A stretch of DNA of 64,000 nucleotides, taken from NCBI RefSeq assembly GCF_029633965.1, contig NZ_CP091277.1, positions 1,485,940-1,549,939 on the forward strand, written 5' to 3'. Positions 1-64,000 of the stretch are shown here, piece by piece. The stretch's first letter is position 1. Each line of letters opens with the position of its first letter. The position numbers and the translations under genes were made by a program. The notes below the pieces were generated by a model that did no database searches, was not told the DNA's origin, and saw only the letters and a list, made by a program, of their open reading frames with translations. Origin of the DNA: Methanogenium sp. S4BF (lineage in GTDB: Archaea; Halobacteriota; Methanomicrobia; Methanomicrobiales; Methanomicrobiaceae).

Positions 1-871
1 AGAACTGGAAGTAGCTGCCCTTCTTGCCTGCAACGATGACCTTGTCTTCGATTGCACGCTCAACAAGGGACTGGACAACTGTACCGATGGTACCGGTCTG
101 GCCGTTCTCTTTGGTGAGGTCGTAGACGAGGTTGTTTGCATTGAGGCCCTGGTATGCGTACTGCAGAAGCATGTGGCGCTCGAATGGGCCGATTGCGCCT
201 CCCATCTCGAACTCTCCTGCGGTCTCGAGGGTTGAAGCGAGTGCTGCACCCTGCATTGCATTCCGTCCGGTCATCATAACGAAGTGGTTGACACCGATGT
301 TACGAAGTGCAAAGCCGATACCCTCATTGTTCTGTGGAATGCTGAGAACAGAGCTTACGCCTGCGCCTGGCATGTCCATTGTGTGGGGGTATCCGCCCCA
401 GGCTGCTGCCTTAACGGTGGATGCATTGAATGCATCAATGTTGAACTGGTCAACAATTGCGTAGGTGGTTGCTGCTGCTACAGCTGAGATAGCTGCATCA
501 TAGGTTCCAGCTGCATCAAGGCGTGCTGATGGGACCTCGACGAGAAGGAGGTTTCCACCCTTGTACTCGTGAACGACTGTGTCGCCGCCCTCAACGTCAA
601 CCATCTCTTTGATCTTTGCGATGATTGCGTCTTTGTTGTCCATAATCGGCAGGTCAAGTTCACGACCGAGGATGACACCCTTGCCGAGTTTACCGGCTTT
701 GAGGCCGCCCTGAATGCCGCCGAGGTTGACTGCGATTGACCTCTTGGTGAGGTCGATGATCTTCCGTGATGCCGGGTTGACGAGCGGGCTGATCTTGTCG
801 AGAGCAACGCCACTCTTCAGAAGTTTTCCGTCATCTGAATAGAGATCGATAGTGTCGGAATATTTTGCCAT
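1..871 (-). CDS. mcrB: Methyl-coenzyme M reductase beta subunit (partial, C-terminus off window)
   Basis: This is the beta chain of methyl-coenzyme M reductase, the cytoplasmic Ni-F430 enzyme that releases methane from methyl-CoM and coenzyme B. The first 290 codons are present and the frame runs open off the left edge; the family is about 430-440 residues. The translation starts MAKYSDTIDLYSDDG and contains typical McrB stretches such as AAAWGGYPHTMDMPGAG and LLQYAYQGLNANN. A strong ribosome site (GGAGG) lies just before the ATG. As mcrB is normally the first gene of mcrBDCGA, the promoter should lie in the 430-base gap to its right. Identity is very secure. Confidence 0.97.
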   Translation of the reverse strand, partial: MAKYSDTIDLYSDDGKLLKSGVALDKISPLVNPASRKIIDLTKRSIAVNLGGIQGGLKAGKLGKGVILGRELDLPIMDNKDAIIAKIKEMVDVEGGDTVVHEYKGGNLLLVEVPSARLDAAGTYDAAISAVAAATTYAIVDQFNIDAFNASTVKAAAWGGYPHTMDMPGAGVSSVLSIPQNNEGIGFALRNIGVNHFVMMTGRNAMQGAALASTLETAGEFEMGGAIGPFERHMLLQYAYQGLNANNLVYDLTKENGQTGTIGTVVQSLVERAIEDKVIVAGKKGSYFQF

Positions 872-1298
872 TTATTTTCCTCCAATTACCCTTTTTGTGC
901 AATGCGTTTCATTTTCTGAACAAAGACAGGATAAAAAATCCTGACGGAAATCGATGATAGTAACTACTGCACGTCCCCGCATGGGACAAGGAAGATATAC
1001 ACAATGTCAGAATATAAGTATTCCTAATCCCAAACAATATAATCTTAAAAAAATAAAACCTAAAATGTGAGAGATAGGCAAATCAACCCTCAGATCAGTT
1101 AAGATTCATAAACGGTATTACGAAACATACCTGATCGTAGCACAAGATGCAACAAAGATTGAATTTTTTTATCATTAGTATGATGCGCTTCTTTTGAGCT
1201 TTTTTTTCAAAAAAAAACGCGCATTTAGCCCTAAACTACACTTAATATATAGTGAATGGAAGAGTAATCAGAATTACCCCCCCCATCCAAACCGGTAC
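872..1298 (-). promoter_or_regulatory. mcr promoter and leader region
   Basis: This AT-rich gap lies between mcrB and the next minus-strand gene and shows no credible coding frame. Read on the minus strand, 1020-1011 is TACTTATATT, a good archaeal TATA box, preceded by the purine-rich AGGAA typical of a BRE. Initiation about 25 bases downstream (near 990) would give a leader of roughly 120 nt before the mcrB start at 871. Placement is by motif only. Confidence 0.4.
1183..1224 (-). terminator. Inverted repeat with T-tract, likely terminator of the sulfite-reductase-like gene
   Basis: ATGCGC (1183-1188) and GCGCAT (1219-1224) form an inverted repeat around a T8 run (1200-1207) and an A9 run (1209-1217). 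It sits about 75 bases beyond the stop of the minus-strand gene ending at 1299 and upstream of the mcr promoter, where transcription should stop. The T-rich minus-strand RNA fits archaeal U-tract termination. Confidence 0.35.
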
Positions 1299-2192
1299 TC
1301 ACAGATTTTTTACAACGGAATCTTCCGGAAGTTTGGTCAGGACAGACTTCACAATCAGGTCAAACCCAATCTCATCCAGCTGGTCTGCCAGAAGGTGGGT
1401 GCCCACCGCCTGACGATAGATACGGTACATTGCCTCATCAACTGCCATCTCTGCTGCCTTCAGGGAATTTACCAGCACCAGACGACGGCCAACCTTCGGG
1501 TGACGGCCGCGTCTGCCGCCAAAGGTGATCTCGTACACCGGATCCTCTGCCGTTATCACCCCGTATGGACAGGTATGTACACAGGCACCACAGCGGATAC
1601 AGAGCTCATCATCCAGCACAATAACACCGTTTTTCACCTCAAGTGCATCTTCTTTGCAGTAATCAACGCAGGCACCACACCCGGTGCACCGTTCCGGATG
1701 ACGGACAGGTTTGACATGCCCGGTCACCCCCACTTCGCAGAGGCGTTCGCTCACACAGGAATTTGGACATGCAGAGATTCCGATACGGGTTTTGACCGGC
1801 ATCTCACGCCCGAAGTACTTTTTGTCAATATTGAGGGCAAACGGAATGGAATCAATATTTGCAAGCCGGCACCGTTCATTCCCCGGGCATGCCGTCACAT
1901 TGACCACATTCAGGTGTTCTGCACCAAACGGTGTCCCGTTCTCCATAAGAGCCACGCCGAGTGCCTCCAGATTCTCTTCAGGAACATGCGGAATTTCAAT
2001 CGTCTGGCGTGTCGTAAGATGGACGCTTTTCGTACCATACTTCTCTGCAGCTTCGGCAATGCACCGCAGCTGATCCGAGGTTACAATTCCTGCAGGGATA
2101 CGAAGCCGGACAGTATATGCCTCCACCCCATCCTCCACAATTACCCCGCTCTGGGAGTCAGGGTCAAACAACTGCTTCATTACCTGTACCAT
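1299..2192 (-). CDS. Small siroheme sulfite/nitrite reductase-like protein with dicluster ferredoxin domain (Dsr-LP type)
   Basis: This 297-residue protein resembles the small dissimilatory sulfite-reductase-like proteins of methanogens and the C-terminal half of F420-dependent sulfite reductase (Fsr). TTRQTIEIPHV (about 60-70) is the substrate/siroheme segment. C102-x5-C108 and C142-x3-C146 form the siroheme-[4Fe-4S] motif. C169/172/175/179 and C198/201/204/208 bind two ferredoxin clusters. The start is chosen for the GGAGGAAAC just upstream. It stands alone on its strand and diverges over 190 bases from a formate-dehydrogenase-like pair that could supply electrons from F420H2. The substrate is not certain: sulfite, nitrite, or a cofactor-linked role. 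Confidence 0.8.
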   Translation of the reverse strand: MVQVMKQLFDPDSQSGVIVEDGVEAYTVRLRIPAGIVTSDQLRCIAEAAEKYGTKSVHLTTRQTIEIPHVPEENLEALGVALMENGTPFGAEHLNVVNVTACPGNERCRLANIDSIPFALNIDKKYFGREMPVKTRIGISACPNSCVSERLCEVGVTGHVKPVRHPERCTGCGACVDYCKEDALEVKNGVIVLDDELCIRCGACVHTCPYGVITAEDPVYEITFGGRRGRHPKVGRRLVLVNSLKAAEMAVDEAMYRIYRQAVGTHLLADQLDEIGFDLIVKSVLTKLPEDSVVKNL

Positions 2193-2383
2193 GTTTCCTC
2201 CAGCATATTAGTTTTCACGCCCGGGGCAGACAGTTTTTGCACCAGCATGCATTTGCGTCCGGAACAGAGAGTTATGTTAATTCAATTGACTATCTGCCCT
2301 CTATCCACCATAAATAATCAACCGAGTCTCCGCACAGGACAGAATTAAAATAGTTGACATTTTGAATAAATTAATTGAAAGTT
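2193..2383. promoter_or_regulatory. Divergent promoter region
   Basis: This 191-base AT-rich spacer separates the minus-strand siroheme protein from the plus-strand FdhA-like gene. The tract around 2308-2318 (CCATAAATAAT) reads as a TATA-like element in either direction, and TTAAAATAG near 2345-2352 is a second candidate for the plus-strand gene. A shared control region would co-express the two units. No operator could be identified. Confidence 0.35.
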
Positions 2384-3964
2384 ATGTCATTCAGATATGT
2401 TTCTACACTATGTCCGTTCTGCTCGACAGGATGTTCATTCAATCTGGCAGTCCAGGACGGGGCAGTGGTGGCTGGAGCCCCTTATCACCGCTCTCCTGTC
2501 AATGACGGGAAGACATGCCCGAAAGGGCATTATGCATACGAGATGACCACCGGTTCAGAACGCATTTACACACCTCTTATTCGTAAGGATGGTGTACTGA
2601 CAGAATGCAGCTGGGAAGAAGCACTTGCCCGTGTCACCACACAATGCAAAGAATATGCAGGCCCCGAGATTGCCGTGATTGCATCGGCGCATGCTACAAA
2701 TGAGGACATTTATGCGCTAAAACGCCTTGCAGAAATCCTGGGAACCGATAATTTCACATCACCCGCTGCGGTGGGCATCGATGCCGCTGCAGGCAGTATC
2801 TCTGACATTGCCAATGCAGACTCTGTCGTTGTGGTCGGAAACCTCGCCCTTTCTCACCCCCTTGCTGCACGCAGGGTTGCAAATGCAAAGGACCGGGGGG
2901 CAAAGGTAACGGTTGTGGACACCTACCTCAGCCCCACCGCCAGACTGGCTGACATATTTATCCGGGCTGTTCCGGGCAATGAGTCTGAAGCGATTGCAAA
3001 AGCTGCCGAATGCATCGAAGGAGAGAACGCATACGTCCTCTTCGGCGTCAGTGCAGGGGACGCAGAGGCATCAGCCGCCGCAGCAGCACTGAACATTGCC
3101 GAAGAAAAAAAAGCCGTATTCTTTGCATTCCCGGCACAGAGCAACGGCCGTGGTGCACTTGACATGGGCGCATCCACACCCGTTAAAGCAGTCCTCGCGG
3201 ATGAAAAGATCAAATGCTGCTATATTATGGGAGAAGAGATGGGGCCCGTTTCAGCAGACTTTGTCGTCGTTCAGGATGCCTTCCTCACCGTGACCGCACA
3301 GAACGCAGATGTCGTTTTACCGGCAGCAGTCTTCGCAGAAACCGAAGGTACGGCCACCAATGCAGAACGCCGTGTCCAGCGCCTTCATCAGGCACAGGAG
3401 CCCGCCGGAGGCACGAAGCCGCACTGGAAAATTGTGGCTGACGTCGCAGCGGCCCTCGGAACACCTCTCGGATATGAAACACCGGAGGCAATCTTTGCAG
3501 ACCTCACCGCGAATATCAGGGGATATGATGGTCTTACCTATGAAGCACTTGAAAAAGACGGATGCCTCATTCCCCCCCGAAAGGCTTCTGTCGCTGTCGG
3601 GCTCCCGCCGCTGCCGGTGAAAACCAGTGATGAGTTTCCGCTTGTGCTCTCGATGGTCCCGGATATCTGGCATGGGTTTGGCACGGCAGGTACATTCTCA
3701 AAGAACTGCCCGACACTGGTGCGGGAATCTCCGGGCATCCGGATTGGAATCAGCTCCGAAGATGCAGAGAAATATGCGGTAACGGACGGCAGGAATGTCA
3801 CCATCACCTCTGATACCGGAGAGATGACAGCGGCCGTAAAAGTCATGGAAGGCATCACCGCAGGGACCGCAGTCATTCCTGCCATGCGCATGGGGGATAT
3901 CTGTGCCTGTGCGGTAACCGGCGGACGGAAAAACTGTGCAGTCCGTATTGAGGAGGTGGACTGA
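2384..3964 (+). CDS. FdhA-like molybdopterin oxidoreductase lacking the catalytic Cys/Sec
   Basis: This 526-residue homologue of the formate dehydrogenase alpha subunit is much shorter than the usual ~680. It keeps the N-terminal [4Fe-4S] motif (C10, C13, C17, C45), the CPKG lysine segment, the ADVVLPAA...TNAERRVQR region and a C-terminal molybdopterin-dinucleotide domain. Where active FdhA has ARVC(or Sec)HGP, this protein reads SPAAVGID, so the metal-ligand position appears to be Gly131. No in-frame TGA exists that could encode Sec. Part of the middle domain is missing. I start it at the ATG at 2384, nine bases inside an upstream TTG. It is followed two bases later by an FdhB gene. It may be an electron-relay or scaffold subunit rather than a formate dehydrogenase. 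Confidence 0.8.
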   Translation: MSFRYVSTLCPFCSTGCSFNLAVQDGAVVAGAPYHRSPVNDGKTCPKGHYAYEMTTGSERIYTPLIRKDGVLTECSWEEALARVTTQCKEYAGPEIAVIASAHATNEDIYALKRLAEILGTDNFTSPAAVGIDAAAGSISDIANADSVVVVGNLALSHPLAARRVANAKDRGAKVTVVDTYLSPTARLADIFIRAVPGNESEAIAKAAECIEGENAYVLFGVSAGDAEASAAAAALNIAEEKKAVFFAFPAQSNGRGALDMGASTPVKAVLADEKIKCCYIMGEEMGPVSADFVVVQDAFLTVTAQNADVVLPAAVFAETEGTATNAERRVQRLHQAQEPAGGTKPHWKIVADVAAALGTPLGYETPEAIFADLTANIRGYDGLTYEALEKDGCLIPPRKASVAVGLPPLPVKTSDEFPLVLSMVPDIWHGFGTAGTFSKNCPTLVRESPGIRIGISSEDAEKYAVTDGRNVTITSDTGEMTAAVKVMEGITAGTAVIPAMRMGDICACAVTGGRKNCAVRIEEVD

Positions 3965-3966
3965 AT

Positions 3967-5205
3967 ATGTCAGCAAAAGGAGATTTTGTATACGCATGGG
4001 CATCGGATGCCGGCATGGCAGAGAGAGGAGAGTGCGGAGGTGCGGTGTCAGCACTGCTGAAATATGCACTGGAGAGCGGGATGGTTGACGCCGTGCTTGC
4101 CGTAAAGAAGGGTGTCGACCTCTATGACGCAGTTCCTGCACTCATCACTGACCCGGCAGAGGTCGATGAGACGGCCGGATCGCTTCACTGCGGCACCCTG
4201 CTGCTCCCCAAACTCATCAAAAAGTACTGCGGCGGTGCAAAAGACACAAAGATTGCCGTGACCCTGAAGGGCTGTGATGCAAAGGCGATGTATGAACTGG
4301 CCAAACGCAACCAGATAAACCTCGATAACATCTACATGATCGGCCTCAACTGCGGCGGTTCCGTGAGCCCGGTAGAGGCACGGAAGATGATCGCTGAGAA
4401 GTTTGAGACCGATCCTGACACGGTCATCAAAGAAGAGATCGATAAGGGACAGTTCATCATTGTCACCGAAGATCACGAACACAAGGGCATCAAAATCGAT
4501 GATCTGGAAGAAGAGGGATACGGGCGCCGGCCAAACTGCCAGCGCTGCAAGACAAAGATACCCCGCCAATGCGACCTTGCATGCGGAAACTGGGGAGTCC
4601 TCGGAGAGCGGGCAGGAAAAGCCACCTTTGTCGAGGTGGGAAGTGAGAAGGGCGCAGCCCTGCTCGATGCCGCCGCGAAGAGCGGTGCGCTTGCCACATG
4701 TGCACCTGTCCCGCAGGGCCTTGCCATCCGCGGAAAGGTGGAGAGTGCCATGCTCAGACTCGGTGATAAATGCCGTGCAGAACAGTTTGGAAAACTCGGT
4801 GACAGTGAGGAGCGCCTGAAATCTATCATCAATAAGACATCACGCTGCATTAAATGCTATCAGTGCATCGACAACTGCCCGATCTGCTACTGTGTGGAAT
4901 GCTCCACGAAAAAGCCGCACCTGGTCACACCCGGTGAAGTGAACCCGCCCTTCATGTTCCACCTCATCCGGTTCAGCCACATCTCTGATTCCTGCATCAA
5001 CTGCGGGCAGTGCGAAGAGCTCTGTGCCATGGACATCCCGAATTCACTCTTCATGCATGCACTGCAGGTGGAGATGGAGAAGATGTTCGGATTTGTGCCC
5101 GGTGTCAATATGGACCTGCCCATCCTCTCCCTTGTTGAAGAACCGGCAGAACGAAAGCGCCTGTCTGATACCGGAGACGATCAGATCTTCAATATCTTTG
5201 CGTAA
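3967..5205 (+). CDS. fdhB: F420-linked formate dehydrogenase beta subunit (FdhB/FrhB family)
   Basis: This 412-residue cytoplasmic flavo-iron-sulfur protein exchanges electrons between F420/F420H2 and its alpha partner. The FrhB/FdhB core includes VTLKGCDAKAM and GLNCGGSVSP, followed by a Cys cluster (NCQRCKTKIPRQCDLACGN) and two C-terminal ferredoxin motifs (CIKCYQCIDNCPICYC and CINCGQCEELC). A clear ribosome site (GGAGGTG) lies before the ATG, two bases after the stop of the FdhA-like gene, so the pair is co-transcribed. Since the partner looks catalytically dead, this subunit may serve as an F420H2 oxidase feeding another acceptor such as HdrA/MvhD or the divergent siroheme protein. That role is inference; the family assignment is firm. 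Confidence 0.88.
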   Translation: MSAKGDFVYAWASDAGMAERGECGGAVSALLKYALESGMVDAVLAVKKGVDLYDAVPALITDPAEVDETAGSLHCGTLLLPKLIKKYCGGAKDTKIAVTLKGCDAKAMYELAKRNQINLDNIYMIGLNCGGSVSPVEARKMIAEKFETDPDTVIKEEIDKGQFIIVTEDHEHKGIKIDDLEEEGYGRRPNCQRCKTKIPRQCDLACGNWGVLGERAGKATFVEVGSEKGAALLDAAAKSGALATCAPVPQGLAIRGKVESAMLRLGDKCRAEQFGKLGDSEERLKSIINKTSRCIKCYQCIDNCPICYCVECSTKKPHLVTPGEVNPPFMFHLIRFSHISDSCINCGQCEELCAMDIPNSLFMHALQVEMEKMFGFVPGVNMDLPILSLVEEPAERKRLSDTGDDQIFNIFA

Positions 5206-5389
5206 TAACCCGGATGCAGAGACCACCTCAATAAGGCAGAGGTACCAGCCCTCCCTGAAACCCGTCCCCTCAACTACAACACCACATCTCCCGAAAAACA
5301 CCGCGGAAACTCTCAAAAATCCAAAAATATCCCTTTTTTGACACGCGAAACAGCCATAAAGCTTTCATCCTCCGCAATGGGGACGGTGA
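5206..5389 (+). terminator. Convergent intergenic with T-tract terminator
   Basis: This gap lies between the FdhB-like gene and the opposite-strand ClC gene. A T6 run at 5334-5339 follows an A-rich stretch and is the likely plus-strand transcription end. No gene is visible. Confidence 0.3.
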
Positions 5390-7168
5390 TTATTTCAGAT
5401 GCTGCATATATAAGCGCATCACATCAGCCGAAGTCAGAAACCCCGCAAGAGAATCATGTTTTGCCTCATAGACAACCGGAATATGCCGGATGTGTGACTC
5501 TGCCATGGTCGTCACTGCCTGCTCCAGCGATGTATGCCCGGTCACGGTCACCAGGTCAGTCGTCATGAAGTCTTTCACATACATCGTTTCCGCATTACCG
5601 TCCGCGGCACGGACATCGGTGATCGTGATCACACCGCAGAGCCGCCCATTCTCCACTACCGGAAAGCCGGTGTGGTGGGTCGAGCGGAATTTATCATACA
5701 GGGAGGAGATGGTGCAGTCAGGTGCAACGGTTATCACCTCATCCCGCGGCACCATCGCATCACTCACCGGAATATCCTCCAGAATATCCACCCGGTATTC
5801 CCTCCTGTGGGCAGGAGAGTATGCACGGTTTTTCACCTGCGCATCAAAAATGGTCTCACCGGAGGTCATGAGAAAGGAGATCGCAACAGCGCCCATGGCA
5901 GGCACGAGGAGAGAGAAATTCCCGGTCATCTCGACGATCATAATCAGAACGGAAACCGGCGCATTTGAGATCCCCCCAAAGAGCGCGATCATCCCGACAA
6001 CGACAAACGCGGGGACTGATGCCAGCGGGACCAGCTGCGGAACGAGCATGTGAAGCCCGGTGCCGAGGGCGCCGCCTGCACCGGCACCGATGACAAGCGC
6101 AGGCCCGAAGAGACCGCCGGAGCCGCCGGAGCCCACCGTGAGGGAGGTCGTGAATATCTTTGCAAACGGGATAAAGAGCAGCACAGAGAAGGGAAGCAGC
6201 CCGTACATTGCCACCTGCATCACCCCATAGCCGGTCCCGAGGCTTGCAAGCCCGACCAGCATCGCATCGGGAGAGATCTGTGAGACGAGAATCGCAAAGA
6301 GGCCGACCCCGAATGCACCACATACCGGTTTCAGGTAAATGGGAGCACCATGTGCTGCAAAAAATGAGGAAAACATCTTCCTTCCTGATTTGTATGACCA
6401 GATATAGAGCAGGCCAAAAAGACCCGCCACCACTCCCAGAATAAGAAAGAGCGGAATCTGGGCATATGTCCATGCCGTGGATGCCAGACTGAAGACCGGG
6501 TCATACCCTTCAAAATACCCGAATATTGCATACCCGACCACAGAGGCGAGAAATGAGGGGACAATGACATCTGATTCAAAATCGCCGCGGTACATGATCT
6601 CTGCACAGAGAATGGCACCGCCCAGCGGAGCCTTGAAAATGGTAGCAATCCCCGCACCAATACCGGTTGCGAGCACAATTCTGCGTTCCCGTTCATCAAG
6701 GTGGAAGATATCTGCAAAAATCGAGCCAAATCCTGCAGATATCTGTGCCATCGGCCCCAGTCTCCCTGCACTCCCGCCGGAACCAATCACAAGGACGGAA
6801 CTGACAGCCTTCACCAGCGGCACCCGCCAGCGGATTCTCCCATCCCCATGATAGGCAGCGATGGCGGCATCGGTGCCGGCCCCTTCACACTCAGGCGCAA
6901 ACCGGTATACGATGATGGCAGAGAGAAAGGCACCCAGACAGATGACCGGCAGGAGCATCAGCAGGGATGAAGGATGCTGCCATGCGCCGATCTCACCAAC
7001 CGTGGCGCCTGCGGCAGGAAGGGTGATGCCGCCTACCATCCCCAGAAGAAGTGATGCGGCAAACTGCATTGCCTCAAAGAAGAAAAGGGCGCTGAAACCG
7101 GAGATTACACCAATACCAACAGCAATCGCAATAACACGGTTATATTCTGACCTGAAGAGTTTCCACAC
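5390..7168 (-). CDS. ClC-family chloride transporter with CBS pair, gating Glu replaced by Leu
   Basis: This 592-residue membrane protein has the ClC fold (about residues 1-430) followed by two cytoplasmic CBS domains (about 455-590; SDAMVPRDEVITV and VKDFMTTDLVTV). The loop that normally reads GREGP reads GSAGRLGP here, so the external gating glutamate is Leu137 (codon CTG). The first anion motif, usually GSGIP, reads GAGTD. GLFGPALVIGAG is conserved. I start it at the GTG at 7168, preceded by GAGGG at good spacing; the frame extends to a TTG at 7264 without family-like sequence. It sits downstream of fwdC on the same strand but is probably separate. Loss of the gate Glu predicts uncoupled anion conduction rather than Cl-/H+ exchange. 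Confidence 0.9.
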   Translation of the reverse strand: MWKLFRSEYNRVIAIAVGIGVISGFSALFFFEAMQFAASLLLGMVGGITLPAAGATVGEIGAWQHPSSLLMLLPVICLGAFLSAIIVYRFAPECEGAGTDAAIAAYHGDGRIRWRVPLVKAVSSVLVIGSGGSAGRLGPMAQISAGFGSIFADIFHLDERERRIVLATGIGAGIATIFKAPLGGAILCAEIMYRGDFESDVIVPSFLASVVGYAIFGYFEGYDPVFSLASTAWTYAQIPLFLILGVVAGLFGLLYIWSYKSGRKMFSSFFAAHGAPIYLKPVCGAFGVGLFAILVSQISPDAMLVGLASLGTGYGVMQVAMYGLLPFSVLLFIPFAKIFTTSLTVGSGGSGGLFGPALVIGAGAGGALGTGLHMLVPQLVPLASVPAFVVVGMIALFGGISNAPVSVLIMIVEMTGNFSLLVPAMGAVAISFLMTSGETIFDAQVKNRAYSPAHRREYRVDILEDIPVSDAMVPRDEVITVAPDCTISSLYDKFRSTHHTGFPVVENGRLCGVITITDVRAADGNAETMYVKDFMTTDLVTVTGHTSLEQAVTTMAESHIRHIPVVYEAKHDSLAGFLTSADVMRLYMQHLK

Positions 7169-7334
7169 AAAAATCCCTCGTCCACACACCTGCCTCACCA
7201 GCCCAGAAGAGCCGGGATCCGAAATTCTGGTAATTCGTACAGGAAAAATGGAGAGAATACGCAATAAAACATGCAGTTTTTCCGGTGCAGCATCCGGGGA
7301 AACTGTGGAACAGGGATACGCGAAAAAAAAGGAT

Positions 7335-8135
7335 TTAGTATTTCATATAAAGCTGACCGTAGATGACCTCACCCTTCTGCTTGGGGTGACGTTCGCCCAT
7401 GTCTCCCTCATACAGGGCAAACTTGCCGCTCTGGCCATCGACTTCAAGGTCAACATCATTGCGATACTGGAACCCTGGCATCATTACGTCAATGTCACCA
7501 TAGACGTAAATCGTTCCTTTCACCATCTGTCCGCCAACGCGACTCTTTGCGTTGCCTTTGACGATGATGGTGCCGCCTTCCATGTGTGTACCGACGTGCA
7601 CGTCGATGTTGCCGCCGACGATGATCGTGCCGCCACGCATGAATGTACCGACATCACTGCCGGCATTGCCGCTGACGCGAATTACTCCGCCCTGCATACC
7701 ACGCCAGTCGCCGCGGTATGCTGCACCGAGATAATTGCCTGCATTGCCGTTGACGATAATTTCGCCGCCGGTCATGCCAAGCCCTGCAAATGCATCGATG
7801 TTACCGTTAACGGTGATTTTGCCGCCGATCATCCAGCCGCCGACATACATGTCTGCACTGCCATTGACGACAATCTCACCTGCGGTCATCTTCATACCGA
7901 TGTACTTCACACGGCTGACATCACCATTGATAACAATGGTGGTGTCGGCTGCTGTCTGCCCGCCTGCACCTTCAACCTTGAAGTAGTCACCAAGGGTGAC
8001 AGTCGTTTTGCCGACAAATCCGTGCAGTGCTGCAATCTCCGCTGCAGTCTTCCCTGCAAAGACATCGGGTGTGATGTTCTCTGCCTCAAGGAAGAGTGTG
8101 GGGGTCTGGGTTGGGGTAAGAATTACTTTTGCCAT
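7335..8135 (-). CDS. fwdC: Formylmethanofuran dehydrogenase subunit C
   Basis: FwdC (266 residues) is a structural subunit of formylmethanofuran dehydrogenase. It contains the glutamate-synthase-type right-handed beta helix, visible as repeated G-x-x-x-x-G turns from residue 70 to 225 (for example GGKITVNGNIDAFAGLGMTGG and RGGTIIVGGNIDVHVG). It is the last gene of the ten-gene fwd/hdr operon, 12 bases after fwdA, with a good match to family length. Identity is secure. Confidence 0.96.
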   Translation of the reverse strand: MAKVILTPTQTPTLFLEAENITPDVFAGKTAAEIAALHGFVGKTTVTLGDYFKVEGAGGQTAADTTIVINGDVSRVKYIGMKMTAGEIVVNGSADMYVGGWMIGGKITVNGNIDAFAGLGMTGGEIIVNGNAGNYLGAAYRGDWRGMQGGVIRVSGNAGSDVGTFMRGGTIIVGGNIDVHVGTHMEGGTIIVKGNAKSRVGGQMVKGTIYVYGDIDVMMPGFQYRNDVDLEVDGQSGKFALYEGDMGERHPKQKGEVIYGQLYMKY

Positions 8136-8147
8136 ATCTCCGTCACC

Positions 8148-9869
8148 TCACTTTGTTGCATCGACCTCGATGACATACGGATTCGGCACAAAGTGGTGTC
8201 CCTCAACCGTGTAGTTGTTCTGCGTCACGGTGTAATACCGGCGGAACTTCTCTGAGATGTCACGCTCAACCATCGGGTTGTCATTGACTTTGGCATTGAC
8301 CCAGAAGGTGCGCTTGTTGCCCATGTCAACGATCTCGCCTTCCTTCACGATCATTCTGCCGCCCTTAATGAGATAAGCTGCATTACCGAATGCGTACTCA
8401 ATCTTCTCAGGGTCATCAGTGTCAGTCTCAGGGTTGTACGGATAGACTGCGACATCACCCTCAAGACCGACCTTGAGTGAACCGAACATGTGGGAAAGAC
8501 CAAGGGTCTTTGCCGGTCCTGCACGGGTCATCATGGCAAGTTCGTAGAGCGAGATTTCACGGTCGATTTCACCGATGTAACAGCGCTCACGGATAGAGTC
8601 ACCGTATTTGAGCGTGTTGTTGAGCATGTCCTCACGTGCCTGTGCACTCATGAGCCACTTGTAGACACGGGGGTAGCGTGAGAGCGGCCCTGCATTGGGT
8701 GCATCGGTGGTGATGTATGCCCGCATCGGGTCTTTGATGAAGAGACCACACTCAAGACCGACTGCCCACTGGGCGCCGGCGATGAATGTCTTCGGGTTGT
8801 AGATGAACGGAACAATACCGGATCCGGTCTCAAGCTCCACATCCGTGTTTGCCCACTTGAGGTTGTTCATGTGGGAGAGGTGGTGCTCGAACGGACCGTC
8901 TGCCGTCATCGTGGTGGTCTCGTCAAGGGTTACGACACCAAGGTCGTAGCTGATGTTGTCAACTGAGTTGATGTAGTCGATAACTTCCTTTGACTTGGAC
9001 TCAAAGGACTTGGACGCATAGCTTTCACCGCCGTAGCAGTGGAACTGCAGGTGGGTGTTGTGGAGCACAACGTCACGGCCGAACTCATTCTGCGGCTTGT
9101 AGCCCTCTGCGATCTTCAGGGTGTCAAGGGTGATCTCGTAGTTGCCGGGTTCACCAAGACTGTTCCCGTGCACGTGCATACAGTGCGGAAGCCCGAGGTA
9201 CTCGTTTGCTGCGATGAGGCCGGAGACAATCTGCCGGGGGGTCACGTCAAAGTACGGGACCACGTCATCGACGGTCTCACAGTTCATTCCCCATCCCCAG
9301 GACTCTGTACCGCCGGGGTTCACACACTTCACGCCGAATCCCTTGGTCTGGTTGAGAAGCCATGCAATGTATGCTGCAGTGTTCTCAATCTCGTTCTCCT
9401 TGAGATATTCAAGGACAAACCAGTTGTTGCCAAAGACCGGGAGTGCTCCCTGGTCGATGATCGGGGTGTCGCGAATCTCCTCATGGGTATGGCGTGCATA
9501 CAGAGGCGGCATTGCTGCCTCCATAGAGAAGCCGAATCCCATGCGTGCATACAGGTATGCGGTTCTGAGAACGGTAGGAACGGAGAATCCTCCCTCCATA
9601 CGCTTGATACCACTGCCTGCCTTTCCATTGAAGAGCTTATCTTCCGGACGGAAGTTCCGGCCGACATTCACCTTTGGACCTGCGACGTGAGCGTGTATGT
9701 CAACAGCTGCTGCCATCACGGTCATGCCGGTTGCATCGATGACGGTCGGGTTTGTGACATCGCCTGCATCGACGATCTTGCCGTCTTTGATTGCGACATC
9801 CACTTTGTCTCCGTTGATCCCCTGAACGGGGTCGAAGACAAAACCATTTTTGATCAGGTAATCTGTCAT
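8148..9869 (-). CDS. fwdA: Formylmethanofuran dehydrogenase subunit A (amidohydrolase)
   Basis: FwdA (573 residues) is the metal-dependent amidohydrolase subunit that condenses formate, delivered through an internal channel from FwdB, with methanofuran. The N-terminal metal motif is DIHAHVAGPKVN, with further ligand regions around MHVHGNSLGEPGNYE and LHNTHLQFHCYGGE. The C-terminus carries the typical amidohydrolase strand region. Only two bases separate it from fwdB, so translation is coupled. Length is normal for the family and no key residue looks lost. Confidence 0.97.
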   Translation of the reverse strand: MTDYLIKNGFVFDPVQGINGDKVDVAIKDGKIVDAGDVTNPTVIDATGMTVMAAAVDIHAHVAGPKVNVGRNFRPEDKLFNGKAGSGIKRMEGGFSVPTVLRTAYLYARMGFGFSMEAAMPPLYARHTHEEIRDTPIIDQGALPVFGNNWFVLEYLKENEIENTAAYIAWLLNQTKGFGVKCVNPGGTESWGWGMNCETVDDVVPYFDVTPRQIVSGLIAANEYLGLPHCMHVHGNSLGEPGNYEITLDTLKIAEGYKPQNEFGRDVVLHNTHLQFHCYGGESYASKSFESKSKEVIDYINSVDNISYDLGVVTLDETTTMTADGPFEHHLSHMNNLKWANTDVELETGSGIVPFIYNPKTFIAGAQWAVGLECGLFIKDPMRAYITTDAPNAGPLSRYPRVYKWLMSAQAREDMLNNTLKYGDSIRERCYIGEIDREISLYELAMMTRAGPAKTLGLSHMFGSLKVGLEGDVAVYPYNPETDTDDPEKIEYAFGNAAYLIKGGRMIVKEGEIVDMGNKRTFWVNAKVNDNPMVERDISEKFRRYYTVTQNNYTVEGHHFVPNPYVIEVDATK

Positions 9870-9871
9870 GA

Positions 9872-11188
9872 TTATGCTGCCCCCTTCAGTGCCCGTACAC
9901 GGGTCAGAACCATCTGAAGGAACTCTTCATCGGTGAGCATTCCCTCAGGGGGTTCAACGACCTTTCTGGTCTCAATAGGGACATTGTCCATACGGTACGC
10001 ACATCCGCCGACTTCAACGCCCACAAATGCCACCGGGACATGCACCTTTGAGACAGCAGATGTCGGGGTGATATGCGGGTCGATACAGACGGACGGAAGC
10101 TGTGCAATCTTCTTCACGGAACCAACCGGGAAGTGTGCACCGGGGTCAGACCCAAGTACAAACACTGCGTCAACCTCGTCACGGATAAGCAGATCATTGG
10201 ATGACGAATCGCCTGGGTTATACCGGGCGAATCCGCGGGTCAGGTCAAGACAGAACGGGAACCCGAACTGCCATCCCCAGACCTGTCCGGAGCCGGTCAC
10301 ATTGTAGTGGCCCCGCATCGCTACGATGGCTGCTTTCGTGTAGTCATTCAGGTCACGGGTGACCATGATTGCAATATCGATATTATGGTTCTTTCCGAGT
10401 GAATGGGTCACACCCATACCGAAGAAGATAACCGTAAACCGACCTGACTTGAGCGTTTCCGCAACTTCGTAGATCTGCTCTTTGGGAATGCCTGCAACAA
10501 CATCCGGAAGTGCTTCGCCACGGATGGCAACCCGGATTGCGCTCAGGAGTTCATAATCGCGGCCCTGTTCAAGCTGGAGATGGACATCTGCCATCTTCGC
10601 TGTGTCAGTCTTGCGCGGGTCGACTACGACCATCTTCCTTGACTTTGATCCCTTGCCGGTGAAGAAACCACGGGGGAATATCGAGTACCGCGACATGTGA
10701 CGCGGGTGAGCATGTGCCGGGTTGCATCCCCAGAAGACCACACGGTCTGCACGGTTTGCAATTTCACCAAGGGTTGCTGAGGGTACACCGACATCCTGCA
10801 CAGCAATCAGGGTTGAACCGTGACAGACTGTTGCAGTGTTGTCCATGCATGCGCCGACTTCCTCACCGATCTCTGATCCGGTGCCCTGTGCAGTACAGCT
10901 TGTCGAGGACCAGCCGTACATTAACGGCTTTTTGGCATCGACGAGCAGTTTTGCAGTATAATCGGCTGCCTCATCATACGTTATTTCTTTCCAGGAGCCG
11001 TCTTCCTGCTTCATCTGGGGGCGGGTCAAGCGATCTTTTGCCTGGGAGTGGAGAAACTTCGTTGCTCCAATGGCACAGGCATTGTACACCTCAAGGATCT
11101 CCTCTCCGTCATCGGAGAGGGCGACCTCAAGGTCATCGCAGAGCGTCCCGCAGAACGGGCAGACGACATCTGTTACTATTTTCGCCAT
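9872..11188 (-). CDS. fwdB: Formylmethanofuran dehydrogenase subunit B (W/Mo catalytic, Cys type)
   Basis: FwdB (438 residues) is the pterin-dependent subunit that reduces CO2 to formate. The N-terminal motif CPFCGTLCDDLEV binds a [4Fe-4S] cluster. The metal ligand is a cysteine in NTATVCHGST, so this is the Cys rather than the selenocysteine form. The protein lacks the C-terminal dinucleotide domain, which is supplied by the separate fwdD gene just upstream, as in other methanogens. It is in operon with hdr and mvhD. Whether tungsten or molybdenum is used cannot be read from the sequence. Confidence 0.97.
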   Translation of the reverse strand: MAKIVTDVVCPFCGTLCDDLEVALSDDGEEILEVYNACAIGATKFLHSQAKDRLTRPQMKQEDGSWKEITYDEAADYTAKLLVDAKKPLMYGWSSTSCTAQGTGSEIGEEVGACMDNTATVCHGSTLIAVQDVGVPSATLGEIANRADRVVFWGCNPAHAHPRHMSRYSIFPRGFFTGKGSKSRKMVVVDPRKTDTAKMADVHLQLEQGRDYELLSAIRVAIRGEALPDVVAGIPKEQIYEVAETLKSGRFTVIFFGMGVTHSLGKNHNIDIAIMVTRDLNDYTKAAIVAMRGHYNVTGSGQVWGWQFGFPFCLDLTRGFARYNPGDSSSNDLLIRDEVDAVFVLGSDPGAHFPVGSVKKIAQLPSVCIDPHITPTSAVSKVHVPVAFVGVEVGGCAYRMDNVPIETRKVVEPPEGMLTDEEFLQMVLTRVRALKGAA

Positions 11189-11201
11189 CTTTCACACACC
11201 C

Positions 11202-11594
11202 TTATAAGCACTCCTCTGTAATCAGAGCAATGGCATCAAGGACCTTCTCATCCTCAGCGACCTCAACGGTCACCGGAGTTCCCTTGAATGTTGGCATCCC
11301 GGTAGAGTAGGTGTTGGGGTCAACAATTGCATTGGCCCACGGTCCCATAGGGATCCACCCAAGCCCGGGGTGCGGGCCCTGGGTTGCGCCAATTGCCTTG
11401 ACCACAACAGTCCCAAATTCACTGGAAACACGAACATTCGTGTTCTTAAAGCACCCGAGACGCTTAAATTCAGCGTCATCGAGCTCGAGGATCCCGCAGG
11501 CATCCCGATAGGCAAGTTTCTCCTTGCCGTTTTCCATCGAGACGCCCTGCTGGATCGTCCTACCTGAAATCAGGTTTATCTGAATAGCTGCCAC
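11202..11594 (-). CDS. fwdD: Formylmethanofuran dehydrogenase subunit D (pterin dinucleotide-binding)
   Basis: FwdD (130 residues) supplies the molybdopterin-dinucleotide-binding domain that complements FwdB. FKNTNVRVSSEFGTVVVKA and IGATQGPHPGLGWIPMGPWAN are characteristic, and length is normal. The start is a GTG at 11594 preceded by GGAG; there is no ATG nearby. It lies between mvhD and fwdB, so the hdr part of the operon runs directly into the fwd part here. Confidence 0.94.
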   Translation of the reverse strand: MAAIQINLISGRTIQQGVSMENGKEKLAYRDACGILELDDAEFKRLGCFKNTNVRVSSEFGTVVVKAIGATQGPHPGLGWIPMGPWANAIVDPNTYSTGMPTFKGTPVTVEVAEDEKVLDAIALITEECL

Positions 11595-11613
11595 ACCTTC
11601 ATCTCCGATTCAG

Positions 11614-12039
11614 TTATCTCTCGTACTTCTTGATCGGGCTTGGGCCAAGTTCTGTGACCGTTTTGACAACATCTTCCATGACCATACCCCACTTTGCACC
11701 CTCGGATGCGGAGACGAAGGTCATTCTCAGACGGTTGTCATCAAGACCGATGTTTTTCAGGAGGTTCTTTACGAGGAACATGCGCTTTGCACACTTGTAG
11801 TTGCCCTCAAGGTAGTGGCAGTCACCAAAGTGGCACCCTGAGATCAGCATTCCATCTGCACCATCCTGGAACGCCTTCATGATGAAGAGCGGATCAACAC
11901 GGCCGGTACACATCACACGGATGGCACGGATATCGGGCGGATACTGAATACGGGCACCACCGGCAAGGTCTGCACCTGCGTACGAACACCAGTTACAGAT
12001 GATTGCAATAATTTTTGGTTTCCAGTTCTCATCTGTCAT
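11614..12039 (-). CDS. mvhD: MvhD, iron-sulfur electron-transfer subunit for HdrA
   Basis: MvhD (141 residues) carries a [2Fe-2S] cluster and passes electrons from a hydrogenase or formate dehydrogenase to HdrA. The cysteines are in CNWCSYAGADLAGGARIQYP, VMCTGRVDP and ISGCHFGDCHYLEGN. The hdrA stop TAA shares its last base with this ATG (TAATG), so translation is coupled. No mvhA or mvhG hydrogenase genes follow; the next gene is fwdD. Its electron donor must therefore be encoded elsewhere, for example FdhAB. Confidence 0.95.
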   Translation of the reverse strand: MTDENWKPKIIAIICNWCSYAGADLAGGARIQYPPDIRAIRVMCTGRVDPLFIMKAFQDGADGMLISGCHFGDCHYLEGNYKCAKRMFLVKNLLKNIGLDDNRLRMTFVSASEGAKWGMVMEDVVKTVTELGPSPIKKYER

Positions 12040-14063
12040 TAGTACTCCCCTCCCTTGAGAAGGAATGCATCTATTTGAGCACAGATCTGTGGTGATGTGA
12101 AGTGCTGCATCTTGATTGCACCGCCAGGACAGAATCCTCCGCAGGTACCACAGCCTTTACACTTTGCCTCGGTAACTTCCATCACGGTACGGCCTTCCTT
12201 GTCAATAAGAGCAAGGGCACCATACGGGCACTGCGGGACACACATTCCACAGCCTGCACAGATTTCATCCATACACTGTGCGAAGTACGGCTCGAGCTGC
12301 ACTTCTCCGGTGTGGATTGGAATCGATGCTGCGGATGCTGCACCCTCTGCCTGTGCGACGGTGTCAGGAATATCCTTTGGTCCCTGACAGACACCAGCGA
12401 GGTAGATACCTGCTGTGGTGGTGCCACACGGGTTGAGTTTCGGGTGTGCCTCAAGCAGCCAGCCGTCCTGTGACTTGGAGACACCGAACATCTGGCGGAT
12501 GCGCTCAGCTTCAGGCTTCGGCTGGATTGCCGCTGCAAGGACGACCATGTCCATCTCCATTGCAACAGGCCTTCCGAGAAGGGTGTCTTCGGTGTGGACA
12601 ATGAGGTTCTTTGTGGTCGGGTCTTCCAGAATGTTTGCCACACGGCCGCGGATGAACTTTGCACCCTCGTTCTGGATACGATAGTAGAACTCCTCGTACA
12701 TCTTTCCAAAGGAACGGATATCCATGTAGAAGAGGTAGGGCACTGCACCGGGGATCTTTTCCATGATCTGGTGAGCGTGCTTCAGGGAGTACATACAGCA
12801 GAAGCGGGAGCAGTAAGCCTTTGCAACACCGCCGGTGTTGTCACGGGAGCCTGCACAGAGAACGAATCCGACCTTCTTCGGGATCTGCCCGTCAGACGGA
12901 CGAATCAGCTTTCCGCCGGTAGGTCCGGATGCACAGATCAGGCGCTCGAACTCAAGACCGGTGATGACATTGTCAAACCGCTTGTATCCCCACTCTGTCT
13001 TCTGTTCAATCGGGATGAAGTCGTATCCGATAGCGAGGATACAGGTACCGACTCTGACCTTCTCAAAGGTGTCCACCATGTCAAGGTCAATTGCACGCTT
13101 CTCTTCACCACATGCCTCAACACAGAGACCACACTTCACACATGCGTCGAAGTCGACGGTGTACTGCAGGGGCATAACCTGCGGGTGATAGATGTAGATT
13201 GCCTTCCGTGGTGCCATGCCAAACTCGAATGGGTTTGGTTTGATGACAGGACAGACTTCAGCACAGTCACCACAGCCATTACAGCCGCCGCCGATGATGC
13301 CGCGTTCCAGTGCTTCGGTGGGATCGAGGACGCCACGTGCCTTCTTCCGGAGGGTGATGGTGAAGTTGCCGATGTAGCCTTCGACATTCTCAACTTCGGT
13401 GTAGGTTCTGAGCTCAATGTTGGGGTGTCGGCCGACATCCACCATCTTCGGGGTCAGAATACACTGTGAGCAGTCAAGTGTCGGGAAGGTCTTGTCGAGC
13501 TGGGACATACGTCCACCGACAGTCGGAGCCTTCTCAATGAGATAGGTCTTGATGCCTGCGCTTGCAAGATCGAGTGCAGCCTGCATACCACCGACACCGC
13601 CACCAAGGACGAGTGCGGAGTGCTCTACAGGCACACTCTTCGGCTGGAGGTCTTCAAGCATCCGGGCCTTTGCGACCGCAATGAGGACCTGGTCCTTTGC
13701 CTTCTCGGTTGCGCCTTCCCAGTCGTGCATGTGCACCCAGGAGTTCTGGTCACGGATGTTTGCCATCTCAAACCGGAACTTGTTCAGTCCGCCTTCCTGT
13801 GTTGCTGTACGGAACGTTGGCTCGTGGAGACGCGGAGAACATGCTGCAACGACAATGCCGTTCAGGTTGTGTTCTTTGATAGCGTCGATGATCTTTGATT
13901 GTCCCGGAGTTGAACACATATACTGGTATTCATCTGCGACAACAACACCATCGAGTGTCTTTGCGTAATCCATAACCTCCTGAATGGAGAGGGAACCTGC
14001 GATGTTTGTACCGCAGTGACAGATAAAAACACCAATTCTTGATTCTTCTTTAGTTTCAGTCAT
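12039..14063 (-). CDS. hdrA: Heterodisulfide reductase subunit A (bifurcating flavoprotein)
   Basis: HdrA (674 residues) holds the FAD that bifurcates electrons between ferredoxin and the CoM-S-S-CoB heterodisulfide. LVLGGGVGGMQAALD (about 150) is the dinucleotide-binding loop. Ferredoxin-type motifs are CNGCGDCAEVC, CVKCGLCVEAC, CAGCGMCVPQC and CKGCGTCGGFC. An N-terminal HCGTNIAGSL segment and CYSRFCCMYS are also typical. It is the middle gene of hdrCBA-mvhD, between two coupled neighbours. Length is normal. Cytoplasmic, in complex with HdrBC, MvhD and probably Fwd. Confidence 0.98.
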   Translation of the reverse strand: MTETKEESRIGVFICHCGTNIAGSLSIQEVMDYAKTLDGVVVADEYQYMCSTPGQSKIIDAIKEHNLNGIVVAACSPRLHEPTFRTATQEGGLNKFRFEMANIRDQNSWVHMHDWEGATEKAKDQVLIAVAKARMLEDLQPKSVPVEHSALVLGGGVGGMQAALDLASAGIKTYLIEKAPTVGGRMSQLDKTFPTLDCSQCILTPKMVDVGRHPNIELRTYTEVENVEGYIGNFTITLRKKARGVLDPTEALERGIIGGGCNGCGDCAEVCPVIKPNPFEFGMAPRKAIYIYHPQVMPLQYTVDFDACVKCGLCVEACGEEKRAIDLDMVDTFEKVRVGTCILAIGYDFIPIEQKTEWGYKRFDNVITGLEFERLICASGPTGGKLIRPSDGQIPKKVGFVLCAGSRDNTGGVAKAYCSRFCCMYSLKHAHQIMEKIPGAVPYLFYMDIRSFGKMYEEFYYRIQNEGAKFIRGRVANILEDPTTKNLIVHTEDTLLGRPVAMEMDMVVLAAAIQPKPEAERIRQMFGVSKSQDGWLLEAHPKLNPCGTTTAGIYLAGVCQGPKDIPDTVAQAEGAASAASIPIHTGEVQLEPYFAQCMDEICAGCGMCVPQCPYGALALIDKEGRTVMEVTEAKCKGCGTCGGFCPGGAIKMQHFTSPQICAQIDAFLLKGGEY

Positions 14064-14075
14064 TCATTTCACCTC

Positions 14076-14978
14076 TCAAAGAATCTTCTCCAGGAATGGT
14101 TTACAGTCAATACCGTGCAGGTCAAGTGCAAGCTCCTGTGGAGTCATGCCCTGTGCAAGGCCGAGGAGTTCATTGAAGTGAAGAACAGGCAGATTATAGG
14201 TCTTGCCGAATTTCTCCTGAATCTCAATCTGACCCCTGTCATACTGAAGCTGGCAGAACGGACACACTTCTGTGAGTGCATCGGCACCGACTTCTTCCAG
14301 GTTGATCAGTTTCTCATTGGTGATATCCAGTGAGTGTACGATATCATATCCACGGACACCGCCGCCGGCACCACAGCACTGCATCTTGTTGCGGTACTGG
14401 ACTGCCTCTGCACCGAGTGCCTCGACAAGCTCATCGATCCACATTGCATTTTCGGTGTCACCGAAATGGCGCTCTTTCGCGGGCTTCATCAGGTGGCATC
14501 CGTAGTGGACACCAATCTTGGTCCCGGTAAGGGGGCGTGTAACGGATGCTGCAAGTTTGTCAACACCACAGATCTTCGGGTCATAGTAGAGTTCGGCAAG
14601 GTGCCAGACATCAATGGAGCCCTTGAACTGCATGTCGACTTCAGCGAGCACATCGTTTACCTGGTCACGGAGTTCATCGTTGTGCTTCAGGATGTGGTTG
14701 ACTTCCCAGATGGACTTGTAACATCCGTTACAGATGAGTGCAATGTCCATCTTCATCTCTTCTGCAAGCACGAGGTTGCGTGCTGCAAGTGCATACCAGA
14801 CGTTCAGGTCAATTGCTCCGAACGCACCTGGTGCAGGACAGCAGCTTGCACCTTTCAGTGGAAGAAGTTCAATACCAACTTTCTCACTGGTCTTTATTGC
14901 TGCAGCCTCACATCCGGGGTACCGGTTCGGCGCAATACAACCCAGGAAGAATGCGTACTGATGCATATCTCCAGACAT
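14076..14978 (-). CDS. hdrB: Heterodisulfide reductase subunit B (catalytic)
   Basis: HdrB (300 residues) carries the two noncubane [4Fe-4S] clusters that cleave the CoM-CoB disulfide. The two CCG domains are visible: SCCPAPGAFG with CNGCYKS (about 60-105), and YGCHLMKP, CCGAGGGVRG and CPFCQLQYD (about 160-250). It begins at an ATG overlapping the hdrC stop by one base (TAATG), so HdrC and HdrB are made together. All cluster cysteines seem present. Confidence 0.97.
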   Translation of the reverse strand: MSGDMHQYAFFLGCIAPNRYPGCEAAAIKTSEKVGIELLPLKGASCCPAPGAFGAIDLNVWYALAARNLVLAEEMKMDIALICNGCYKSIWEVNHILKHNDELRDQVNDVLAEVDMQFKGSIDVWHLAELYYDPKICGVDKLAASVTRPLTGTKIGVHYGCHLMKPAKERHFGDTENAMWIDELVEALGAEAVQYRNKMQCCGAGGGVRGYDIVHSLDITNEKLINLEEVGADALTEVCPFCQLQYDRGQIEIQEKFGKTYNLPVLHFNELLGLAQGMTPQELALDLHGIDCKPFLEKIL

Positions 14979-15562
14979 TATTGACCCTCCTCAGCGAGAA
15001 TCCGATCTGCATTTTCTTTCATCTTATAGTGGTCTATGATCTTCTGAATAGCCGGCATAAACTCAGGGTAGCTGTGTGTCGTTGGTGGATCTGCAGGCAG
15101 ACCAAGCTTTACACGGGCTGCACGGTTGACATCGTTGTTCGGCACTCCATGTCCGGTTGTGTAGATGAGCTGCACGGTCTTGAGGAAGTTGCGTGGCACA
15201 ATATCATATTTGAACGCAAGGTTTCTCATCGCCATGATCACATCTGTCGGTGCAAGGTCACGCGGGCAGCGGTCTGTACATGAATAACAGGTGGTACAGA
15301 GCCAGAGGTCAGGGTCATTGAGCGCTTCCTGCTCGAGCCCGAGAACTCCCTTGCGCATGAAGAGACGAATCCGATACGAACTGCGGGGTGCTGACGGACA
15401 TGAACCTGTGCATGTTCCGCACTGATAGCACATATTGGCAGCCGTACGGCTGATTTTCTTCACATCTTCGAGAAACTGAGGGTTGGAATCAGTAGTATAG
15501 AAATACGTATCTCTGAGTTTCTCTTCCAGTTCGGCATTGCCGTAATCTTTTACTCTTGCCAT
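14978..15562 (-). CDS. hdrC: Heterodisulfide reductase subunit C
   Basis: HdrC (194 residues) is the ferredoxin-like subunit that carries electrons from HdrA to HdrB. Two cluster motifs are present, CYQCGTCTGSCP (about 43-54) and CTTCYSCTDRCP (about 90-101). It follows fwdF by only ten bases, which places a Fwd polyferredoxin and Hdr on one transcript. Length is normal for the soluble HdrC. Confidence 0.97.
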   Translation of the reverse strand: MARVKDYGNAELEEKLRDTYFYTTDSNPQFLEDVKKISRTAANMCYQCGTCTGSCPSAPRSSYRIRLFMRKGVLGLEQEALNDPDLWLCTTCYSCTDRCPRDLAPTDVIMAMRNLAFKYDIVPRNFLKTVQLIYTTGHGVPNNDVNRAARVKLGLPADPPTTHSYPEFMPAIQKIIDHYKMKENADRILAEEGQ

Positions 15563-15572
15563 TTGCTTATCC

Positions 15573-16736
15573 TCACGCGGTTTCCATCATCTTGAGTTCA
15601 ACCTCGTCCTTTGCAGCCTCTTTTACCATTGAGGTGCGCGGAGTGCAGAGCTTGTCCTTTATCTTCAGGAAGAGATCAGTCTCCTTGCCCTTCACACGGA
15701 TGCCGGTACGCCTCAGTGTGATGATATCCTCACCGGGGCATGCGTTTACGCAGGCGCCACAGAGAATACAGAAGTCCTTATTGACAGCAATAACAGGCTC
15801 GTTCTCGCCTCTCAGGTCTTTTGCAGCCTTCGGGGTGGGGAGGTAGATTGCATTTGCGGGACAGACCTCAACACAGGTGGAGCACCCGGCAGGGCACTTG
15901 TCTGCATTAAATTCAATGTCACCCTCAAAGATCTTCTCTACCGTGATTGCCTCGGTTGGACAGTTGATGTCACACCAGCGGCAGGTGCAGCAGTTCTCTT
16001 CAAGGATTTCGACCTTGCCTGTGAGCTTTGCTGATTCAACTGCCCTCTCAACGGTAATTGCCTCTTCAGGGCATGCTTCGACACAAACCTGACAGCCGTC
16101 ACAGAGCTTCTCGTCCCAGACAACATCGCCCACGACTGCTCCGAACTCTGCTGAGAATGGTTTGCGCTTCACATCAATTGCCGGACAGAGTTCTGAACAG
16201 ATGCCACAGCGGGTACACTTCTCGTCATCGACGGTGAAAGTGGTCTTTGCTGCGAGCACAGTCTGCCTCTCAAGTGCCCCTTCAACAGTTCCCTCAAATG
16301 CAGGGACTTCACGGCTGATTGCATCGCGGGGACAGACGTCCTCACAGATGGTACAGCGGACGCACTTGTCCTGGTCAATCGTTGTGGCCATATCATATTC
16401 AGGGAACCCTTCACGCTCAACAATCGGAAGAGCTTCCTCGCCGTCAATTTTGAGTGTCAGGGAATTGAACGGGCACATCACAACGCAGACGCCACAATAT
16501 GAGCACTTCTTTTCATCAATGTTAATGGGCTCTGCATAGTCAACTACACCACGACGGACGGCACCTACCAGTCCAAGACTGATTGCTTCCTCTGGGCAGG
16601 CTTCTGCACAGATTCCGCATCCGGTACATGTCTGTCCGTTCAGAATCAGGTTGTTAACGTTTTTGAGGAGCTTCTGCTCCATAATGACGTTAACGCCACT
16701 TCTCTTTTTGGAGAATTTCGGGAAGAATGTATCCAT
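15573..16736 (-). CDS. fwdF: Formylmethanofuran dehydrogenase polyferredoxin FwdF
   Basis: This 387-residue polyferredoxin has eight ferredoxin motifs in series: CTGCGICAEAC, CSYCGVCVVMC, CVRCTICEDVC, CTRCGICSELC, CDGCQVCVEAC, CCTCRWCDINC, CPAGCSTCVEVC and CILCGACVNAC. FwdF wires the FwdB active site to HdrA-side ferredoxin donors. It is the second gene of the operon, directly before hdrC. The start ATG at 16736 gives an N-terminal extension (MDTFFPKFSKKR) before the first conserved motif; the ATG 18 codons further in (MEQKLLKN) is possible. Confidence 0.94.
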   Translation of the reverse strand: MDTFFPKFSKKRSGVNVIMEQKLLKNVNNLILNGQTCTGCGICAEACPEEAISLGLVGAVRRGVVDYAEPINIDEKKCSYCGVCVVMCPFNSLTLKIDGEEALPIVEREGFPEYDMATTIDQDKCVRCTICEDVCPRDAISREVPAFEGTVEGALERQTVLAAKTTFTVDDEKCTRCGICSELCPAIDVKRKPFSAEFGAVVGDVVWDEKLCDGCQVCVEACPEEAITVERAVESAKLTGKVEILEENCCTCRWCDINCPTEAITVEKIFEGDIEFNADKCPAGCSTCVEVCPANAIYLPTPKAAKDLRGENEPVIAVNKDFCILCGACVNACPGEDIITLRRTGIRVKGKETDLFLKIKDKLCTPRTSMVKEAAKDEVELKMMETA

Positions 16737-16745
16737 GTTTAAACC

Positions 16746-17021
16746 TCACTCCATACCTTCTGCCAGGGATTTGGATTTCGAACCCCACGGTCCTGCCAGC
16801 CGTATCACATTAAACGGGCATGCCTCAACACATACGCCACACCCGGCGCAGAGTTCATGATCTACATCGAGAACAATGGCCTTGCCATTCTTCACCTGGT
16901 AGATCTTTTCATCAGTGACCGGATCTATCGTAAATAGCTCCAGCGCATCGACGGGGCATGCAACAACGCATGCGTTACAACCGGTACACCGCTCCATGTT
17001 AATATGCAATGCAAATGCCAT
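16746..17021 (-). CDS. fwdG: Formylmethanofuran dehydrogenase ferredoxin subunit FwdG
   Basis: This 91-residue protein has two [4Fe-4S] motifs, CTGCNACVVACP and CAGCGVCVEACP, and the spacing of FwdG, a small electron-transfer subunit of formylmethanofuran dehydrogenase. I chose the ATG at 17021 (MAFALHINMERC); a GTG four codons upstream is possible. It is the first gene of the fwd/hdr operon and sits ten bases before fwdF. A generic 2x[4Fe-4S] ferredoxin is the only alternative; context decides. Confidence 0.88.
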   Translation of the reverse strand: MAFALHINMERCTGCNACVVACPVDALELFTIDPVTDEKIYQVKNGKAIVLDVDHELCAGCGVCVEACPFNVIRLAGPWGSKSKSLAEGME

Positions 17022-17106
17022 GGTTTCACGCACCAGTATCGATCAAATCGATTACAGGAAAAGTTGTTGAAAAGAATAGATAAATGTATTGAAGTGCAGC
17101 GTTTTC

Positions 17107-17138
17107 AAAAAAACAGAGCAGAACCCACCGATTCTGCT
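17107..17138 (-). promoter_or_regulatory. Terminator-like hairpin in the fwd/hdr operon leader
   Basis: On the minus strand a perfect 7-bp stem AGCAGAA/TTCTGCT (17138-17132 with 17123-17117, 8-nt loop) is followed three bases later by seven T residues (17113-17107). This looks like an intrinsic terminator, yet it lies about 85 bases upstream of the first operon gene and downstream of the TATA candidates. It could act as an attenuator or 5'-end stabiliser. Confidence 0.35.
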
Positions 17139-17436
17139 AGTATACATTTACAAAGACCCATTATAAACAGAAATACATTAATTATAAGACCAGCCCTCCA
17201 CCAATACTCACCAGAAAAATCCCGAGAAATTTTATCACAAACGGCAAAAAAAAGACAGTTCGCCCCCCACCCGGAAAACCACATTTTTGAATGCCGGTTC
17301 CCCATTTATTCATCATTCTGCGGACAGAAATGAAGGATTCAGAGATTTTCCTTCCTGTTAAAAAAATAATAATATCCGCACGCTGACATTTCCGTACAGT
17401 AAACCTAATTTCAATCAAAGACCACCATATGTTAGC
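17139..17436. promoter_or_regulatory. Divergent promoter region between fwd/hdr operon and moeA operon
   Basis: AT-rich non-coding DNA. Minus-strand TATA candidates are TTTATAAT (17168-17160) and CTTATAATTAATG (17189-17177); either would start the fwd/hdr transcript at about 17138-17155, giving a leader of 115-135 nt. For the plus strand, AAAAAAATAATAATAT (about 17359-17376) is the best TATA-like tract before the gene at 17437. No coding frame here is convincing. Confidence 0.4.
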
Positions 17437-17619
17437 ATGACAACAGATGAACTGACAAAAATATTCGAAGAGTTCGGAATTGAGAATGAAATCACCTGTC
17501 CACAGGCATTTGAGATCTCTGAGAAATACGGCGTATCAAAGACAGAGATTGCCCGCTACTGCAACAGCCGGGATCCCCGGATCAAAATCAGGGGCTGCCA
17601 GCTGGGCTGTTTCAAATGA
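17437..17619 (+). CDS. Small uncharacterised protein with C-terminal GCQLGCF motif
   Basis: This 60-residue protein has a helix-rich body, with PQAFEISEKYGVSKTEIARYCN resembling a degenerate helix-turn-helix, and ends in RGCQLGCFK with two closely spaced cysteines; a further Cys is at 20 and one at about 42. Its stop overlaps the moeA start (ATGA), so both are translated together. This suggests a role with molybdenum/tungsten cofactor, perhaps as a metal-sensing or cofactor-binding accessory. I know no established function. The frame is supported by the overlap and by the divergent promoter upstream. Confidence 0.65.
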   Translation: MTTDELTKIFEEFGIENEITCPQAFEISEKYGVSKTEIARYCNSRDPRIKIRGCQLGCFK

Positions 17620-18818
17620 GCATTTTTCTTGAACTGATACCGGTCGCCGAAGCAGAGAGGATTCTGCAGGGAATTGCTCCGCAGATGGAGGAAGAAAAGA
17701 TCCCCCTCACCGAGGCATTCGGGAGAGTCCTCTCCCGGCCCGTCACCGCAGCAGAAGATATTCCCGGTTTCACCCGCACAGTGGTGGACGGGTATGCCGT
17801 CCGTGCGGCAGATACCATCGGTGCAGGTGAGGCACTGCCTGCTATGCTTACCATCACCGGCCGTGTCGGAATGGGAGACGGAGATGCGGGCACAGTCGGA
17901 CCCGGTGAATGCAGGTATGTACCAACAGGTGCGGTCATACCGGATGGTGCCGATGCCGCTGTGATGATTGAATACGCTGAAGAGTCCGGAAACGATGTCC
18001 TCATCTACCGTGCGGTCGCACAGGGAGAGAACCTCACCCTCCGGGGGGACGATTTCCGGAGATCGGATCTGGTATTTCCGGCAGGCAGACGCCTGTCACC
18101 CCGCGACCTCGGTGTTCTGGGTTCGCTGGGCATCACCACGGTGCCGGTCCGCAGGCGGCCGGTACTCGGGATCATCAGCACCGGGAATGAACTCATCAGC
18201 CCTGACCGGACACCCGGACCCGGAGAGATCAGGGATGTAAACACCTATCTTTGCGACGGATACGCACGGGAACGGGGTGCCATCCCACGCATCTATGGCA
18301 TCATACCCGATGAACGCGAACCTCTCGAGGCGGCCATCAGGCTGGCAGTCAGCGAATGCGACCTGGTATGCATCTCGGGCGGCAGCTCCAAAGGGGAACG
18401 CGACATGTGTGCTGCCATTCTAGCAGACCTCGGCACAGTCCATGTTCACGGCATCGCACTTGCGCCGGGCAAGCCGACCATCATCGGCACCATTGATGGC
18501 ATCCCTGTACTGGGCCTTCCCGGCCACCCGGCGTCTGCCTATGTGGTCCTCGTAGCGCTTGGCGATGTACTCATCGCCGCGATGACGGAAGGCGAAGTCG
18601 CACGCATAACCGTGCCGGCCCGCTGTGCCGCCCCGGTACCGTCAGTACGGGGACGGGAGGACTATGTGCGTGTCAGGCTGGAGGGGAGGGACGCATACCC
18701 GCTCTTCGGGAAATCCGGCCTCACCAATACGCTTATCGAAAGCAGCGGACTGCTCCGCGTCCCTGACGGCAGGGAAGGATATGAGAAGGGAGCAGAGGTT
18801 GAGGTGATCCTGTGGTGA
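17616..18818 (+). CDS. moeA: Molybdopterin molybdenumtransferase MoeA
   Basis: This 400-residue MoeA inserts molybdate or tungstate into adenylylated molybdopterin. Features include TRTVVDGYAVRAADT (about 53-67), the domain III sequence ISTGNELISPDRTPGPGEIRDVNTYL, GGSSKGERDM (about 256), and LAPGKPTIIG...GLPGHPAS (about 288-310). Length is normal. It overlaps the small gene before it and nearly abuts a second moeA-type gene. It is divergent from the fwd operon, whose FwdB needs this cofactor. Confidence 0.94.
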   Translation: MSIFLELIPVAEAERILQGIAPQMEEEKIPLTEAFGRVLSRPVTAAEDIPGFTRTVVDGYAVRAADTIGAGEALPAMLTITGRVGMGDGDAGTVGPGECRYVPTGAVIPDGADAAVMIEYAEESGNDVLIYRAVAQGENLTLRGDDFRRSDLVFPAGRRLSPRDLGVLGSLGITTVPVRRRPVLGIISTGNELISPDRTPGPGEIRDVNTYLCDGYARERGAIPRIYGIIPDEREPLEAAIRLAVSECDLVCISGGSSKGERDMCAAILADLGTVHVHGIALAPGKPTIIGTIDGIPVLGLPGHPASAYVVLVALGDVLIAAMTEGEVARITVPARCAAPVPSVRGREDYVRVRLEGRDAYPLFGKSGLTNTLIESSGLLRVPDGREGYEKGAEVEVILW

Positions 18819-18820
18819 CC

Positions 18821-20683
18821 ATGGTACGACGATATCTCGAACTGGTTTCCCTGGAGGAGGCCCTCAAAACAACACTCTCATCATTCCCGTACATTCCCAT
18901 CGTGGAAGAGACCCCCCTCTCTGAGGCAGCGGGCCGGGTGACGGCGGCACCGGTATTTACCCGGCAGTCGGTTCCCCCGGTACACCTCTCCGCGATGGAC
19001 GGGATTGCCGTCCGGAGCGAAGACACCATCGGTGCCGCTGAACAGCGTCCGGTGACCCTGCAGCACTTCCGGCGGGTGAATACCGGCAATGTCGTTCCCT
19101 CAGAGTATGACGCCGTCATCATGATCGAGGACGTGGAGGAGGAGGACACAGGACAGTATATCATCCGCAGGGCCGCGGCCCCGTGGCAGCATATACGGCC
19201 GGTGGGAGAAGATATCGGCGAATCTGAGATGATTGTCCCCTCATCGCACCGTATCCGCCCTCATGAGATTGGCGCACTGGCAGCCTACGGCGTGACAACA
19301 GTCCCGGTCCGGACCGTCCGTGTCGGACTCATTGCCACCGGCAGTGAACTGGTGCCTCCCGGCACCCGCCCGGAAGCAGGCCAGGTTGTCGAGAGCAATA
19401 TGCAGATGGCGGCAGCATGCCTGCGTGACCTCGGCGCCACGCCCACCCATTACGGCATCGTGCCGGATGAGCCGGAACAGATCCGTGAGGCGGTCATCCG
19501 CGGCATCCGGGAGAATGATATGCTGATCATCTCCGCCGGATCCTCCAAAGGCACCCGCGATTACACGGCATCCATTATCGAAGATCTTGGCAGGGTGTTC
19601 ATCCATGGTGTTGCCATCAAACCGGCCCGCCCCGTGATCATCGGTGCCATTGACGGCAAACCCGTCATCGGCACACCCGGATACCCGCTTGCCGCATACA
19701 CCATCATCCGTGAATTCATCAGCCCGATGATGGGTGCATACGGCCTGCAGCCGCCGTCGCCTGAGACTGTCCCTGCCGTCCTCTCCACCCGGCTTGATTC
19801 GGCAGGGGGCACGGACGAATTTGTTCTGCTCTCCGTGGGCAGAGTCGGCGGCCGGTGGGTGGCTGTTCCCCAGTCACGGGGGGCCGGCGTACAGATGAGT
19901 GCAGTCCGTGCGAATGCCTACATGAAAATTCCCGCACGGAAAGAAGGAGTGATGAACGGCGAGGAGGTGCAGGCGACCCTGATGGTTCCGCAGTCTGCTG
20001 CTGCTGAATCCCTCCTCATCACCGGCAGCCATGACCCGTGCATTGACTACCTTGCTGATATGCTCCGGGAACATGCGGTAACCCTCCATCCCACCCATGC
20101 CGGCAGTATGGGAGGCGTTCTTTCGCTGAAACAGGACACCTGCCATGTGGCGCCGATGCACCTTCTTGCAGAGGACGGCACCTACAATATCCGGTACCTT
20201 GAAAAGTATATGCCGGAAACACCGCTCACCCTCATCTGCGGGGCAGAACGGGAGCAGGGCATCATCGCACCCGAACCGGTCACATTCGATGAACTCATCG
20301 GCAAACGGATCATCAACCGCCAGAAGGGTTCGGGGACCCGCATTCTCTTTGACCATCTCCTCAGACAGAGAGGGGTGGACCCGACAGAGATCACAGGATA
20401 CGGACGGGAGGCAACCACCCATCTTGCCGTAGCCCTTGCCGTCCGGTCAGGGGAGGCGGAAGCAGGCATCGGCGTATACAGTGCGGCAAAGGCCCTTGGC
20501 CTTGCGTTCACTCCCATCGGGACAGAACGCTATGAACTGGTGACACGGACAGCGACTCTGGAGGCCATGCCCGAAGTGCGTATGCTCTTCGATCAGGTGT
20601 CCTCAGATAGTTTCAAAGATACACTGCACCGCCTGGGCGGTTACCGAACAGAAGAAACAGGGATAATCAGAAGAATTCCCTGA
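18821..20683 (+). CDS. MoeA fused to a C-terminal periplasmic-binding-protein-like domain
   Basis: This 620-residue two-domain protein has MoeA at residues 1-400 (AMDGIAVRSEDT, IATGSELVPPGTRPEAGQ, GSSKGTRDY, KPARPVIIG...GTPGYPLAA). It is followed by a substrate-binding-like domain (about 405-615; LITGSHDPCIDYLADML, GSMGGVLSL, NRQKGSGTR, YGREATTHLAVA) of the type found in ModE/LysR-associated molybdate-responsive proteins. I prefer the ATG at 18821 over two in-frame GTGs at 18812 and 18815. It starts two bases after the first moeA stops. Paired MoeA-type proteins, one with this fusion, are common in archaea; one may serve tungsten and the other molybdenum, which is inference. Confidence 0.9.
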   Translation: MVRRYLELVSLEEALKTTLSSFPYIPIVEETPLSEAAGRVTAAPVFTRQSVPPVHLSAMDGIAVRSEDTIGAAEQRPVTLQHFRRVNTGNVVPSEYDAVIMIEDVEEEDTGQYIIRRAAAPWQHIRPVGEDIGESEMIVPSSHRIRPHEIGALAAYGVTTVPVRTVRVGLIATGSELVPPGTRPEAGQVVESNMQMAAACLRDLGATPTHYGIVPDEPEQIREAVIRGIRENDMLIISAGSSKGTRDYTASIIEDLGRVFIHGVAIKPARPVIIGAIDGKPVIGTPGYPLAAYTIIREFISPMMGAYGLQPPSPETVPAVLSTRLDSAGGTDEFVLLSVGRVGGRWVAVPQSRGAGVQMSAVRANAYMKIPARKEGVMNGEEVQATLMVPQSAAAESLLITGSHDPCIDYLADMLREHAVTLHPTHAGSMGGVLSLKQDTCHVAPMHLLAEDGTYNIRYLEKYMPETPLTLICGAEREQGIIAPEPVTFDELIGKRIINRQKGSGTRILFDHLLRQRGVDPTEITGYGREATTHLAVALAVRSGEAEAGIGVYSAAKALGLAFTPIGTERYELVTRTATLEAMPEVRMLFDQVSSDSFKDTLHRLGGYRTEETGIIRRIP

Positions 20684-20705
20684 ACATTTTAATTCTGCAA
20701 AAAAA

Positions 20706-21101
20706 TTATTCTGCGGGAAGAACCTTCTTCCACCAGATAACCTGTCCATCCTCAACCTTGAGCACTTTCAGGTATTTGATCATAATATCAGCAGGCACTG
20801 CAGTAACATCTGCACCAGTCGGTACAAAGAGCAGCATTGGTTCAAGCGCAACTCCTGCTGCACGTGCTTTATCACACTGCTGCTGGATCATTCCTGCCTT
20901 CTCTGCAGAAACAGCTGCTTCCATGCAGACATCCACCGGATAATATGCACTTTTTCCGAACCGTTTCCGTGAGACGACATATGCAAATGATGCTCCGCCG
21001 CACTCAGGTTCCCGGTCAATATTCCATCCCTCACCCGGTGAGAACATCTTCCTCAGGTCACGGGTAACATATGAATTCATTACATCTTTGGAATCGCCCA
21101 T
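20706..21101 (-). CDS. Conserved-looking protein of unknown function
   Basis: This 131-residue soluble protein has no membrane segment or signal. The N-terminal half includes TRDLRKMFSPGEGWNIDREPECGGASFAYVV-type sequence, followed by FGKSAYYPVDVCMEAAVS and a C-terminal strand-rich region ending WWKKVLPAE. A ribosome site (GGAGATT) precedes the ATG and a minus-strand TATA-like tract (TTTAAATTTAG, about 21149-21137) lies 40 bases upstream, both supporting a real monocistronic gene. It converges with the moeA operon. The layout hints at a nuclease-like alpha/beta fold, but I cannot name the family. Confidence 0.65.
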   Translation of the reverse strand: MGDSKDVMNSYVTRDLRKMFSPGEGWNIDREPECGGASFAYVVSRKRFGKSAYYPVDVCMEAAVSAEKAGMIQQQCDKARAAGVALEPMLLFVPTGADVTAVPADIMIKYLKVLKVEDGQVIWWKKVLPAE

Positions 21102-21358
21102 GTTCCAATCTCCTCTATAATATGAGATTTCATCTTACTAAATTTAAACCTATCTCATTTGTTGGACAGAAATTTTGCCGAAATAAAGGCCATATTCACA
21201 TATTTTATTGAATTTATCCAAAATATGACGAAATAAGCAGTATCTGCCATCCTGTCTGCACTTCCACGGCAGCCCCTGTTCCGGGCAAAAATAACTACGA
21301 AAAAGAAAGATTATAGTAAGAAGGTGCACCAAATATTTCATTCGTATCGAGAGGTTTA
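21102..21358. promoter_or_regulatory. Divergent promoter region upstream of ftr
   Basis: Non-coding AT-rich spacer. A TATA-like TTATAGTA (21311-21318) preceded by purine-rich AAGAAAGA is the best ftr promoter, placing the start near 21340. The minus-strand element at 21149-21137 serves the 131-residue gene. Confidence 0.35.
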
Positions 21359-22243
21359 ATGATGGAATTAAACGGCGTTTTTATCGAAGATGAGTATGCA
21401 GAGGCATTCCCCAACTGGGCGTGCCGTGTCATTATCACAGCAATCAACGAAAAATGGGCAGTGAATGCAGCAACAGAAGCAACCGGCTTTGCAACATCAG
21501 CAATCGGATGCCCCTGCGAAGCAGGTATCGAGCGCATTCTCACTCCGGAAGAGACACCGGACGGACGCCCCGGCGTTGCTATCATGCTCTTTGCCGGCGG
21601 CAAGAAGAAGCTGAAAGAGCAGGTTGTTGAGCGCCTTGCAGAGTGTGTCCTTACCTCACCCACCGCAGCAGTCTTTGACGGCATGCCTGAGGCAGAGGAA
21701 CGCATCGATGTCAAACTCCACTTCTTCGGCGACAAATTTGAGCACAAGGTGGAAGTCGGCGGACGCCAGTGCTGGGCAATCCCCATCATGAACGGCGAAT
21801 ACATCGGCGAGGAAGAGTTCGGTATCGTGAAGGGCATTGCAGGCGGCAACTTCTTTATCATGGGAGAGTCCGTTGAAGCCGCACTCGAGGCCGCAGAGAA
21901 GGCAGTTGACGCCATCAAGACCTGTGCAGGCTCAATCACCTCATTCCCGGTTGTCGCATCAGGTTCAAAGGTCGGCTCAAATGCCTACAAGTTCATGGTG
22001 GCTACCACCAATGAGAAGTACTGTCCAAGCATCCGCGATCAGGTGCCTGACACCAAGGTTCCCGAGGGCGTCACCTGCATCTATGAAATTGTGATCGACG
22101 GTGTCGATGAGGCAGCCATCAAAGCAGCCACCAAGGCAGGCATTGAGGCAGCAGTCACCGTGCCCGGCATCAAACGCATCACTTCCGGAAACTTTGGCGG
22201 CACCCTTGGCCCATACAAGTTCCCGCTCTCTGAAATTCTCTAA
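21359..22243 (+). CDS. ftr: Formylmethanofuran:tetrahydromethanopterin formyltransferase
   Basis: Ftr (294 residues) transfers the formyl group from formylmethanofuran to tetrahydromethanopterin, the second step of CO2 reduction. MELNGVFIEDEYAEAFPNW at the start and IGCPCEAGIERILTPEETPDGRPG are strongly conserved, and length is normal. Two consecutive ATGs (21359, 21362) follow GAGGT; the second gives the usual family N-terminus. It is transcribed alone, ending in a T7 tract, and is followed by the coenzyme B operon. Confidence 0.97.
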   Translation: MMELNGVFIEDEYAEAFPNWACRVIITAINEKWAVNAATEATGFATSAIGCPCEAGIERILTPEETPDGRPGVAIMLFAGGKKKLKEQVVERLAECVLTSPTAAVFDGMPEAEERIDVKLHFFGDKFEHKVEVGGRQCWAIPIMNGEYIGEEEFGIVKGIAGGNFFIMGESVEAALEAAEKAVDAIKTCAGSITSFPVVASGSKVGSNAYKFMVATTNEKYCPSIRDQVPDTKVPEGVTCIYEIVIDGVDEAAIKAATKAGIEAAVTVPGIKRITSGNFGGTLGPYKFPLSEIL

Positions 22244-22249
22244 AACCCC

Positions 22250-22256
22250 TTTTTTT
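22250..22256 (+). terminator. T-tract terminator after ftr
   Basis: Seven T residues begin seven bases after the ftr stop codon, with no hairpin. U-tracts of this kind end archaeal transcripts. A new TATA box follows at 22280. Confidence 0.4.
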
Positions 22257-22279
22257 ATTCTCCGTTCTACTACGCATTC

Positions 22280-22289
22280 CTTAAATACC
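22280..22289 (+). promoter_or_regulatory. TATA box of the Mmp11-like/aks operon
   Basis: CTTAAATACC preceded by CATTC lies 57 bases before the ATG at 22337. Initiation about 25 bases on (near 22311) would leave a short leader. No other strong promoter is seen until 31.9 kb, consistent with one long transcript. Confidence 0.45.
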
Positions 22290-22336
22290 TTTGTTGCCGA
22301 TAATTCTGTTAACGAAAATTTCGGTGACAAATAGTT

Positions 22337-23293
22337 ATGGAAGTATTCACACCTGACGAGATACAGAAACGGTTCGGGCGCCTTTTTTCCCAGCGCCTGC
22401 TGGTGATGGTGGATGAAGAGGCAGGACGGGCAGAGATCCTTGAAGAATGCCGGTGCCGCGGCTCCATTGAATGGGATGTAATGAACCGGAAACGTGCCGG
22501 CGGTGCTGTCACCGGCATCACGGTTGAAGGCACATCAATGACCATGCAGGCAAAAATTGGCCATTATCCTGCCCGTTTCGGCCCGGCTGACCAGGAACTG
22601 GGCGGTCAGGCACTCGAGGGTGTGGAGATACGCGGGGACGAGGTTGTCACGTCCTGGGCAGGCATCGCCGGCGCCGGTGTTGGTGTGGCGGCATGCCTCC
22701 CGCAGGCACCCGGGGTTATTCGGACGGAATATGATTCCGCAGATGACCTGAAGATAGGGGGTGCCCGAATCAACCGGTCCCGCATTGTCACCCCCCGATA
22801 TGAGAAGGTCACCATCGGCATCGATGATACGGATACCAAAGAGGAAGGGGCGACATGGGTGCTTGCAAGCCAGTGCGCCGAGGCATGCCCGATAGAAGGC
22901 GTACAATACCTGAATATGCGCCTCATCCAGCTGAACCCAAAGGTCCCGAACAAAACGACCAACTGTGTCGGTTCGGCCCTGAACTTTGCGGTGCGTCCGG
23001 ATAAAACACAGGAGCTGCTTGCCTATGTGCGGGACTTCATCCAGATGCACGCCGTCAGTAATGACACCGGTATCGCAGTCTACCGCGGCATCGGCCTTCC
23101 GGAGGAGTCACCCTACCAGACGAAAGTAAAGACCGAGGTCTTAAATCAGGAGGAATGCGAGGCAGAGGCGGCACGGCTTGGGATCACCTATATCGACACC
23201 TGTGCAGGAAAGGGGCGAATCGGGGCACTCGGCGCAGTGCTCTGGGCAAACAAAGGCATTGAAGCGGCCGGACTCTATGGCGAACATCTCTGA
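22337..23293 (+). CDS. Mmp11-like protein with central GIDDTDT domain (first tandem copy)
   Basis: This 318-residue protein has an N-terminal domain of about 150 residues and a C-terminal domain opening with TIGIDDTDTKEEGATW (about 155-170). That signature is shared by the agmatinylcytidine synthetase TiaS catalytic domain and the methanogen-specific family known as methanogenesis marker protein 11. Other features are KTTNCVGSALNF and SNDTGIAVYRG. The next gene is a paralogue with the same layout. It begins the operon that leads into aksA. The DDTD segment implies nucleotide-dependent kinase or synthetase chemistry, but the substrate is unknown. I am unsure which of the two copies is the orthologue of the named family. 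Confidence 0.72.
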   Translation: MEVFTPDEIQKRFGRLFSQRLLVMVDEEAGRAEILEECRCRGSIEWDVMNRKRAGGAVTGITVEGTSMTMQAKIGHYPARFGPADQELGGQALEGVEIRGDEVVTSWAGIAGAGVGVAACLPQAPGVIRTEYDSADDLKIGGARINRSRIVTPRYEKVTIGIDDTDTKEEGATWVLASQCAEACPIEGVQYLNMRLIQLNPKVPNKTTNCVGSALNFAVRPDKTQELLAYVRDFIQMHAVSNDTGIAVYRGIGLPEESPYQTKVKTEVLNQEECEAEAARLGITYIDTCAGKGRIGALGAVLWANKGIEAAGLYGEHL

Positions 23294-24167
23294 CCCCTAT
23301 TCCATCCGGTATCCGGAGATCTGCGCAGTCGCGGATAGTGACGGCACCACCGTTGAACTGATCGAAGAGTTTGCATGCGTCGGCGGGGCGATGTGGGCAG
23401 GCCACAATTACCGGAAGAGCCCTCTTGTGCAGTCGGTCCGCATGGTCGGCAACACCCAGCGCTTCCTGCTCTCTGCAGGAGAGACAAACCTCGCTCTGGA
23501 AGGCTCCTACTTCCCGGCCGGCATTGCCGGGGTGGATGTCACGGAAAATGAGATAGGCATCACCTACCGCGGCGTGGGCGGCGGCGGTGTGGGGGCCACG
23601 GTCTGCCGGGCAGCGGCGGCAGGCGTCATCCGCTCAACAAGCGACCCCTGCGGCGGCGGGCGTGAAGCGGGTGCCCAAATCTGGCTTCCCCGGCGTGAGC
23701 GCGTCATCATCGGCGTGGATGACACCGATACCCCTGAGGAGGGGGCCACCTGGACGCTTGCCCATAACATCGCTGAGGCGGTGCAGACACCGGAGACACG
23801 CTATATCTCCCATACCATTGTCCAGCTCTTTCCGGTGCCCTACCGGACCAAAAACTGCGTTGGTGTGGCATGTGAGTTCGCCACCACCGAACCCGAACAG
23901 CTGGTGACTGCATTTGAGGAGATGCTCCGGAAATATACCCTCTCGGATGAGACGGGCATGGCTGTATTCCGCGGCTTCTCCCCTGCACCCCTCACTGAAT
24001 ATGGGTGGAAGGTGAAACGCGGAGAGGTCACCCGGGATGACCTGAATGCGATTCGTGAGCATATCGAAATCCGCCTTGACGGGCGGGGCATCATCGGTGC
24101 TGCAGCGGCCATCCCGTTTGCAACCCGGTACAAAGAGGCGCTGTCCATATGCACTGGGGAGCCCTGA
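23277..24167 (+). CDS. Methanogenesis marker protein 11-like (second tandem copy)
   Basis: This 296-residue paralogue of the preceding gene has an N-terminal domain (SDPYSIRYPEI, HNYRKSPLVQSVR, GNTQRFLLSAGETN), a glycine-rich GVGGGGVGAT turn, then IIGVDDTDTPEEGATWTLAHN (about 142-162), KNCVGVACEF and SDETGMAVFRG. I start it at the ATG at 23277, inside the last 17 bases of the first copy; the frame extends upstream without family-like sequence. It overlaps the next gene by 19 bases, so the three are coupled. The family is confined to methanogens as I recall, with no proven reaction. Confidence 0.75.
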   Translation: MANISDPYSIRYPEICAVADSDGTTVELIEEFACVGGAMWAGHNYRKSPLVQSVRMVGNTQRFLLSAGETNLALEGSYFPAGIAGVDVTENEIGITYRGVGGGGVGATVCRAAAAGVIRSTSDPCGGGREAGAQIWLPRRERVIIGVDDTDTPEEGATWTLAHNIAEAVQTPETRYISHTIVQLFPVPYRTKNCVGVACEFATTEPEQLVTAFEEMLRKYTLSDETGMAVFRGFSPAPLTEYGWKVKRGEVTRDDLNAIREHIEIRLDGRGIIGAAAAIPFATRYKEALSICTGEP

Positions 24168-26308
24168 AAGCCCGGATTCTCGCATACGGAACCGTGCGGC
24201 CCACCGGGGCCTACCGGTTCTGTCCGGAACAGTCTACCGCAGGCCCGGGGGCAGGCGGCAGTGGTTCCGTCTTTTTTACAACTGCTCATGGCCGTATCCG
24301 GCTCACTATCAGTGAACATTCACCCCTTACCCTGACCGCGGATGCAGACGGCGCCGCCCGCCTTACCGGACCGGGAATTGACGTTGCCGGATACATCGAG
24401 GAGCCCGTATACCACTGCCCCCGGCAGGCATACATCACCCTCTCAGAGGGGTGCATCTTCTCCTGCCGCTACTGTGCGGTGCCCGCTCTCGCGGGACGGA
24501 TCAAGACGGCAGAGGAGGTCACCGCCATGATTGCAGCAGCGGCAGATGAAATTGATGCAATATCCCTCACGAGCGGAGTCATCGGCTCCGTTGAGGATGA
24601 CGAGGAACGGGCCGTTGCCATGGTGCATGCGGTGGCAGGGTTCGGCATTCCGGTGGGCGTCTCCATCTATCCCCTGCCCGGCACCCCCCGACGACTCAAA
24701 GACGCCGGGGCCTGTGAAGTGAAGTTCAATATTGAGGCGGCAACACCGGCCCTCTTCCGGGAGATGTGCCCCGGACTGGACTATGAAGGCACCTGGTCAG
24801 TACTGGAAGAATCCGTTTCCGTATTCGGCAGAAACCGGGTCTTCTCCAATGTGATCCTCGGGCTGGGAGAGACCGATGCAGAGATGATGGCATGCATCTG
24901 CCGCCTCACAGACATCGGGGTGATTCCTGTCATCCGCCCCCTGAATCCCTCCCCGAACCTCCCGGGACTTCTCCGCCCATCTGCGGAGCGCATTCTCAAG
25001 ATTGCGGAATTTGCCGCAGAAGAACTGAAAAAAGCCGGCCTTGACCCCACACAGGCGAAGACGATGTGCACCCTGTGCGGCGGATGTGATCTCGTGCCTG
25101 GGAAGGATCTTGTGAACCACACCCCGCGGCACGACGCAAACGGGGAGGCATGCCTCGCCGCTGCCCTCCGGGCGGCAGCAGACCGTTTCTACACGGTGCC
25201 GGGATACCCCGTGACCACCCTGGCGGAGGCCTGCGGAGCGGTATGCACGGTAAACGAGAAAGTCGCCCTCGAGTATGCACTCGGGGACGCCATCTCCGGC
25301 CGCCGGGCCTGCGTAATTCTGAAGAATGTCGGCCTGAACGCCTGCATGGACCCCCTGATGAACGCCGCCGTGCAGGGCCTCTCTGCGGGGCTTGTCATCG
25401 TCGTGGGGGATGACACGGAGGTTTCCGGGTCACAGAATGCACAGGACTCCCGCTGTATCGGAAGGGTGGCGGAAGCCCCGACATTCGCCCCGGCGGCAGA
25501 TGACCTTGCCGTGGTGGCAGAGGCGGCATTTCAGGCCTCTGAACAATTCTCCCGCATCGCACTGGTGCGGGTGACACCGGCCGTTCTTGCAGCAGCGGCG
25601 GCCGGCACCCCGCCGGCACGGGCCGACCACAAGGGAACCATTGCAGATTCGTCACTCACCATGCGGGGGCGGGCTGAGGCAGCAGAGATACGGCACAGCG
25701 AGATGGTGCGGTGGGCACAGGAGCGTCCCGTCCCTGCCCTCGTCTATCCCCCGCACCAGGGACCGGTGCCGTCCTGTTCAACAGTTGCCCCTCCGGCAGG
25801 AGCCCCCGAGACGATGCAGTCACGCGGGTTTGCCCGCACCTTCTGCAGAAACTGCCCGTACATCCCCCTCCTGCAGGTAATGCGGGATGAAGGACTGCAT
25901 CCGGTGCTCGACATCGGCTGCGGCCTCCTTGCCAAAAACCCGCCATGGGAGGTGGGCTCTGCCGGATACGGGCTGGGTTCAGCACCTGCGGTGGCGGCAA
26001 CGAGTACCGGCGTGGCACTGATGGGGGACTATGCACTGATGCACTCCGGGCTGAGCGCCCTTGCAGACATCCGGGAGAAAGAGTTGGACGTTCTTGTTGT
26101 GATCGTGGAAAACGGCGTTCTGGGTATGACCGGGAAACAGGCAGCGCCGGAAATCCTGCCCTATATCAGCTGGGCGGCACCGGTGATTGTGAATGCCGCT
26201 GACCGTGAGGCCGTCCGTGCCGCACTGGTGCGGGAAGAGAAGCTGAAATGCGTGATTATCCGGGGCCGGTGCCCCGGGGGAGAGGAACATGAAACCGTGG
26301 AATGTTGA
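24149..26308 (+). CDS. Radical SAM / TPP-enzyme (indolepyruvate oxidoreductase alpha-like) fusion
   Basis: This 719-residue two-enzyme fusion is in the coenzyme B operon. Residues 1-320 form a radical SAM domain with C102-x3-C106-x2-C109 (CIFSCRYC) and an auxiliary CTLCGGC motif at 307-313. Residues 330-480 match the TPP-pyrimidine/alpha domain of indolepyruvate ferredoxin oxidoreductase (NEKVALEYALGDAISG, LKNVGLNACMDPLM, GSQNAQDSR). Residues 560-710 match its TPP-binding core (FCRNCPY, MGDYALMHSG, VENGVLGMTGKQ). The usual C-terminal ferredoxin domain and the beta-subunit gene are absent. It overlaps both the Mmp11-like gene and aksA. Inference: a 2-oxoacid decarboxylase or related enzyme acting on 2-oxosuberate or its products, with radical chemistry in the same polypeptide. 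Confidence 0.85.
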   Translation: MHWGALKARILAYGTVRPTGAYRFCPEQSTAGPGAGGSGSVFFTTAHGRIRLTISEHSPLTLTADADGAARLTGPGIDVAGYIEEPVYHCPRQAYITLSEGCIFSCRYCAVPALAGRIKTAEEVTAMIAAAADEIDAISLTSGVIGSVEDDEERAVAMVHAVAGFGIPVGVSIYPLPGTPRRLKDAGACEVKFNIEAATPALFREMCPGLDYEGTWSVLEESVSVFGRNRVFSNVILGLGETDAEMMACICRLTDIGVIPVIRPLNPSPNLPGLLRPSAERILKIAEFAAEELKKAGLDPTQAKTMCTLCGGCDLVPGKDLVNHTPRHDANGEACLAAALRAAADRFYTVPGYPVTTLAEACGAVCTVNEKVALEYALGDAISGRRACVILKNVGLNACMDPLMNAAVQGLSAGLVIVVGDDTEVSGSQNAQDSRCIGRVAEAPTFAPAADDLAVVAEAAFQASEQFSRIALVRVTPAVLAAAAAGTPPARADHKGTIADSSLTMRGRAEAAEIRHSEMVRWAQERPVPALVYPPHQGPVPSCSTVAPPAGAPETMQSRGFARTFCRNCPYIPLLQVMRDEGLHPVLDIGCGLLAKNPPWEVGSAGYGLGSAPAVAATSTGVALMGDYALMHSGLSALADIREKELDVLVVIVENGVLGMTGKQAAPEILPYISWAAPVIVNAADREAVRAALVREEKLKCVIIRGRCPGGEEHETVEC

Positions 26309-27419
26309 GATCTGTGATGTGACACTCCGTGATGGTGAACAGACACCCGGCGTGTCATTTACCTGTGAAGAGAAGATGGCAATCGCCTCACTGCTGGATG
26401 AAACCGGAGTAGAGGTAATTGAAGCCGGTTTTCCGGTGGTATCAGAGAATGAGCACCGGTGCGTAAAGGAGATCTGCAGAATGGGGCTGGACGCCCGGAT
26501 CTGCTGTCTGGCACGTGCCCTCCCCGGCGATATCGATGCGGCCATCGAATGCGGGGTGGAGCTGGTGAGCATCTTTATTGCGACATCCGAACTGCATATG
26601 CGGATAAAATACCGCTGTTCAGCCGATGAGATGCTGGAGCGGGCCCTCGGAATGGTCGATTATGCCCATGACCATGGGATCGCCGTCCGTTTCGCAGCAG
26701 AGGACGGCTCCCGCACGGACCCTGCCTTTCTGCGGAAGATGTATGCGGCAGGAGCGGAGCGTGGTGCAGAGTATTCAGGATTTGCCGATACACTCGGGTG
26801 CCTGACACCGGTTGAAATGATGCGGTTTATGGAGCATACCGGCAGTAAAATATCGAACAAGCTCGCGGTCCACTGCCACAACGACCTCGGCTGTGCCACC
26901 GCAAATACGATCACAGCAGCAGAATACGGCGCATTTCAGCTGCATACTACGGTTAACGGCATCGGAGAGCGGACCGGCAACGCCCGGCTCGAAGAGGTGC
27001 TCGCCCTCCTCCGGCTGAAAGGAGGCGTGGAGCGCTATGATCTCACCCGTATCCCCGAACTCTCTTCGATGGTGGAACGCTACAGCGGCATTACGATGAT
27101 GGACACGAAACCGGTGGTGGGGAAGAATGCCTTCTCCCACGAAAGCGGCATCCATATCGCAGCGATGCTCGAAGATCCGGAGACATATGAATATCTCCGT
27201 CCGGAGACGGTGGGCAGGCAGCGGCAGTATATCCTCGGCAAACACACCGGAAAAAAGGCTATCGAACATGTGATCGCCTCAAAGGGATGCGCCCTCTCTC
27301 AGGAACAGGTGCACTGGGTGCTCTGCCAGGTAAAGGATATCTCTGAAGGGAAATGCAGAATCACCGACGATGTCCTCATGGCACTGCTGCGTGAGGCACA
27401 GGATCAGGGGGATGCATGA
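26289..27419 (+). CDS. aksA: Homocitrate synthase family, AksA (coenzyme B)
   Basis: This 376-residue 2-isopropylmalate-synthase-family enzyme condenses acetyl-CoA with 2-oxoglutarate and then the longer 2-oxoacids made in each elongation round. CDVTLRDGEQTPGVSFT at the N-terminus carries the catalytic Arg-Asp pair; HCHNDLGCATANT holds metal-ligand histidines, followed by GERTGNARLEE. Linkage to aksD, aksE and aksF marks it as AksA rather than LeuA or CimA, whose C-terminal leucine-binding domain would add over 100 residues. A ribosome site (GGGGGAGAGG) lies within the end of the preceding gene. Confidence 0.9.
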   Translation: MKPWNVEICDVTLRDGEQTPGVSFTCEEKMAIASLLDETGVEVIEAGFPVVSENEHRCVKEICRMGLDARICCLARALPGDIDAAIECGVELVSIFIATSELHMRIKYRCSADEMLERALGMVDYAHDHGIAVRFAAEDGSRTDPAFLRKMYAAGAERGAEYSGFADTLGCLTPVEMMRFMEHTGSKISNKLAVHCHNDLGCATANTITAAEYGAFQLHTTVNGIGERTGNARLEEVLALLRLKGGVERYDLTRIPELSSMVERYSGITMMDTKPVVGKNAFSHESGIHIAAMLEDPETYEYLRPETVGRQRQYILGKHTGKKAIEHVIASKGCALSQEQVHWVLCQVKDISEGKCRITDDVLMALLREAQDQGDA

Positions 27420-28630
27420 GCACACTCTCCGAACGCATCCTTGGCGGCCCTGCCGGCACCTATGTGGACCGGGCTGTGGACCGGGCGTTTGCCCACGACG
27501 GTACCGGCGTGCTTGCAATGGAGGCATACCGCCAGATGGGGAACCCGAAACCGGCACGCCCGGAGACTGTCTCCATCATCTACGATCACATCGCCCCCGC
27601 AAACACCTCACAGACGGCCACCCTCCAGAATGAGCTCAGGGAATTTGCCGCGGAAAAAGGGTTTGCCCTCACCGACGTCGGCGGCGGCATCTGCCACCAG
27701 CTGATGAGCGAAGGACGGGTGCTGCCCGGTGAAGTAGTCGTGGGGGCCGACTCCCACTCCTGCACGACGGGTGCCTTCGGGGCCTTCTCCACCGGCGTGG
27801 GGGCAACCGATATGGCAGCCATCTGGGCAGAGGGGAGCACCTGGTTCCGCGTCCCGGAGACGATATCTGTCAACCTCACCGGCTGCCTGCCCGCATGGTG
27901 CGAGCCAAAAGACATCGTCCTGACGGTCACCGGCACAATTGGCATGGACGGCGGCACCTACCGTGCGCTGGAATACACCGGCGACGGTGCCGATGCCCTT
28001 TCGATGGCAGGCCGGCTCACGCTCTCCAACATGGCAGTGGAGTGCGGTGCAAAGGCAGGCCTCTTCTATGCGGACAAAACAACACAGGAATACCTCGCCC
28101 GGTACGGCCACAGCGTGGAACGGCAGGAGCCGGAAGAGGGCACCTACTGCCGTGAACTCTCCGTCGACCTTGCCGACGCAGAACCCGTCCTCTCAGTGCC
28201 GCACCGGGTGGATACCGTGGCACCGGTGACAGATTATGCAGGTACCCCTCTCGATCAGGTCTTTGTCGGCACCTGCACGAACGGCCGGTATGAGGATCTG
28301 GAGCGCTTTGCCCGCATCGTCCGCGGACAGCAGGTGGCGTGCCGCACGATCGTCGTCCCGGCATCCCGTGCCATCATGCAGCAGGCAGCAGAGACCGGCA
28401 TCCTCGCAGAGATCATCGCTGCCGGATGCATAGTCGGCCCGCCGGGCTGCGGCCCCTGCCTCGGGATGCATATGGGTGTTCTCGGGGAAGGGGAAACCGC
28501 CCTCTCGACTGCCAACCGCAACTTCAAAAACCGGATGGGCATCGGGGCAGAATATTATCTCGGGTCGGTGGCAACGGCGGCGGCGAGTGCGCTGAAAGGT
28601 GAAATCACCTCACCGGAGGGCGCCATATGA
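27416..28630 (+). CDS. aksD: Homoaconitase large subunit (AksD)
   Basis: This 404-residue aconitase-superfamily large subunit isomerises homocitrate-type intermediates in 2-oxosuberate synthesis. GGGICHQLMSEG, GADSHSCTTGAFGAF, VGTCTNGRYEDL and GPPGCGPCLGMH provide the substrate loops and three Cys ligands of the [4Fe-4S] cluster. It overlaps aksA by four bases (ATGA) and aksE by four bases. The leuC paralogue in this window (54.6 kb) is similar, but the operon partners separate their roles. Confidence 0.92.
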   Translation: MSTLSERILGGPAGTYVDRAVDRAFAHDGTGVLAMEAYRQMGNPKPARPETVSIIYDHIAPANTSQTATLQNELREFAAEKGFALTDVGGGICHQLMSEGRVLPGEVVVGADSHSCTTGAFGAFSTGVGATDMAAIWAEGSTWFRVPETISVNLTGCLPAWCEPKDIVLTVTGTIGMDGGTYRALEYTGDGADALSMAGRLTLSNMAVECGAKAGLFYADKTTQEYLARYGHSVERQEPEEGTYCRELSVDLADAEPVLSVPHRVDTVAPVTDYAGTPLDQVFVGTCTNGRYEDLERFARIVRGQQVACRTIVVPASRAIMQQAAETGILAEIIAAGCIVGPPGCGPCLGMHMGVLGEGETALSTANRNFKNRMGIGAEYYLGSVATAAASALKGEITSPEGAI

Positions 28631-29097
28631 CGCTCTCCGGCCATGCTGTCTGTATCGGAGCAGACATCGACACCGACCTTGTGATCGCCGGCCGGTACCT
28701 CCGGACGAAAGACACCTCGGTCTGGGCGGAGCATGTCTTCGAAGACCTCGACCCGACGCTTGCCCCCCGGCTAAAGGGCGCAGTCATCGTGGCAGGCAAT
28801 AATATGGGGTGCGGATCATCACGCGAACAGGCGCCGGTCGCCATACGGGAGGCTGGTGCCATCGCAGTCATCGCCCCCTCGTTTGCCCGGATCTTCTTTA
28901 GGAATGCAATTAACGTGGGCCTCCCGGTCATCGAGTGCGACAGCCTCGTCTGCGGCGAAGGCAGCACCGTCACCATCTCACTGGAGGAGGGATGGGTTGA
29001 AGCGAACGGCGTGCGTCACCCGATCCGCCCCCTTTCCGGCAGGATGCAGGAGATTCTTGCTGCAGGCGGACTCGTTCCATACTGGAGAAACCGATGA
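28627..29097 (+). CDS. aksE: Homoaconitase small subunit (AksE)
   Basis: This 156-residue swivelling domain of homoaconitase selects substrate. The specificity loop reads YLRT (24-27), the signature reported for methanogen homoaconitase, in contrast to the YLVY-type loop of isopropylmalate isomerase. NNMGCGSSREQAPVA and SFARIFFRNAINVGLPV are the conserved core. It overlaps its neighbours on both sides. The call as the coenzyme B rather than the leucine enzyme rests on this loop plus context. Confidence 0.93.
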   Translation: MTLSGHAVCIGADIDTDLVIAGRYLRTKDTSVWAEHVFEDLDPTLAPRLKGAVIVAGNNMGCGSSREQAPVAIREAGAIAVIAPSFARIFFRNAINVGLPVIECDSLVCGEGSTVTISLEEGWVEANGVRHPIRPLSGRMQEILAAGGLVPYWRNR

Positions 29098-29939
29098 TCT
29101 TCCCGGAAGCATGCAAAATTGTCGGATACGCCGAGGGGAGGCCCGCCGGAGATAAGGTCTATTTCCTCTCACAATACCTCGTACGGCAGACAAAGACCGG
29201 GTACGAAGTGCTGGAAGTGGAGACAGAAGAGGGCACCAGCATACTCAGGGACATTAAATCATCGCACCTGCTCGCCGGAGAGGCGGATGTCTGCATGTAC
29301 CCTGAAAAAGTCAACCTCCATAACCGCCCGGATCTCATCCGCCGGGCACGCGGGACGGGGAAATTCTGCACGGTCTTCATCGGGCTCGATGAACACATGA
29401 CGATTATCTGTGAACCGTCAGACGAACACCTCATCACCATTCATGTCTATGACGCAGAGCCCCCCCGCCCGAATCTGGCTCATACCATCCGCGATCTTGA
29501 AGAAACCGGTCTCTTCGAGGAATGCGGCGTGCAGTTCTGCTACCATATCGCAGACATCAGGGATACCGCATCAGAGGTCTATCCCTGCCGGGCGGCAGGA
29601 TTCTCACGCACGATTGACAATGACCGGCTGCGGGGCGATGAAACGGTGGCAGGATGCCTGACCGGCAGGCAGGTGCTTGCCGAATGCTATGGAGAGAAGG
29701 CGGCGTTCAGAGTCACCGACATCTGCCCGGCCAACCGGGTGGCACAGGAGCCCTACATCGCCCGGTGCTGCCGGATGGAACGGACCGGCATCGGTGTCCA
29801 TGACGGCTGCTACGGTTCGATTGTTCACTGGGGGGCGTCCCCCCGCACCATCGCAGAGGCGGTCTTTGCTGTCTGTGAGGGGTGGGAAAAGAGAAGAACG
29901 GAGATGGAGAATACGACAACGGAGGCACAGAATCAATGA
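29094..29939 (+). CDS. Uncharacterised cysteine-rich protein embedded in the aks operon
   Basis: This 281-residue soluble protein has no signal or membrane segment. It is rich in cysteine (at least a dozen), including ECGVQFCYH, DICPANR and IARCCRMERTG, with histidines near several. The first ~100 residues look strand-rich (VGYAEGRPAGDKVYFLSQYL), the rest mixed alpha/beta with a conserved-looking GCYGSIVHWGASPRT close to the end. It overlaps aksE by four bases and aksF by four bases, so it is translated with the pathway. I recognise no named family with a function. A role in coenzyme B synthesis after 2-oxosuberate, or as an iron-sulfur/zinc enzyme in that pathway, is inference from context. 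Confidence 0.75.
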   Translation: MIFPEACKIVGYAEGRPAGDKVYFLSQYLVRQTKTGYEVLEVETEEGTSILRDIKSSHLLAGEADVCMYPEKVNLHNRPDLIRRARGTGKFCTVFIGLDEHMTIICEPSDEHLITIHVYDAEPPRPNLAHTIRDLEETGLFEECGVQFCYHIADIRDTASEVYPCRAAGFSRTIDNDRLRGDETVAGCLTGRQVLAECYGEKAAFRVTDICPANRVAQEPYIARCCRMERTGIGVHDGCYGSIVHWGASPRTIAEAVFAVCEGWEKRRTEMENTTTEAQNQ

Positions 29940-30907
29940 CCGCGATTGCAGTCGCCGAGGGCGACGGCATCGGGCAGGAGGTCATCCCGGTGGCACAGGA
30001 CGTCCTTGCACTGCTCCACCCGGAGTATGAATACTATCCTGTGGAGATTGGCTATGGAAAGTGGATGAAGACCGGAGAGGCATGCACCGCAGATGACATC
30101 GCCCTCCTGCGTGATGCAGACGCCATCCTCTTCGGAGCGGTGACCACCCCGCCTGCGTCCGATTACCGCAGTGTCGTCCTGCAGATACGAAAAGAGCTGG
30201 ACCTCTATGCCAACCTCCGCCCGGTACAGGGAAACGGGGTGGACATCATGGTCGTGCGGGAGAACACTGAAGGACTCTATTCCGGCGTCGAATGGCAGGA
30301 GGAAGACCGCGCCTGCACCCTGCGGATCATCACCCGGAAGGGGAGCGAACGGATTGCCCGGGCCGCCTGCAGGATTGCACGGGAGCGGAAGAACCGGTTG
30401 ACCATCGGGAACAAGGCAAATGTCATCAAATCAGACGCCTTCTTCCGGGACATATGCATCCGGACAGCAGAGGAAGAGGGCGTCCCGTACACCACCGCCT
30501 TCATCGACGCCCTGACCCTCGATGTCCTCATACACCCGGACCGCTATGATGTCATCGTCACCACGAACATCTTCGGTGACATCCTCTCTGATGCGGCCGC
30601 ATATCTGGTGGGAGGACTGGGGATGCTCCCCAGCGCAAATATCGGAGACCGGCATGCACTCTTTGAGCCCGTCCACGGGAGTGCCCCTGATATTGCCGGA
30701 CAGGGCATCGCAAACCCGGTCGCCGCTGTCCGGTCAGCAGCGATGCTGCTATCCCATCGGGGAGATACAGCCGGGGCAGCCCATATAGAAGAGGCCATCA
30801 GGCTGACCGCTGAAGCCGGCATCACGACGCGGGATAGCGGCGGAACGGCCACCACCGCAGAGTCAGGTGCCGCGATCATCGCCGCCCTTACCCGGCTGAT
30901 GGAATAG
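29936..30907 (+). CDS. aksF: Homoisocitrate dehydrogenase family (AksF)
   Basis: This 323-residue beta-decarboxylating dehydrogenase completes each round of 2-oxoacid elongation toward 2-oxosuberate. EGDGIGQEV binds NAD near the start; [13 protein letters not shown] and [15 protein letters not shown] are substrate loops; [19 protein letters not shown] has metal-binding aspartates; [14 protein letters not shown] closes the cofactor site. I start at the ATG at 29936, overlapping the preceding stop (ATGA); an upstream in-frame extension lies inside the previous gene. It ends the eight-gene operon. Confidence 0.92.
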
Positions 30908-31028
30908 TCCGCCAGTGCACCATTGTTGACCATAATATCCTTCCGGCGCCTCCTTCCTCCGGCGGATCTCTTCCGGCCGGTATGCCACCTCTTTTTGCCC
31001 GCCGGATACAGATCCATTCCGTACAGCC

Positions 31029-31874
31029 ATGATCACGATCGGATGTCACGTCTCCATCGCCGGGTCGCTTGCACAGGCCGTGTCCCGAGCAAAGGAGCGC
31101 ACCTGCACCACCTTCCAGATATTTACCTCCAACCCCCGCGGCTGGAAGACAAAACCACTTACAGAAGAGGACGCCGCGGCCTTCCGGCTGGCCGTAGCAG
31201 AGAGCGGCATCGCCCCTGTTGTCGCCCACATGCCCTACCTCCCCAACCCCGCCACTCCCCGGGCAGATGTGCGGGAGAAGACGGTGGCAGCGATAGAAGG
31301 AGAAGTGGAGCGCTGCCGGATGCTGGGCATCCCCTATCTGGTCACCCATCTGGGCAGCAGCCTCGGCAGTGACGCTGCTGCGGCACGGGAACGGGCCATC
31401 ACCGCGATCGGCAGGGGAGCGGATGCCTCTGAAGGAGAGGTGATGATTCTCCTTGAGAATACGGCCGGGACAAAGAACAGCATCGGCACCACCTTTGAAG
31501 AGATCGCCGCCCTCATGGAGGGAGTCGGGCGACAGGGACCTGTCGGCGTCTGTTTTGACACCTGCCACGCATTTGCGGCAGGCTGTGATCTCAGGACCGC
31601 AGAAGCCACAGACGCCGTCGTGAAGCATTTGGATGCCGTTATCGGCCTCTCCCGCCTGAAGGTCATCCATCTCAATGACACCATATCCGAACTTGACGGA
31701 AGGCGTGATCGCCACGAGCATATCGGCCTCGGCAGAATCGGTGTGGAAGGCATCCGGTCGGTGGTCACTCATCCGGCGCTGCATGACCTCCCGTTCATCT
31801 GTGAGACACCGGTAGACGACCGCAGGGACGACTACGGCAATATTGCCTGCGTCCGGAAAATAGCGGGAGAATAG
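31029..31874 (+). CDS. nfo: Endonuclease IV (AP endonuclease)
   Basis: This 281-residue TIM-barrel endonuclease cleaves at abasic sites in base excision repair. Zinc-ligand segments are visible: [14 protein letters not shown] at the start, [10 protein letters not shown] (about 66), THLGSSLG (about 105), [16 protein letters not shown] (about 143), [11 protein letters not shown] (about 175), HLNDT (about 213), [14 protein letters not shown] (about 224), and CETP near the end. Length is normal. It follows aksF by 121 bases and may have its own promoter. Confidence 0.95.
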
Positions 31875-31947
31875 CACGAGAGAGGGGAGGATGGCCGGCG
31901 CTCATATGTGCCGGACACCGGTCTCAGGGTGTGCCTCCCTGCCCAAC

Positions 31948-31956
31948 TATTTAAGA
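31948..31956 (+). promoter_or_regulatory. TATA box of endA
   Basis: CTATTTAAG sits 18-26 bases before the GTG codons at 31974 and 31980, the spacing expected for a leaderless archaeal message. Confidence 0.5.
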
Positions 31957-31973
31957 TATCATCCCCAATTTTA

Positions 31974-32975
31974 GTGGCAGTGAAGGCGATACGGGACGGC
32001 ACCTCGGTGGTGCTCGGAATAGACGGACATATGCTGTATGACCAGAGCGGATATGGCCGGAAGACAGACGACGGGCTCATTCTATCTCCGGAAGAGGCCC
32101 TCTACCTGGTGCTGAAGACGAAGATCATCGTCACCGGTGAGACATTTGAGTCACTGATAACGGAATTTTCATCCCTGTCCGGATTTATGCGGCGGTTTCT
32201 GGTCTACCGGGACATGCGGGAGCGCGGGTATGTTATTCTGCCCGGCCCCCATGACTTCCGGGTCTTCCGGCGGGGAGAGAGACCAGGAACCGGGAGAACA
32301 AATTATCTCATCCGTGTGCTCTCCGAGCGCGATCTCATTACTTTCCGTGAACTCGCAGATGAGGTGGCCTCAGCGTCGCATATGCGCAAACAGTTTGTGC
32401 TTGCCGCAGTCGATGACGAGGATGAACTCACCTACTATGATGTGAAGACCGAACCCCTGAAAGAAGCAGGCCCGGCACCGGAGATTTCCCCGATAAATGC
32501 CATTCGTGCAGGAAATTCCGTCATCACCCAGGACACCGCCGCATTCCCCGACCAGTCGTGGTTTGGGACAAAACTTGACAATACCCGCCTGATGCTCTCC
32601 CCGATGGAGACCCTGTACCTGCTTGACGAGGGGTGTCTCACCATCTCAGGAGAAGAGAACGGGGCTGCCATCCGAAAGGACATACCGGTAGAGGACGCGG
32701 AATGGAAAGAGAAGTCCCAGGTCTATGCATACCTGCGCACCCGCGGCCACACCCCCCGTACCGCCTATAAATTCGGCCATCACTTCCGTGTCTACTCCGG
32801 AGAGAAGAAGCACTCAGAACTCCTGGTCCACGCCCTTCCTGCTGATGCGTCCCTCCCGATGAGCGTGATCTCTCGTTCGGTGCGGCTTGCACACAGCGTG
32901 CGGAAGAAGATGCTTTTTGCATGTACCGAACAAAATGGTATTGAATTCATTGAATTTGCACGAATTAAATTGTGA
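31974..32975 (+). CDS. endA: tRNA-splicing endonuclease EndA
   Basis: This 333-residue tandem-repeat archaeal endonuclease cuts introns at bulge-helix-bulge motifs. The C-terminal half carries the catalytic set: a Tyr in the YLRTRGHTPRTAYKFGHHF stretch, the His in the same GHHFRVY segment, and a Lys near SVRKKMLF. The N-terminal half is a diverged copy (YRDMRERGYVI, HDFRVFRRG). I chose the GTG at 31974 (or the GTG at 31980) over an ATG at 31908, because a TATA box CTATTTAAG (31948-31956) lies between them, implying a leaderless transcript starting at the GTG. Confidence 0.92.
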   Translation: MAVKAIRDGTSVVLGIDGHMLYDQSGYGRKTDDGLILSPEEALYLVLKTKIIVTGETFESLITEFSSLSGFMRRFLVYRDMRERGYVILPGPHDFRVFRRGERPGTGRTNYLIRVLSERDLITFRELADEVASASHMRKQFVLAAVDDEDELTYYDVKTEPLKEAGPAPEISPINAIRAGNSVITQDTAAFPDQSWFGTKLDNTRLMLSPMETLYLLDEGCLTISGEENGAAIRKDIPVEDAEWKEKSQVYAYLRTRGHTPRTAYKFGHHFRVYSGEKKHSELLVHALPADASLPMSVISRSVRLAHSVRKKMLFACTEQNGIEFIEFARIKL

Positions 32976-32988
32976 GTGATCTGTTTCT

Positions 32989-34245
32989 ATGCAGTCGGAG
33001 ATCAACCCATGGTCTGCAAACCAGTCCATCGACACGGATAAACTCTTCACGGAGTTTGGAATCGAACCGATTGAGCCTGTGCTCCCGGAAATAAAAAATC
33101 CCCCTGCATTTCTGCGCCGGGGCATTGTAATCGGGCACCGTGACTACCGCCCCATCGTGGATGCCATGAACAATGGCACCCCCTTTCATGTGCTGACCGG
33201 GTTTATGCCGTCCGGGCATCCCCACCTCGGGCACCTGATGGTGATGAAGGAGGTGGTCTGGCACGTGCAGCAGGGAGGAAACGGATATGTGGCAGTCGCT
33301 GACCGTGAAGCGCATGCCGTGCGCAGTATCTCATGGGACAAATGCAATGAATACGGCAGGGAATACCTCACCTGCCTCTATGCACTGGGGTATGAGGGAG
33401 AGACCTACTACCAGAGCACCAATAACCGTCTCAAGGACCTCGCCTTTGAAGCGGCCATAAAGATGAACTTCTCCGATATGCAGGCAATATACGGGTTCGG
33501 ACAGGAGACCGCCCTTGCGCATGCAATGAGTGTCGCAACGCAGGTCGCAGACATCCTCTTCCCCCAGGTTGCCGCCGGACCCGCACCCACCATCGTCCCG
33601 GTGGGCATTGATCAGGACCCCCACATCCGCCTCACCCGTGACGTCGCCTACAAACTGCGCTTCTTCACGGTCGAGATGCGGGAGGGGTATGTGAGTGTCC
33701 GTTCCAAAAACGCACCCGAAGGAGCACTCGCCGCTGTGCATGCCGCATTCCCCGGCTCAAAAAAATACGAGGGGCATGTGGACATCAAAGGCTGCAGCCT
33801 CGCTGACGTGGATGCGGCAGTACGGGCCATCGAGATTGAATTCGGGGGATACGGGTTTTTCACCCCGTCTTCCACGTACCACTACTTCATGCAGGGCCTG
33901 CAGGGCGGCAAGATGTCATCGAGTGTCCCGGAGAGCTTTATCGGCTTCTGCGACACGGAGAAGGCAGTCAAAAAGAAGGTGATGGGCGCCCTCACCGGCG
34001 GCCGGATGACCCTTGAAGAACAGAAGCGGCTCGGCGGTGAACCGGAGAAGTGCTCGGTCTATCTCCTCAACCTCTTCCACATGGTGGAGGATGACGATGA
34101 ACTCACCGAGATCTGCCGGGCGTGCAGGGCGGGCGAACTGATGTGCGGCACCTGCAAGAAGGCGACCTACGAACGGGTCAGGGAATTCCTTTCAGACTTC
34201 AATGAACGGATGGATGAAGCAGAACACAAGGTGGATGAAAGATAA
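32989..34245 (+). CDS. trpS: Tryptophanyl-tRNA synthetase
   Basis: This 418-residue class I synthetase is of the archaeal/eukaryotic TrpRS type. PSGHPHLGHLM (about 71-81) is the HIGH-like motif and GGKMSSSVPES (about 305) the KMSKS loop. DPHIRLTRDVA and the C-terminal CGTCKKATYERV segment match family members. It is followed by pheS with a TAATG overlap, and begins 13 bases after endA, so endA-trpS-pheS-pheT may be one transcript. Confidence 0.95.
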   Translation: MQSEINPWSANQSIDTDKLFTEFGIEPIEPVLPEIKNPPAFLRRGIVIGHRDYRPIVDAMNNGTPFHVLTGFMPSGHPHLGHLMVMKEVVWHVQQGGNGYVAVADREAHAVRSISWDKCNEYGREYLTCLYALGYEGETYYQSTNNRLKDLAFEAAIKMNFSDMQAIYGFGQETALAHAMSVATQVADILFPQVAAGPAPTIVPVGIDQDPHIRLTRDVAYKLRFFTVEMREGYVSVRSKNAPEGALAAVHAAFPGSKKYEGHVDIKGCSLADVDAAVRAIEIEFGGYGFFTPSSTYHYFMQGLQGGKMSSSVPESFIGFCDTEKAVKKKVMGALTGGRMTLEEQKRLGGEPEKCSVYLLNLFHMVEDDDELTEICRACRAGELMCGTCKKATYERVREFLSDFNERMDEAEHKVDER

Positions 34246-35681
34246 TGGCGGAACTGACATATAATGAAAAACGCCTGATGGTGGTTTTAAACACAGTAAA
34301 AGAGGCCACACCAGAGGTAATTGCCGGCGAACTGAACACAACCGCAGAAGCGGTGGTCCAGTTTGCCCACCTCTGTGCAGAAAAGGGCATTGCCACCCTT
34401 GACCGGACCATCACGGTCAGCTACTCCCTCACCACGGAAGGACAGCAGTATGCCGCCCTTGGCCTGCCCGAACGGCAGGTCTACGCCTCATTCCGGCATG
34501 AGATCAGCATGAAGGACATGCAGGCACACCCGCTCGCCCGCATTGCCATCGGCTGGATGAAGAAGAAGGGATGGGTCACCATCGAGAAGGGACAGGTCAT
34601 AAAGACCGGCGAGGCACCGGAAGGCACAGATGAAGCGGCGCTCCGTGACCCTGCCGCAAGCAGGGAAGGCGTCCTTGAGCTCGTCAAACGCGGCCTTGCA
34701 GAAGAGACCGAGACCATCTCCTACATGGTTTCCATCACCGAAACCGGAAAAGCCCTTGTCGAGGCAGGTCTTGACCTGAGAGAGGAGACAGGCACCCTGA
34801 CGCGCGAACAGATCCTCTCCGGGGACTGGAAGAGCCTGAACCTCCGGCGCTACAGCGTGGACAAACTGCCCAGACGCATCATCCCCGGCAAGATTCACCC
34901 GTACCAGCGTCTCATCAATGAGATGCGCAGTGTGCTCCTTGAGATGGGATTCACCGAGATGTACGGTGGTGTGGTGCAGAGTTCGTTCTGGAACTTTGAC
35001 GCCCTCTTCCAGCCACAGGACCACCCGGCACGCGAGATGCAGGACACCTTCTTTCTGGACGGCACCACACCGCTCCCAAAGAACTGGGAAGCGGTCCGCG
35101 ACGTGCATGAATTCGGCGGCGCCACCTCGTCTGCCGGATGGGGCGGCACCTGGGACCCTGCCAAGGCGCAGACCAATGTGCTGCGGACGCACACCACCGG
35201 CCTCTCCATCCAGTACCTGAAGGACCATCCCGCTGACCCGGTGAAGGCCTTCTGCATCGGGAGAGTCTACCGGCGTGAAGCGATCGACCCCACCCATACC
35301 CCGGAGTTCGAGCAGCTGGAGGGGATTGTGATGGACGACGGAGTTTCCTTCCGCCACCTCATGGGATTTTTAAAGGAGTTCTACGGGAGGATGGGATTCG
35401 AGAACGTCCGTTTCCGTCCGGCCTACTTCCCGTACACCGAACCCTCGGTTGAACCCGAGGTTTATGTGGACGGCCTCGGCTGGGTCGAACTCGGCGGCGC
35501 AGGCATCTTCCGCGAGGAGGTCACCGACCCATGGGGCGTCAAATACCCGGTGCTTGCATGGGGACTCGGCGTTTCCCGTGTGGCCATGCTGAAGATGGGG
35601 CTGCGTGACCTGCGCCAGCTCTACCGCAGTGATGTGGACTGGATACGGGACACACCCATGATGCAGGGAGGGAGAGACTAA
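34245..35681 (+). CDS. pheS: Phenylalanyl-tRNA synthetase alpha subunit
   Basis: PheS (478 residues), archaeal type, is the catalytic class II subunit of the alpha2beta2 enzyme. The N-terminal 170 residues are winged-helix-like DNA/RNA-binding repeats. Motif 1 region [18 protein letters not shown] (about 225), motif 2 [16 protein letters not shown] (about 338) and motif 3 GAGIFREEV...AWGLGVSR (about 425-455) are all present. Its ATG overlaps the trpS stop by one base, and its stop overlaps pheT. Confidence 0.96.
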
Positions 35682-37309
35682 TGCCAATCATCAGACTGCC
35701 GTATGAGTACCTGGAGACACTGACCGGCACCGACCGTGAGACCATCATCAACCGGGTGCCGATGATCGGCGCCGACATTGAGCGTATCGAAGAGGACCAT
35801 ATCGACGTGGAGTTCTTCCCGGATCGGCCGGACCTCTTCTCCACCGAAGGTGTCGCCCGGGCAATGCAGGGATTTCTGGGGCTCAAAGAGGGCATCAATG
35901 AATATCCGGTGACCCCCTCCGGCATCACTTTCCGGGTTGACCCCGGTCTGGCAGAGATCCGGCCCTTCCTGGGCTCAGCGGTCATCCGCAATGTCTCACT
36001 GACTGAGGAGGCCATCGAGAGCCTCATGGGCCTGCAGGAAGCCCTGCACTGGGCAGTCGGCAGGGGCCGCGGCAAGGTGGCAATCGGTGTGCACGATCTG
36101 GACACCGTCACCCCGCCGTTTTACTACCAGGCAGCGCCGCGTGACCGCGCCTTTGTGCCCCTCGACTTCGATGAAGAGATGACGATGGAGGAGATCCTCG
36201 ACCGCCACCCGAAGGGTGTGGACTATGCCCACCTCGTCCGTGACTATGAGCGGTTCCCCCTCATCACGGACGCAGAGGACAATGTCCTCTCCTTCCCGCC
36301 CATCATCAACGGCGAACGCACAAAGGTGACCACGGCAACGAAGAATATCCTGCTGGACTGCACGGGTACCGATATGAAGGCCGTGATGACCGCGGTCAAC
36401 AATATCTGCACCGCTCTTGCGGATGCCGGTGCCACTATCGAGAGCGTTGAAGTGGACGGCGCACCGATGCCCTCCCTCACCCCCTCGGTCCGCACCGTCA
36501 GTGTCGACGAGTGCTGCCGTCTCTTAGGCATCAGCCTCACTGCAGAGGAGATGGCCGCCCATCTCCGGACCATGCGGTTTGGGGCTGAGCCCGAGGGAGA
36601 AGAGGAGGTGCGGGTCACCGTGCCCTGCTACCGGGCCGACATCATGCACGACTGGGACATCTTTGAGGATGTGGCAATCTCCTACGGCTTCGAGAACTTC
36701 GACGCCGCCCTGCCGGAGTCATTCACCACAGGAAAACCCCATCCGGTGATGGTGCTCCTGGACGGGGTGCGTGAGATTCTTGCAGGTCTCGGATTTTTGG
36801 AGATGATGCCCTTCACGCTCACAAACGAACGGGTGCTCTACACCGCGATGCAGCGTGACGTAAATCCCGGGGTGCTGAGGCTGCAGCGCCCGATCTCAGA
36901 GGAGCAGACCATCATGCGCACCGATATTCTTCCGATGCTCGTTGAGACCCTCCAGATTAACCACCACCGTGAACTGCCGCAGCGCCTCTTTGCCATCGGC
37001 GACTGTGTGGAGGAAAAGGAGACCTTCCAGAAGGTGGCCGCAGTGAGTATCCACACGGAAGCAGACTTCTCAGAGATTTATGCATGTGCAGACGCCCTGA
37101 TGCGGGAGATGCATATCGCTTATGAGGTCGATGAGTCAGACGATCCGGCATTCATCCCCGGACGCCGGGCTGATATCATGGTGAACGGCAAAAAAGCAGG
37201 GGTATTCGGGGAATTAACCCCGGATGCCATCCGGGCCTTTGAACTGGACGCACCCGTCTGCGCAATGGAATTTGATCTCAGATGCGTACAGGGACGTCCC
37301 TGTCTCTGA
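35681..37309 (+). CDS. pheT: Phenylalanyl-tRNA synthetase beta subunit
   Basis: PheT (542 residues, the normal archaeal length) contributes tRNA binding and editing. The N-terminal [18 protein letters not shown], the B3/B4 editing region ([25 protein letters not shown]) and the B5/catalytic-like domain ([17 protein letters not shown]) are visible. The ATG shares one base with the pheS stop. The last 32 bases overlap, tail to tail, the 3' end of hisF on the opposite strand. Confidence 0.95.
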
Positions 37310-38084
37310 GGTATTCTTTTACCTCTTTTACAGTCATCTCACCGAAGTGGAAGACACTGGCGGCAAGGCAGGCGTCGGCATGGCCTACCGCAAACCCGTC
37401 ATAGAAGTGTTCAAGGGTCCCGACGCCGCCGCTCGCAATCACCGGAATGCCGACGGCATCGGATATGGCCGCCGTCACCGCCACATCGAATCCCTGTTTT
37501 ACCCCGTCTGTTTCCATGGATGTCAGAAGAATCTCACCCGCACCACGGCGCTCGACTTCCTGTGCCCATTCCACCGCGTCGATGCCTGTCGGGTGGCTGC
37601 CGCCGTAGATGACCACTTCATACCAGACAACTGCCCCGTCCGGCATGGTGATAGGTGTTGCACCCTCACGCATCTCAGGGTTCCTGCGCACATCCATTGC
37701 GACAACAATGCACTGTGACCCGAACATCACTGCCCCTTCTGAGATCAGTTCAGGATGCTGCACCGCACTGGTATTGATACTGACCTTGTCCGCGCCTGCC
37801 CGGAGAATCTCCCGGATGTCTGCAATCGACCGGATGCCGCCGCCGACCGTGAGCGGCAAAAAGAGCTGATCTGCCGCACGCTCGATTACATCGATGATGA
37901 TGCCGCGGGCTTCCTTTGATGCGGTGATGTCCAGAAAGACCACCTCATCGGCACCCTGCTCATTATACCGGGCGGCAAGCTCCACCGGGTCACCGGCATC
38001 CCGCAGACCAAGAAAATTTACCCCTTTCACAACCCTGCCGTCCTTTAAATCCAGACAGGGAATGATACGTTTGGTGAGTGCCAT
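37278..38084 (-). CDS. hisF: Imidazole glycerol phosphate synthase subunit HisF
   Basis: HisF (268 residues) is the cyclase TIM barrel that turns PRFAR and ammonia from HisH into imidazole glycerol phosphate for histidine synthesis. [16 protein letters not shown] has the first catalytic Asp, VVAMDVRRN the second; [10 protein letters not shown] and [11 protein letters not shown] are phosphate-binding loops. Length is slightly above the usual 250-255 owing to an insertion around [13 protein letters not shown]. It is monocistronic and converges on pheT with a 32-base overlap. Confidence 0.96.
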
Positions 38085-38250
38085 CGTAGTACAACGTGGG
38101 TACGGGGGGCATATGATAATTGTGTATCAGGCGGCCGACACAGACACCTGCAGACGGGAGCGGGAGAAAGTTCCCTGCGGTGTGCGGCTGACCGGCCACA
38201 CCTCCACCCGCTGACGATAGATCATCAGGCACGCCCCCCCTCCGGCATAC

Positions 38251-38262
38251 GTATAATAAAAA
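38251..38262 (+). promoter_or_regulatory. TATA box of the homocysteine hydrolase gene
   Basis: GTATAATAAAAA lies about 50 bases before the ATG at 38309. Initiation near 38280 gives a leader of about 30 nt. Confidence 0.45.
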
Positions 38263-38308
38263 GTCCCTTAAACCGCCATAACCTACGATATTGACAGGAC
38301 TAGTGAAT

Positions 38309-39541
38309 ATGACCATGGACTCAGGAGAACTGAAGATGGGATGGGCACGGCAGTATATGCCGGTCCTCGCGGAGATCCGCAAACGGTTCGAGAAGGAACA
38401 GCCGCTTGCAGGGGCAACTGTCGGGATGGCCCTCCACGTGGAGGCAAAGACCGCCGTCCTTGTCGAGACAATGGCCGCCGGCGGGGCCGAGGTGCATATC
38501 ACCGGGTGCAACCCGCTCTCTACCCAGGACGATGTTGCACTGGCACTCGGCAGGGTGCCGGGCGTGCACTGCTACGCAACCCGCGGATGCGGCGTGGACG
38601 AGTATTATGCGGCAATGGACAGGGTCCTCGACGCATCCCCGAATATCACCATTGATGACGGCATGGACCTTATCCACCGGATTCACACACTCCGCCGTGA
38701 TCTGCTCGATACCATCATCGGCGGGTGCGAGGAGACGACCACCGGCATCCAGCGCCTGCGGGCGATGGCAGATGCAGGGGCCCTGGAATTTCCGGTTATC
38801 GCGGTGAATGACACCCCGATGAAACGGTCCTTTGACAATATCCACGGCACCGGGGAGAGCGCCCTCTCCTCCATCATGATCACCACGAACACCCTCATCG
38901 GCGGCAAGTGGTTTGTGGTGGCAGGATACGGCTATTGTGGACGGGGCCTCGCACGGATGGCACACGGCCTCGGTGCCAAGGTCATTGTCACCGAAGTGGA
39001 CCCCCGCCGTGCCCTTGAAGCACACATGGACGGCTACCACGTGATGACGATGAAAGAGGCCGCGGCCACCGGTGAGATCTTTGTGACCACGACCGGCAAC
39101 ACCTCCATCATCACAGGCGAACACTTCCCGCTGATGCAGGACGGTGCGATTCTCGCAAACGCCGGCCACTTCAACGTGGAGATTGAGATCCCATGGCTGG
39201 AAGAGCATGCAGAAGGAAAAGAGAGACGGGACAGCATCGACACCTATCTGGTGAACGGAAAGCGCATCAGTGTGCTTGCAGAAGGGCGGCTGGTTAACCT
39301 CGCCACCACAAAGGGCATGGGGCACCCTGTGGAAGTGATGGATCTCTCTTTTGCCCTTCAGGCGCTCTGCACGGAGTACATGTATAAAAACGGGGGCAGC
39401 CTGAAGGGCGGTGTCTATGAAGTGCCCTACGAGATTGATGCAACGGTCGCACATCTCAAACTGGCATCCCTCGGCGTCACCATCGATGAACTCTCAGAAG
39501 AACAGAAGACATACCTGCATTCCTGGACAGCAGGCACGTAA
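38309..39541 (+). CDS. ahcY: S-adenosyl-/S-inosyl-homocysteine hydrolase
   Basis: This 410-residue NAD-dependent hydrolase clears the S-adenosylhomocysteine (or, in methanogens, its deaminated form S-inosylhomocysteine) left by methyl transfer. MALHVEAKTAVLVETMAAGGAEVHITGCNPLSTQD is the N-terminal substrate domain; VVAGYGYCGRGLARMAHGLGA binds NAD; GHPVEVMDLSFALQ is near the C-terminus. I use the ATG at 38309 rather than an upstream TTG; the ATG at 38315 is also possible. A T9 tract follows directly. Which substrate form is used cannot be told from the sequence. Confidence 0.95.
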   Translation: MTMDSGELKMGWARQYMPVLAEIRKRFEKEQPLAGATVGMALHVEAKTAVLVETMAAGGAEVHITGCNPLSTQDDVALALGRVPGVHCYATRGCGVDEYYAAMDRVLDASPNITIDDGMDLIHRIHTLRRDLLDTIIGGCEETTTGIQRLRAMADAGALEFPVIAVNDTPMKRSFDNIHGTGESALSSIMITTNTLIGGKWFVVAGYGYCGRGLARMAHGLGAKVIVTEVDPRRALEAHMDGYHVMTMKEAAATGEIFVTTTGNTSIITGEHFPLMQDGAILANAGHFNVEIEIPWLEEHAEGKERRDSIDTYLVNGKRISVLAEGRLVNLATTKGMGHPVEVMDLSFALQALCTEYMYKNGGSLKGGVYEVPYEIDATVAHLKLASLGVTIDELSEEQKTYLHSWTAGT

Positions 39542-39547
39542 ATACTC

Positions 39548-39556
39548 TTTTTTTTT
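39548..39556 (+). terminator. T-tract terminator
   Basis: Nine T residues begin seven bases after the hydrolase stop codon, before the convergent glycosylase gene. Confidence 0.4.
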
Positions 39557-39589
39557 AAGGCACCCCCGGCATTTTCAGAGATTTTGCCT

Positions 39590-40498
39590 TCAGAATTTCC
39601 CGTCTGCATAGGTTTCGCGGACGGCAAAGAGAAATTCCTGTGCATACCCGGCATACGGCCCGAAATGCTCCTGTGCAAACCGGCGGATACGCTCGTATTC
39701 TGCCGGTGTAAGAGAAAGATCCGGGTTGCCAATGCCATAGAGGCGGTGCATGATCATGCGCATCCAGACATCCACCGGGAAGGATTCGTATTTCTGGAAC
39801 CCGAAGAGCAGCACACAGTCTGCCACCTTCGGGCCGATGCCGGGATAGGCCATTAACGCCCGCCGCGCCTCTTCAAAGGGCATCTCCCGGATGCGGTCCG
39901 CCCATCCGGGGTCAGCCGCGATGGCTGCTGCGGTTTTGTGGATATAGGGGGCCCGGTATCCCAGCGTGCACCCCCGTTTCTCTTCCAGAGTGAGGGCAGA
40001 GAGGGCTGCGGGTGTGGGAAAGGCATACCACACGGTCCCGTCTGCCGCCGGAATCGGTTCCCCCGCGGCCCGGCAGAGGTTTTCGATCATCCGGGTGATA
40101 AACGGGATGTTCGCGTTCTGGGCACAGAGATATGATATGAGACATTCCCATGGGTCCTGCCGGACAATGCGCAGGCCGCCGGTCCGGCAGACTGCCGCCG
40201 TGATATGGGAGTCACAGCAGAATCCGGATACAATAGCATCATGGTCACTGTCGAGGTGAAGATACGAAATAAGAAATGCCTCAGAACAGCCGGTGTACCA
40301 GAGGAGGTTTCCCTCCTGCCGGATGGTGATGACCCTGCCGTCCGCCACCCCCTGCCAGGTATCCCCCACCTTCTTCCACCGGAAGAGCTGACCGCAGGAG
40401 AGTGTGGCGTCCAGATTCAGCGGGTATACCGGCTCATACAATCCGGCCGGAGGCACTGCCATGTCATTTCCTTTTTTCATGACCTGTATATGTACCAT
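39590..40498 (-). CDS. ogg: 8-oxoguanine DNA glycosylase (OGG1-type)
   Basis: This 302-residue HhH-GPD glycosylase removes 8-oxoguanine. The N-terminal OGG domain (LDATLSCGQLFRWKK) is followed by the helix-hairpin-helix, MAYPGIGPKVADCVLLFGF, with the catalytic Lys in GPKVADC and the Asp in SFPVDVWMRM. LGYRAPYIHKTAA is also typical. The frame is open further upstream to 40804, but that part lies over the response-regulator gene and lacks family sequence, so I start at the ATG at 40498 (40480 also possible). Confidence 0.93.
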   Translation of the reverse strand: MVHIQVMKKGNDMAVPPAGLYEPVYPLNLDATLSCGQLFRWKKVGDTWQGVADGRVITIRQEGNLLWYTGCSEAFLISYLHLDSDHDAIVSGFCCDSHITAAVCRTGGLRIVRQDPWECLISYLCAQNANIPFITRMIENLCRAAGEPIPAADGTVWYAFPTPAALSALTLEEKRGCTLGYRAPYIHKTAAAIAADPGWADRIREMPFEEARRALMAYPGIGPKVADCVLLFGFQKYESFPVDVWMRMIMHRLYGIGNPDLSLTPAEYERIRRFAQEHFGPYAGYAQEFLFAVRETYADGKF

Positions 40499-40550
40499 TC
40501 CCTGTGGTGCATCAAAATAGATAGGGTACCGGCATGGCACAAGGGATGTG

Positions 40551-41177
40551 TCAGGCACGGAATATGGTATCATTGAGTTCACGAAGATCTGTTCTGACCC
40601 GATTAAGTTCATCCACCTGTGCCTGCAGGATGATGTCCACATCGTCCAGGTCCATCTCACCTTTCTGTATGCTCCCCACAAGACCTTCGAGACTGGCTTT
40701 GACCTGCTCCACCGGATTCTCCAGTTTTGAGGTGACAGCAGAGAGACAGGCAACACGGGCCTCCTCTGCCACAACTGCCCGATGCTTGTAGATAGACGTC
40801 TCAATGGTGGTATAGAGTTCCCGCGGGCGGATGGGTTTTATCAGGTAGCCATACGGATTTGTTTTTATCGCCCGTGAGAGCGTCTCCTCATCCGAGTAGG
40901 CAGTAAGAAATATCACCGGAATCTTTAGCCGTCCTGATATCGTCTCTGCTGCTTCAACACCATCCATATCACCATTCAGGCGGATATCAACAAGTGCCAG
41001 ATCCGGCTGCGTCTCCATGGCAAGTTCGATTGCCCGCGGTCCCGTTGTTGCCCGGCCGGCAACCAGATACCCGAAGTCATGGACTGAATCTTCGAGAGCC
41101 ATTGCGATGATGACTTCATCCTCTACAATCAGTATCTTCGCATCGGTCAGAGAACTCTGATAGCTCTCATATTTCAT
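40551..41177 (-). CDS. Response regulator receiver protein with coiled-coil tail
   Basis: This 208-residue protein has a CheY-like receiver at residues 12-130 (ILIVEDEVIIA acidic pair, phospho-Asp in LALVDIRL, Thr in FLTAYS, Lys in YLIKPIRP). A helical, heptad-like C-terminal segment of about 75 residues (AVTSKLENPVEQVKASLEGLV onward) has no DNA-binding or enzymatic domain. It sits just upstream of ogg on the same strand but with no obvious link. The sensor partner is not adjacent; the receiver-kinase at 43.5 kb is a candidate. The start is the ATG at 41177. Confidence 0.88.
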   Translation of the reverse strand: MKYESYQSSLTDAKILIVEDEVIIAMALEDSVHDFGYLVAGRATTGPRAIELAMETQPDLALVDIRLNGDMDGVEAAETISGRLKIPVIFLTAYSDEETLSRAIKTNPYGYLIKPIRPRELYTTIETSIYKHRAVVAEEARVACLSAVTSKLENPVEQVKASLEGLVGSIQKGEMDLDDVDIILQAQVDELNRVRTDLRELNDTIFRA

Positions 41178-41772
41178 CACCAGTCCTAAGGAAGGGATAG
41201 TATTAATACTTTGATCTGCCGGAATACCATAATTAACCCGGACGAAACAGCCAAATAATCAGTATTATCCAATATTTTGTTGAACGGACGGCATTTCAGA
41301 AAGGAATCAGGATTGAACCCGTCCGGACTATCACAATGTGGCACCAATCCACCCCCCGTTCCGGATTCATACGAGGCAACCGGAGCGGGAAAAACCGGAA
41401 TAGGACATTGTCTGCGCAAAGAAACCGGATGCACAAAATCAGAACAGATAAACTGACTTCCCTGCCATCCCCCCCGGACAGGCAGTGAAGTCAACACACA
41501 TACTAGACCCACATTGATATTAAACCTTTGCCCAGCAATGCAATTGACCAAGATACAATTTATATATCAAAATACGACAGCACTATTTAAATTCATCTAA
41601 AAAGCCCATCGCAGCGTGAACGAACCCGCCAGACAGGCCGCACTATCCCCCAGAGCCCTTCCCTGAGAAGAGGGCACACATGCAGCACCTGCATCTGCCT
41701 GAACTCTTTTCCCTTTATACTGCAAATAATAAGCACGGATTGTACCATATCTTACACGGAGAGACATCGAAG
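41178..41772. other. Long intergenic region
   Basis: About 590 bases. A 121-codon minus-strand frame (41186-41551) is open but has no recognisable features or ribosome site, and I do not call it. Plus-strand TATA-like sequences TTTATATAT (about 41559) and CTATTTAAAT (about 41583) could drive the YwbE-like gene, leaving a 160-base leader. Nothing else is evident. Confidence 0.35.
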
Positions 41773-41985
41773 ATGGAGAAAAAACGTGACGGCAGGCAGA
41801 GGCGGAATATCGCCCCGGGAGATACAGTCAGGATTGTCCTGAAAAAAGACCAAAGGACCGGAAAACTGACAGACGGGATTGTAAAGGATATTCTCACAAA
41901 CTCATCGTCACACCCGCACGGCATCAAGGTGCGCCTCAGTGACGGGCAGGTCGGCCGGGTGCAGGAGTTTGGCGGCGCCGAGTGA
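41773..41985 (+). CDS. YwbE family protein
   Basis: This 70-residue basic protein (MEKKRDGRQRRNIAPGD) has a YwbE/DUF2196-type core GDTVRIVLKKDQRTGKLT, VKDILTNSSSHPHGIKVRL and GQVGRVQE. The family is widespread in bacteria and archaea and small, with an SH3-like beta fold expected; function unknown. I use the ATG at 41773, as the frame upstream has no family sequence. Confidence 0.85.
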   Translation: MEKKRDGRQRRNIAPGDTVRIVLKKDQRTGKLTDGIVKDILTNSSSHPHGIKVRLSDGQVGRVQEFGGAE

Positions 41986-42189
41986 TTCGCAGAACCGGCC
42001 CGTCAGTGCATCCGCCCCTTCGTCAGCCATCTGCATACTCCATCCTTTGCACCCGAAAAACTATTTTTTTTCTGAACAGATTCAACAAACGAAAGACCGC
42101 CGCAGATTATCCCTTCATTCATTCCGGGACAGATGCGAGAAAAATGAGAGAAAGAGAGGGGGGAAAAGAATACTGGTGAAACCTGCGGT

Positions 42190-42429
42190 TCAGGCGGTTT
42201 CTTCACCTTTGGCCTTTTCGGACAGCCTCCCAATCCAGATTGTCACAACCACTGCGATGATGGTTACAATGACCGCGTATACGAGCATTGCAGGAATGTT
42301 TTCCGCCTCCCCAAATACTGCTTTAAAGATTGCCTGAATTGCTCCGTTCCATGCAAGAGCAGCAACCAGACCAAAGGCAACGGTCAATAGTGCCGCAATT
42401 TTTTCAATGACTTCCCCCTTTAATGCCAT
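42190..42429 (-). CDS. DUF5654-type small membrane protein
   Basis: This 79-residue protein has two predicted membrane helices, residues 10-35 (AALLTVAFGLVAALAWNGAI) and about 46-68 (MLVYAVIVTIIAVVVTIWIG), separated by a short loop, and a charged C-terminus. The AALAWN segment is typical of the DUF5654 family of archaeal membrane proteins. Function unknown. It stands alone on the minus strand. Confidence 0.75.
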   Translation of the reverse strand: MALKGEVIEKIAALLTVAFGLVAALAWNGAIQAIFKAVFGEAENIPAMLVYAVIVTIIAVVVTIWIGRLSEKAKGEETA

Positions 42430-42649
42430 CGGGGGACAATTGCACGATATAATATATAATTATAGTGTCATGTATGGCAGAGTGACGGAAAAGAGCAGAA
42501 TGGCAGGAATCATGCATTCTGTGCCGGGTGATTTCATGCGGGGCGGATCATTCCGCCGGCCGGGTAATTCGTTCGGCCCTCCCTGAATACGGATGGGGGG
42601 GGTGAATGGCAGACAGCGTGACGCCCCGCACCGGCCTGTTGCCCAAGAA

Positions 42650-43363
42650 TCAGGTAAACCCACCCGGACGAACAGCAGTAGTAATAATCTCGGTATATTC
42701 AGCAGGTGTCAGAATCACGGGTGCATAAGATCCCCCCTGCTGTTCGAGAATTCTCACAAAGGCACGGAGGTGATTTTCCGAGCCCCGCTTCAGGTTGTCA
42801 TAGACATAGCGGACATCCTCTTTGTCCGTCCGGCTCATCGCATCCCGGAGATCCACAATATCTGTCTCTTCAACAAGAGCGGCGGCACGAATGGCATCTT
42901 CGGGGGACCGCTGGCCGGTTTCTGTCAGATCATCATAGAGTGCCTGCAGTTCGGCATGATCAAACACACCGGGTGCGGCAGTTGCTGACGCACCATCGAG
43001 TCCGTACCGGTCGATAAGAACGGTTACACTGTCCAGATGCGTCTGTTCAGCATCCCCGATGTTGTTGAAGATCTGCATACCCCATGCATCAGAGAATACA
43101 CGGTAGACATCACGGGCGAGTTTCTCCTCTTCCTGCATGTAGAGGATATCCAACGCCTCTGCTGCAGAGAGAGCAGACACCGGATATTGTTCCAGCCGTG
43201 CATCAAGTGCTCCCGCATCCAGAACCGTTGTATAGGAATTCTCACCGGCCGTTCCACCCGGCTGCGCAATCTCCTGCTGCCGGTCAGTTGTACACCCTGC
43301 CCCCAGTACCAGTGCCAGGATACAGATGGCAGCAGTTGCACCGCAGATTGCCGTAATCTTCAT
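42650..43363 (-). CDS. DUF2202 ferritin-like lipoprotein
   Basis: This 237-residue secreted protein has a signal peptide and lipobox (LALVLGAGC, Cys 24), so it is probably membrane-anchored outside. The body is a DUF2202 four-helix ferritin-like domain with iron-ligand patterns: MQEEEKLARDVYRVF (about 75), IGDAEQTHLDSV (about 101), and EDVRYVYDNLKRGSENHLRAF (about 182). It may bind or oxidise iron at the cell surface; no enzymatic role is proven. Confidence 0.85.
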   Translation of the reverse strand: MKITAICGATAAICILALVLGAGCTTDRQQEIAQPGGTAGENSYTTVLDAGALDARLEQYPVSALSAAEALDILYMQEEEKLARDVYRVFSDAWGMQIFNNIGDAEQTHLDSVTVLIDRYGLDGASATAAPGVFDHAELQALYDDLTETGQRSPEDAIRAAALVEETDIVDLRDAMSRTDKEDVRYVYDNLKRGSENHLRAFVRILEQQGGSYAPVILTPAEYTEIITTAVRPGGFT

Positions 43364-43547
43364 AGATATGCGTTGTGTATGAGAAGGCCAATAATCCTTT
43401 GGGGGAGGCAGAGCAAAATGGAGCTCTTCACAAAAAAGATTCGAACAGAGGATAAATTCACCGGATTTTGCCCGTATTGAATAAAGGGATCACAAAAGGA
43501 AAGGTAAAAACGGCAGTTCTATTATCTGTTCACTCCCATTCCCATAT

Positions 43548-45773
43548 ATGCCCATCCGGATCCTCCTGGTGGATGACGAGCCGGCCCTGCTCGATATCGC
43601 AATGCTCTTTCTGGAGCGGGAAGCACTTTTCTCCATAGAAACAGCACAATCAGGAGAAAGAGCTCTCGAATTACTGGAAGCGGACTCTTTTGACGCCATT
43701 GTCTCTGATTACCAGATGCCGGGGATGGACGGCCTTTCACTGCTCTCCCAAATCCGGGAACGGGGGATTCCCATACCATTTATTATCCTCACCGGCAGAG
43801 GGCGCGAAGAGGTTGTCATTGAGGCGCTCAATCTGGGGGCTGACTTTTATCTCCAGAAGGGAGGGGACCCAAAGTCCCAGTTTGCCGAGCTGAAGTCCAA
43901 AATCATTCATGCAGTGGAGAAGAGAAGGGCCGAGGAGAAAGCCCGGACAGCCTATGCAGAGATGAAGAAGGCCGTTAAAAAACTTGAGGAACAGAACCGT
44001 CGCCTCGAGGAGAGCGAGGCAAAATTCAGAGATCTCGCAGATTCCACCTCAGTAGCCATCCTCCTGTACCAGGACGACCGGTGGATTTATGCAAACCCGG
44101 CGGCTGAGGAGATGTGCGGCTATTCGGCTGTTGAAATATGTGCCATGGAGTTCTGGGGATTTGTTGCGCCGGAGTTCCGGGAGATGGTGAAGCGACGGGG
44201 ACGACTGAGAGCAGAGGGAGGGGATGCCGAAAAGGCCTATGATTTCAGGATCCTGAGAAAAACGGGAGAGGAAGTCTGGGTTCATCTCATGGGGAGTACG
44301 ACAGAATACCAGGGCAGGACGGCAGGGCTGATTTCTGTTATTGACATCACCGAACGAAAACAGATGGAAGAGGCTCTCAGGGAGCAGGAGGAGAACTACC
44401 GGACCCTTCTCGATTCCCTGAGCAGCCCAATCCTTATCATTGACGCGGATGACCGGTTTGTCGGCATTCATTACAATAAGGGGAAACTTTACGTACTCCC
44501 GCAGGATTTCATCGGCAGACACTGCAGGGATGTGCTGCCGCAATACATTTACGAGAAGCACAGCGCTGCAACAACAATCCTGCGAACAACCGGGGAGCCA
44601 CAGACCTATGAATATTCACTTGCAATCGGTGATGAAACAAGATGGTTTGAAGCATCGCTGAACCTCCGGGAGAATGGAGTCACCATCATCGTGGTCGTCA
44701 GGGATATCACACCACGAAAGCAGGCAGAAGGAGCACTCCGGGAGAATGAGGCACGATACCGCACCCTGGTCGAAAATATCCCCATCGGTCTCATCCAGGC
44801 CGATACCGCCGGTAATATCACCTATATCAATCAGCAGATCATCGGGATCCTTGGATCACCATCCAGAGAGGCAACAGAGCAAATCAATCTGCTCAGTCAC
44901 CCACTTCTCCGGGAAGCGGGGATCAGCAATGATATCCAGACGGCGATCATGGAAAAACGGCCTTTTGAGGGCGAGCGGAAGTATGTAAGCAAATGGAGAA
45001 ACGATCCCTGTCTGAGCTACCGGATTGCACCCCTATTTAATGACGGCGACGTGACCGGAGTTCTGGGCATTGTCGAGGATGTCACGATACGCCGGCGGGC
45101 AGATGATGCTCTCAGGCTTGCCAACCACAAACTCAGCCTGTTATCAAGGATTACCCGGCATGACATCCTGAACGATGTGTTAACCGCAAAAGGCTACCTT
45201 GAACTCAATGAGGCGGATTACCCCGCAAGCGTGACACCCTGCCTCACCTATGTGGAGGAGGCTATTACCCGCATTGAACGCGAGGTCGAATTCACTCAGG
45301 AATATCAGGAACTCGGGAACTTACCGCCGGAGTGGCAGGTGGTCAGACAGGTCATTGATGAGGGCTGCCAGCAGATGAACGTCCCAAAGGAAATTCGTGT
45401 TGAAGTTGATGTCTCCCCTCTCGAAATATATGCCGACCAACTGCTGACACTTGCCGTCTCAAATATTTTCAGAAATGCCCTTGTGCATGCCAAAGGCATG
45501 ACGAAGATATCTGTCGGTACCCGTGAGACACCGGCAGGGGAACTCTGTATTGCCATCGCAGATGACGGATCGGGTGTGCCCAAAGAGAAGAAGGAGGCAA
45601 TATTGCAGCCGAAATACAACCGGAGGCATGGCCACGGCCTCTTCCTGGTCCGGGATATTCTCGACCTGACGGGGATCTCCATCCGGGAAACGGGAGTGCC
45701 GGGGGAGGGGGCCTGTTTTGAACTGACCGTGCCGGCCGGTGGATGGCGTCATTTCATGGAAAATACTGTCTGA
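43548..45773 (+). CDS. Hybrid receiver / three-PAS sensor histidine kinase
   Basis: This 741-residue cytoplasmic protein has, in order: a receiver (1-125; LLVDDEPALL, IVSDYQMPG, LTGRG); a coiled-coil linker; PAS1 (about 150-270), PAS2 (about 285-395) and PAS3 (about 405-520), each ending in a D-I/V-T-x-R linker; a dimerisation helix with phospho-acceptor His in RITRHDILNDV (about 540); and an HATPase domain with NIFRNALVHA, IADDGSGVPKE and GHGLFLVRDIL. No membrane segment, so it senses an intracellular signal. The receiver-first layout is typical of Methanomicrobia. No partner gene is adjacent. Confidence 0.93.
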   Translation: MPIRILLVDDEPALLDIAMLFLEREALFSIETAQSGERALELLEADSFDAIVSDYQMPGMDGLSLLSQIRERGIPIPFIILTGRGREEVVIEALNLGADFYLQKGGDPKSQFAELKSKIIHAVEKRRAEEKARTAYAEMKKAVKKLEEQNRRLEESEAKFRDLADSTSVAILLYQDDRWIYANPAAEEMCGYSAVEICAMEFWGFVAPEFREMVKRRGRLRAEGGDAEKAYDFRILRKTGEEVWVHLMGSTTEYQGRTAGLISVIDITERKQMEEALREQEENYRTLLDSLSSPILIIDADDRFVGIHYNKGKLYVLPQDFIGRHCRDVLPQYIYEKHSAATTILRTTGEPQTYEYSLAIGDETRWFEASLNLRENGVTIIVVVRDITPRKQAEGALRENEARYRTLVENIPIGLIQADTAGNITYINQQIIGILGSPSREATEQINLLSHPLLREAGISNDIQTAIMEKRPFEGERKYVSKWRNDPCLSYRIAPLFNDGDVTGVLGIVEDVTIRRRADDALRLANHKLSLLSRITRHDILNDVLTAKGYLELNEADYPASVTPCLTYVEEAITRIEREVEFTQEYQELGNLPPEWQVVRQVIDEGCQQMNVPKEIRVEVDVSPLEIYADQLLTLAVSNIFRNALVHAKGMTKISVGTRETPAGELCIAIADDGSGVPKEKKEAILQPKYNRRHGHGLFLVRDILDLTGISIRETGVPGEGACFELTVPAGGWRHFMENTV

Positions 45774-46030
45774 AGAGCCGGGAAGGACAAAACAAATACG
45801 AAATGGCTGAACACCGGACATCACCTATCAGTTCACACCCGGGAAGAGCCAACGGGCTGTCTGCTCCTGTCATTCCTGTCTCATTTCTTCTGCACCACAA
45901 ACGGTAATCCCGGATGATGCCTTACAGAACAGTTGACCCGGATCTATCATCCGGGACGCACTGCGAGGCCTCCCATACCTTTTTCAGTCCTGAGAGATAG
46001 TAACCATCGTTTCATGGGGGTGAAACAGTA
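45774..46030 (+). other. Intergenic region upstream of the Dps-like gene
   Basis: This is about 250 bases without a convincing frame. A strong GGGGGTGA ribosome site lies just before 46031. I see no clear TATA box. Confidence 0.3.
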
Positions 46031-46582
46031 ATGGCAACAGTTACACGAAAAATGGTTGAAGATGCCGGTGTCGATGTCGATCACCTTGTTGATCTGCTGG
46101 TGAAAAATGCGGCAGCAGAGCTGACAACCTTCTATTACTATACGATTCTCCGGGTCAACCTTGTTGGTCTTGACGGGGAGAATCTCAAAGAGATTGCTGA
46201 AACCGCACGTATCGAGGACCGGAACCATTTCGAGGCACTGGTTCCCCGGATTTACGAACTGGGAGGAAAACTTCCGGATGACATGGTAGCGTTCCACAAC
46301 ATCTCCGGCTGCCCGCCGGCGCCTCTTCCGGCGGACCCGGCCGATGTGATGGCAATCCTGAAAGTGCTCCTGCAGGCAGAGCAGTGTGCGGTGCGGCAGT
46401 ATACCCACATCTGCAACCTGACCGCAGGAAAGGATCACCGGACCTATGACCTTGCACTCTCTATTCTGCATGAAGAGATTGAACACGAGTCATGGTTCTC
46501 AGAGTTCCTCGGTGAGGGGCCGTCCGGGCATTTCCTCAGGCGGGGGGAGACATCACCGTTTGTTTCAAAGTTCCTGCGGTGA
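46031..46582 (+). CDS. Dps-like (DPSL) ferritin-like protein with paired cysteines
   Basis: This 183-residue ferritin-like protein is of the archaeal Dps-like type that oxidises iron with peroxide and protects DNA. Ligand segments are NAAAELTTFYYYT (about 26-38), RIEDRNHFEAL (about 60), LQAEQCAVRQYTHIC (about 114) and LHEEIEHESWF. Two cysteines at about 94 (SGCPPAP) and 119 (AEQC) match the conserved pair of DPSL/thioferritins. It lies beside a ZIP metal transporter, suggesting an iron or oxidative-stress group. Confidence 0.88.
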   Translation: MATVTRKMVEDAGVDVDHLVDLLVKNAAAELTTFYYYTILRVNLVGLDGENLKEIAETARIEDRNHFEALVPRIYELGGKLPDDMVAFHNISGCPPAPLPADPADVMAILKVLLQAEQCAVRQYTHICNLTAGKDHRTYDLALSILHEEIEHESWFSEFLGEGPSGHFLRRGETSPFVSKFLR

Positions 46583-46736
46583 GAAAAAAGAGCAGGCCCC
46601 ATCATCCCATTTTTATGAACCACGCCCAAAAACCTGAGGCAATCCGGATTTACGCACGTCCCGTTTTTCATCCGGACATCCCGTTTGTGGCCATTGGTAT
46701 CTTCAAAACGCAGCACAATATCAGACAGGGTGAGCC

Positions 46737-47552
46737 ATGATGTGGGAGATGTTCCTGACACTCAGTCCCGTGGCACAGGCGCTTGCCGCAGGAATCTTCA
46801 CCTGGGGGATGACAGCACTCGGGGCGGCGACGGTATTTCTGACACGGGAAGTGAACCAGAAGTTTCTCGATGTGATGCTGGGGTTTGCCGCCGGAGTGAT
46901 GATCGCCGCCAGTTTCTGGTCCCTGCTTCTGCCGGCAATAGAACTGTCCTCGGAGCTGGGTATTCCCGAATGGCTTCCCGCTGCGATCGGCTTCATCCTG
47001 GGGGGCGTGGCCCTTGCTTCCATTGACCGGATCCTCCCCCACCTCCATATCGGATTTCCCATGGAAGATGCAGAAGGGATTTCCACATCATGGCCCCGGA
47101 GCACACTCCTTGTCCTTGCGATAACGATGCACAACATCCCCGAGGGCCTTGCCGTTGGTGTGGCATTCGGCGCCCTTGCCGCCGGGTATCCGGCAGAGGC
47201 GCTGGCTGCGGCCGTCGCTCTTGCCGTCGGCATCGGCATCCAGAACTTCCCGGAGGGGATGGCCATCTCGATGCCGCTCAGGCGGGAGGGGTTTTCAACA
47301 CTGAGAAGTTTCTGGTACGGGCAGCTCTCGGGCCTGGTCGAACCGGTTGCAGCCGTCATCGGAGCGGCGGCAGTCATCATCGCCCGTCCCGTCCTCCCCT
47401 ATGCCCTTGCCTTCGCCGCCGGGGCGATGATCTTTGTGGTCGTCGAAGAGGTCATCCCCGAGTCCCAGCATAATGGGAATGCCGATGCAGCGACCTTCGG
47501 GGCAATGCTCGGCTTTGTGGTGATGATGATGCTGGATGTGGGGCTGGGGTGA
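46737..47552 (+). CDS. ZIP family metal transporter
   Basis: This 271-residue membrane protein has eight predicted helices and belongs to the ZupT/GufA branch of the ZIP family, which imports zinc, iron or manganese. The paired metal motifs in helices 4 and 5 are [16 protein letters not shown] (about 129) and [15 protein letters not shown] (about 164). The start is one of two consecutive ATGs at 46737/46740. It follows the Dps-like gene by 155 bases; linked function in iron handling is plausible. Confidence 0.92.
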
Positions 47553-47724
47553 GGGAGATAACAAATCAGCTATCGTTTACCATTCAGGTGATACCACCTA
47601 TTGAGCCCTGAGCCGGTAAACTGACGATTCTCCGTAGAGGGGAACACCCATACGGCATCCGCGTCATTTCTTATACTCTCATACCCGCTCACTTTTTTAT
47701 CCCATACAACGGATAGTCCATTGA

Positions 47725-48894
47725 ATGGACGTCATCCTGCAGCTCCTCCTCCTCCTTATCTGTGCAAAGCTCTTTGGCGAGCTGCTGGAGCGGGCGGGCT
47801 ACCCGGCACTCATCGGGGAGATTGCAGCAGGCGTTCTCCTTGGCCCTTCCCTTCTGGGATGGGTGACCACAAACGAGACGATCGAAGTCTTTGCCGATAT
47901 CGGCATCATCGCACTGCTCTTTGTCAGCGGTGCGGAGATGAACCTGAAATCATTTCTGGAACGGCGAAATGTCGCGGTCACCACCGCGGTTGCGGGCGTC
48001 ATCGTCCCCTTTGCAGGCGGAATACTGCTGGGATACCTGCTGAACTTCTCACAGGCGGAGACGCTCTTCCTTGCAATTGCCCTCTCCATCACCTCCATCG
48101 GGGTATCGGTCCGCATTCTCGTCGATTACAAGCAGTTAAACACCGTCCTCGGGACCGCCATCGTCAGCGCCGCCGTCCTTGACGACATCATCGGCATCTT
48201 CCTGTTAGGCATCCTCTCTGCGGTGGCGATGCAGGGCACCACCCTTGCAGGAGGCTCCCTTTCAGCCGGAATGCTCATCGCCATCGGGTTTCTGGTGCTC
48301 TTCGTCATTATCGCGCCCCGGGCACTGCCCTGGCTCTTCAGTCTGGCACGAAAGACCGAAACCCATGAGATGGTCTATTCGGTTGCCATCATCCTCGCCC
48401 TTGGCAGCGGTTACCTCTCCCAGACAGCAGGACTTCACTATTCCATCGGTGCATTCATCGCGGGCCTCATCCTCGGGGACCAGATCCGAAAAGACCGGAT
48501 GCTCTTCGACAGCCTGATGGACTTCGGGTTCGGATTTTTTGTGACGCTCTTCTTTGCATCCGTCGGTCTTCTTTTCAGTTTCACGTGGGAGACCTTCCTC
48601 TCCCCCTATATCATCCCCATCATTGTAGTGGCCATCGGCGGAAAGATCATCGGAGGATTCATCGGCTCCTTCCACTTCCTCACCAAAGCAGAGGCACTCC
48701 TTGTCGGACTCGGGATGACGCCACGAGGAGAGATCGCCCTCGTGGTCGCCAAGGTGGCACTCGTGGGAGGAATTATCAACAGTGCCCTTTTTTCGGCGGT
48801 GACCGTGATGGTGATAGCAACCATCATCATCACCCCTCTTCTGATGAAACAGGGATTTGTATGGGCAAAAATTGCGGAAAAGGACACATCCTGA
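47725..48894 (+). CDS. Cation:proton antiporter (CPA2, Kef/NapA type)
   Basis: This 389-residue integral membrane protein has 12-13 helices throughout and no C-terminal TrkA-N domain. ERAGYPALIGEIAAGVLLGPSLLG is the signature first segment; AVLDDIIGIFLLG (about 152) has the ion-binding Asp pair; GMTPRGEIALVVA (about 330) is the conserved late helix. It probably exchanges Na+ or K+ for H+, important in a Na+-dependent methanogen. It has its own short upstream gap and is followed by a long intergenic region. Confidence 0.92.
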   Translation: MDVILQLLLLLICAKLFGELLERAGYPALIGEIAAGVLLGPSLLGWVTTNETIEVFADIGIIALLFVSGAEMNLKSFLERRNVAVTTAVAGVIVPFAGGILLGYLLNFSQAETLFLAIALSITSIGVSVRILVDYKQLNTVLGTAIVSAAVLDDIIGIFLLGILSAVAMQGTTLAGGSLSAGMLIAIGFLVLFVIIAPRALPWLFSLARKTETHEMVYSVAIILALGSGYLSQTAGLHYSIGAFIAGLILGDQIRKDRMLFDSLMDFGFGFFVTLFFASVGLLFSFTWETFLSPYIIPIIVVAIGGKIIGGFIGSFHFLTKAEALLVGLGMTPRGEIALVVAKVALVGGIINSALFSAVTVMVIATIIITPLLMKQGFVWAKIAEKDTS

Positions 48895-49400
48895 AAGGAT
48901 AATCAATAACAAAACGGCCCGGGAAAGATCATCTGAGATCCTTGAAGCCGGATAAAAGAGATAATGAGATCACATGCCCAAAATAAGCCATAAATACCAT
49001 CTTAATCGTAATATAAACCCGGATTAGCCAGAAAAACCACACCCTCACAGATGCCCGGAGCGGGCCGATCTCAACCTGAGACATACCCGTATACCCCAAA
49101 AAATATCAGACAAACATGTGCGTTCAATAGTCTGCATTAAACGGTATTTTCAACAAATAAAAGGCATTACAGCCGAATTTCTCCACCAGTAAAAACAAGC
49201 GGCAAATATGCCCGGTTTACGCCCCAATTTCCATAACAAATGGGATCCGAGAGGGTGAAAACACGGGAAATACACGAGATGAGGGGGGTGAGGACGGAGC
49301 ACCCGTTCTGATATACATCCAGACGAATTTTCATACGAACCACGTTTTCTATCCGGATATTACGGGTGGATTGCTGGGACCATCCTGCGGAGGTTCTCGA
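48895..49400. other. Long intergenic region, no gene seen
   Basis: About 500 AT-richer bases between convergent genes. Scattered TATA-like sequences (for example TAATATAAACC near 49010) and short A/T runs occur, but there is no open frame with coding character, no tRNA-like fold and no repeat. A small RNA cannot be excluded. Confidence 0.4.
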
Positions 49401-49883
49401 TCAGATCTCCCCTTCCCGGACGAGAAACGCAATAATATCACACATCTCCACCAGACCAAGGGCAATGCCGTCCGTATCCACCACAATCACATCAGGATGG
49501 CGGTTCTTCTCCATCGCCTGAAGCGTCTCTGCGATGGTGGCGGTGTCCGGCACCGTCACATGACTGCGGGTCATCAGTTCACTGGCATGCAGGGCCGCAC
49601 TCTTGTGGAGACACTCCAGACATCCCAGTTTCCGCCGGCTCCGGATACCCATACCCGGTGTTATTGCGGAGAGAAGGTCCATGCGGGTGATGATGCCCAG
49701 AAACCGGCATTCCTCATCGCACACGATGATGTCAAAACACCCCTTTTGAGTAAATGAGCGGTAGATATCGGCAACCGGCGTCTCCGGATGCACCTGGGCA
49801 AAATTCACCTCCATGATCTCTGTTATCGGGGTATTTTCAGGGTCTGGTTTGTCCGTCCCACGTATCTCTTCTTTCCCGGTCAT
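49401..49883 (-). CDS. Two-CBS-domain protein
   Basis: This 160-residue soluble protein consists of two CBS repeats: ITEIMEVNFAQVHPETPVADIYRSF...IITRMDLLSAI and ASELMTRSHVTVPDTATIAETLQAM...LVEMCDIIAFL. Such modules bind adenosyl ligands and act as energy or redox sensors. The target is unknown. I start at the ATG at 49883; the longer frame upstream (to 50003) crosses the promoter and has no family sequence. It diverges from a sodium-dependent transporter it might sense or control. Confidence 0.87.
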   Translation of the reverse strand: MTGKEEIRGTDKPDPENTPITEIMEVNFAQVHPETPVADIYRSFTQKGCFDIIVCDEECRFLGIITRMDLLSAITPGMGIRSRRKLGCLECLHKSAALHASELMTRSHVTVPDTATIAETLQAMEKNRHPDVIVVDTDGIALGLVEMCDIIAFLVREGEI

Positions 49884-49910
49884 GTGGATAGGGAGTGATC
49901 TGCACCGCAG

Positions 49911-49924
49911 GAGATATAAATAGC
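49911..49924 (-). promoter_or_regulatory. TATA box of the CBS protein gene
   Basis: On the minus strand the sequence GCTATTTATATCTC lies about 30 bases upstream of the ATG at 49883, giving a nearly leaderless message. Confidence 0.4.
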
Positions 49925-50132
49925 GGCGGTGTATCCGGAGAAACCTCCGGGAGAACAGATCCCGGTCAGGATTGGATGCAGAAGAAGTGGCGTGAAGAAA
50001 CAATCACAGATTCTGAGGCCGGAACAGGGAGTGGCGCTGCCCCGTGTTGACATCCCATACCATCCCATACCCCAAACGACGGGCATAGCTATATCCCGAA
50101 ACGGCATCATCCTCCATTCAGGGGGTGACTCT

Positions 50133-51581
50133 GTGGAGCAATGGTCGTCAAAAATCGGATTTCTGCTGGCAGCGATAGGCACAGCGGTCGGCATCGGCAA
50201 TATCTGGCGGTTTTCCGCCGTGGTCGGACAGAACGGCGGAGGTGCCTATCTTATTCCCTATCTCATCGCGGTCTTTCTCTTTGCCATGCCGCTGATGATC
50301 CTCGAGATCTCGATGGGCCGCCATTTCCGGCAGACCGTGGTTTCCGCCTTCAGAAGCGTGCGGCCGCGATTTTCCGTGATTGGCTGGCTGCTCTGCGCCA
50401 TCCTCTTCATCATCCTCAGCTACTACCTCGTGATCACCGGCTGGACACTGGCGTATGCCCTCTTCTCCGCAACAGGAACGGTAACAACCTTTGCCCGGTT
50501 CACCACCAGTTACGAGCCCGTAGTCTTCTTCATCATCGCGACCCTCGTGACAGGTATTGTGGTATCCATCGGTGTCAGAAAGGGGATTGAGAAGATATCA
50601 TTCGTGATGGTCCCGTTCTGCATCATCATCCTTCTCGTGATGGCCATCATCGGGACGACACTCCCCGGATTTGCGGACGGGATGCACTATTTCCTCACCC
50701 CGGACTTCTCCGTACTCACCAATCCGCTGATATGGAGTGCAGCCTTCGGTCAGGCATTCTTCTCCCTCTCCGTCGGGCAGGGAATCCTCCTCACCTATGG
50801 AGCATACGCGCCTGCGGGTGTGCGGATTCCCCCGTCCGCTCTCATCGTCACCGTAGCCGACCTCATGGTTGCACTCCTTGCAGGCACCGTCATCTTTCCC
50901 ATCGTCTATTCGTTCGGATTTACCCCTGCCATCGGGTCAGAACTCGCCTTCTCCACGCTCCCGAAGGCATTTGCGCTGATGCCAGGCGGACAGCTCTTTG
51001 CCGTCGCCTTCTTCATTGTGCTCTTCTTTGCGGCGGTCACCTCGGCCGTCTCCATGCTGGAGGTAAACGTTGCAGCCCTCCGGGAGGCGCTGGGATGGAC
51101 ACGAAGGCGGACCACCATCCTCCTCACTGCCGGCATCCTCGCACTCGGCCTCCCTTCGGCACTCAGCTATAGTGCAGCGAACCTCACCTTCACCGGCGTC
51201 CGGGTGCTCGATTATCTCGACGAAACCGTCGGCACCCTCGGCATTCCCATTGCGGCCCTCCTGATGTCGGTGGTATTCACCTGGTTCCTGAAGAGAAGCG
51301 TCCTCGAATCGGAGATCAATGCAGGCGGACGCCTGACCGTAGCTGTCATTTTCCTCTGCCAATACGTCATCCCCGCAGTCCTCGTCATCACCACCGGCTT
51401 CCGTCTGCTTTCGGGCGTGGATTTCTCCGGGACACGCATCATTCCGGGAGCAGAGTTCATCGGCACGCCCGCTCAGGCGGCAGGCATTGCCGTCATTCTC
51501 ATCCTCCTCCTCGCTAATATCCTTCTTATCTGCCGGGTGTGGGGGTGCAGACTCCCCCGGAGGCATGGGAAGGGAAGATGA
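50133..51581 (+). CDS. Sodium-dependent neurotransmitter:symporter (NSS/SNF) family transporter
   Basis: This 482-residue integral membrane protein has about 12 helices. WSSKIGFLLAAIGTAVGIGNIWRF is the NSS helix-1 signature containing the sodium and substrate sites; NGGGAYLIPYL and GQAFFSLSVGQGILLTYGAY (helix 6 region) are also typical. It is likely an amino-acid:Na+ symporter. I use the GTG at 50133, preceded by GGGGGTGA, instead of the far-upstream ATG at 49929, because bacterial members begin EQWSS/RWSS. The last residues are basic and cytoplasmic. Confidence 0.92.
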   Translation: MEQWSSKIGFLLAAIGTAVGIGNIWRFSAVVGQNGGGAYLIPYLIAVFLFAMPLMILEISMGRHFRQTVVSAFRSVRPRFSVIGWLLCAILFIILSYYLVITGWTLAYALFSATGTVTTFARFTTSYEPVVFFIIATLVTGIVVSIGVRKGIEKISFVMVPFCIIILLVMAIIGTTLPGFADGMHYFLTPDFSVLTNPLIWSAAFGQAFFSLSVGQGILLTYGAYAPAGVRIPPSALIVTVADLMVALLAGTVIFPIVYSFGFTPAIGSELAFSTLPKAFALMPGGQLFAVAFFIVLFFAAVTSAVSMLEVNVAALREALGWTRRRTTILLTAGILALGLPSALSYSAANLTFTGVRVLDYLDETVGTLGIPIAALLMSVVFTWFLKRSVLESEINAGGRLTVAVIFLCQYVIPAVLVITTGFRLLSGVDFSGTRIIPGAEFIGTPAQAAGIAVILILLLANILLICRVWGCRLPRRHGKGR

Positions 51582-51657
51582 AAGTCTGTCTCACCATCCT
51601 GAATTCCGCCGTAGGACCAGCTCACAGACGATGAGTCGAAATCAGATGGAAAAAAAG

Positions 51658-52509
51658 CTACACCACTTTCCCCTGTATGGTAATCGTCTTCTCGGTTACC
51701 GGAATCGTCGTTCGCGACTTTTCCAGTGCACGGTCAACGACATACCGCACACCGCCACAGCACGGCACCTCCATACGGGCAATGGTTATGGATTTGATCG
51801 TGTGAAGAGTGAAGATCTCCGCCAGTTTTGTGATGTATCTGTCAATATCAGCATCCAGTTTCGGGCAGAAGATGATCACAATCCGGTCCCGCAGGAGCTC
51901 TGCATGAAACCCGGCGTAGGCAAAGGGGACACAGTCCGCAGAGATCAGCAGGTCGGCGTTGTCAAAATACGGTGCCCCCGGATTCAGGAGGGTGAGTTGC
52001 ACCGGCCACTGCCGCAGCTCGGACGGCGCATCACCGGAAGGGGCACGGTTCCCGCCAGGCATATCCCGTGCAATGCTCTGTGCTGCTGTCCCCGGACACC
52101 CGGCAAACGAATGTGTGCCGCCCGGTCCGGGTTTCGGAGCGCATTCCGCCGCATTATGATCGGGGATAGAAATAGTGTGCTCTTTGAGGTATGCGATTGC
52201 CTGATGATACAGCTCCGTCTGTCCGTGGCCGGCAAGATGTTCCAGATGAGCCCGAATAACACCCTCCCCCTGCCTCACAATGGTCGCCATCACGGCCTGC
52301 TCATCGTATGCCTCTGCTTCCCGCTCGACAACAGAGATAGCCCCCTCCGGGCAGGTGCCGATGCAGGCCCCGAGGCCGTCACAGAAGAGATCGCTTACCA
52401 GCCGTGCCTTTCCGTCGATGAGCAAAAGAGCCCCTTCCGGACAGTCCGGGATGCACTCGCCGCACCCCGTGCATTTGTCTTCATCGATGCTGATTATTTT
52501 TCGTTTCAT
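51658..52509 (-). CDS. Dicluster ferredoxin-type iron-sulfur protein of unknown role
   Basis: This 283-residue protein has two N-terminal [4Fe-4S] motifs (CTGCGECIPDCPEG, CDGLGACIGTCPEG) and then a helical segment AYDEQAVMATIVRQG. A C-terminal half with GAPYFDNADLLISADCVPFAYAG, IIFCPKLDADID and EVPCCGGVRYVV provides further cysteines. The middle carries a Pro/Gly-rich insert (about 125-160). The family recurs in anaerobes as an iron-sulfur protein of unestablished function. The start at 52509 (MKRKIISIDEDKC) matches it; it is monocistronic. Confidence 0.82.
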   Translation of the reverse strand: MKRKIISIDEDKCTGCGECIPDCPEGALLLIDGKARLVSDLFCDGLGACIGTCPEGAISVVEREAEAYDEQAVMATIVRQGEGVIRAHLEHLAGHGQTELYHQAIAYLKEHTISIPDHNAAECAPKPGPGGTHSFAGCPGTAAQSIARDMPGGNRAPSGDAPSELRQWPVQLTLLNPGAPYFDNADLLISADCVPFAYAGFHAELLRDRIVIIFCPKLDADIDRYITKLAEIFTLHTIKSITIARMEVPCCGGVRYVVDRALEKSRTTIPVTEKTITIQGKVV

Positions 52510-52634
52510 ATATTCACTCCCCGCAACGGATAGCAATCAGATGGATGGCATCGGTTAAATACCCGTGTCTGGTTTGTGAGAACAGATGTGTCGGTTGGAG
52601 AGGCACCATTTCCCGATAGAAGCGACCGGAACCT

Positions 52635-53471
52635 TCAGTCATCCTCACCATCATCTCCAGACTGATACTGACCCTTTTCCAGCAGCTGTTCCAGCTTAGC
52701 AACACGGCTGGTGATCTCCCTTTCGAGCATCTCCCGTTCCGTGATCAGCTGCTTCATTTCCACAAGATACCGGGCAGCCTGATCTTCACCCACCGTGGGT
52801 TGTTCCGGTGATTCATCCTCTTTTTCCGGGGGTGCCAGCAGTTTGCTTGATATTAAGCCGGCAAACGTCGCAAAGACTGCCACTCCTGTGGTCAGCACAA
52901 GGATTCCCACCATCCGGCCGGCCGGCGTCACGGGAAACCGATCCCCGTAGCCGACCGTGGTGATGGAAACATATGCCCACCATATCGCATCACTGGCGGT
53001 GATGATATTCGCATCCGGTGACGCATGCTCCGCCTGCAGGACCAAAAACGCCCCTGATTCGATGATCAGGATAACCATTAAAACCAGGATATAGAATGCC
53101 GATTGGGCCCGGTTCCTCGAAAGATACGTTACGATATACCTGGCTCCGTATTTGTGGACGACACGGTACGCCTTGTAGATCCGGAACAGCCGGAAGATGC
53201 GGAACATCGGTATGACAGCCAGCAGGTCAGCCCAGCCATAATTGCGGAAGAAGTAGTGTGGCCGGGACGGGGCTGTGGCGAATCTGAAACAGAAGTCATA
53301 GATGAAGAGCAGGGTAAGCACAGTGTTAATGATGAAGATAACATTGATTGCATCCAGAACAACTCCCGGGATATAGGAGATGACCATATTGAAAACCGAA
53401 AGTATCGAAACCGCGGCGATGAACAATTCATAGCCAAAGTCCAGCTCATCTCTGCGCCTGATATGTATCAT
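52635..53471 (-). CDS. Voltage-gated-type potassium channel
   Basis: This 278-residue six-helix channel has S1-S3 (about 14-90), an S4 voltage sensor with regular arginines in FRIFRLFRIYKAYR (about 89-102), a pore with TTVGYGD selectivity filter (about 170-176), and S6. The acidic cytoplasmic C-terminus ends in a coiled coil (MKQLITEREMLEREITSRVAKLEQLLE) likely to aid tetramerisation. It is located downstream of the tRNA gene on the same strand, with its own upstream gap. Confidence 0.92.
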   Translation of the reverse strand: MIHIRRRDELDFGYELFIAAVSILSVFNMVISYIPGVVLDAINVIFIINTVLTLLFIYDFCFRFATAPSRPHYFFRNYGWADLLAVIPMFRIFRLFRIYKAYRVVHKYGARYIVTYLSRNRAQSAFYILVLMVILIIESGAFLVLQAEHASPDANIITASDAIWWAYVSITTVGYGDRFPVTPAGRMVGILVLTTGVAVFATFAGLISSKLLAPPEKEDESPEQPTVGEDQAARYLVEMKQLITEREMLEREITSRVAKLEQLLEKGQYQSGDDGEDD

Positions 53472-53676
53472 TTAAATTCACACCAGGAGAGATTCGGGTC
53501 ATTATACATTAATGATGGTATGAGAGGGAGAGAGAATAAGTCCTCCCGGCCCGGCACAGAATAACAGGAGGAAAACCGTGGTGTGAGATGTGATGCCGAT
53601 CTGCACCTGTTGTCGAATTCCCACGTCTGAAAAGGAGCGGTATCGGCAACGTAAAAATAATTCAAACAAGAACGGA

Positions 53677-53749
53677 TACCCCCGGGCGGATTCGAACCGC
53701 CGTAACCAGCTCCAAAGGCTGGTATGATTGACCACTACACCACGGGGGT
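53677..53749 (-). tRNA. tRNA-Gln (anticodon UUG)
   Basis: A 73-base minus-strand cloverleaf. Acceptor arm ACCCCCG pairs with CGGGGGT, anticodon stem CCAGC/GCTGG encloses loop CTTTGGA with anticodon TTG, and the T arm GGCGG/CCGCC holds TTCGAAT. The discriminator is A and the CCA end is not encoded. No intron is present. A BoxA-like GAAATACG lies about 40 bases upstream. Confidence 0.93.
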
Positions 53750-53786
53750 ACATACGGACACAGCAGCGCTGCATTCTGTGCCTGAA

Positions 53787-53794
53787 CGTATTTC
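53787..53794 (-). promoter_or_regulatory. BoxA of tRNA-Gln
   Basis: Minus-strand GAAATACG centred about 41 bases before the mature tRNA 5' end, allowing a short 5' leader removed by RNase P. Confidence 0.35.
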
Positions 53795-53887
53795 ATCTGC
53801 AACAATTTTAGTGTTTCCCGGAAACGGATGGAATCAGATGGGAATGGAGGGGCCAAAAGGGACCGGACAGGCCCCGTTCATCGACGC

Positions 53888-54304
53888 TCACTCCACCCGC
53901 GTCACCCTGAGCTCCACATCCTTCCCGGTGAGCTTGATGAGTTTAAACTCCACATTCACCGTCCGGACCTCTCCGGGGGCAAACGAACCGGCATCAATCT
54001 CCTGTGTGGCAATGACGGTCTCCTTCCCGCCTGCCACATCCAGCAGCTCTGCCTGCAGGCGCACATCCTTCACGGTAAAAAATGCGACATTCTCAACCGT
54101 GACCGGATAGGACGCAAAATTTGCCCCGACATTTCCGGAACCCGCCGTAATCACGATGACCTCTTCAAGCGATGGTATGGTGCCGTTGGTGGGAAGCGAG
54201 GAGCACCCCGCGGCCATTACACCACATACCACCATGCATACCAGCATACCCAGACAGACGGCATGCTTTCCCGCCGCCTTTTGATGCGTTCTTTCCTGTA
54301 CCAT
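53888..54304 (-). CDS. Small lipoprotein of unknown function
   Basis: This 138-residue secreted protein has a signal segment (LGMLVCMVVCGVMAAGCSS) with a lipobox Cys, followed by a beta-rich domain of about 100 residues (FASYPVTVENVAFFTVKDVRLQ, GSFAPGEVRTVNVEFKLI) resembling an immunoglobulin-like/FxLYD domain used in many archaeal surface lipoproteins. The start is the ATG at 54304; twelve more upstream codons are in frame without an obvious role. Function unknown. Confidence 0.7.
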   Translation of the reverse strand: MVQERTHQKAAGKHAVCLGMLVCMVVCGVMAAGCSSLPTNGTIPSLEEVIVITAGSGNVGANFASYPVTVENVAFFTVKDVRLQAELLDVAGGKETVIATQEIDAGSFAPGEVRTVNVEFKLIKLTGKDVELRVTRVE

Positions 54305-54611
54305 ATTCAAACGACCCCCCGTCATGAACAGTGCTGCCAAATGTCAGTCACCCGTACTGCCCCGGCATATCCGCAGTGGTGTGCATCATTCGGTCACATC
54401 CAGATATTGGATCTACCCTCACATCAATCAGACGGTGTTTCCCGGCAGATGCCGCTCGAGATTTCCGACACCGTGAGTCCACAGGGTTATCCGTGCACCC
54501 CGGCGGAACATGCACCAGAATATGCCAGGCATGCACCAGATATTTAAATAAGACTGATTTGCCACCGAGGGTTGATTACTTTCAAATACCAGACGTAGTA
54601 ACGATTAGCCA
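54305..54611 (+). promoter_or_regulatory. leuCDB promoter region
   Basis: This non-coding gap contains a clean TATA box TATTTAAATA at 54541-54550, preceded by ACCAGA. Initiation near 54575 leaves a leader of about 37 nt before leuC. Nothing else stands out upstream. Confidence 0.5.
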
Positions 54612-55865
54612 ATGGCAGCAACAATCACAGAGAAGATCTTCTCCCGCAGATGCGGGAAAGAGATCTCAGCAGGTGACGTTATGATGGCCCCTATAGACGC
54701 GGCCATGATCCATGACATCACAGGCCCGCTTGCAATCACGAAGTTCCGCGAAATGGACGGAACAACGGTCTTTGACCCTTCAAAGATTATTATGCTCTTT
54801 GACCACCAGGTCCCGGCCGACTCCATTCCTGCAGCAGAAAACCAGAAGTTCATGCGGGATTTTGCTGCCGAACAGGGAATTGTAAACTACGACATTCACG
54901 AGGGCGTCTGCCACCAGGTGGCAGTCGAGAAGGGCCGGGTGCGTCCGGGAGACATCGTCGTCGGCGGAGACTCCCACACCTGCACCTACGGGGCCATCGG
55001 CGCCTTTGCAACCGGCATCGGGTCAACCGACATGGGCTTTGCGATGAAGTACGGCGCCCTCCACTTCCGCGTCCCGGAGAGCCTGAAGCTCACCACAAAC
55101 GGCACCTTCCAGCACCGCGTCGGCCCGAAAGACCTCATTCTCTCGATGATCGGCGACCTCACGGTGGACGGCGCCACCTACCGGGCAGTCGAGTTCGCAG
55201 GCGACACCATATCCCGGATGTCAGTCCCCGGCCGGATGACCTGCTGCAATATGGCCATTGAGATGGGCGGCAAGGCAGGCATCGTTGCACCGGACGAGGT
55301 GACCCGCACTTACTGCGGCGGGCGCACAGACGGAAGCTGGTTTGACCTGGCCGCAGATGAGGACGCGGCGTATGTGCTGGAGCGTGAGTATGATGCAGCA
55401 GACCTCGTTCCGCAGATTGCCGCCCCCCACAATGTGGACAATGTGAGGGATGTAACAAAGTACGAGGGCACGCCAATTGACCAGGTCTTCATCGGGTCAT
55501 GCACCAACGGCCGCTTTGAAGACCTCGCCGAGGCAGCAGACGTCCTCGGGGGTCGGAAATTTGCCCCCGGTGTCCGCGTCATCATTGTGCCGGCCTCAAA
55601 GACCGAATACATGAAGGCACTCCGGTCAGGCCTCATCTCAATCTTTGTTGAGGCAGGCGGCCTTGTGATGGCACCCTGCTGCGGCCCGTGCATGGGCGGG
55701 GCGTTCGGCCTCCTTGCACCGGGTGAAGTCTCCCTTTCCACCTCAAACCGCAACTTCCGCGGCAGGCAGGGGAGCACTGAGGCAGAGGTCTACCTCTGTT
55801 CACCCGCCACTGCCGCGGCGAGTGCCGTCAAAGGGGCAATCACCGACCCGCGGGAGGTGGCATAA
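54612..55865 (+). CDS. leuC: 3-isopropylmalate dehydratase large subunit
   Basis: This 417-residue aconitase-family large subunit of leucine synthesis isomerises 2- to 3-isopropylmalate. [35 protein letters not shown] and [13 protein letters not shown] carry the cluster cysteines and substrate loops. It stands first in leuC-leuD-leuB. It is paralogous to aksD at 27.4 kb; assignment to the leucine pathway follows from the leuD specificity loop and the LeuB downstream. Confidence 0.9.
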
Positions 55866-55866
55866 C

Positions 55867-56355
55867 ATGCACACCTGGAAATTCGGCGATGACATCGACA
55901 CGGACGCCATCATCCCGGGCCGGTACCTCACCCTCTATGACCCGAAGGAGCTCGCGGCCCATGCCTTCGAAGGCACTCGGGACGCATTCGCCCGGGAGGC
56001 AGCAGAGGGGGACATCATCGTTGCCGGCAGAAACTTCGGGTGCGGCTCCTCACGCGAACACGCCCCCATCGCAATACGTGGTGCCGGCGTGCAGGTGGTC
56101 GTCGCCGTCTCCTTTGCACGAATCTTCTACCGCAACTGCATTGCGACCGGCGTGTTGCCGGTCATATGCCCCGAGGCAGAGACCATCACCGAGGATGAAG
56201 AAATAACCCTCCACCCCGATGAGGGATACCTTACGGCGGGAGGGCGGACCCTCGCTGTCGAGCCCGTGCCTGCGTTTATGCGAAAGATCATCGATGCAGG
56301 CGGACTTGTCGAATATGCAAAAACCATCACGGAGCTGGAATTATGTACAAAGTAG
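55867..56355 (+). CDS. leuD: 3-isopropylmalate dehydratase small subunit
   Basis: This 162-residue small subunit has specificity loop [10 protein letters not shown] (20-29), resembling the isopropylmalate-isomerase type rather than the YLRT of homoaconitase. [16 protein letters not shown] and [18 protein letters not shown] form the core. The ATG at 55867 follows the leuC stop by one base; a longer frame upstream is inside leuC. It overlaps leuB by 13 bases. Confidence 0.92.
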
Positions 56356-57458
56356 CCGCCATCGGCGGAGACGGCATCGGCCCTGAGATCGTGGACGCCG
56401 GAAAGGGAGTCCTCGATGCTGCAGGAGAACGCTACGGATTTGACATCGACTGGAAAGACTTTGATATCGGGGCAGACCGCTACCTTGCAACCGGCGACCT
56501 GCTCACCGAAGACGACCTGAAGGAGCTTGGAAAATTCAAATCCATCTATTTCGGGTCCATCGGCGACGACCGGGTTAAACCAGGCATTCTGGAGAAGGGC
56601 ATCCTCCTCGGCCTCAGGTTCCATTTCGACCAGTATGTGAACCTCCGCCCGGTGCGCATGCTCGCGGGCACCCAGACCCCCCTTGCGGGGAAAGGCCCGG
56701 ATGACATCAACTTCCTCGTCGTCCGTGAGAATACCGAGGACTTCTATGTCGGCATTGGTTCACGATTCAAAGGAAAAGAGCACCGCGACCTTGAGGTTGT
56801 TCGTGACATCTACTCCATCAAATTCGGCCTCGATGTCGAGTCTGACAGCGAGGAGATCGCCTACCAGATAGGCGTCATCTCACGCGAAGGCTCATCACGG
56901 GTCATGGAGTATGCCTTTGATGCGGCAATGAACCGAAAACAGAAGGTATCCAGTGTCGACAAGGCAAATGTGCTGACAGAGGTCTACGGCCTCTGGCGCG
57001 ATGTCTTTTCAGAGACTGCCGCCCGCTATCCGGAGGTGGCGACCGAGTTCACCTTCGTTGACGCCATCACCATGTGGTTTGTGAAAAACCCTGAATGGTT
57101 TGACGTGGTCGTTGCCCCCAACATGTTCGGCGACATCATCACCGACCTTGGCGCGATGATCCAGGGCGGCCTGGGCCTTGCCCCCGGCGGCAACATCAAC
57201 CCGCAGGGCACCTCACTCTTTGAGCCCATCCACGGGTCGGCACCGAAATACAAGGGGATGAACCGGGCAAACCCTATTGCGACCATCTGGGCAGGTTCCC
57301 TGCTCCTCGATGACCTCGGTGAACCGGAGGCGGCAGCGGGCGTTCTTGCAGCCATTGAAAAGAGCATTGCTGCAAACCAGACCACCGTCGACCTCGGCGG
57401 CTCACTTGGCACACGTGAAGCAGGTGCCTGGATTGCAGACGCCGTCCGAAACGGATAA
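56343..57458 (+). CDS. leuB: 3-isopropylmalate dehydrogenase
   Basis: LeuB (371 residues) is an NAD-dependent beta-decarboxylating dehydrogenase. [55 protein letters not shown] and [13 protein letters not shown] define the active site. It is somewhat longer than aksF (323), with an extra segment around [18 protein letters not shown]. It overlaps leuD by 13 bases, closing the operon. Confidence 0.92.
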
Positions 57459-57699
57459 AAGGACACCATCAGGGTGCAAAGACACCCATCACATCTTCAC
57501 ACCCCGGATGCAGGTGCCGGGAAATGGCAGCCACGTACCGGCCCTGCACCCGTGCTCCCGGACGTTCATTTTTTATCTGTCCCGGGTATTGCCCGGCCCG
57601 GTGAACGTTGACGCACCTTAGGGGAAACAGCCCGTGACCCCGTCTGTCACCGGGAGTCCGGGCCATGTATCCAAGTATTCAACAGAAATCCCGGTGCTT
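57459..57699. other. Convergent intergenic region
   Basis: About 240 bases between leuB and the PAS-protein gene. No convincing gene. A strong hairpin, CCCGGTG/CACCGGG with a CTTT loop (57690-57707), overlaps the stop codon of the minus-strand gene and may help end its transcript. Confidence 0.3.
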
Positions 57700-58806
57700 T
57701 CACCGGGAGAGATATTTCCGCATTGCATCCGGAACTCCGTCTATGCCGTCAATCGCAATCCTGTTCATCTCTCCGAGATTCTCTTCGATATGGCCTATTG
57801 ATTTCATCAGGACCGTCATAATCATCACCAGCTCCTCTGTGGTGAGAAGACCATCCTGCAGGGCAGTGACCGTGTCCTCCAGATTTGAGCGCATGTGAGA
57901 GAGCGGCCCGGTAATCTTCACCGCAGTATCAGCCATGTGCCGGACAAGGCGCATGTCAACAGCATGCTCCCCGGTGACATCACGGGAGAGAGTTACCATG
58001 CCTGAAACAGCGCCACCCGGGTCATGAAGGGGCGCCATGGAGACTGCCACACTCACCACCTCCCCGCTCTTTGTAAGGCTCTCCATCAGGAACTGCTGCA
58101 TACCTCCACCGTGTATGACACGGTCCGCATACATCGCAAACATCTTCCGGGATGTGGGAGAGATAAGGTCGTGAATCACCGTTCCCTCCAGATCATCTGC
58201 CCGGTAGCCAAAGACACGTTCAACCCCGGCATTCCATCGGAGAATCCGGTGATCCGGCCCGGTCATCACTACGGCATTATCCGTGGCAGTCATCAGGTGG
58301 TTTAACTGTTCTGTCGCCTCCTGAAGACGGGCACTGTCTCCGGCATCCAGAATCCGGGAGACAAAGCCCTGAAGATCACCATCCGCTCCCACCACCGGGT
58401 CCAGACGATTGGTATGCCAGGTGCCGTTATACTCCATCATCCCGGATTCCCGGCGTCTGCTTTTGAGTATCCGTTCATATGGACAGTCAGAGAAGCGCAG
58501 CCCGAACCTGCGCACCATCTCATAGCAGTGCCGGCCCAGCAGCTCCCCTGCATCCACCCCAAAAAATGAAAGTGAGGCAGGATTTGCCCAGAATAGAGTA
58601 CCATCAGCTTTAAAAATTAAAGCAGGCTCTGCGATGACAGCCTGAGTCTGTTCCCACAGGCCCTGCACAGATGTGTTCGGCGGGAGCCACTCATCCAGCG
58701 CATTCACGCTCTTTTTTCGTTCAGATTTCTGAATCAGCATCTTTTCCCCCCCGGGACTGAATGCACTCCCTCCCTCTTCAGTTGTGGAATGCCGATAAGT
58801 CTCCAT
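57700..58806 (-). CDS. Two-PAS signalling protein without a recognisable kinase domain
   Basis: This 368-residue cytoplasmic protein has PAS1 at about 55-155 (EPALIFKADGTLFWANPASLSFFG) and PAS2 at about 165-285 (TDNAVVMTGPDHRILRWNAGVERVFGY, ending SRDVTGEH). The C-terminal helical region (about 285-360) begins DMRLVRHMADTAVKITGPLSHMR and resembles a dimerisation helix, but no ATPase domain follows. It may sense redox or a ligand and pass the signal to a separate partner. The next minus-strand gene upstream is the UbiB-family kinase, with a short gap. Confidence 0.82.
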   Translation of the reverse strand: METYRHSTTEEGGSAFSPGGEKMLIQKSERKKSVNALDEWLPPNTSVQGLWEQTQAVIAEPALIFKADGTLFWANPASLSFFGVDAGELLGRHCYEMVRRFGLRFSDCPYERILKSRRRESGMMEYNGTWHTNRLDPVVGADGDLQGFVSRILDAGDSARLQEATEQLNHLMTATDNAVVMTGPDHRILRWNAGVERVFGYRADDLEGTVIHDLISPTSRKMFAMYADRVIHGGGMQQFLMESLTKSGEVVSVAVSMAPLHDPGGAVSGMVTLSRDVTGEHAVDMRLVRHMADTAVKITGPLSHMRSNLEDTVTALQDGLLTTEELVMIMTVLMKSIGHIEENLGEMNRIAIDGIDGVPDAMRKYLSR

Positions 58807-58828
58807 TTATCCTGATATATCTTAAGGT

Positions 58829-60472
58829 TCACTCAAAGCCGGGGATCTTCCAGATCCGGTAGATGGAATACACGCCAATGACAAATGCGGAGAGATAACC
58901 GAAGATTCCAAGATTATATGCCACAGAAGTCTCTTCCGGAGAGATGTAGAGCATCAGCGACGAACCGATGACAATTGCTCCGACAATAAATCCTACCAGC
59001 ATCTTGTTCGAGGCACGGTCAATCGACCGGGCCATATGCATAAGATCGGCAGCTGCCACATCGATTTTGATGCTGCCGTCTGTTGCCTTGGTAAGCGCCC
59101 GGTTGAGTGATTTCGGTACAGAGAAGATATCATCCACAATATCGAGGGTCTCTTTTGCCACGTACCGAAGAGTATTGCGTGAAAATATCCGCTCAATCTC
59201 CATCTCTTTGATATATGGCCCCACCTCTGTTGAAAAATGAAAATCCGGGTCCAGATGCTTCCCGGTATCCAGCACCATCGCTATCGCCTTGATGACCAGC
59301 ATCAGATTCATCGGCACCTGCAGGCGGTAGCGGTTGAGGAGACCGGGGATCTGATTCATAAGGCCGGAGAGATCAAAATCCTCGATGCTCTGCCCGGAAT
59401 ATTCTGACAATATACCATAGAGATCGTCCTTAAACGGATCCATGGATTTGTCATCGATTTTTACTCCCAGCTGGAGGAACGAGTCCACAATCTCATCCAC
59501 ATCATCCTCAAGTATGCCCAGAAGAAGGGTGACGAGCGCATCTTTTCGTTCCGGCCGTATCACAGCCACTGAGCCAAAGTCAAGAAAAACCAGATCACCC
59601 TCCATATCTACGAGCAGGTTACCTCCGTGCGGGTCAGCATGGAAGAACCCGTATTTCAGGATCTGTTTGATGTAGCATCGTGTGCCCCGGTTTGCCACAT
59701 TATGGGGATTTGCGCCGATACAACGGATTGCCTCAACGTCATCGACCCGGACACCGGAGATATACTCCATCACAAGGACTTTTTTGCCGGAATACTGCCA
59801 GTAAATATCCGGGACACGGACATGGGGCACCTCTGAGACAATCGGGCGCATGCGGTCTGCATTCCTTCCGTCATTGGAGAAATCCAGTTCACGCCGAATC
59901 TGGACGGAAAATTCCGTCACCATCCCCGTCGGATTGTATATCTTCATCTCCGGATACCGAACCTCTATTCGTTCTGCAAACGACTGCAGAATCGAGAGGT
60001 CCACTTCGATGAGTGCTTCAATATCCGGGCGCCGGACCTTGACTGCCACAAGGGTGCCGTCTCTGAGCATCCCCCGGTGAACCTGTGAGAGTGAAGCTGC
60101 TGCGATGGGCGTTTCCTCCAGATACTCAAACACTTCGTCAATCGGACCGCAACAGATCTCAATCGTGGGGCGGACGTCTGCAAACGGCAGGGAAGGGACC
60201 TCATCGGTCAGTTTCCGGAGTTCTGCAATCAGCCCTTCCGGAAGCATTTCACGGCGGGTGCTTACAATCTGGCCGAATTTAATAAAGGTCGGTCCAAGCT
60301 CTTCGAGTGCCAGACGGATACGCTCATACTCAGAGAGATGCATGACCGGGGCTTTTTTCCGGAAAAACCGCCGGGGGGTAATGCCCGGGTGCATCTGCTC
60401 CAGGGCAATCCCAAAACCATAGGTAATGAGCACGTCAGCGATCTGGCTGTAGCGTCGCAGCTTGGTGACCAT
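58829..60472 (-). CDS. ABC1/UbiB (AarF) family atypical kinase
   Basis: This 547-residue protein-kinase-like ATPase has the ExD-KxGQ motif region (GPTFIKFGQIVSTR, about 60), the alanine-rich loop PIAAASLSQVHRG (about 120), catalytic lysine VAVKVRRPD, and the HADPHGGNLLVD and VFLDFGSVAV metal/catalytic loops. Two C-terminal membrane helices follow (about 490-540). In bacteria UbiB supports quinone synthesis; methanogens lack ubiquinone, so it may serve lipid or isoprenoid metabolism here. I use the ATG at 60472; the frame upstream lies inside the MFS gene. Confidence 0.9.
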   Translation of the reverse strand: MVTKLRRYSQIADVLITYGFGIALEQMHPGITPRRFFRKKAPVMHLSEYERIRLALEELGPTFIKFGQIVSTRREMLPEGLIAELRKLTDEVPSLPFADVRPTIEICCGPIDEVFEYLEETPIAAASLSQVHRGMLRDGTLVAVKVRRPDIEALIEVDLSILQSFAERIEVRYPEMKIYNPTGMVTEFSVQIRRELDFSNDGRNADRMRPIVSEVPHVRVPDIYWQYSGKKVLVMEYISGVRVDDVEAIRCIGANPHNVANRGTRCYIKQILKYGFFHADPHGGNLLVDMEGDLVFLDFGSVAVIRPERKDALVTLLLGILEDDVDEIVDSFLQLGVKIDDKSMDPFKDDLYGILSEYSGQSIEDFDLSGLMNQIPGLLNRYRLQVPMNLMLVIKAIAMVLDTGKHLDPDFHFSTEVGPYIKEMEIERIFSRNTLRYVAKETLDIVDDIFSVPKSLNRALTKATDGSIKIDVAAADLMHMARSIDRASNKMLVGFIVGAIVIGSSLMLYISPEETSVAYNLGIFGYLSAFVIGVYSIYRIWKIPGFE

Positions 60473-60500
60473 CCAGCGGAAAATAGGTGGTGATATGTAA

Positions 60501-61703
60501 TTAAACAACGTCCCGGTTTCGCCAGGTGCGCTTCCACGGATACGGAACAAACGCAAAGAAGACAAGGGAGGCTGCCACCGGGACGGTTATCAGAAGCATC
60601 GCAGTTGCAAGCCCGGCCATATCAGCGATATATCCGCTCACCGCAACACCCATACCACCCGCACCCACTGCAAGGCCCAGCATCAGGCCGGAGACAAGGC
60701 CGGGATTGCCCGGCATCATCTCATGGGACATGGCGACCGTGGTGGAGAAGGTGGACCAGAGACAGAAGCCGAACAGAATCAGGCAGACGAGAGAGACCGT
60801 GCCTGACAGGGTGAAGGCAGCGATGAAAAACGGAATCGCAAGCAGGGTAAAAAGCAGTACCAGCTCCTTTCTCCCATAGGTGTCAGAGAGGGTACCGATG
60901 ATCACCTGTCCCGCCACACCGGCAATGAGCATCACGGATACGATGATGTTCGCCGTCGCAAGGTCAAACCCCCGTATCATGCTGAGGTATGCCGGGAGAA
61001 AAGCAACGGATCCAAAGATACCCCACGCACGCAGGGCTGAACCGGTAATGAGAAGCGAGATGCCATGGTATTGCCCAAAACCACTCTTTACCGGGGCAGC
61101 GGCGGAGGAAGACGAAGGAGTCGGTGCAGAAGCAGAACCTGCCTGCCGGTCATAGCTTCCCTTCGGGATGATGACATGCAGAATGACTGCCATGCAGATA
61201 CCGGGAATGATCATCAAAACAAGGCCGGGAAGCCCCCACAGCGTAACGAGCACTCCGGCAATTAAGGGCCCGATGGCAAACCCGATGTTGCCTCCCACGA
61301 CGAAAAATGAGGTCAGGCGACCGCGTTTCGGCCCGGAGGCAAGGCGGGACACCAGTGAGAGGGCGCTCGGGTGAAAGAGGGCATGCCCAAGTGCCGCACA
61401 GGCGGCGAAAAGGAGCGTCAGCCAGTAATTGGATATAAGCCCGATACAGGAGATAAAAAACGCACAGATGAGAATGGTGTACTTTACCGGTACACCGAAG
61501 CCCCGGCGGTCACTCATCCAGCCAAAGACCGGCTGGGTAAAGGACGAGGTCAGGTTCCATATCGTGACGATCAGTCCGGCGAGAAAATAGGAATAGCCAT
61601 ATTCAAGGATCAGAAGCGGCAGGATGGCAGAGAGCACAGGAGAATAGATATCTGTTACCACATGGGCTGCAGAGAGGCCCAGAATAGGCCGGAGATTCGT
61701 CAT
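60501..61703 (-). CDS. Major facilitator superfamily transporter
   Basis: This 400-residue transporter has 12 helices and the loop 2-3 motif GWMSDRRGFGVPVKY, with a repeat in the second half (IGTLSDTYGRKELV). A Ser/Ala/Pro-rich central cytoplasmic loop (SASAPTPSSSSAAAP) joins the halves. It resembles the fosmidomycin-resistance type (HVVTDIYSPVLSAILPLL). It overlaps the methyltransferase gene by four bases (ATGA-type) and is probably co-transcribed with UbiB. Substrate unknown. Confidence 0.9.
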   Translation of the reverse strand: MTNLRPILGLSAAHVVTDIYSPVLSAILPLLILEYGYSYFLAGLIVTIWNLTSSFTQPVFGWMSDRRGFGVPVKYTILICAFFISCIGLISNYWLTLLFAACAALGHALFHPSALSLVSRLASGPKRGRLTSFFVVGGNIGFAIGPLIAGVLVTLWGLPGLVLMIIPGICMAVILHVIIPKGSYDRQAGSASAPTPSSSSAAAPVKSGFGQYHGISLLITGSALRAWGIFGSVAFLPAYLSMIRGFDLATANIIVSVMLIAGVAGQVIIGTLSDTYGRKELVLLFTLLAIPFFIAAFTLSGTVSLVCLILFGFCLWSTFSTTVAMSHEMMPGNPGLVSGLMLGLAVGAGGMGVAVSGYIADMAGLATAMLLITVPVAASLVFFAFVPYPWKRTWRNRDVV

Positions 61704-62320
61704 ACGTATTCCTCTCCATTACGCACCAGACGTATAAAATCAACCGGAATTGACACTATGTCTCGGGTGTGGTGGGCAAAGGTCCGGCGGATGGGAAATG
61801 TTGCCTCAATCACCGTGTCAATGACCGCCCGGCGGCGGACATAGGATTCCAGAAACGGACGGGACCCGCTGTTGAAGATGCCCCACACCACATCTGCGGA
61901 TGCAAGCCCGGCATCAATGAACGGGCGGTCCGCATGAGCCCGCTGTGCACCGAACGGGGGGTTCATGATGACCGTATCGGCAGGTGGGATATTCGCACCG
62001 GGTACGGAGATGTCTGCTTCGATAAAGGTGACGGTGACACCGAGCGCTGCCGCATTCTCCCGTGCAACCGCAAGGGCCGCCTCATCCCAGTCGATCCCGA
62101 TGACCTCCCCGGCACCAAGCAGTGCCGCACCGCAGGCAAGAATGCCGGTCCCGCATCCGAGATCGATCACCCGCATGCCCCTGATGTCACCCATATGGTC
62201 GGCTTCATGCAAAAAACGGGCGGCCACCACGGCAGGTGTGGCATATTGTTCGCTCTTCGCGTCCGGGTTGGAAAAACCGGCGCAGTCCTCCAGCATCATC
62301 TCAAGGTGACGGATACGCAT
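61700..62320 (-). CDS. METTL5-type SAM-dependent methyltransferase
   Basis: This 206-residue methyltransferase has SAM motif VIDLGCGTGILACGAALLGAG (about 49-69), acidic GIDWDEAAL, and the NPPFG catalytic motif (about 117) typical of N6-adenine methyltransferases. The N-terminal LEDCAGFSNPDAKSEQYATPA fits the METTL5 family, which modifies an adenosine of the small-subunit rRNA in eukaryotes. The archaeal substrate is inferred. It sits three bases after dph2. Confidence 0.88.
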   Translation of the reverse strand: MRIRHLEMMLEDCAGFSNPDAKSEQYATPAVVAARFLHEADHMGDIRGMRVIDLGCGTGILACGAALLGAGEVIGIDWDEAALAVARENAAALGVTVTFIEADISVPGANIPPADTVIMNPPFGAQRAHADRPFIDAGLASADVVWGIFNSGSRPFLESYVRRRAVIDTVIEATFPIRRTFAHHTRDIVSIPVDFIRLVRNGEEYV

Positions 62321-62322
62321 GA

Positions 62323-63270
62323 TCAGATCTCGTCGATGATATAGTCGTCCCAGTCACGGATGCCCCGCACGATCTCGTACTCCGGCGGTGAGAGGACCGG
62401 CACCGGAAACCGCACCTGATCGTCATAGGCAAGGCGCGGGCAGGCGGTGTTGACATAACAGTCATACCCGAGGTTCAGGAGGGAATCGGGCGATACCTCC
62501 CGCATGCAGATGATGTCTGCTGCGGGCGAGAGAGACGCCAGATGACGGGCAAGGTCCTCTCTTCGCTGGCCGCTCTTGGTGCTGAGTATGATGCCCACCG
62601 TCTTCGCCTGCCGTGCCTTCTCAATCTGGACAAACCGGCGGCGCATGAGGCGGGAGGCATCCGCCTCTTCAGCCCTGCCGGTATACGGGTCAAGGGCCAC
62701 CACCCGTGCCCCGGTCGCAAGCCCGACGCCAATCGCATGGAAGACACCCGTTCCCACATAGAGATACTGGCTGGTGCCTGCTGAGCGGGCTGATGCATAG
62801 GAGCACCCGAGCACCTGCCCGCGGCAGGGCGTGCGTGCATTGCCGTCACCCACCACCACAGCAAACCCGCGGGCTTCAAGGACGGCTGCGACTGCATCGG
62901 TGAGATGTGCATGCTGGACGGTGGTGACCAGCCCCACCGGCCGGCCCTGATCCAACAGGGAAATCGCTCTCTCTGCAATCTCCGGGTCGAAGTCAAACGT
63001 CACCTGCTCATAGATGACACCGGGGCGGTCATCCACCGGTGCATGGCCGAAATGAATGAGCACATCAGCAAGGGCCAGCGCATCGGTTGCGAGATCACAG
63101 GCACCATAGCACGGGTCTCCGCTGATAATGACGGTATACCCCGCCTCCTTCAGGGCGGCGGCCGTCTCCGGGGCCCGCCGTTTCAGTCCTTCCGGAAACT
63201 GGAGGGCAACCGTCCGGGCACCGGATGCACGGAGCTTCTCCCACGTTTCAGAAGTAAGTATCTTTGACAT
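62323..63270 (-). CDS. dph2: Diphthamide biosynthesis enzyme Dph2
   Basis: This 315-residue archaeal Dph2 uses an unusual [4Fe-4S]/SAM chemistry to transfer a 3-amino-3-carboxypropyl group to a histidine of elongation factor 2. The three cluster cysteines are in SGDPCYGACDLA, TPCRGQVLGCSY and VNTACPRLAYDD. I start at MSKILTSETWEKL (63270); a longer frame lies over hpt. It overlaps hpt by 23 bases. Confidence 0.93.
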   Translation of the reverse strand: MSKILTSETWEKLRASGARTVALQFPEGLKRRAPETAAALKEAGYTVIISGDPCYGACDLATDALALADVLIHFGHAPVDDRPGVIYEQVTFDFDPEIAERAISLLDQGRPVGLVTTVQHAHLTDAVAAVLEARGFAVVVGDGNARTPCRGQVLGCSYASARSAGTSQYLYVGTGVFHAIGVGLATGARVVALDPYTGRAEEADASRLMRRRFVQIEKARQAKTVGIILSTKSGQRREDLARHLASLSPAADIICMREVSPDSLLNLGYDCYVNTACPRLAYDDQVRFPVPVLSPPEYEIVRGIRDWDDYIIDEI

Positions 63271-63798
63271 GCACGCCTGACTCATCAACCTCGATTTCCA
63301 CGAGTGCCTTATATGCCCGGCCAACATCGCATTCGCCGCGTTTAATGACCACAAGAACGTCCTGCACCTCAGCACCGGCCGTCGCGAGACCCTGGAGAAG
63401 GGCCTTCATCGTTCCGCCGGTGGAGAGGACATCATCAACGATGACCACCCGGTCACCTGCCTCAATGCCATTGAGATAGAGTTCGCCTTTGGAGTAGCCG
63501 GTGGACTGGTGCAGGGCCACCTCGCCCGGCAGATCATAATTCCGTTTCCGGACGATGCAGAGCGGGAGATCGGTAAAAAGCGAGAGCGCCACACCGATGT
63601 GGATGCCCATCGCCTCTGCCACCACGATTTTTTCACCCCGGTCAGGTCCAGCACCCGCACCATCTCAACGGCAATTTCCCGCAGGAGGGCCGGTTCAACA
63701 AGGGGGACTCCGTCGCTCACCGGATGGATGAAGTAGTGGTAGTCGCCGCGCTGTACCATCGGACATGATTCAAGGGAAGTTACCAGTTTGTTAAACAT
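63248..63798 (-). pseudogene. hpt: Hypoxanthine/guanine phosphoribosyltransferase with a frameshift
   Basis: The purine salvage enzyme HPRT is split across two frames. Residues 1-57 ([39 protein letters not shown]) lie in one frame from the ATG at 63798. The rest ([50 protein letters not shown]) lies in another, ending at 63248. The join falls at a run of six A residues (63633-63628 on this strand). One more A restores [10 protein letters not shown], the family sequence. The PRPP loop and the remainder are intact, so this could be a sequencing error, slippage-tolerant gene, or very recent pseudogene. It overlaps dph2 and mfnA. Confidence 0.85.
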
Positions 63799-64000
63799 GC
63801 ATATCGCCAAAATCCTTCAGAAATTCTTCGATTATTGTGGTGGTGATGTGCGGCATACAGACGATTCTCATATGCCCATGACGGGTGCGTGACACCTGCC
63901 ATCCCGCCGGGGCCGCAGGGCAGTCGAACGAGGCGACATTCACCTCGGGTTCGGCGAGGACCGGATACCCCAGCGCCGCCATCCCGTCGATGAGACGGTG
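63791..64000 (-). CDS. mfnA: Tyrosine decarboxylase MfnA (partial, C-terminus only)
   Basis: The frame enters from the right edge and ends at 63791, giving the last 69 residues of a PLP-dependent decarboxylase: [20 protein letters not shown] and [21 protein letters not shown]. The LRIVxMPHxT...EEFL tail matches archaeal MfnA, which makes tyramine for methanofuran (or beta-alanine from aspartate for CoA). The active-site lysine lies outside the window. It overlaps the hpt start by eight bases. The identity rests on a short stretch. Confidence 0.75.

Follow-up and report, generated by a model that had tools for sequence, protein, structure and literature searches.

A TPP enzyme and a radical SAM protein encoded with aksADEF in Methanomicrobiales, candidates for the steps of coenzyme B synthesis after 2-oxosuberate

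Nearly all methane of biological origin is formed with coenzyme B (CoB) as the electron donor, and the route to this cofactor leads from 2-oxosuberate through 7-oxoheptanoate to the thiol. In bacteria, coenzyme M synthesis is reportedly completed by XcbA. The enzymes of the CoB route that act after 2-oxosuberate have been described as unknown (PMC3087415, PMC12068725), and no paper identifying them was found in the open-access literature, outside which most subscription journals lie. The sulfopyruvate decarboxylase ComDE, which consists of two separate subunits, offers an analogous case, a TPP enzyme that acts on a 2-oxoacid on the way to a coenzyme (PMC3087415). LipS2, a lipoyl synthase, converts octanoyl into 8-mercaptooctanoyl groups by thiolating a C8 acyl chain at its end (PMC9585515), and the COG1900 sulfurtransferases (MMP16/ComF, L-ASST), which perform aldehyde-to-thiol chemistry, have been suggested for CoB (PMC12068725).

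In the window, a 64,000-nucleotide stretch of the Methanogenium sp. S4BF genome, an ORF of 719 aa (24149..26308; this and all features below lie on the + strand) joins a radical SAM module resembling LipA, BioB and LipS2 (rSAM; residues 1-321, 24149..25111) to a TPP module that resembles the alpha subunit of indolepyruvate:ferredoxin oxidoreductase (IorA), with PYR and PP domains and no ferredoxin tail (25112..26308). The original prediction of a CX3CX2C radical SAM domain fused to an IorA-like TPP module was confirmed by Pfam, by NCBIfam and by the motif C102-C106-C109, as was its overlap with aksA, which amounts to 20 nt (24149-26308 versus 26289-27419). Upstream lie mmp11a (22337..23293), a divergent paralogue of methanogenesis marker 11 (Mmp11) that is kept in aks-less genomes, and the canonical mmp11b (23280..24167), which overlaps the fused ORF; mmp11b scores 331.2 bits against the TIGR03280 cut-off of 255.8 and mmp11a 215 bits, below it. 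Downstream, aksA (homocitrate-synthase-type, 26289..27419), aksD (homoaconitase large subunit type, 27416..28630) and aksE (homoaconitase small subunit type, 28627..29097) are followed by a gene for a DUF7714 protein with remote similarity to the XcbA family (29094..29939) and by aksF (homoisocitrate dehydrogenase type, 29882..30907), and the operon also holds ftr.

Just two genomes were seen to carry the fusion, the window genome and L001 (= G274). In L002-L004, also from Methanogenium, the end of rSAM and the start of TPP form an ATGA overlap between two genes, and in the other Methanomicrobiales examined the halves are likewise two overlapping or abutting genes. The junction in the window (25101..25114) has a Shine-Dalgarno-like GGAAGGA, an in-frame GTG and, compared with the ATGA overlap of the relatives, an additional base; the frames were thus joined in the window genome and L001 by a 1-nt insertion at the stop/start overlap, and since the GGAAGGA and GTG are kept, separate translation of the TPP half is possible. 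The fusion is therefore a lineage-specific accident, incidental to function, and the fused protein was rejected as a functional unit; the idea that fusion is essential did not survive the comparison with relatives that have separate genes. Both halves are conserved. When the split halves were sought in methanogen genomes, all 60 genomes of the order that were searched matched the query, nearly always as two genes, and the arrangement mmp11-rSAM-TPP-aksA-aksD-aksE-DUF7714-aksF recurred with small variations at 20 loci spread over six Methanomicrobiales families. In families f8 and f22 canonical mmp11 is overlapped or immediately followed by the TPP gene, which adjoins aksA in f7 and f30 and lies in the same cluster as the aks genes in f14, where L116 has mmp11-rSAM-TPP with aks close by. 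L141 carries an overlapping mmp11-rSAM pair with TPP elsewhere, and it is mmp11b that accompanies TPP or rSAM in other families.

The strongest evidence on function comes from natural gene loss, which was surveyed in families f1 and f6 (61 genomes). The TPP gene is present in 39 of these genomes, each of which also encodes orthologues of AksA and AksD, and absent from 22; among the latter, an AksD orthologue was found in none of the 20 usable ones, several of which are incomplete assemblies, and because the counts are also not phylogenetically independent the case rests on at least two independent lineages, not on a P value. The two genomes left out of this count, G284 and G285, were rejected as aks-positive exceptions because of contig ends, and the predicted co-occurrence of TPP with aks genes is borne out. 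In G278, G280 and G281, a lineage that looks like Methanomicrobium and whose genus also includes intact genomes, ftr-mmp11a-DUF7714 is left while mmp11b, rSAM, TPP, aksA, aksD, aksE and aksF are gone, and no rSAM family member was found anywhere in the three genomes (E<=1e-15); the Methanomicrobium species M. mobile is listed as requiring CoB (PMC10658910). The same excision occurs in G296 and G298 of group f6 g19, which we infer to be Methanocorpusculum-like. Other genomes of this group (G024, G048, G289, G306, G287 and G303) keep mmp11a-mmp11b-rSAM and have lost TPP-aksADEF, with DUF7714 next to the kept genes in the first five and not in G303. The in-situ excision is clean in G024 and G048 (TPP-aksADEF) as well as in G278, G280, G281, G296 and G298. 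In G290, G293 and G301 of the same group, TPP-aksA-aksD-(aksE)-aksF forms a unit at a separate locus, and G290 and G293 have mmp11a-mmp11b-rSAM-DUF7714 at the old locus. An independent study reports an enrichment of genes for homocitrate synthase and homoaconitase in environmental Methanocorpusculum (PMC10035134).

Three modules emerge from this pattern and can be tested as such: TPP with aksADEF as one unit, rSAM with canonical Mmp11, and, outside these, mmp11a with DUF7714, which are usually kept. Seven Methanocorpusculum-like genomes without TPP and aks keep rSAM, which is therefore separable from TPP-aks, and mmp11b and rSAM were lost together with the pathway in two lineages. Stripped genomes retain the divergent form of Mmp11, mmp11a, as judged by identities of 61-70% to mmp11a and ~31% to mmp11b. 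DUF7714 is kept in 15 of the 20 genomes without TPP and aks, including those without rSAM and mmp11b, and is therefore probably not a dedicated enzyme of de novo CoB synthesis. The genomes without TPP and aks are putative CoB auxotrophs, and the gene pattern suggests a way to predict CoB auxotrophy in gut methanogens.

It is conceivable that rSAM and TPP serve some other Mcr-linked pathway and merely travel with aks, and the persistence of ftr, mmp11a and DUF7714 after aks loss would agree with this; we nevertheless consider it improbable, because TPP and aks disappear together and turn up as a block at separate loci, and because G172 has an aksA-D-E-F-TPP operon without mmp11, rSAM, DUF7714 or detected McrA. 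By linkage to and joint loss with aksADEF, the TPP gene groups with the CoB genes. Since rSAM and TPP are kept, moved and lost with these genes, both probably catalyse CoB steps after 2-oxosuberate. The original prediction for these steps was partly right and, for the TPP half, synteny and exact co-loss with aksADEF support it better than the sequence alone could show. Being inseparable from the enzymes that make 2-oxosuberate, the TPP protein would most simply be the next enzyme after AksADEF, a 2-oxosuberate decarboxylase that releases 7-oxoheptanoate and CO2 through a TPP-bound enamine. rSAM would act later, forming a C-S bond on the C7 acyl chain with sulfur from an auxiliary Fe-S cluster, and canonical Mmp11, a TiaS-like protein, would be the probable third enzyme of the pathway; judging by the order of loss, rSAM and Mmp11 come after an intermediate that might reach some strains from outside. 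We propose this set of roles with moderate confidence on genomic grounds, and it suggests a function for Mmp11, a long-unassigned methanogenesis marker protein.

The chemistry of the TPP module is best judged against IorA. The module matches TPP_enzyme_C in Pfam (43 bits, cut-off 21.9, residues 603-667) and IOR_alpha (TIGR03336) in NCBIfam (130 bits, best stretch residues 366-477). Its motifs comprise NEK, which holds the Glu presumed to be catalytic in the PYR domain (25253..25261), the CX2C of an OFOR-type proximal cluster site (25844..25855; the other two ligands at 25919-25921 and 26270-26272) and the TPP-binding GD...N of the PP domain (26024..26113). In module numbering, the NEK Glu, the GD...N motif and C246/C249/C271/C388 are invariant within the order, and the IorA/OFOR superfamily motifs (E50, GD306-307, N335 and the four Cys) are present in all members but L133. 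The module thus shares with IorA the PYR and PP domains, the NEK Glu, GD...N and the four proximal-cluster Cys, but has no ferredoxin tail and no IorB neighbour. As had been predicted, the C-terminal 2x[4Fe-4S] ferredoxin domain is absent, here from all aks- or mmp11-linked members (it is present in the IorA controls L153 and L154), and no beta subunit (IorB) was found among the neighbour genes examined. The window protein (130 bits) and its long relatives (200-291 bits) fall below the IorA cut-off of 650.9, and a true IorA coexists with the TPP orthologue (848 bits in G007). In other families the TPP relatives are ~500 aa long and include a middle domain that the Methanomicrobiales form has lost. 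The module would have evolved from an IorA-type oxidoreductase by loss of the ferredoxin tail and the beta partner. A PDB profile search with the TPP alignment gave nothing at E<=0.001, and an AlphaFold model of the module from five sequences had a mean pLDDT of 42.

The claim that such a module is suited to non-oxidative decarboxylation stands in part: the tail is missing and no beta partner is seen nearby, but members from Mcr lineages have all four OFOR-type Cys without exception, a hint of retained redox function that weakens the case that the enzyme must be non-oxidative. An oxidoreductase would convert 2-oxosuberate into a pimeloyl derivative and hand electrons from the proximal [4Fe-4S] cluster either to rSAM or to an external carrier, and two features could be read in this way, namely the CX2C, DxGC and C-terminal Cys, invariant as in IorA, and the fusion to, or gene overlap with, a radical SAM protein, which consumes electrons. 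Such an activity nevertheless appears unlikely, as the ferredoxin tail is lacking and no beta subunit is seen nearby, rSAM persists without TPP in G024, G048 and others and stands elsewhere in the genome in most other families, and the proposed route to the thiol does not pass through pimelate. In addition, the aks-linked member of G172 has no Cys ligands, an observation that speaks for non-oxidative chemistry, though it comes from one long-branched sequence. TPP as electron donor to rSAM was rejected, given the genomes that keep rSAM without TPP. It is very improbable that the module is a sulfopyruvate decarboxylase of coenzyme M synthesis in place of ComDE, even though ComDE too is a TPP enzyme acting on a 2-oxoacid: the window protein had no match to the ComD or ComE models at E<=0.01, the TPP gene is lost with aks, and ComDE is expected in addition to TPP because the last two coenzyme M steps are described as universal (PMC12068725).

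Of 247 genomes searched across the phylum, 148 have McrA and 102 have DUF7714. As counted from lists, the 102 DUF7714 genomes include 99-100 with a TPP orthologue (the exceptions being G024, G048 and perhaps G234), and all 102 have rSAM. Among genomes without McrA, a TPP orthologue occurs only in G172 and in two f7 genomes that are incomplete and have McrA-positive relatives; G184 was rejected as a further carrier without Mcr, since its protein clusters with IorA sequences. The ANME-1-like genomes of f10, part of which have rSAM, lack the TPP gene, and the Mcr-positive Archaeoglobi-like genomes of f9 have neither gene; another enzyme must therefore act there, and the spread of TPP is linked to Mcr but not universal among Mcr carriers. 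The rSAM of G092 (f12) was rejected as evidence for that family, being near-identical to an f10 sequence and probably contamination. DUF7714 and NF052538 match the control Methanosarcina acetivorans and not the class I methanogen Methanocaldococcus jannaschii.

The rSAM protein belongs to the radical SAM superfamily (PF04055, 46.7 bits against a Pfam cut-off of 29.5, residues 97-247), and its half of the fused ORF matches the NCBIfam models TIGR04043, NF045502 and LipS2-type models. The CX3CX2C motif (C102/C106/C109, 24452..24475) and a C-terminal CX2CX2C (C307/C310/C313, 25067..25087) are invariant in 38 orthologues, as is C207, and C90 is found in 37 of the 38; C307/C310/C313 together with C207 form a probable second Fe-S site. 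The nearest proteins by sequence and fold are lipoyl synthase, biotin synthase and HydE (rSAM model pLDDT 72). The closest described system, LipS2 (NF053743), shares the CX3CX2C motif, extra conserved Cys near the C-terminus and a LipA/BioB-like fold, but rSAM reaches 47-64 bits with the LipS2, TIGR04043 and NF045502 models (55.6-58.7 bits for the window protein with NF053743), below the curated cut-off of 270. The auxiliary [4Fe-4S] ligands of LipS2 from T. kodakarensis are C85, C276 and C279, whereas rSAM has C207, C307, C310 and C313 with other spacing; unlike LipS2, it has its own CX2CX2CD motif and is tied to CoB genes. Because LipS2 thiolates a C8 chain and CoB has a C7 acyl group that ends in a thiol, rSAM can reasonably be proposed to form the C-S bond. 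A LipS2-type H-abstraction offers no obvious route from aldehyde to thiol. It is possible, if somewhat doubtful, that TPP decarboxylates 2-oxosuberate and that the thiol is made instead by DUF7714 or by a COG1900 sulfurtransferase (MMP16/L-ASST), which could form it from the aldehyde, with rSAM serving another CoB or maturation step. DUF7714 is an operon member with similarity to the XcbA family, which is linked to sulfoacetaldehyde/CoM chemistry, but its retention in genomes without TPP and aks led us to reject it as the thiol-forming enzyme; the COG1900 proteins are a different family from rSAM, and their genes lie outside this operon and unlinked to it. If rSAM is the thiolating enzyme, a fuller scheme can be drawn, in which it installs the CoB thiol on the C7 chain supplied by AksADEF and the IorA-derived decarboxylase, canonical Mmp11 activates or ligates the product, and one gene set supplies all steps after 2-oxosuberate in Halobacteriota methanogens; this is tentative and rather unlikely to hold in full. 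A paralogue group of rSAM sits among genes for O-acetylhomoserine sulfhydrylase, SepCysS, ThiI, NifS and ThiF, a sulfur-relay cluster found in five Methanomicrobiales families and in f14, and this setting fits sulfur chemistry.

The canonical methanogenesis marker 11 protein, a TiaS-like member of TIGR03280 (mmp11b, window 23280-24167), is encoded beside the TPP or radical SAM (rSAM) module in several families (L116, L120-L129, and L141), and in aks-less lineages it is gone along with the aks block. This adjacency and joint loss suggest from gene order and content that canonical Mmp11 is a coenzyme B enzyme, perhaps with an activating or ligating role in the synthesis. In the window, mmp11b stands in tandem with its paralogue mmp11a (pair, 22337-24167), with TIGR03280 scores of 331 bits for mmp11b and 215 bits, below the cut-off, for mmp11a, which is the sole Mmp11 paralogue left in those genomes that are stripped furthest.

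The DUF7714 protein gene (window 29094-29939) is kept in genomes without aks and is also found in the Methanosarcina acetivorans control. Its product remotely matches the XcbA family, which belongs to the bacterial route to coenzyme M (53 bits, below the cut-off of 150), and may be the back-up coenzyme M synthase. Genomes that lack aks carry possible salvage genes near DUF7714: an aldehyde dehydrogenase gene follows it in G278 (L193:10413-11930), and an AMP-binding ligase gene is found one gene beyond the DUF7714-adjacent position in G298 (L196:11391-13097) and G297.

On contig C71 of genome G172 (L133), an aksA-D-E-F-TPP operon is followed by an AAA/adenylate-kinase-like gene, and the TPP protein lacks the cluster Cys. 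McrA, Mmp11, rSAM, and DUF7714 were not detected in the G172 genome, where 2-oxosuberate is possibly put to a different use.

A second rSAM paralogue (for example, L150:7691-8689) is surrounded by O-acetylhomoserine sulfhydrylase, SepCysS, ThiI, NifS, and ThiF genes (L147-L152), a setting found in Methanomicrobiales and family f14. Two successive moeA-type genes lie upstream of ftr (window 17616-20683), the second being extended at its C-terminus.
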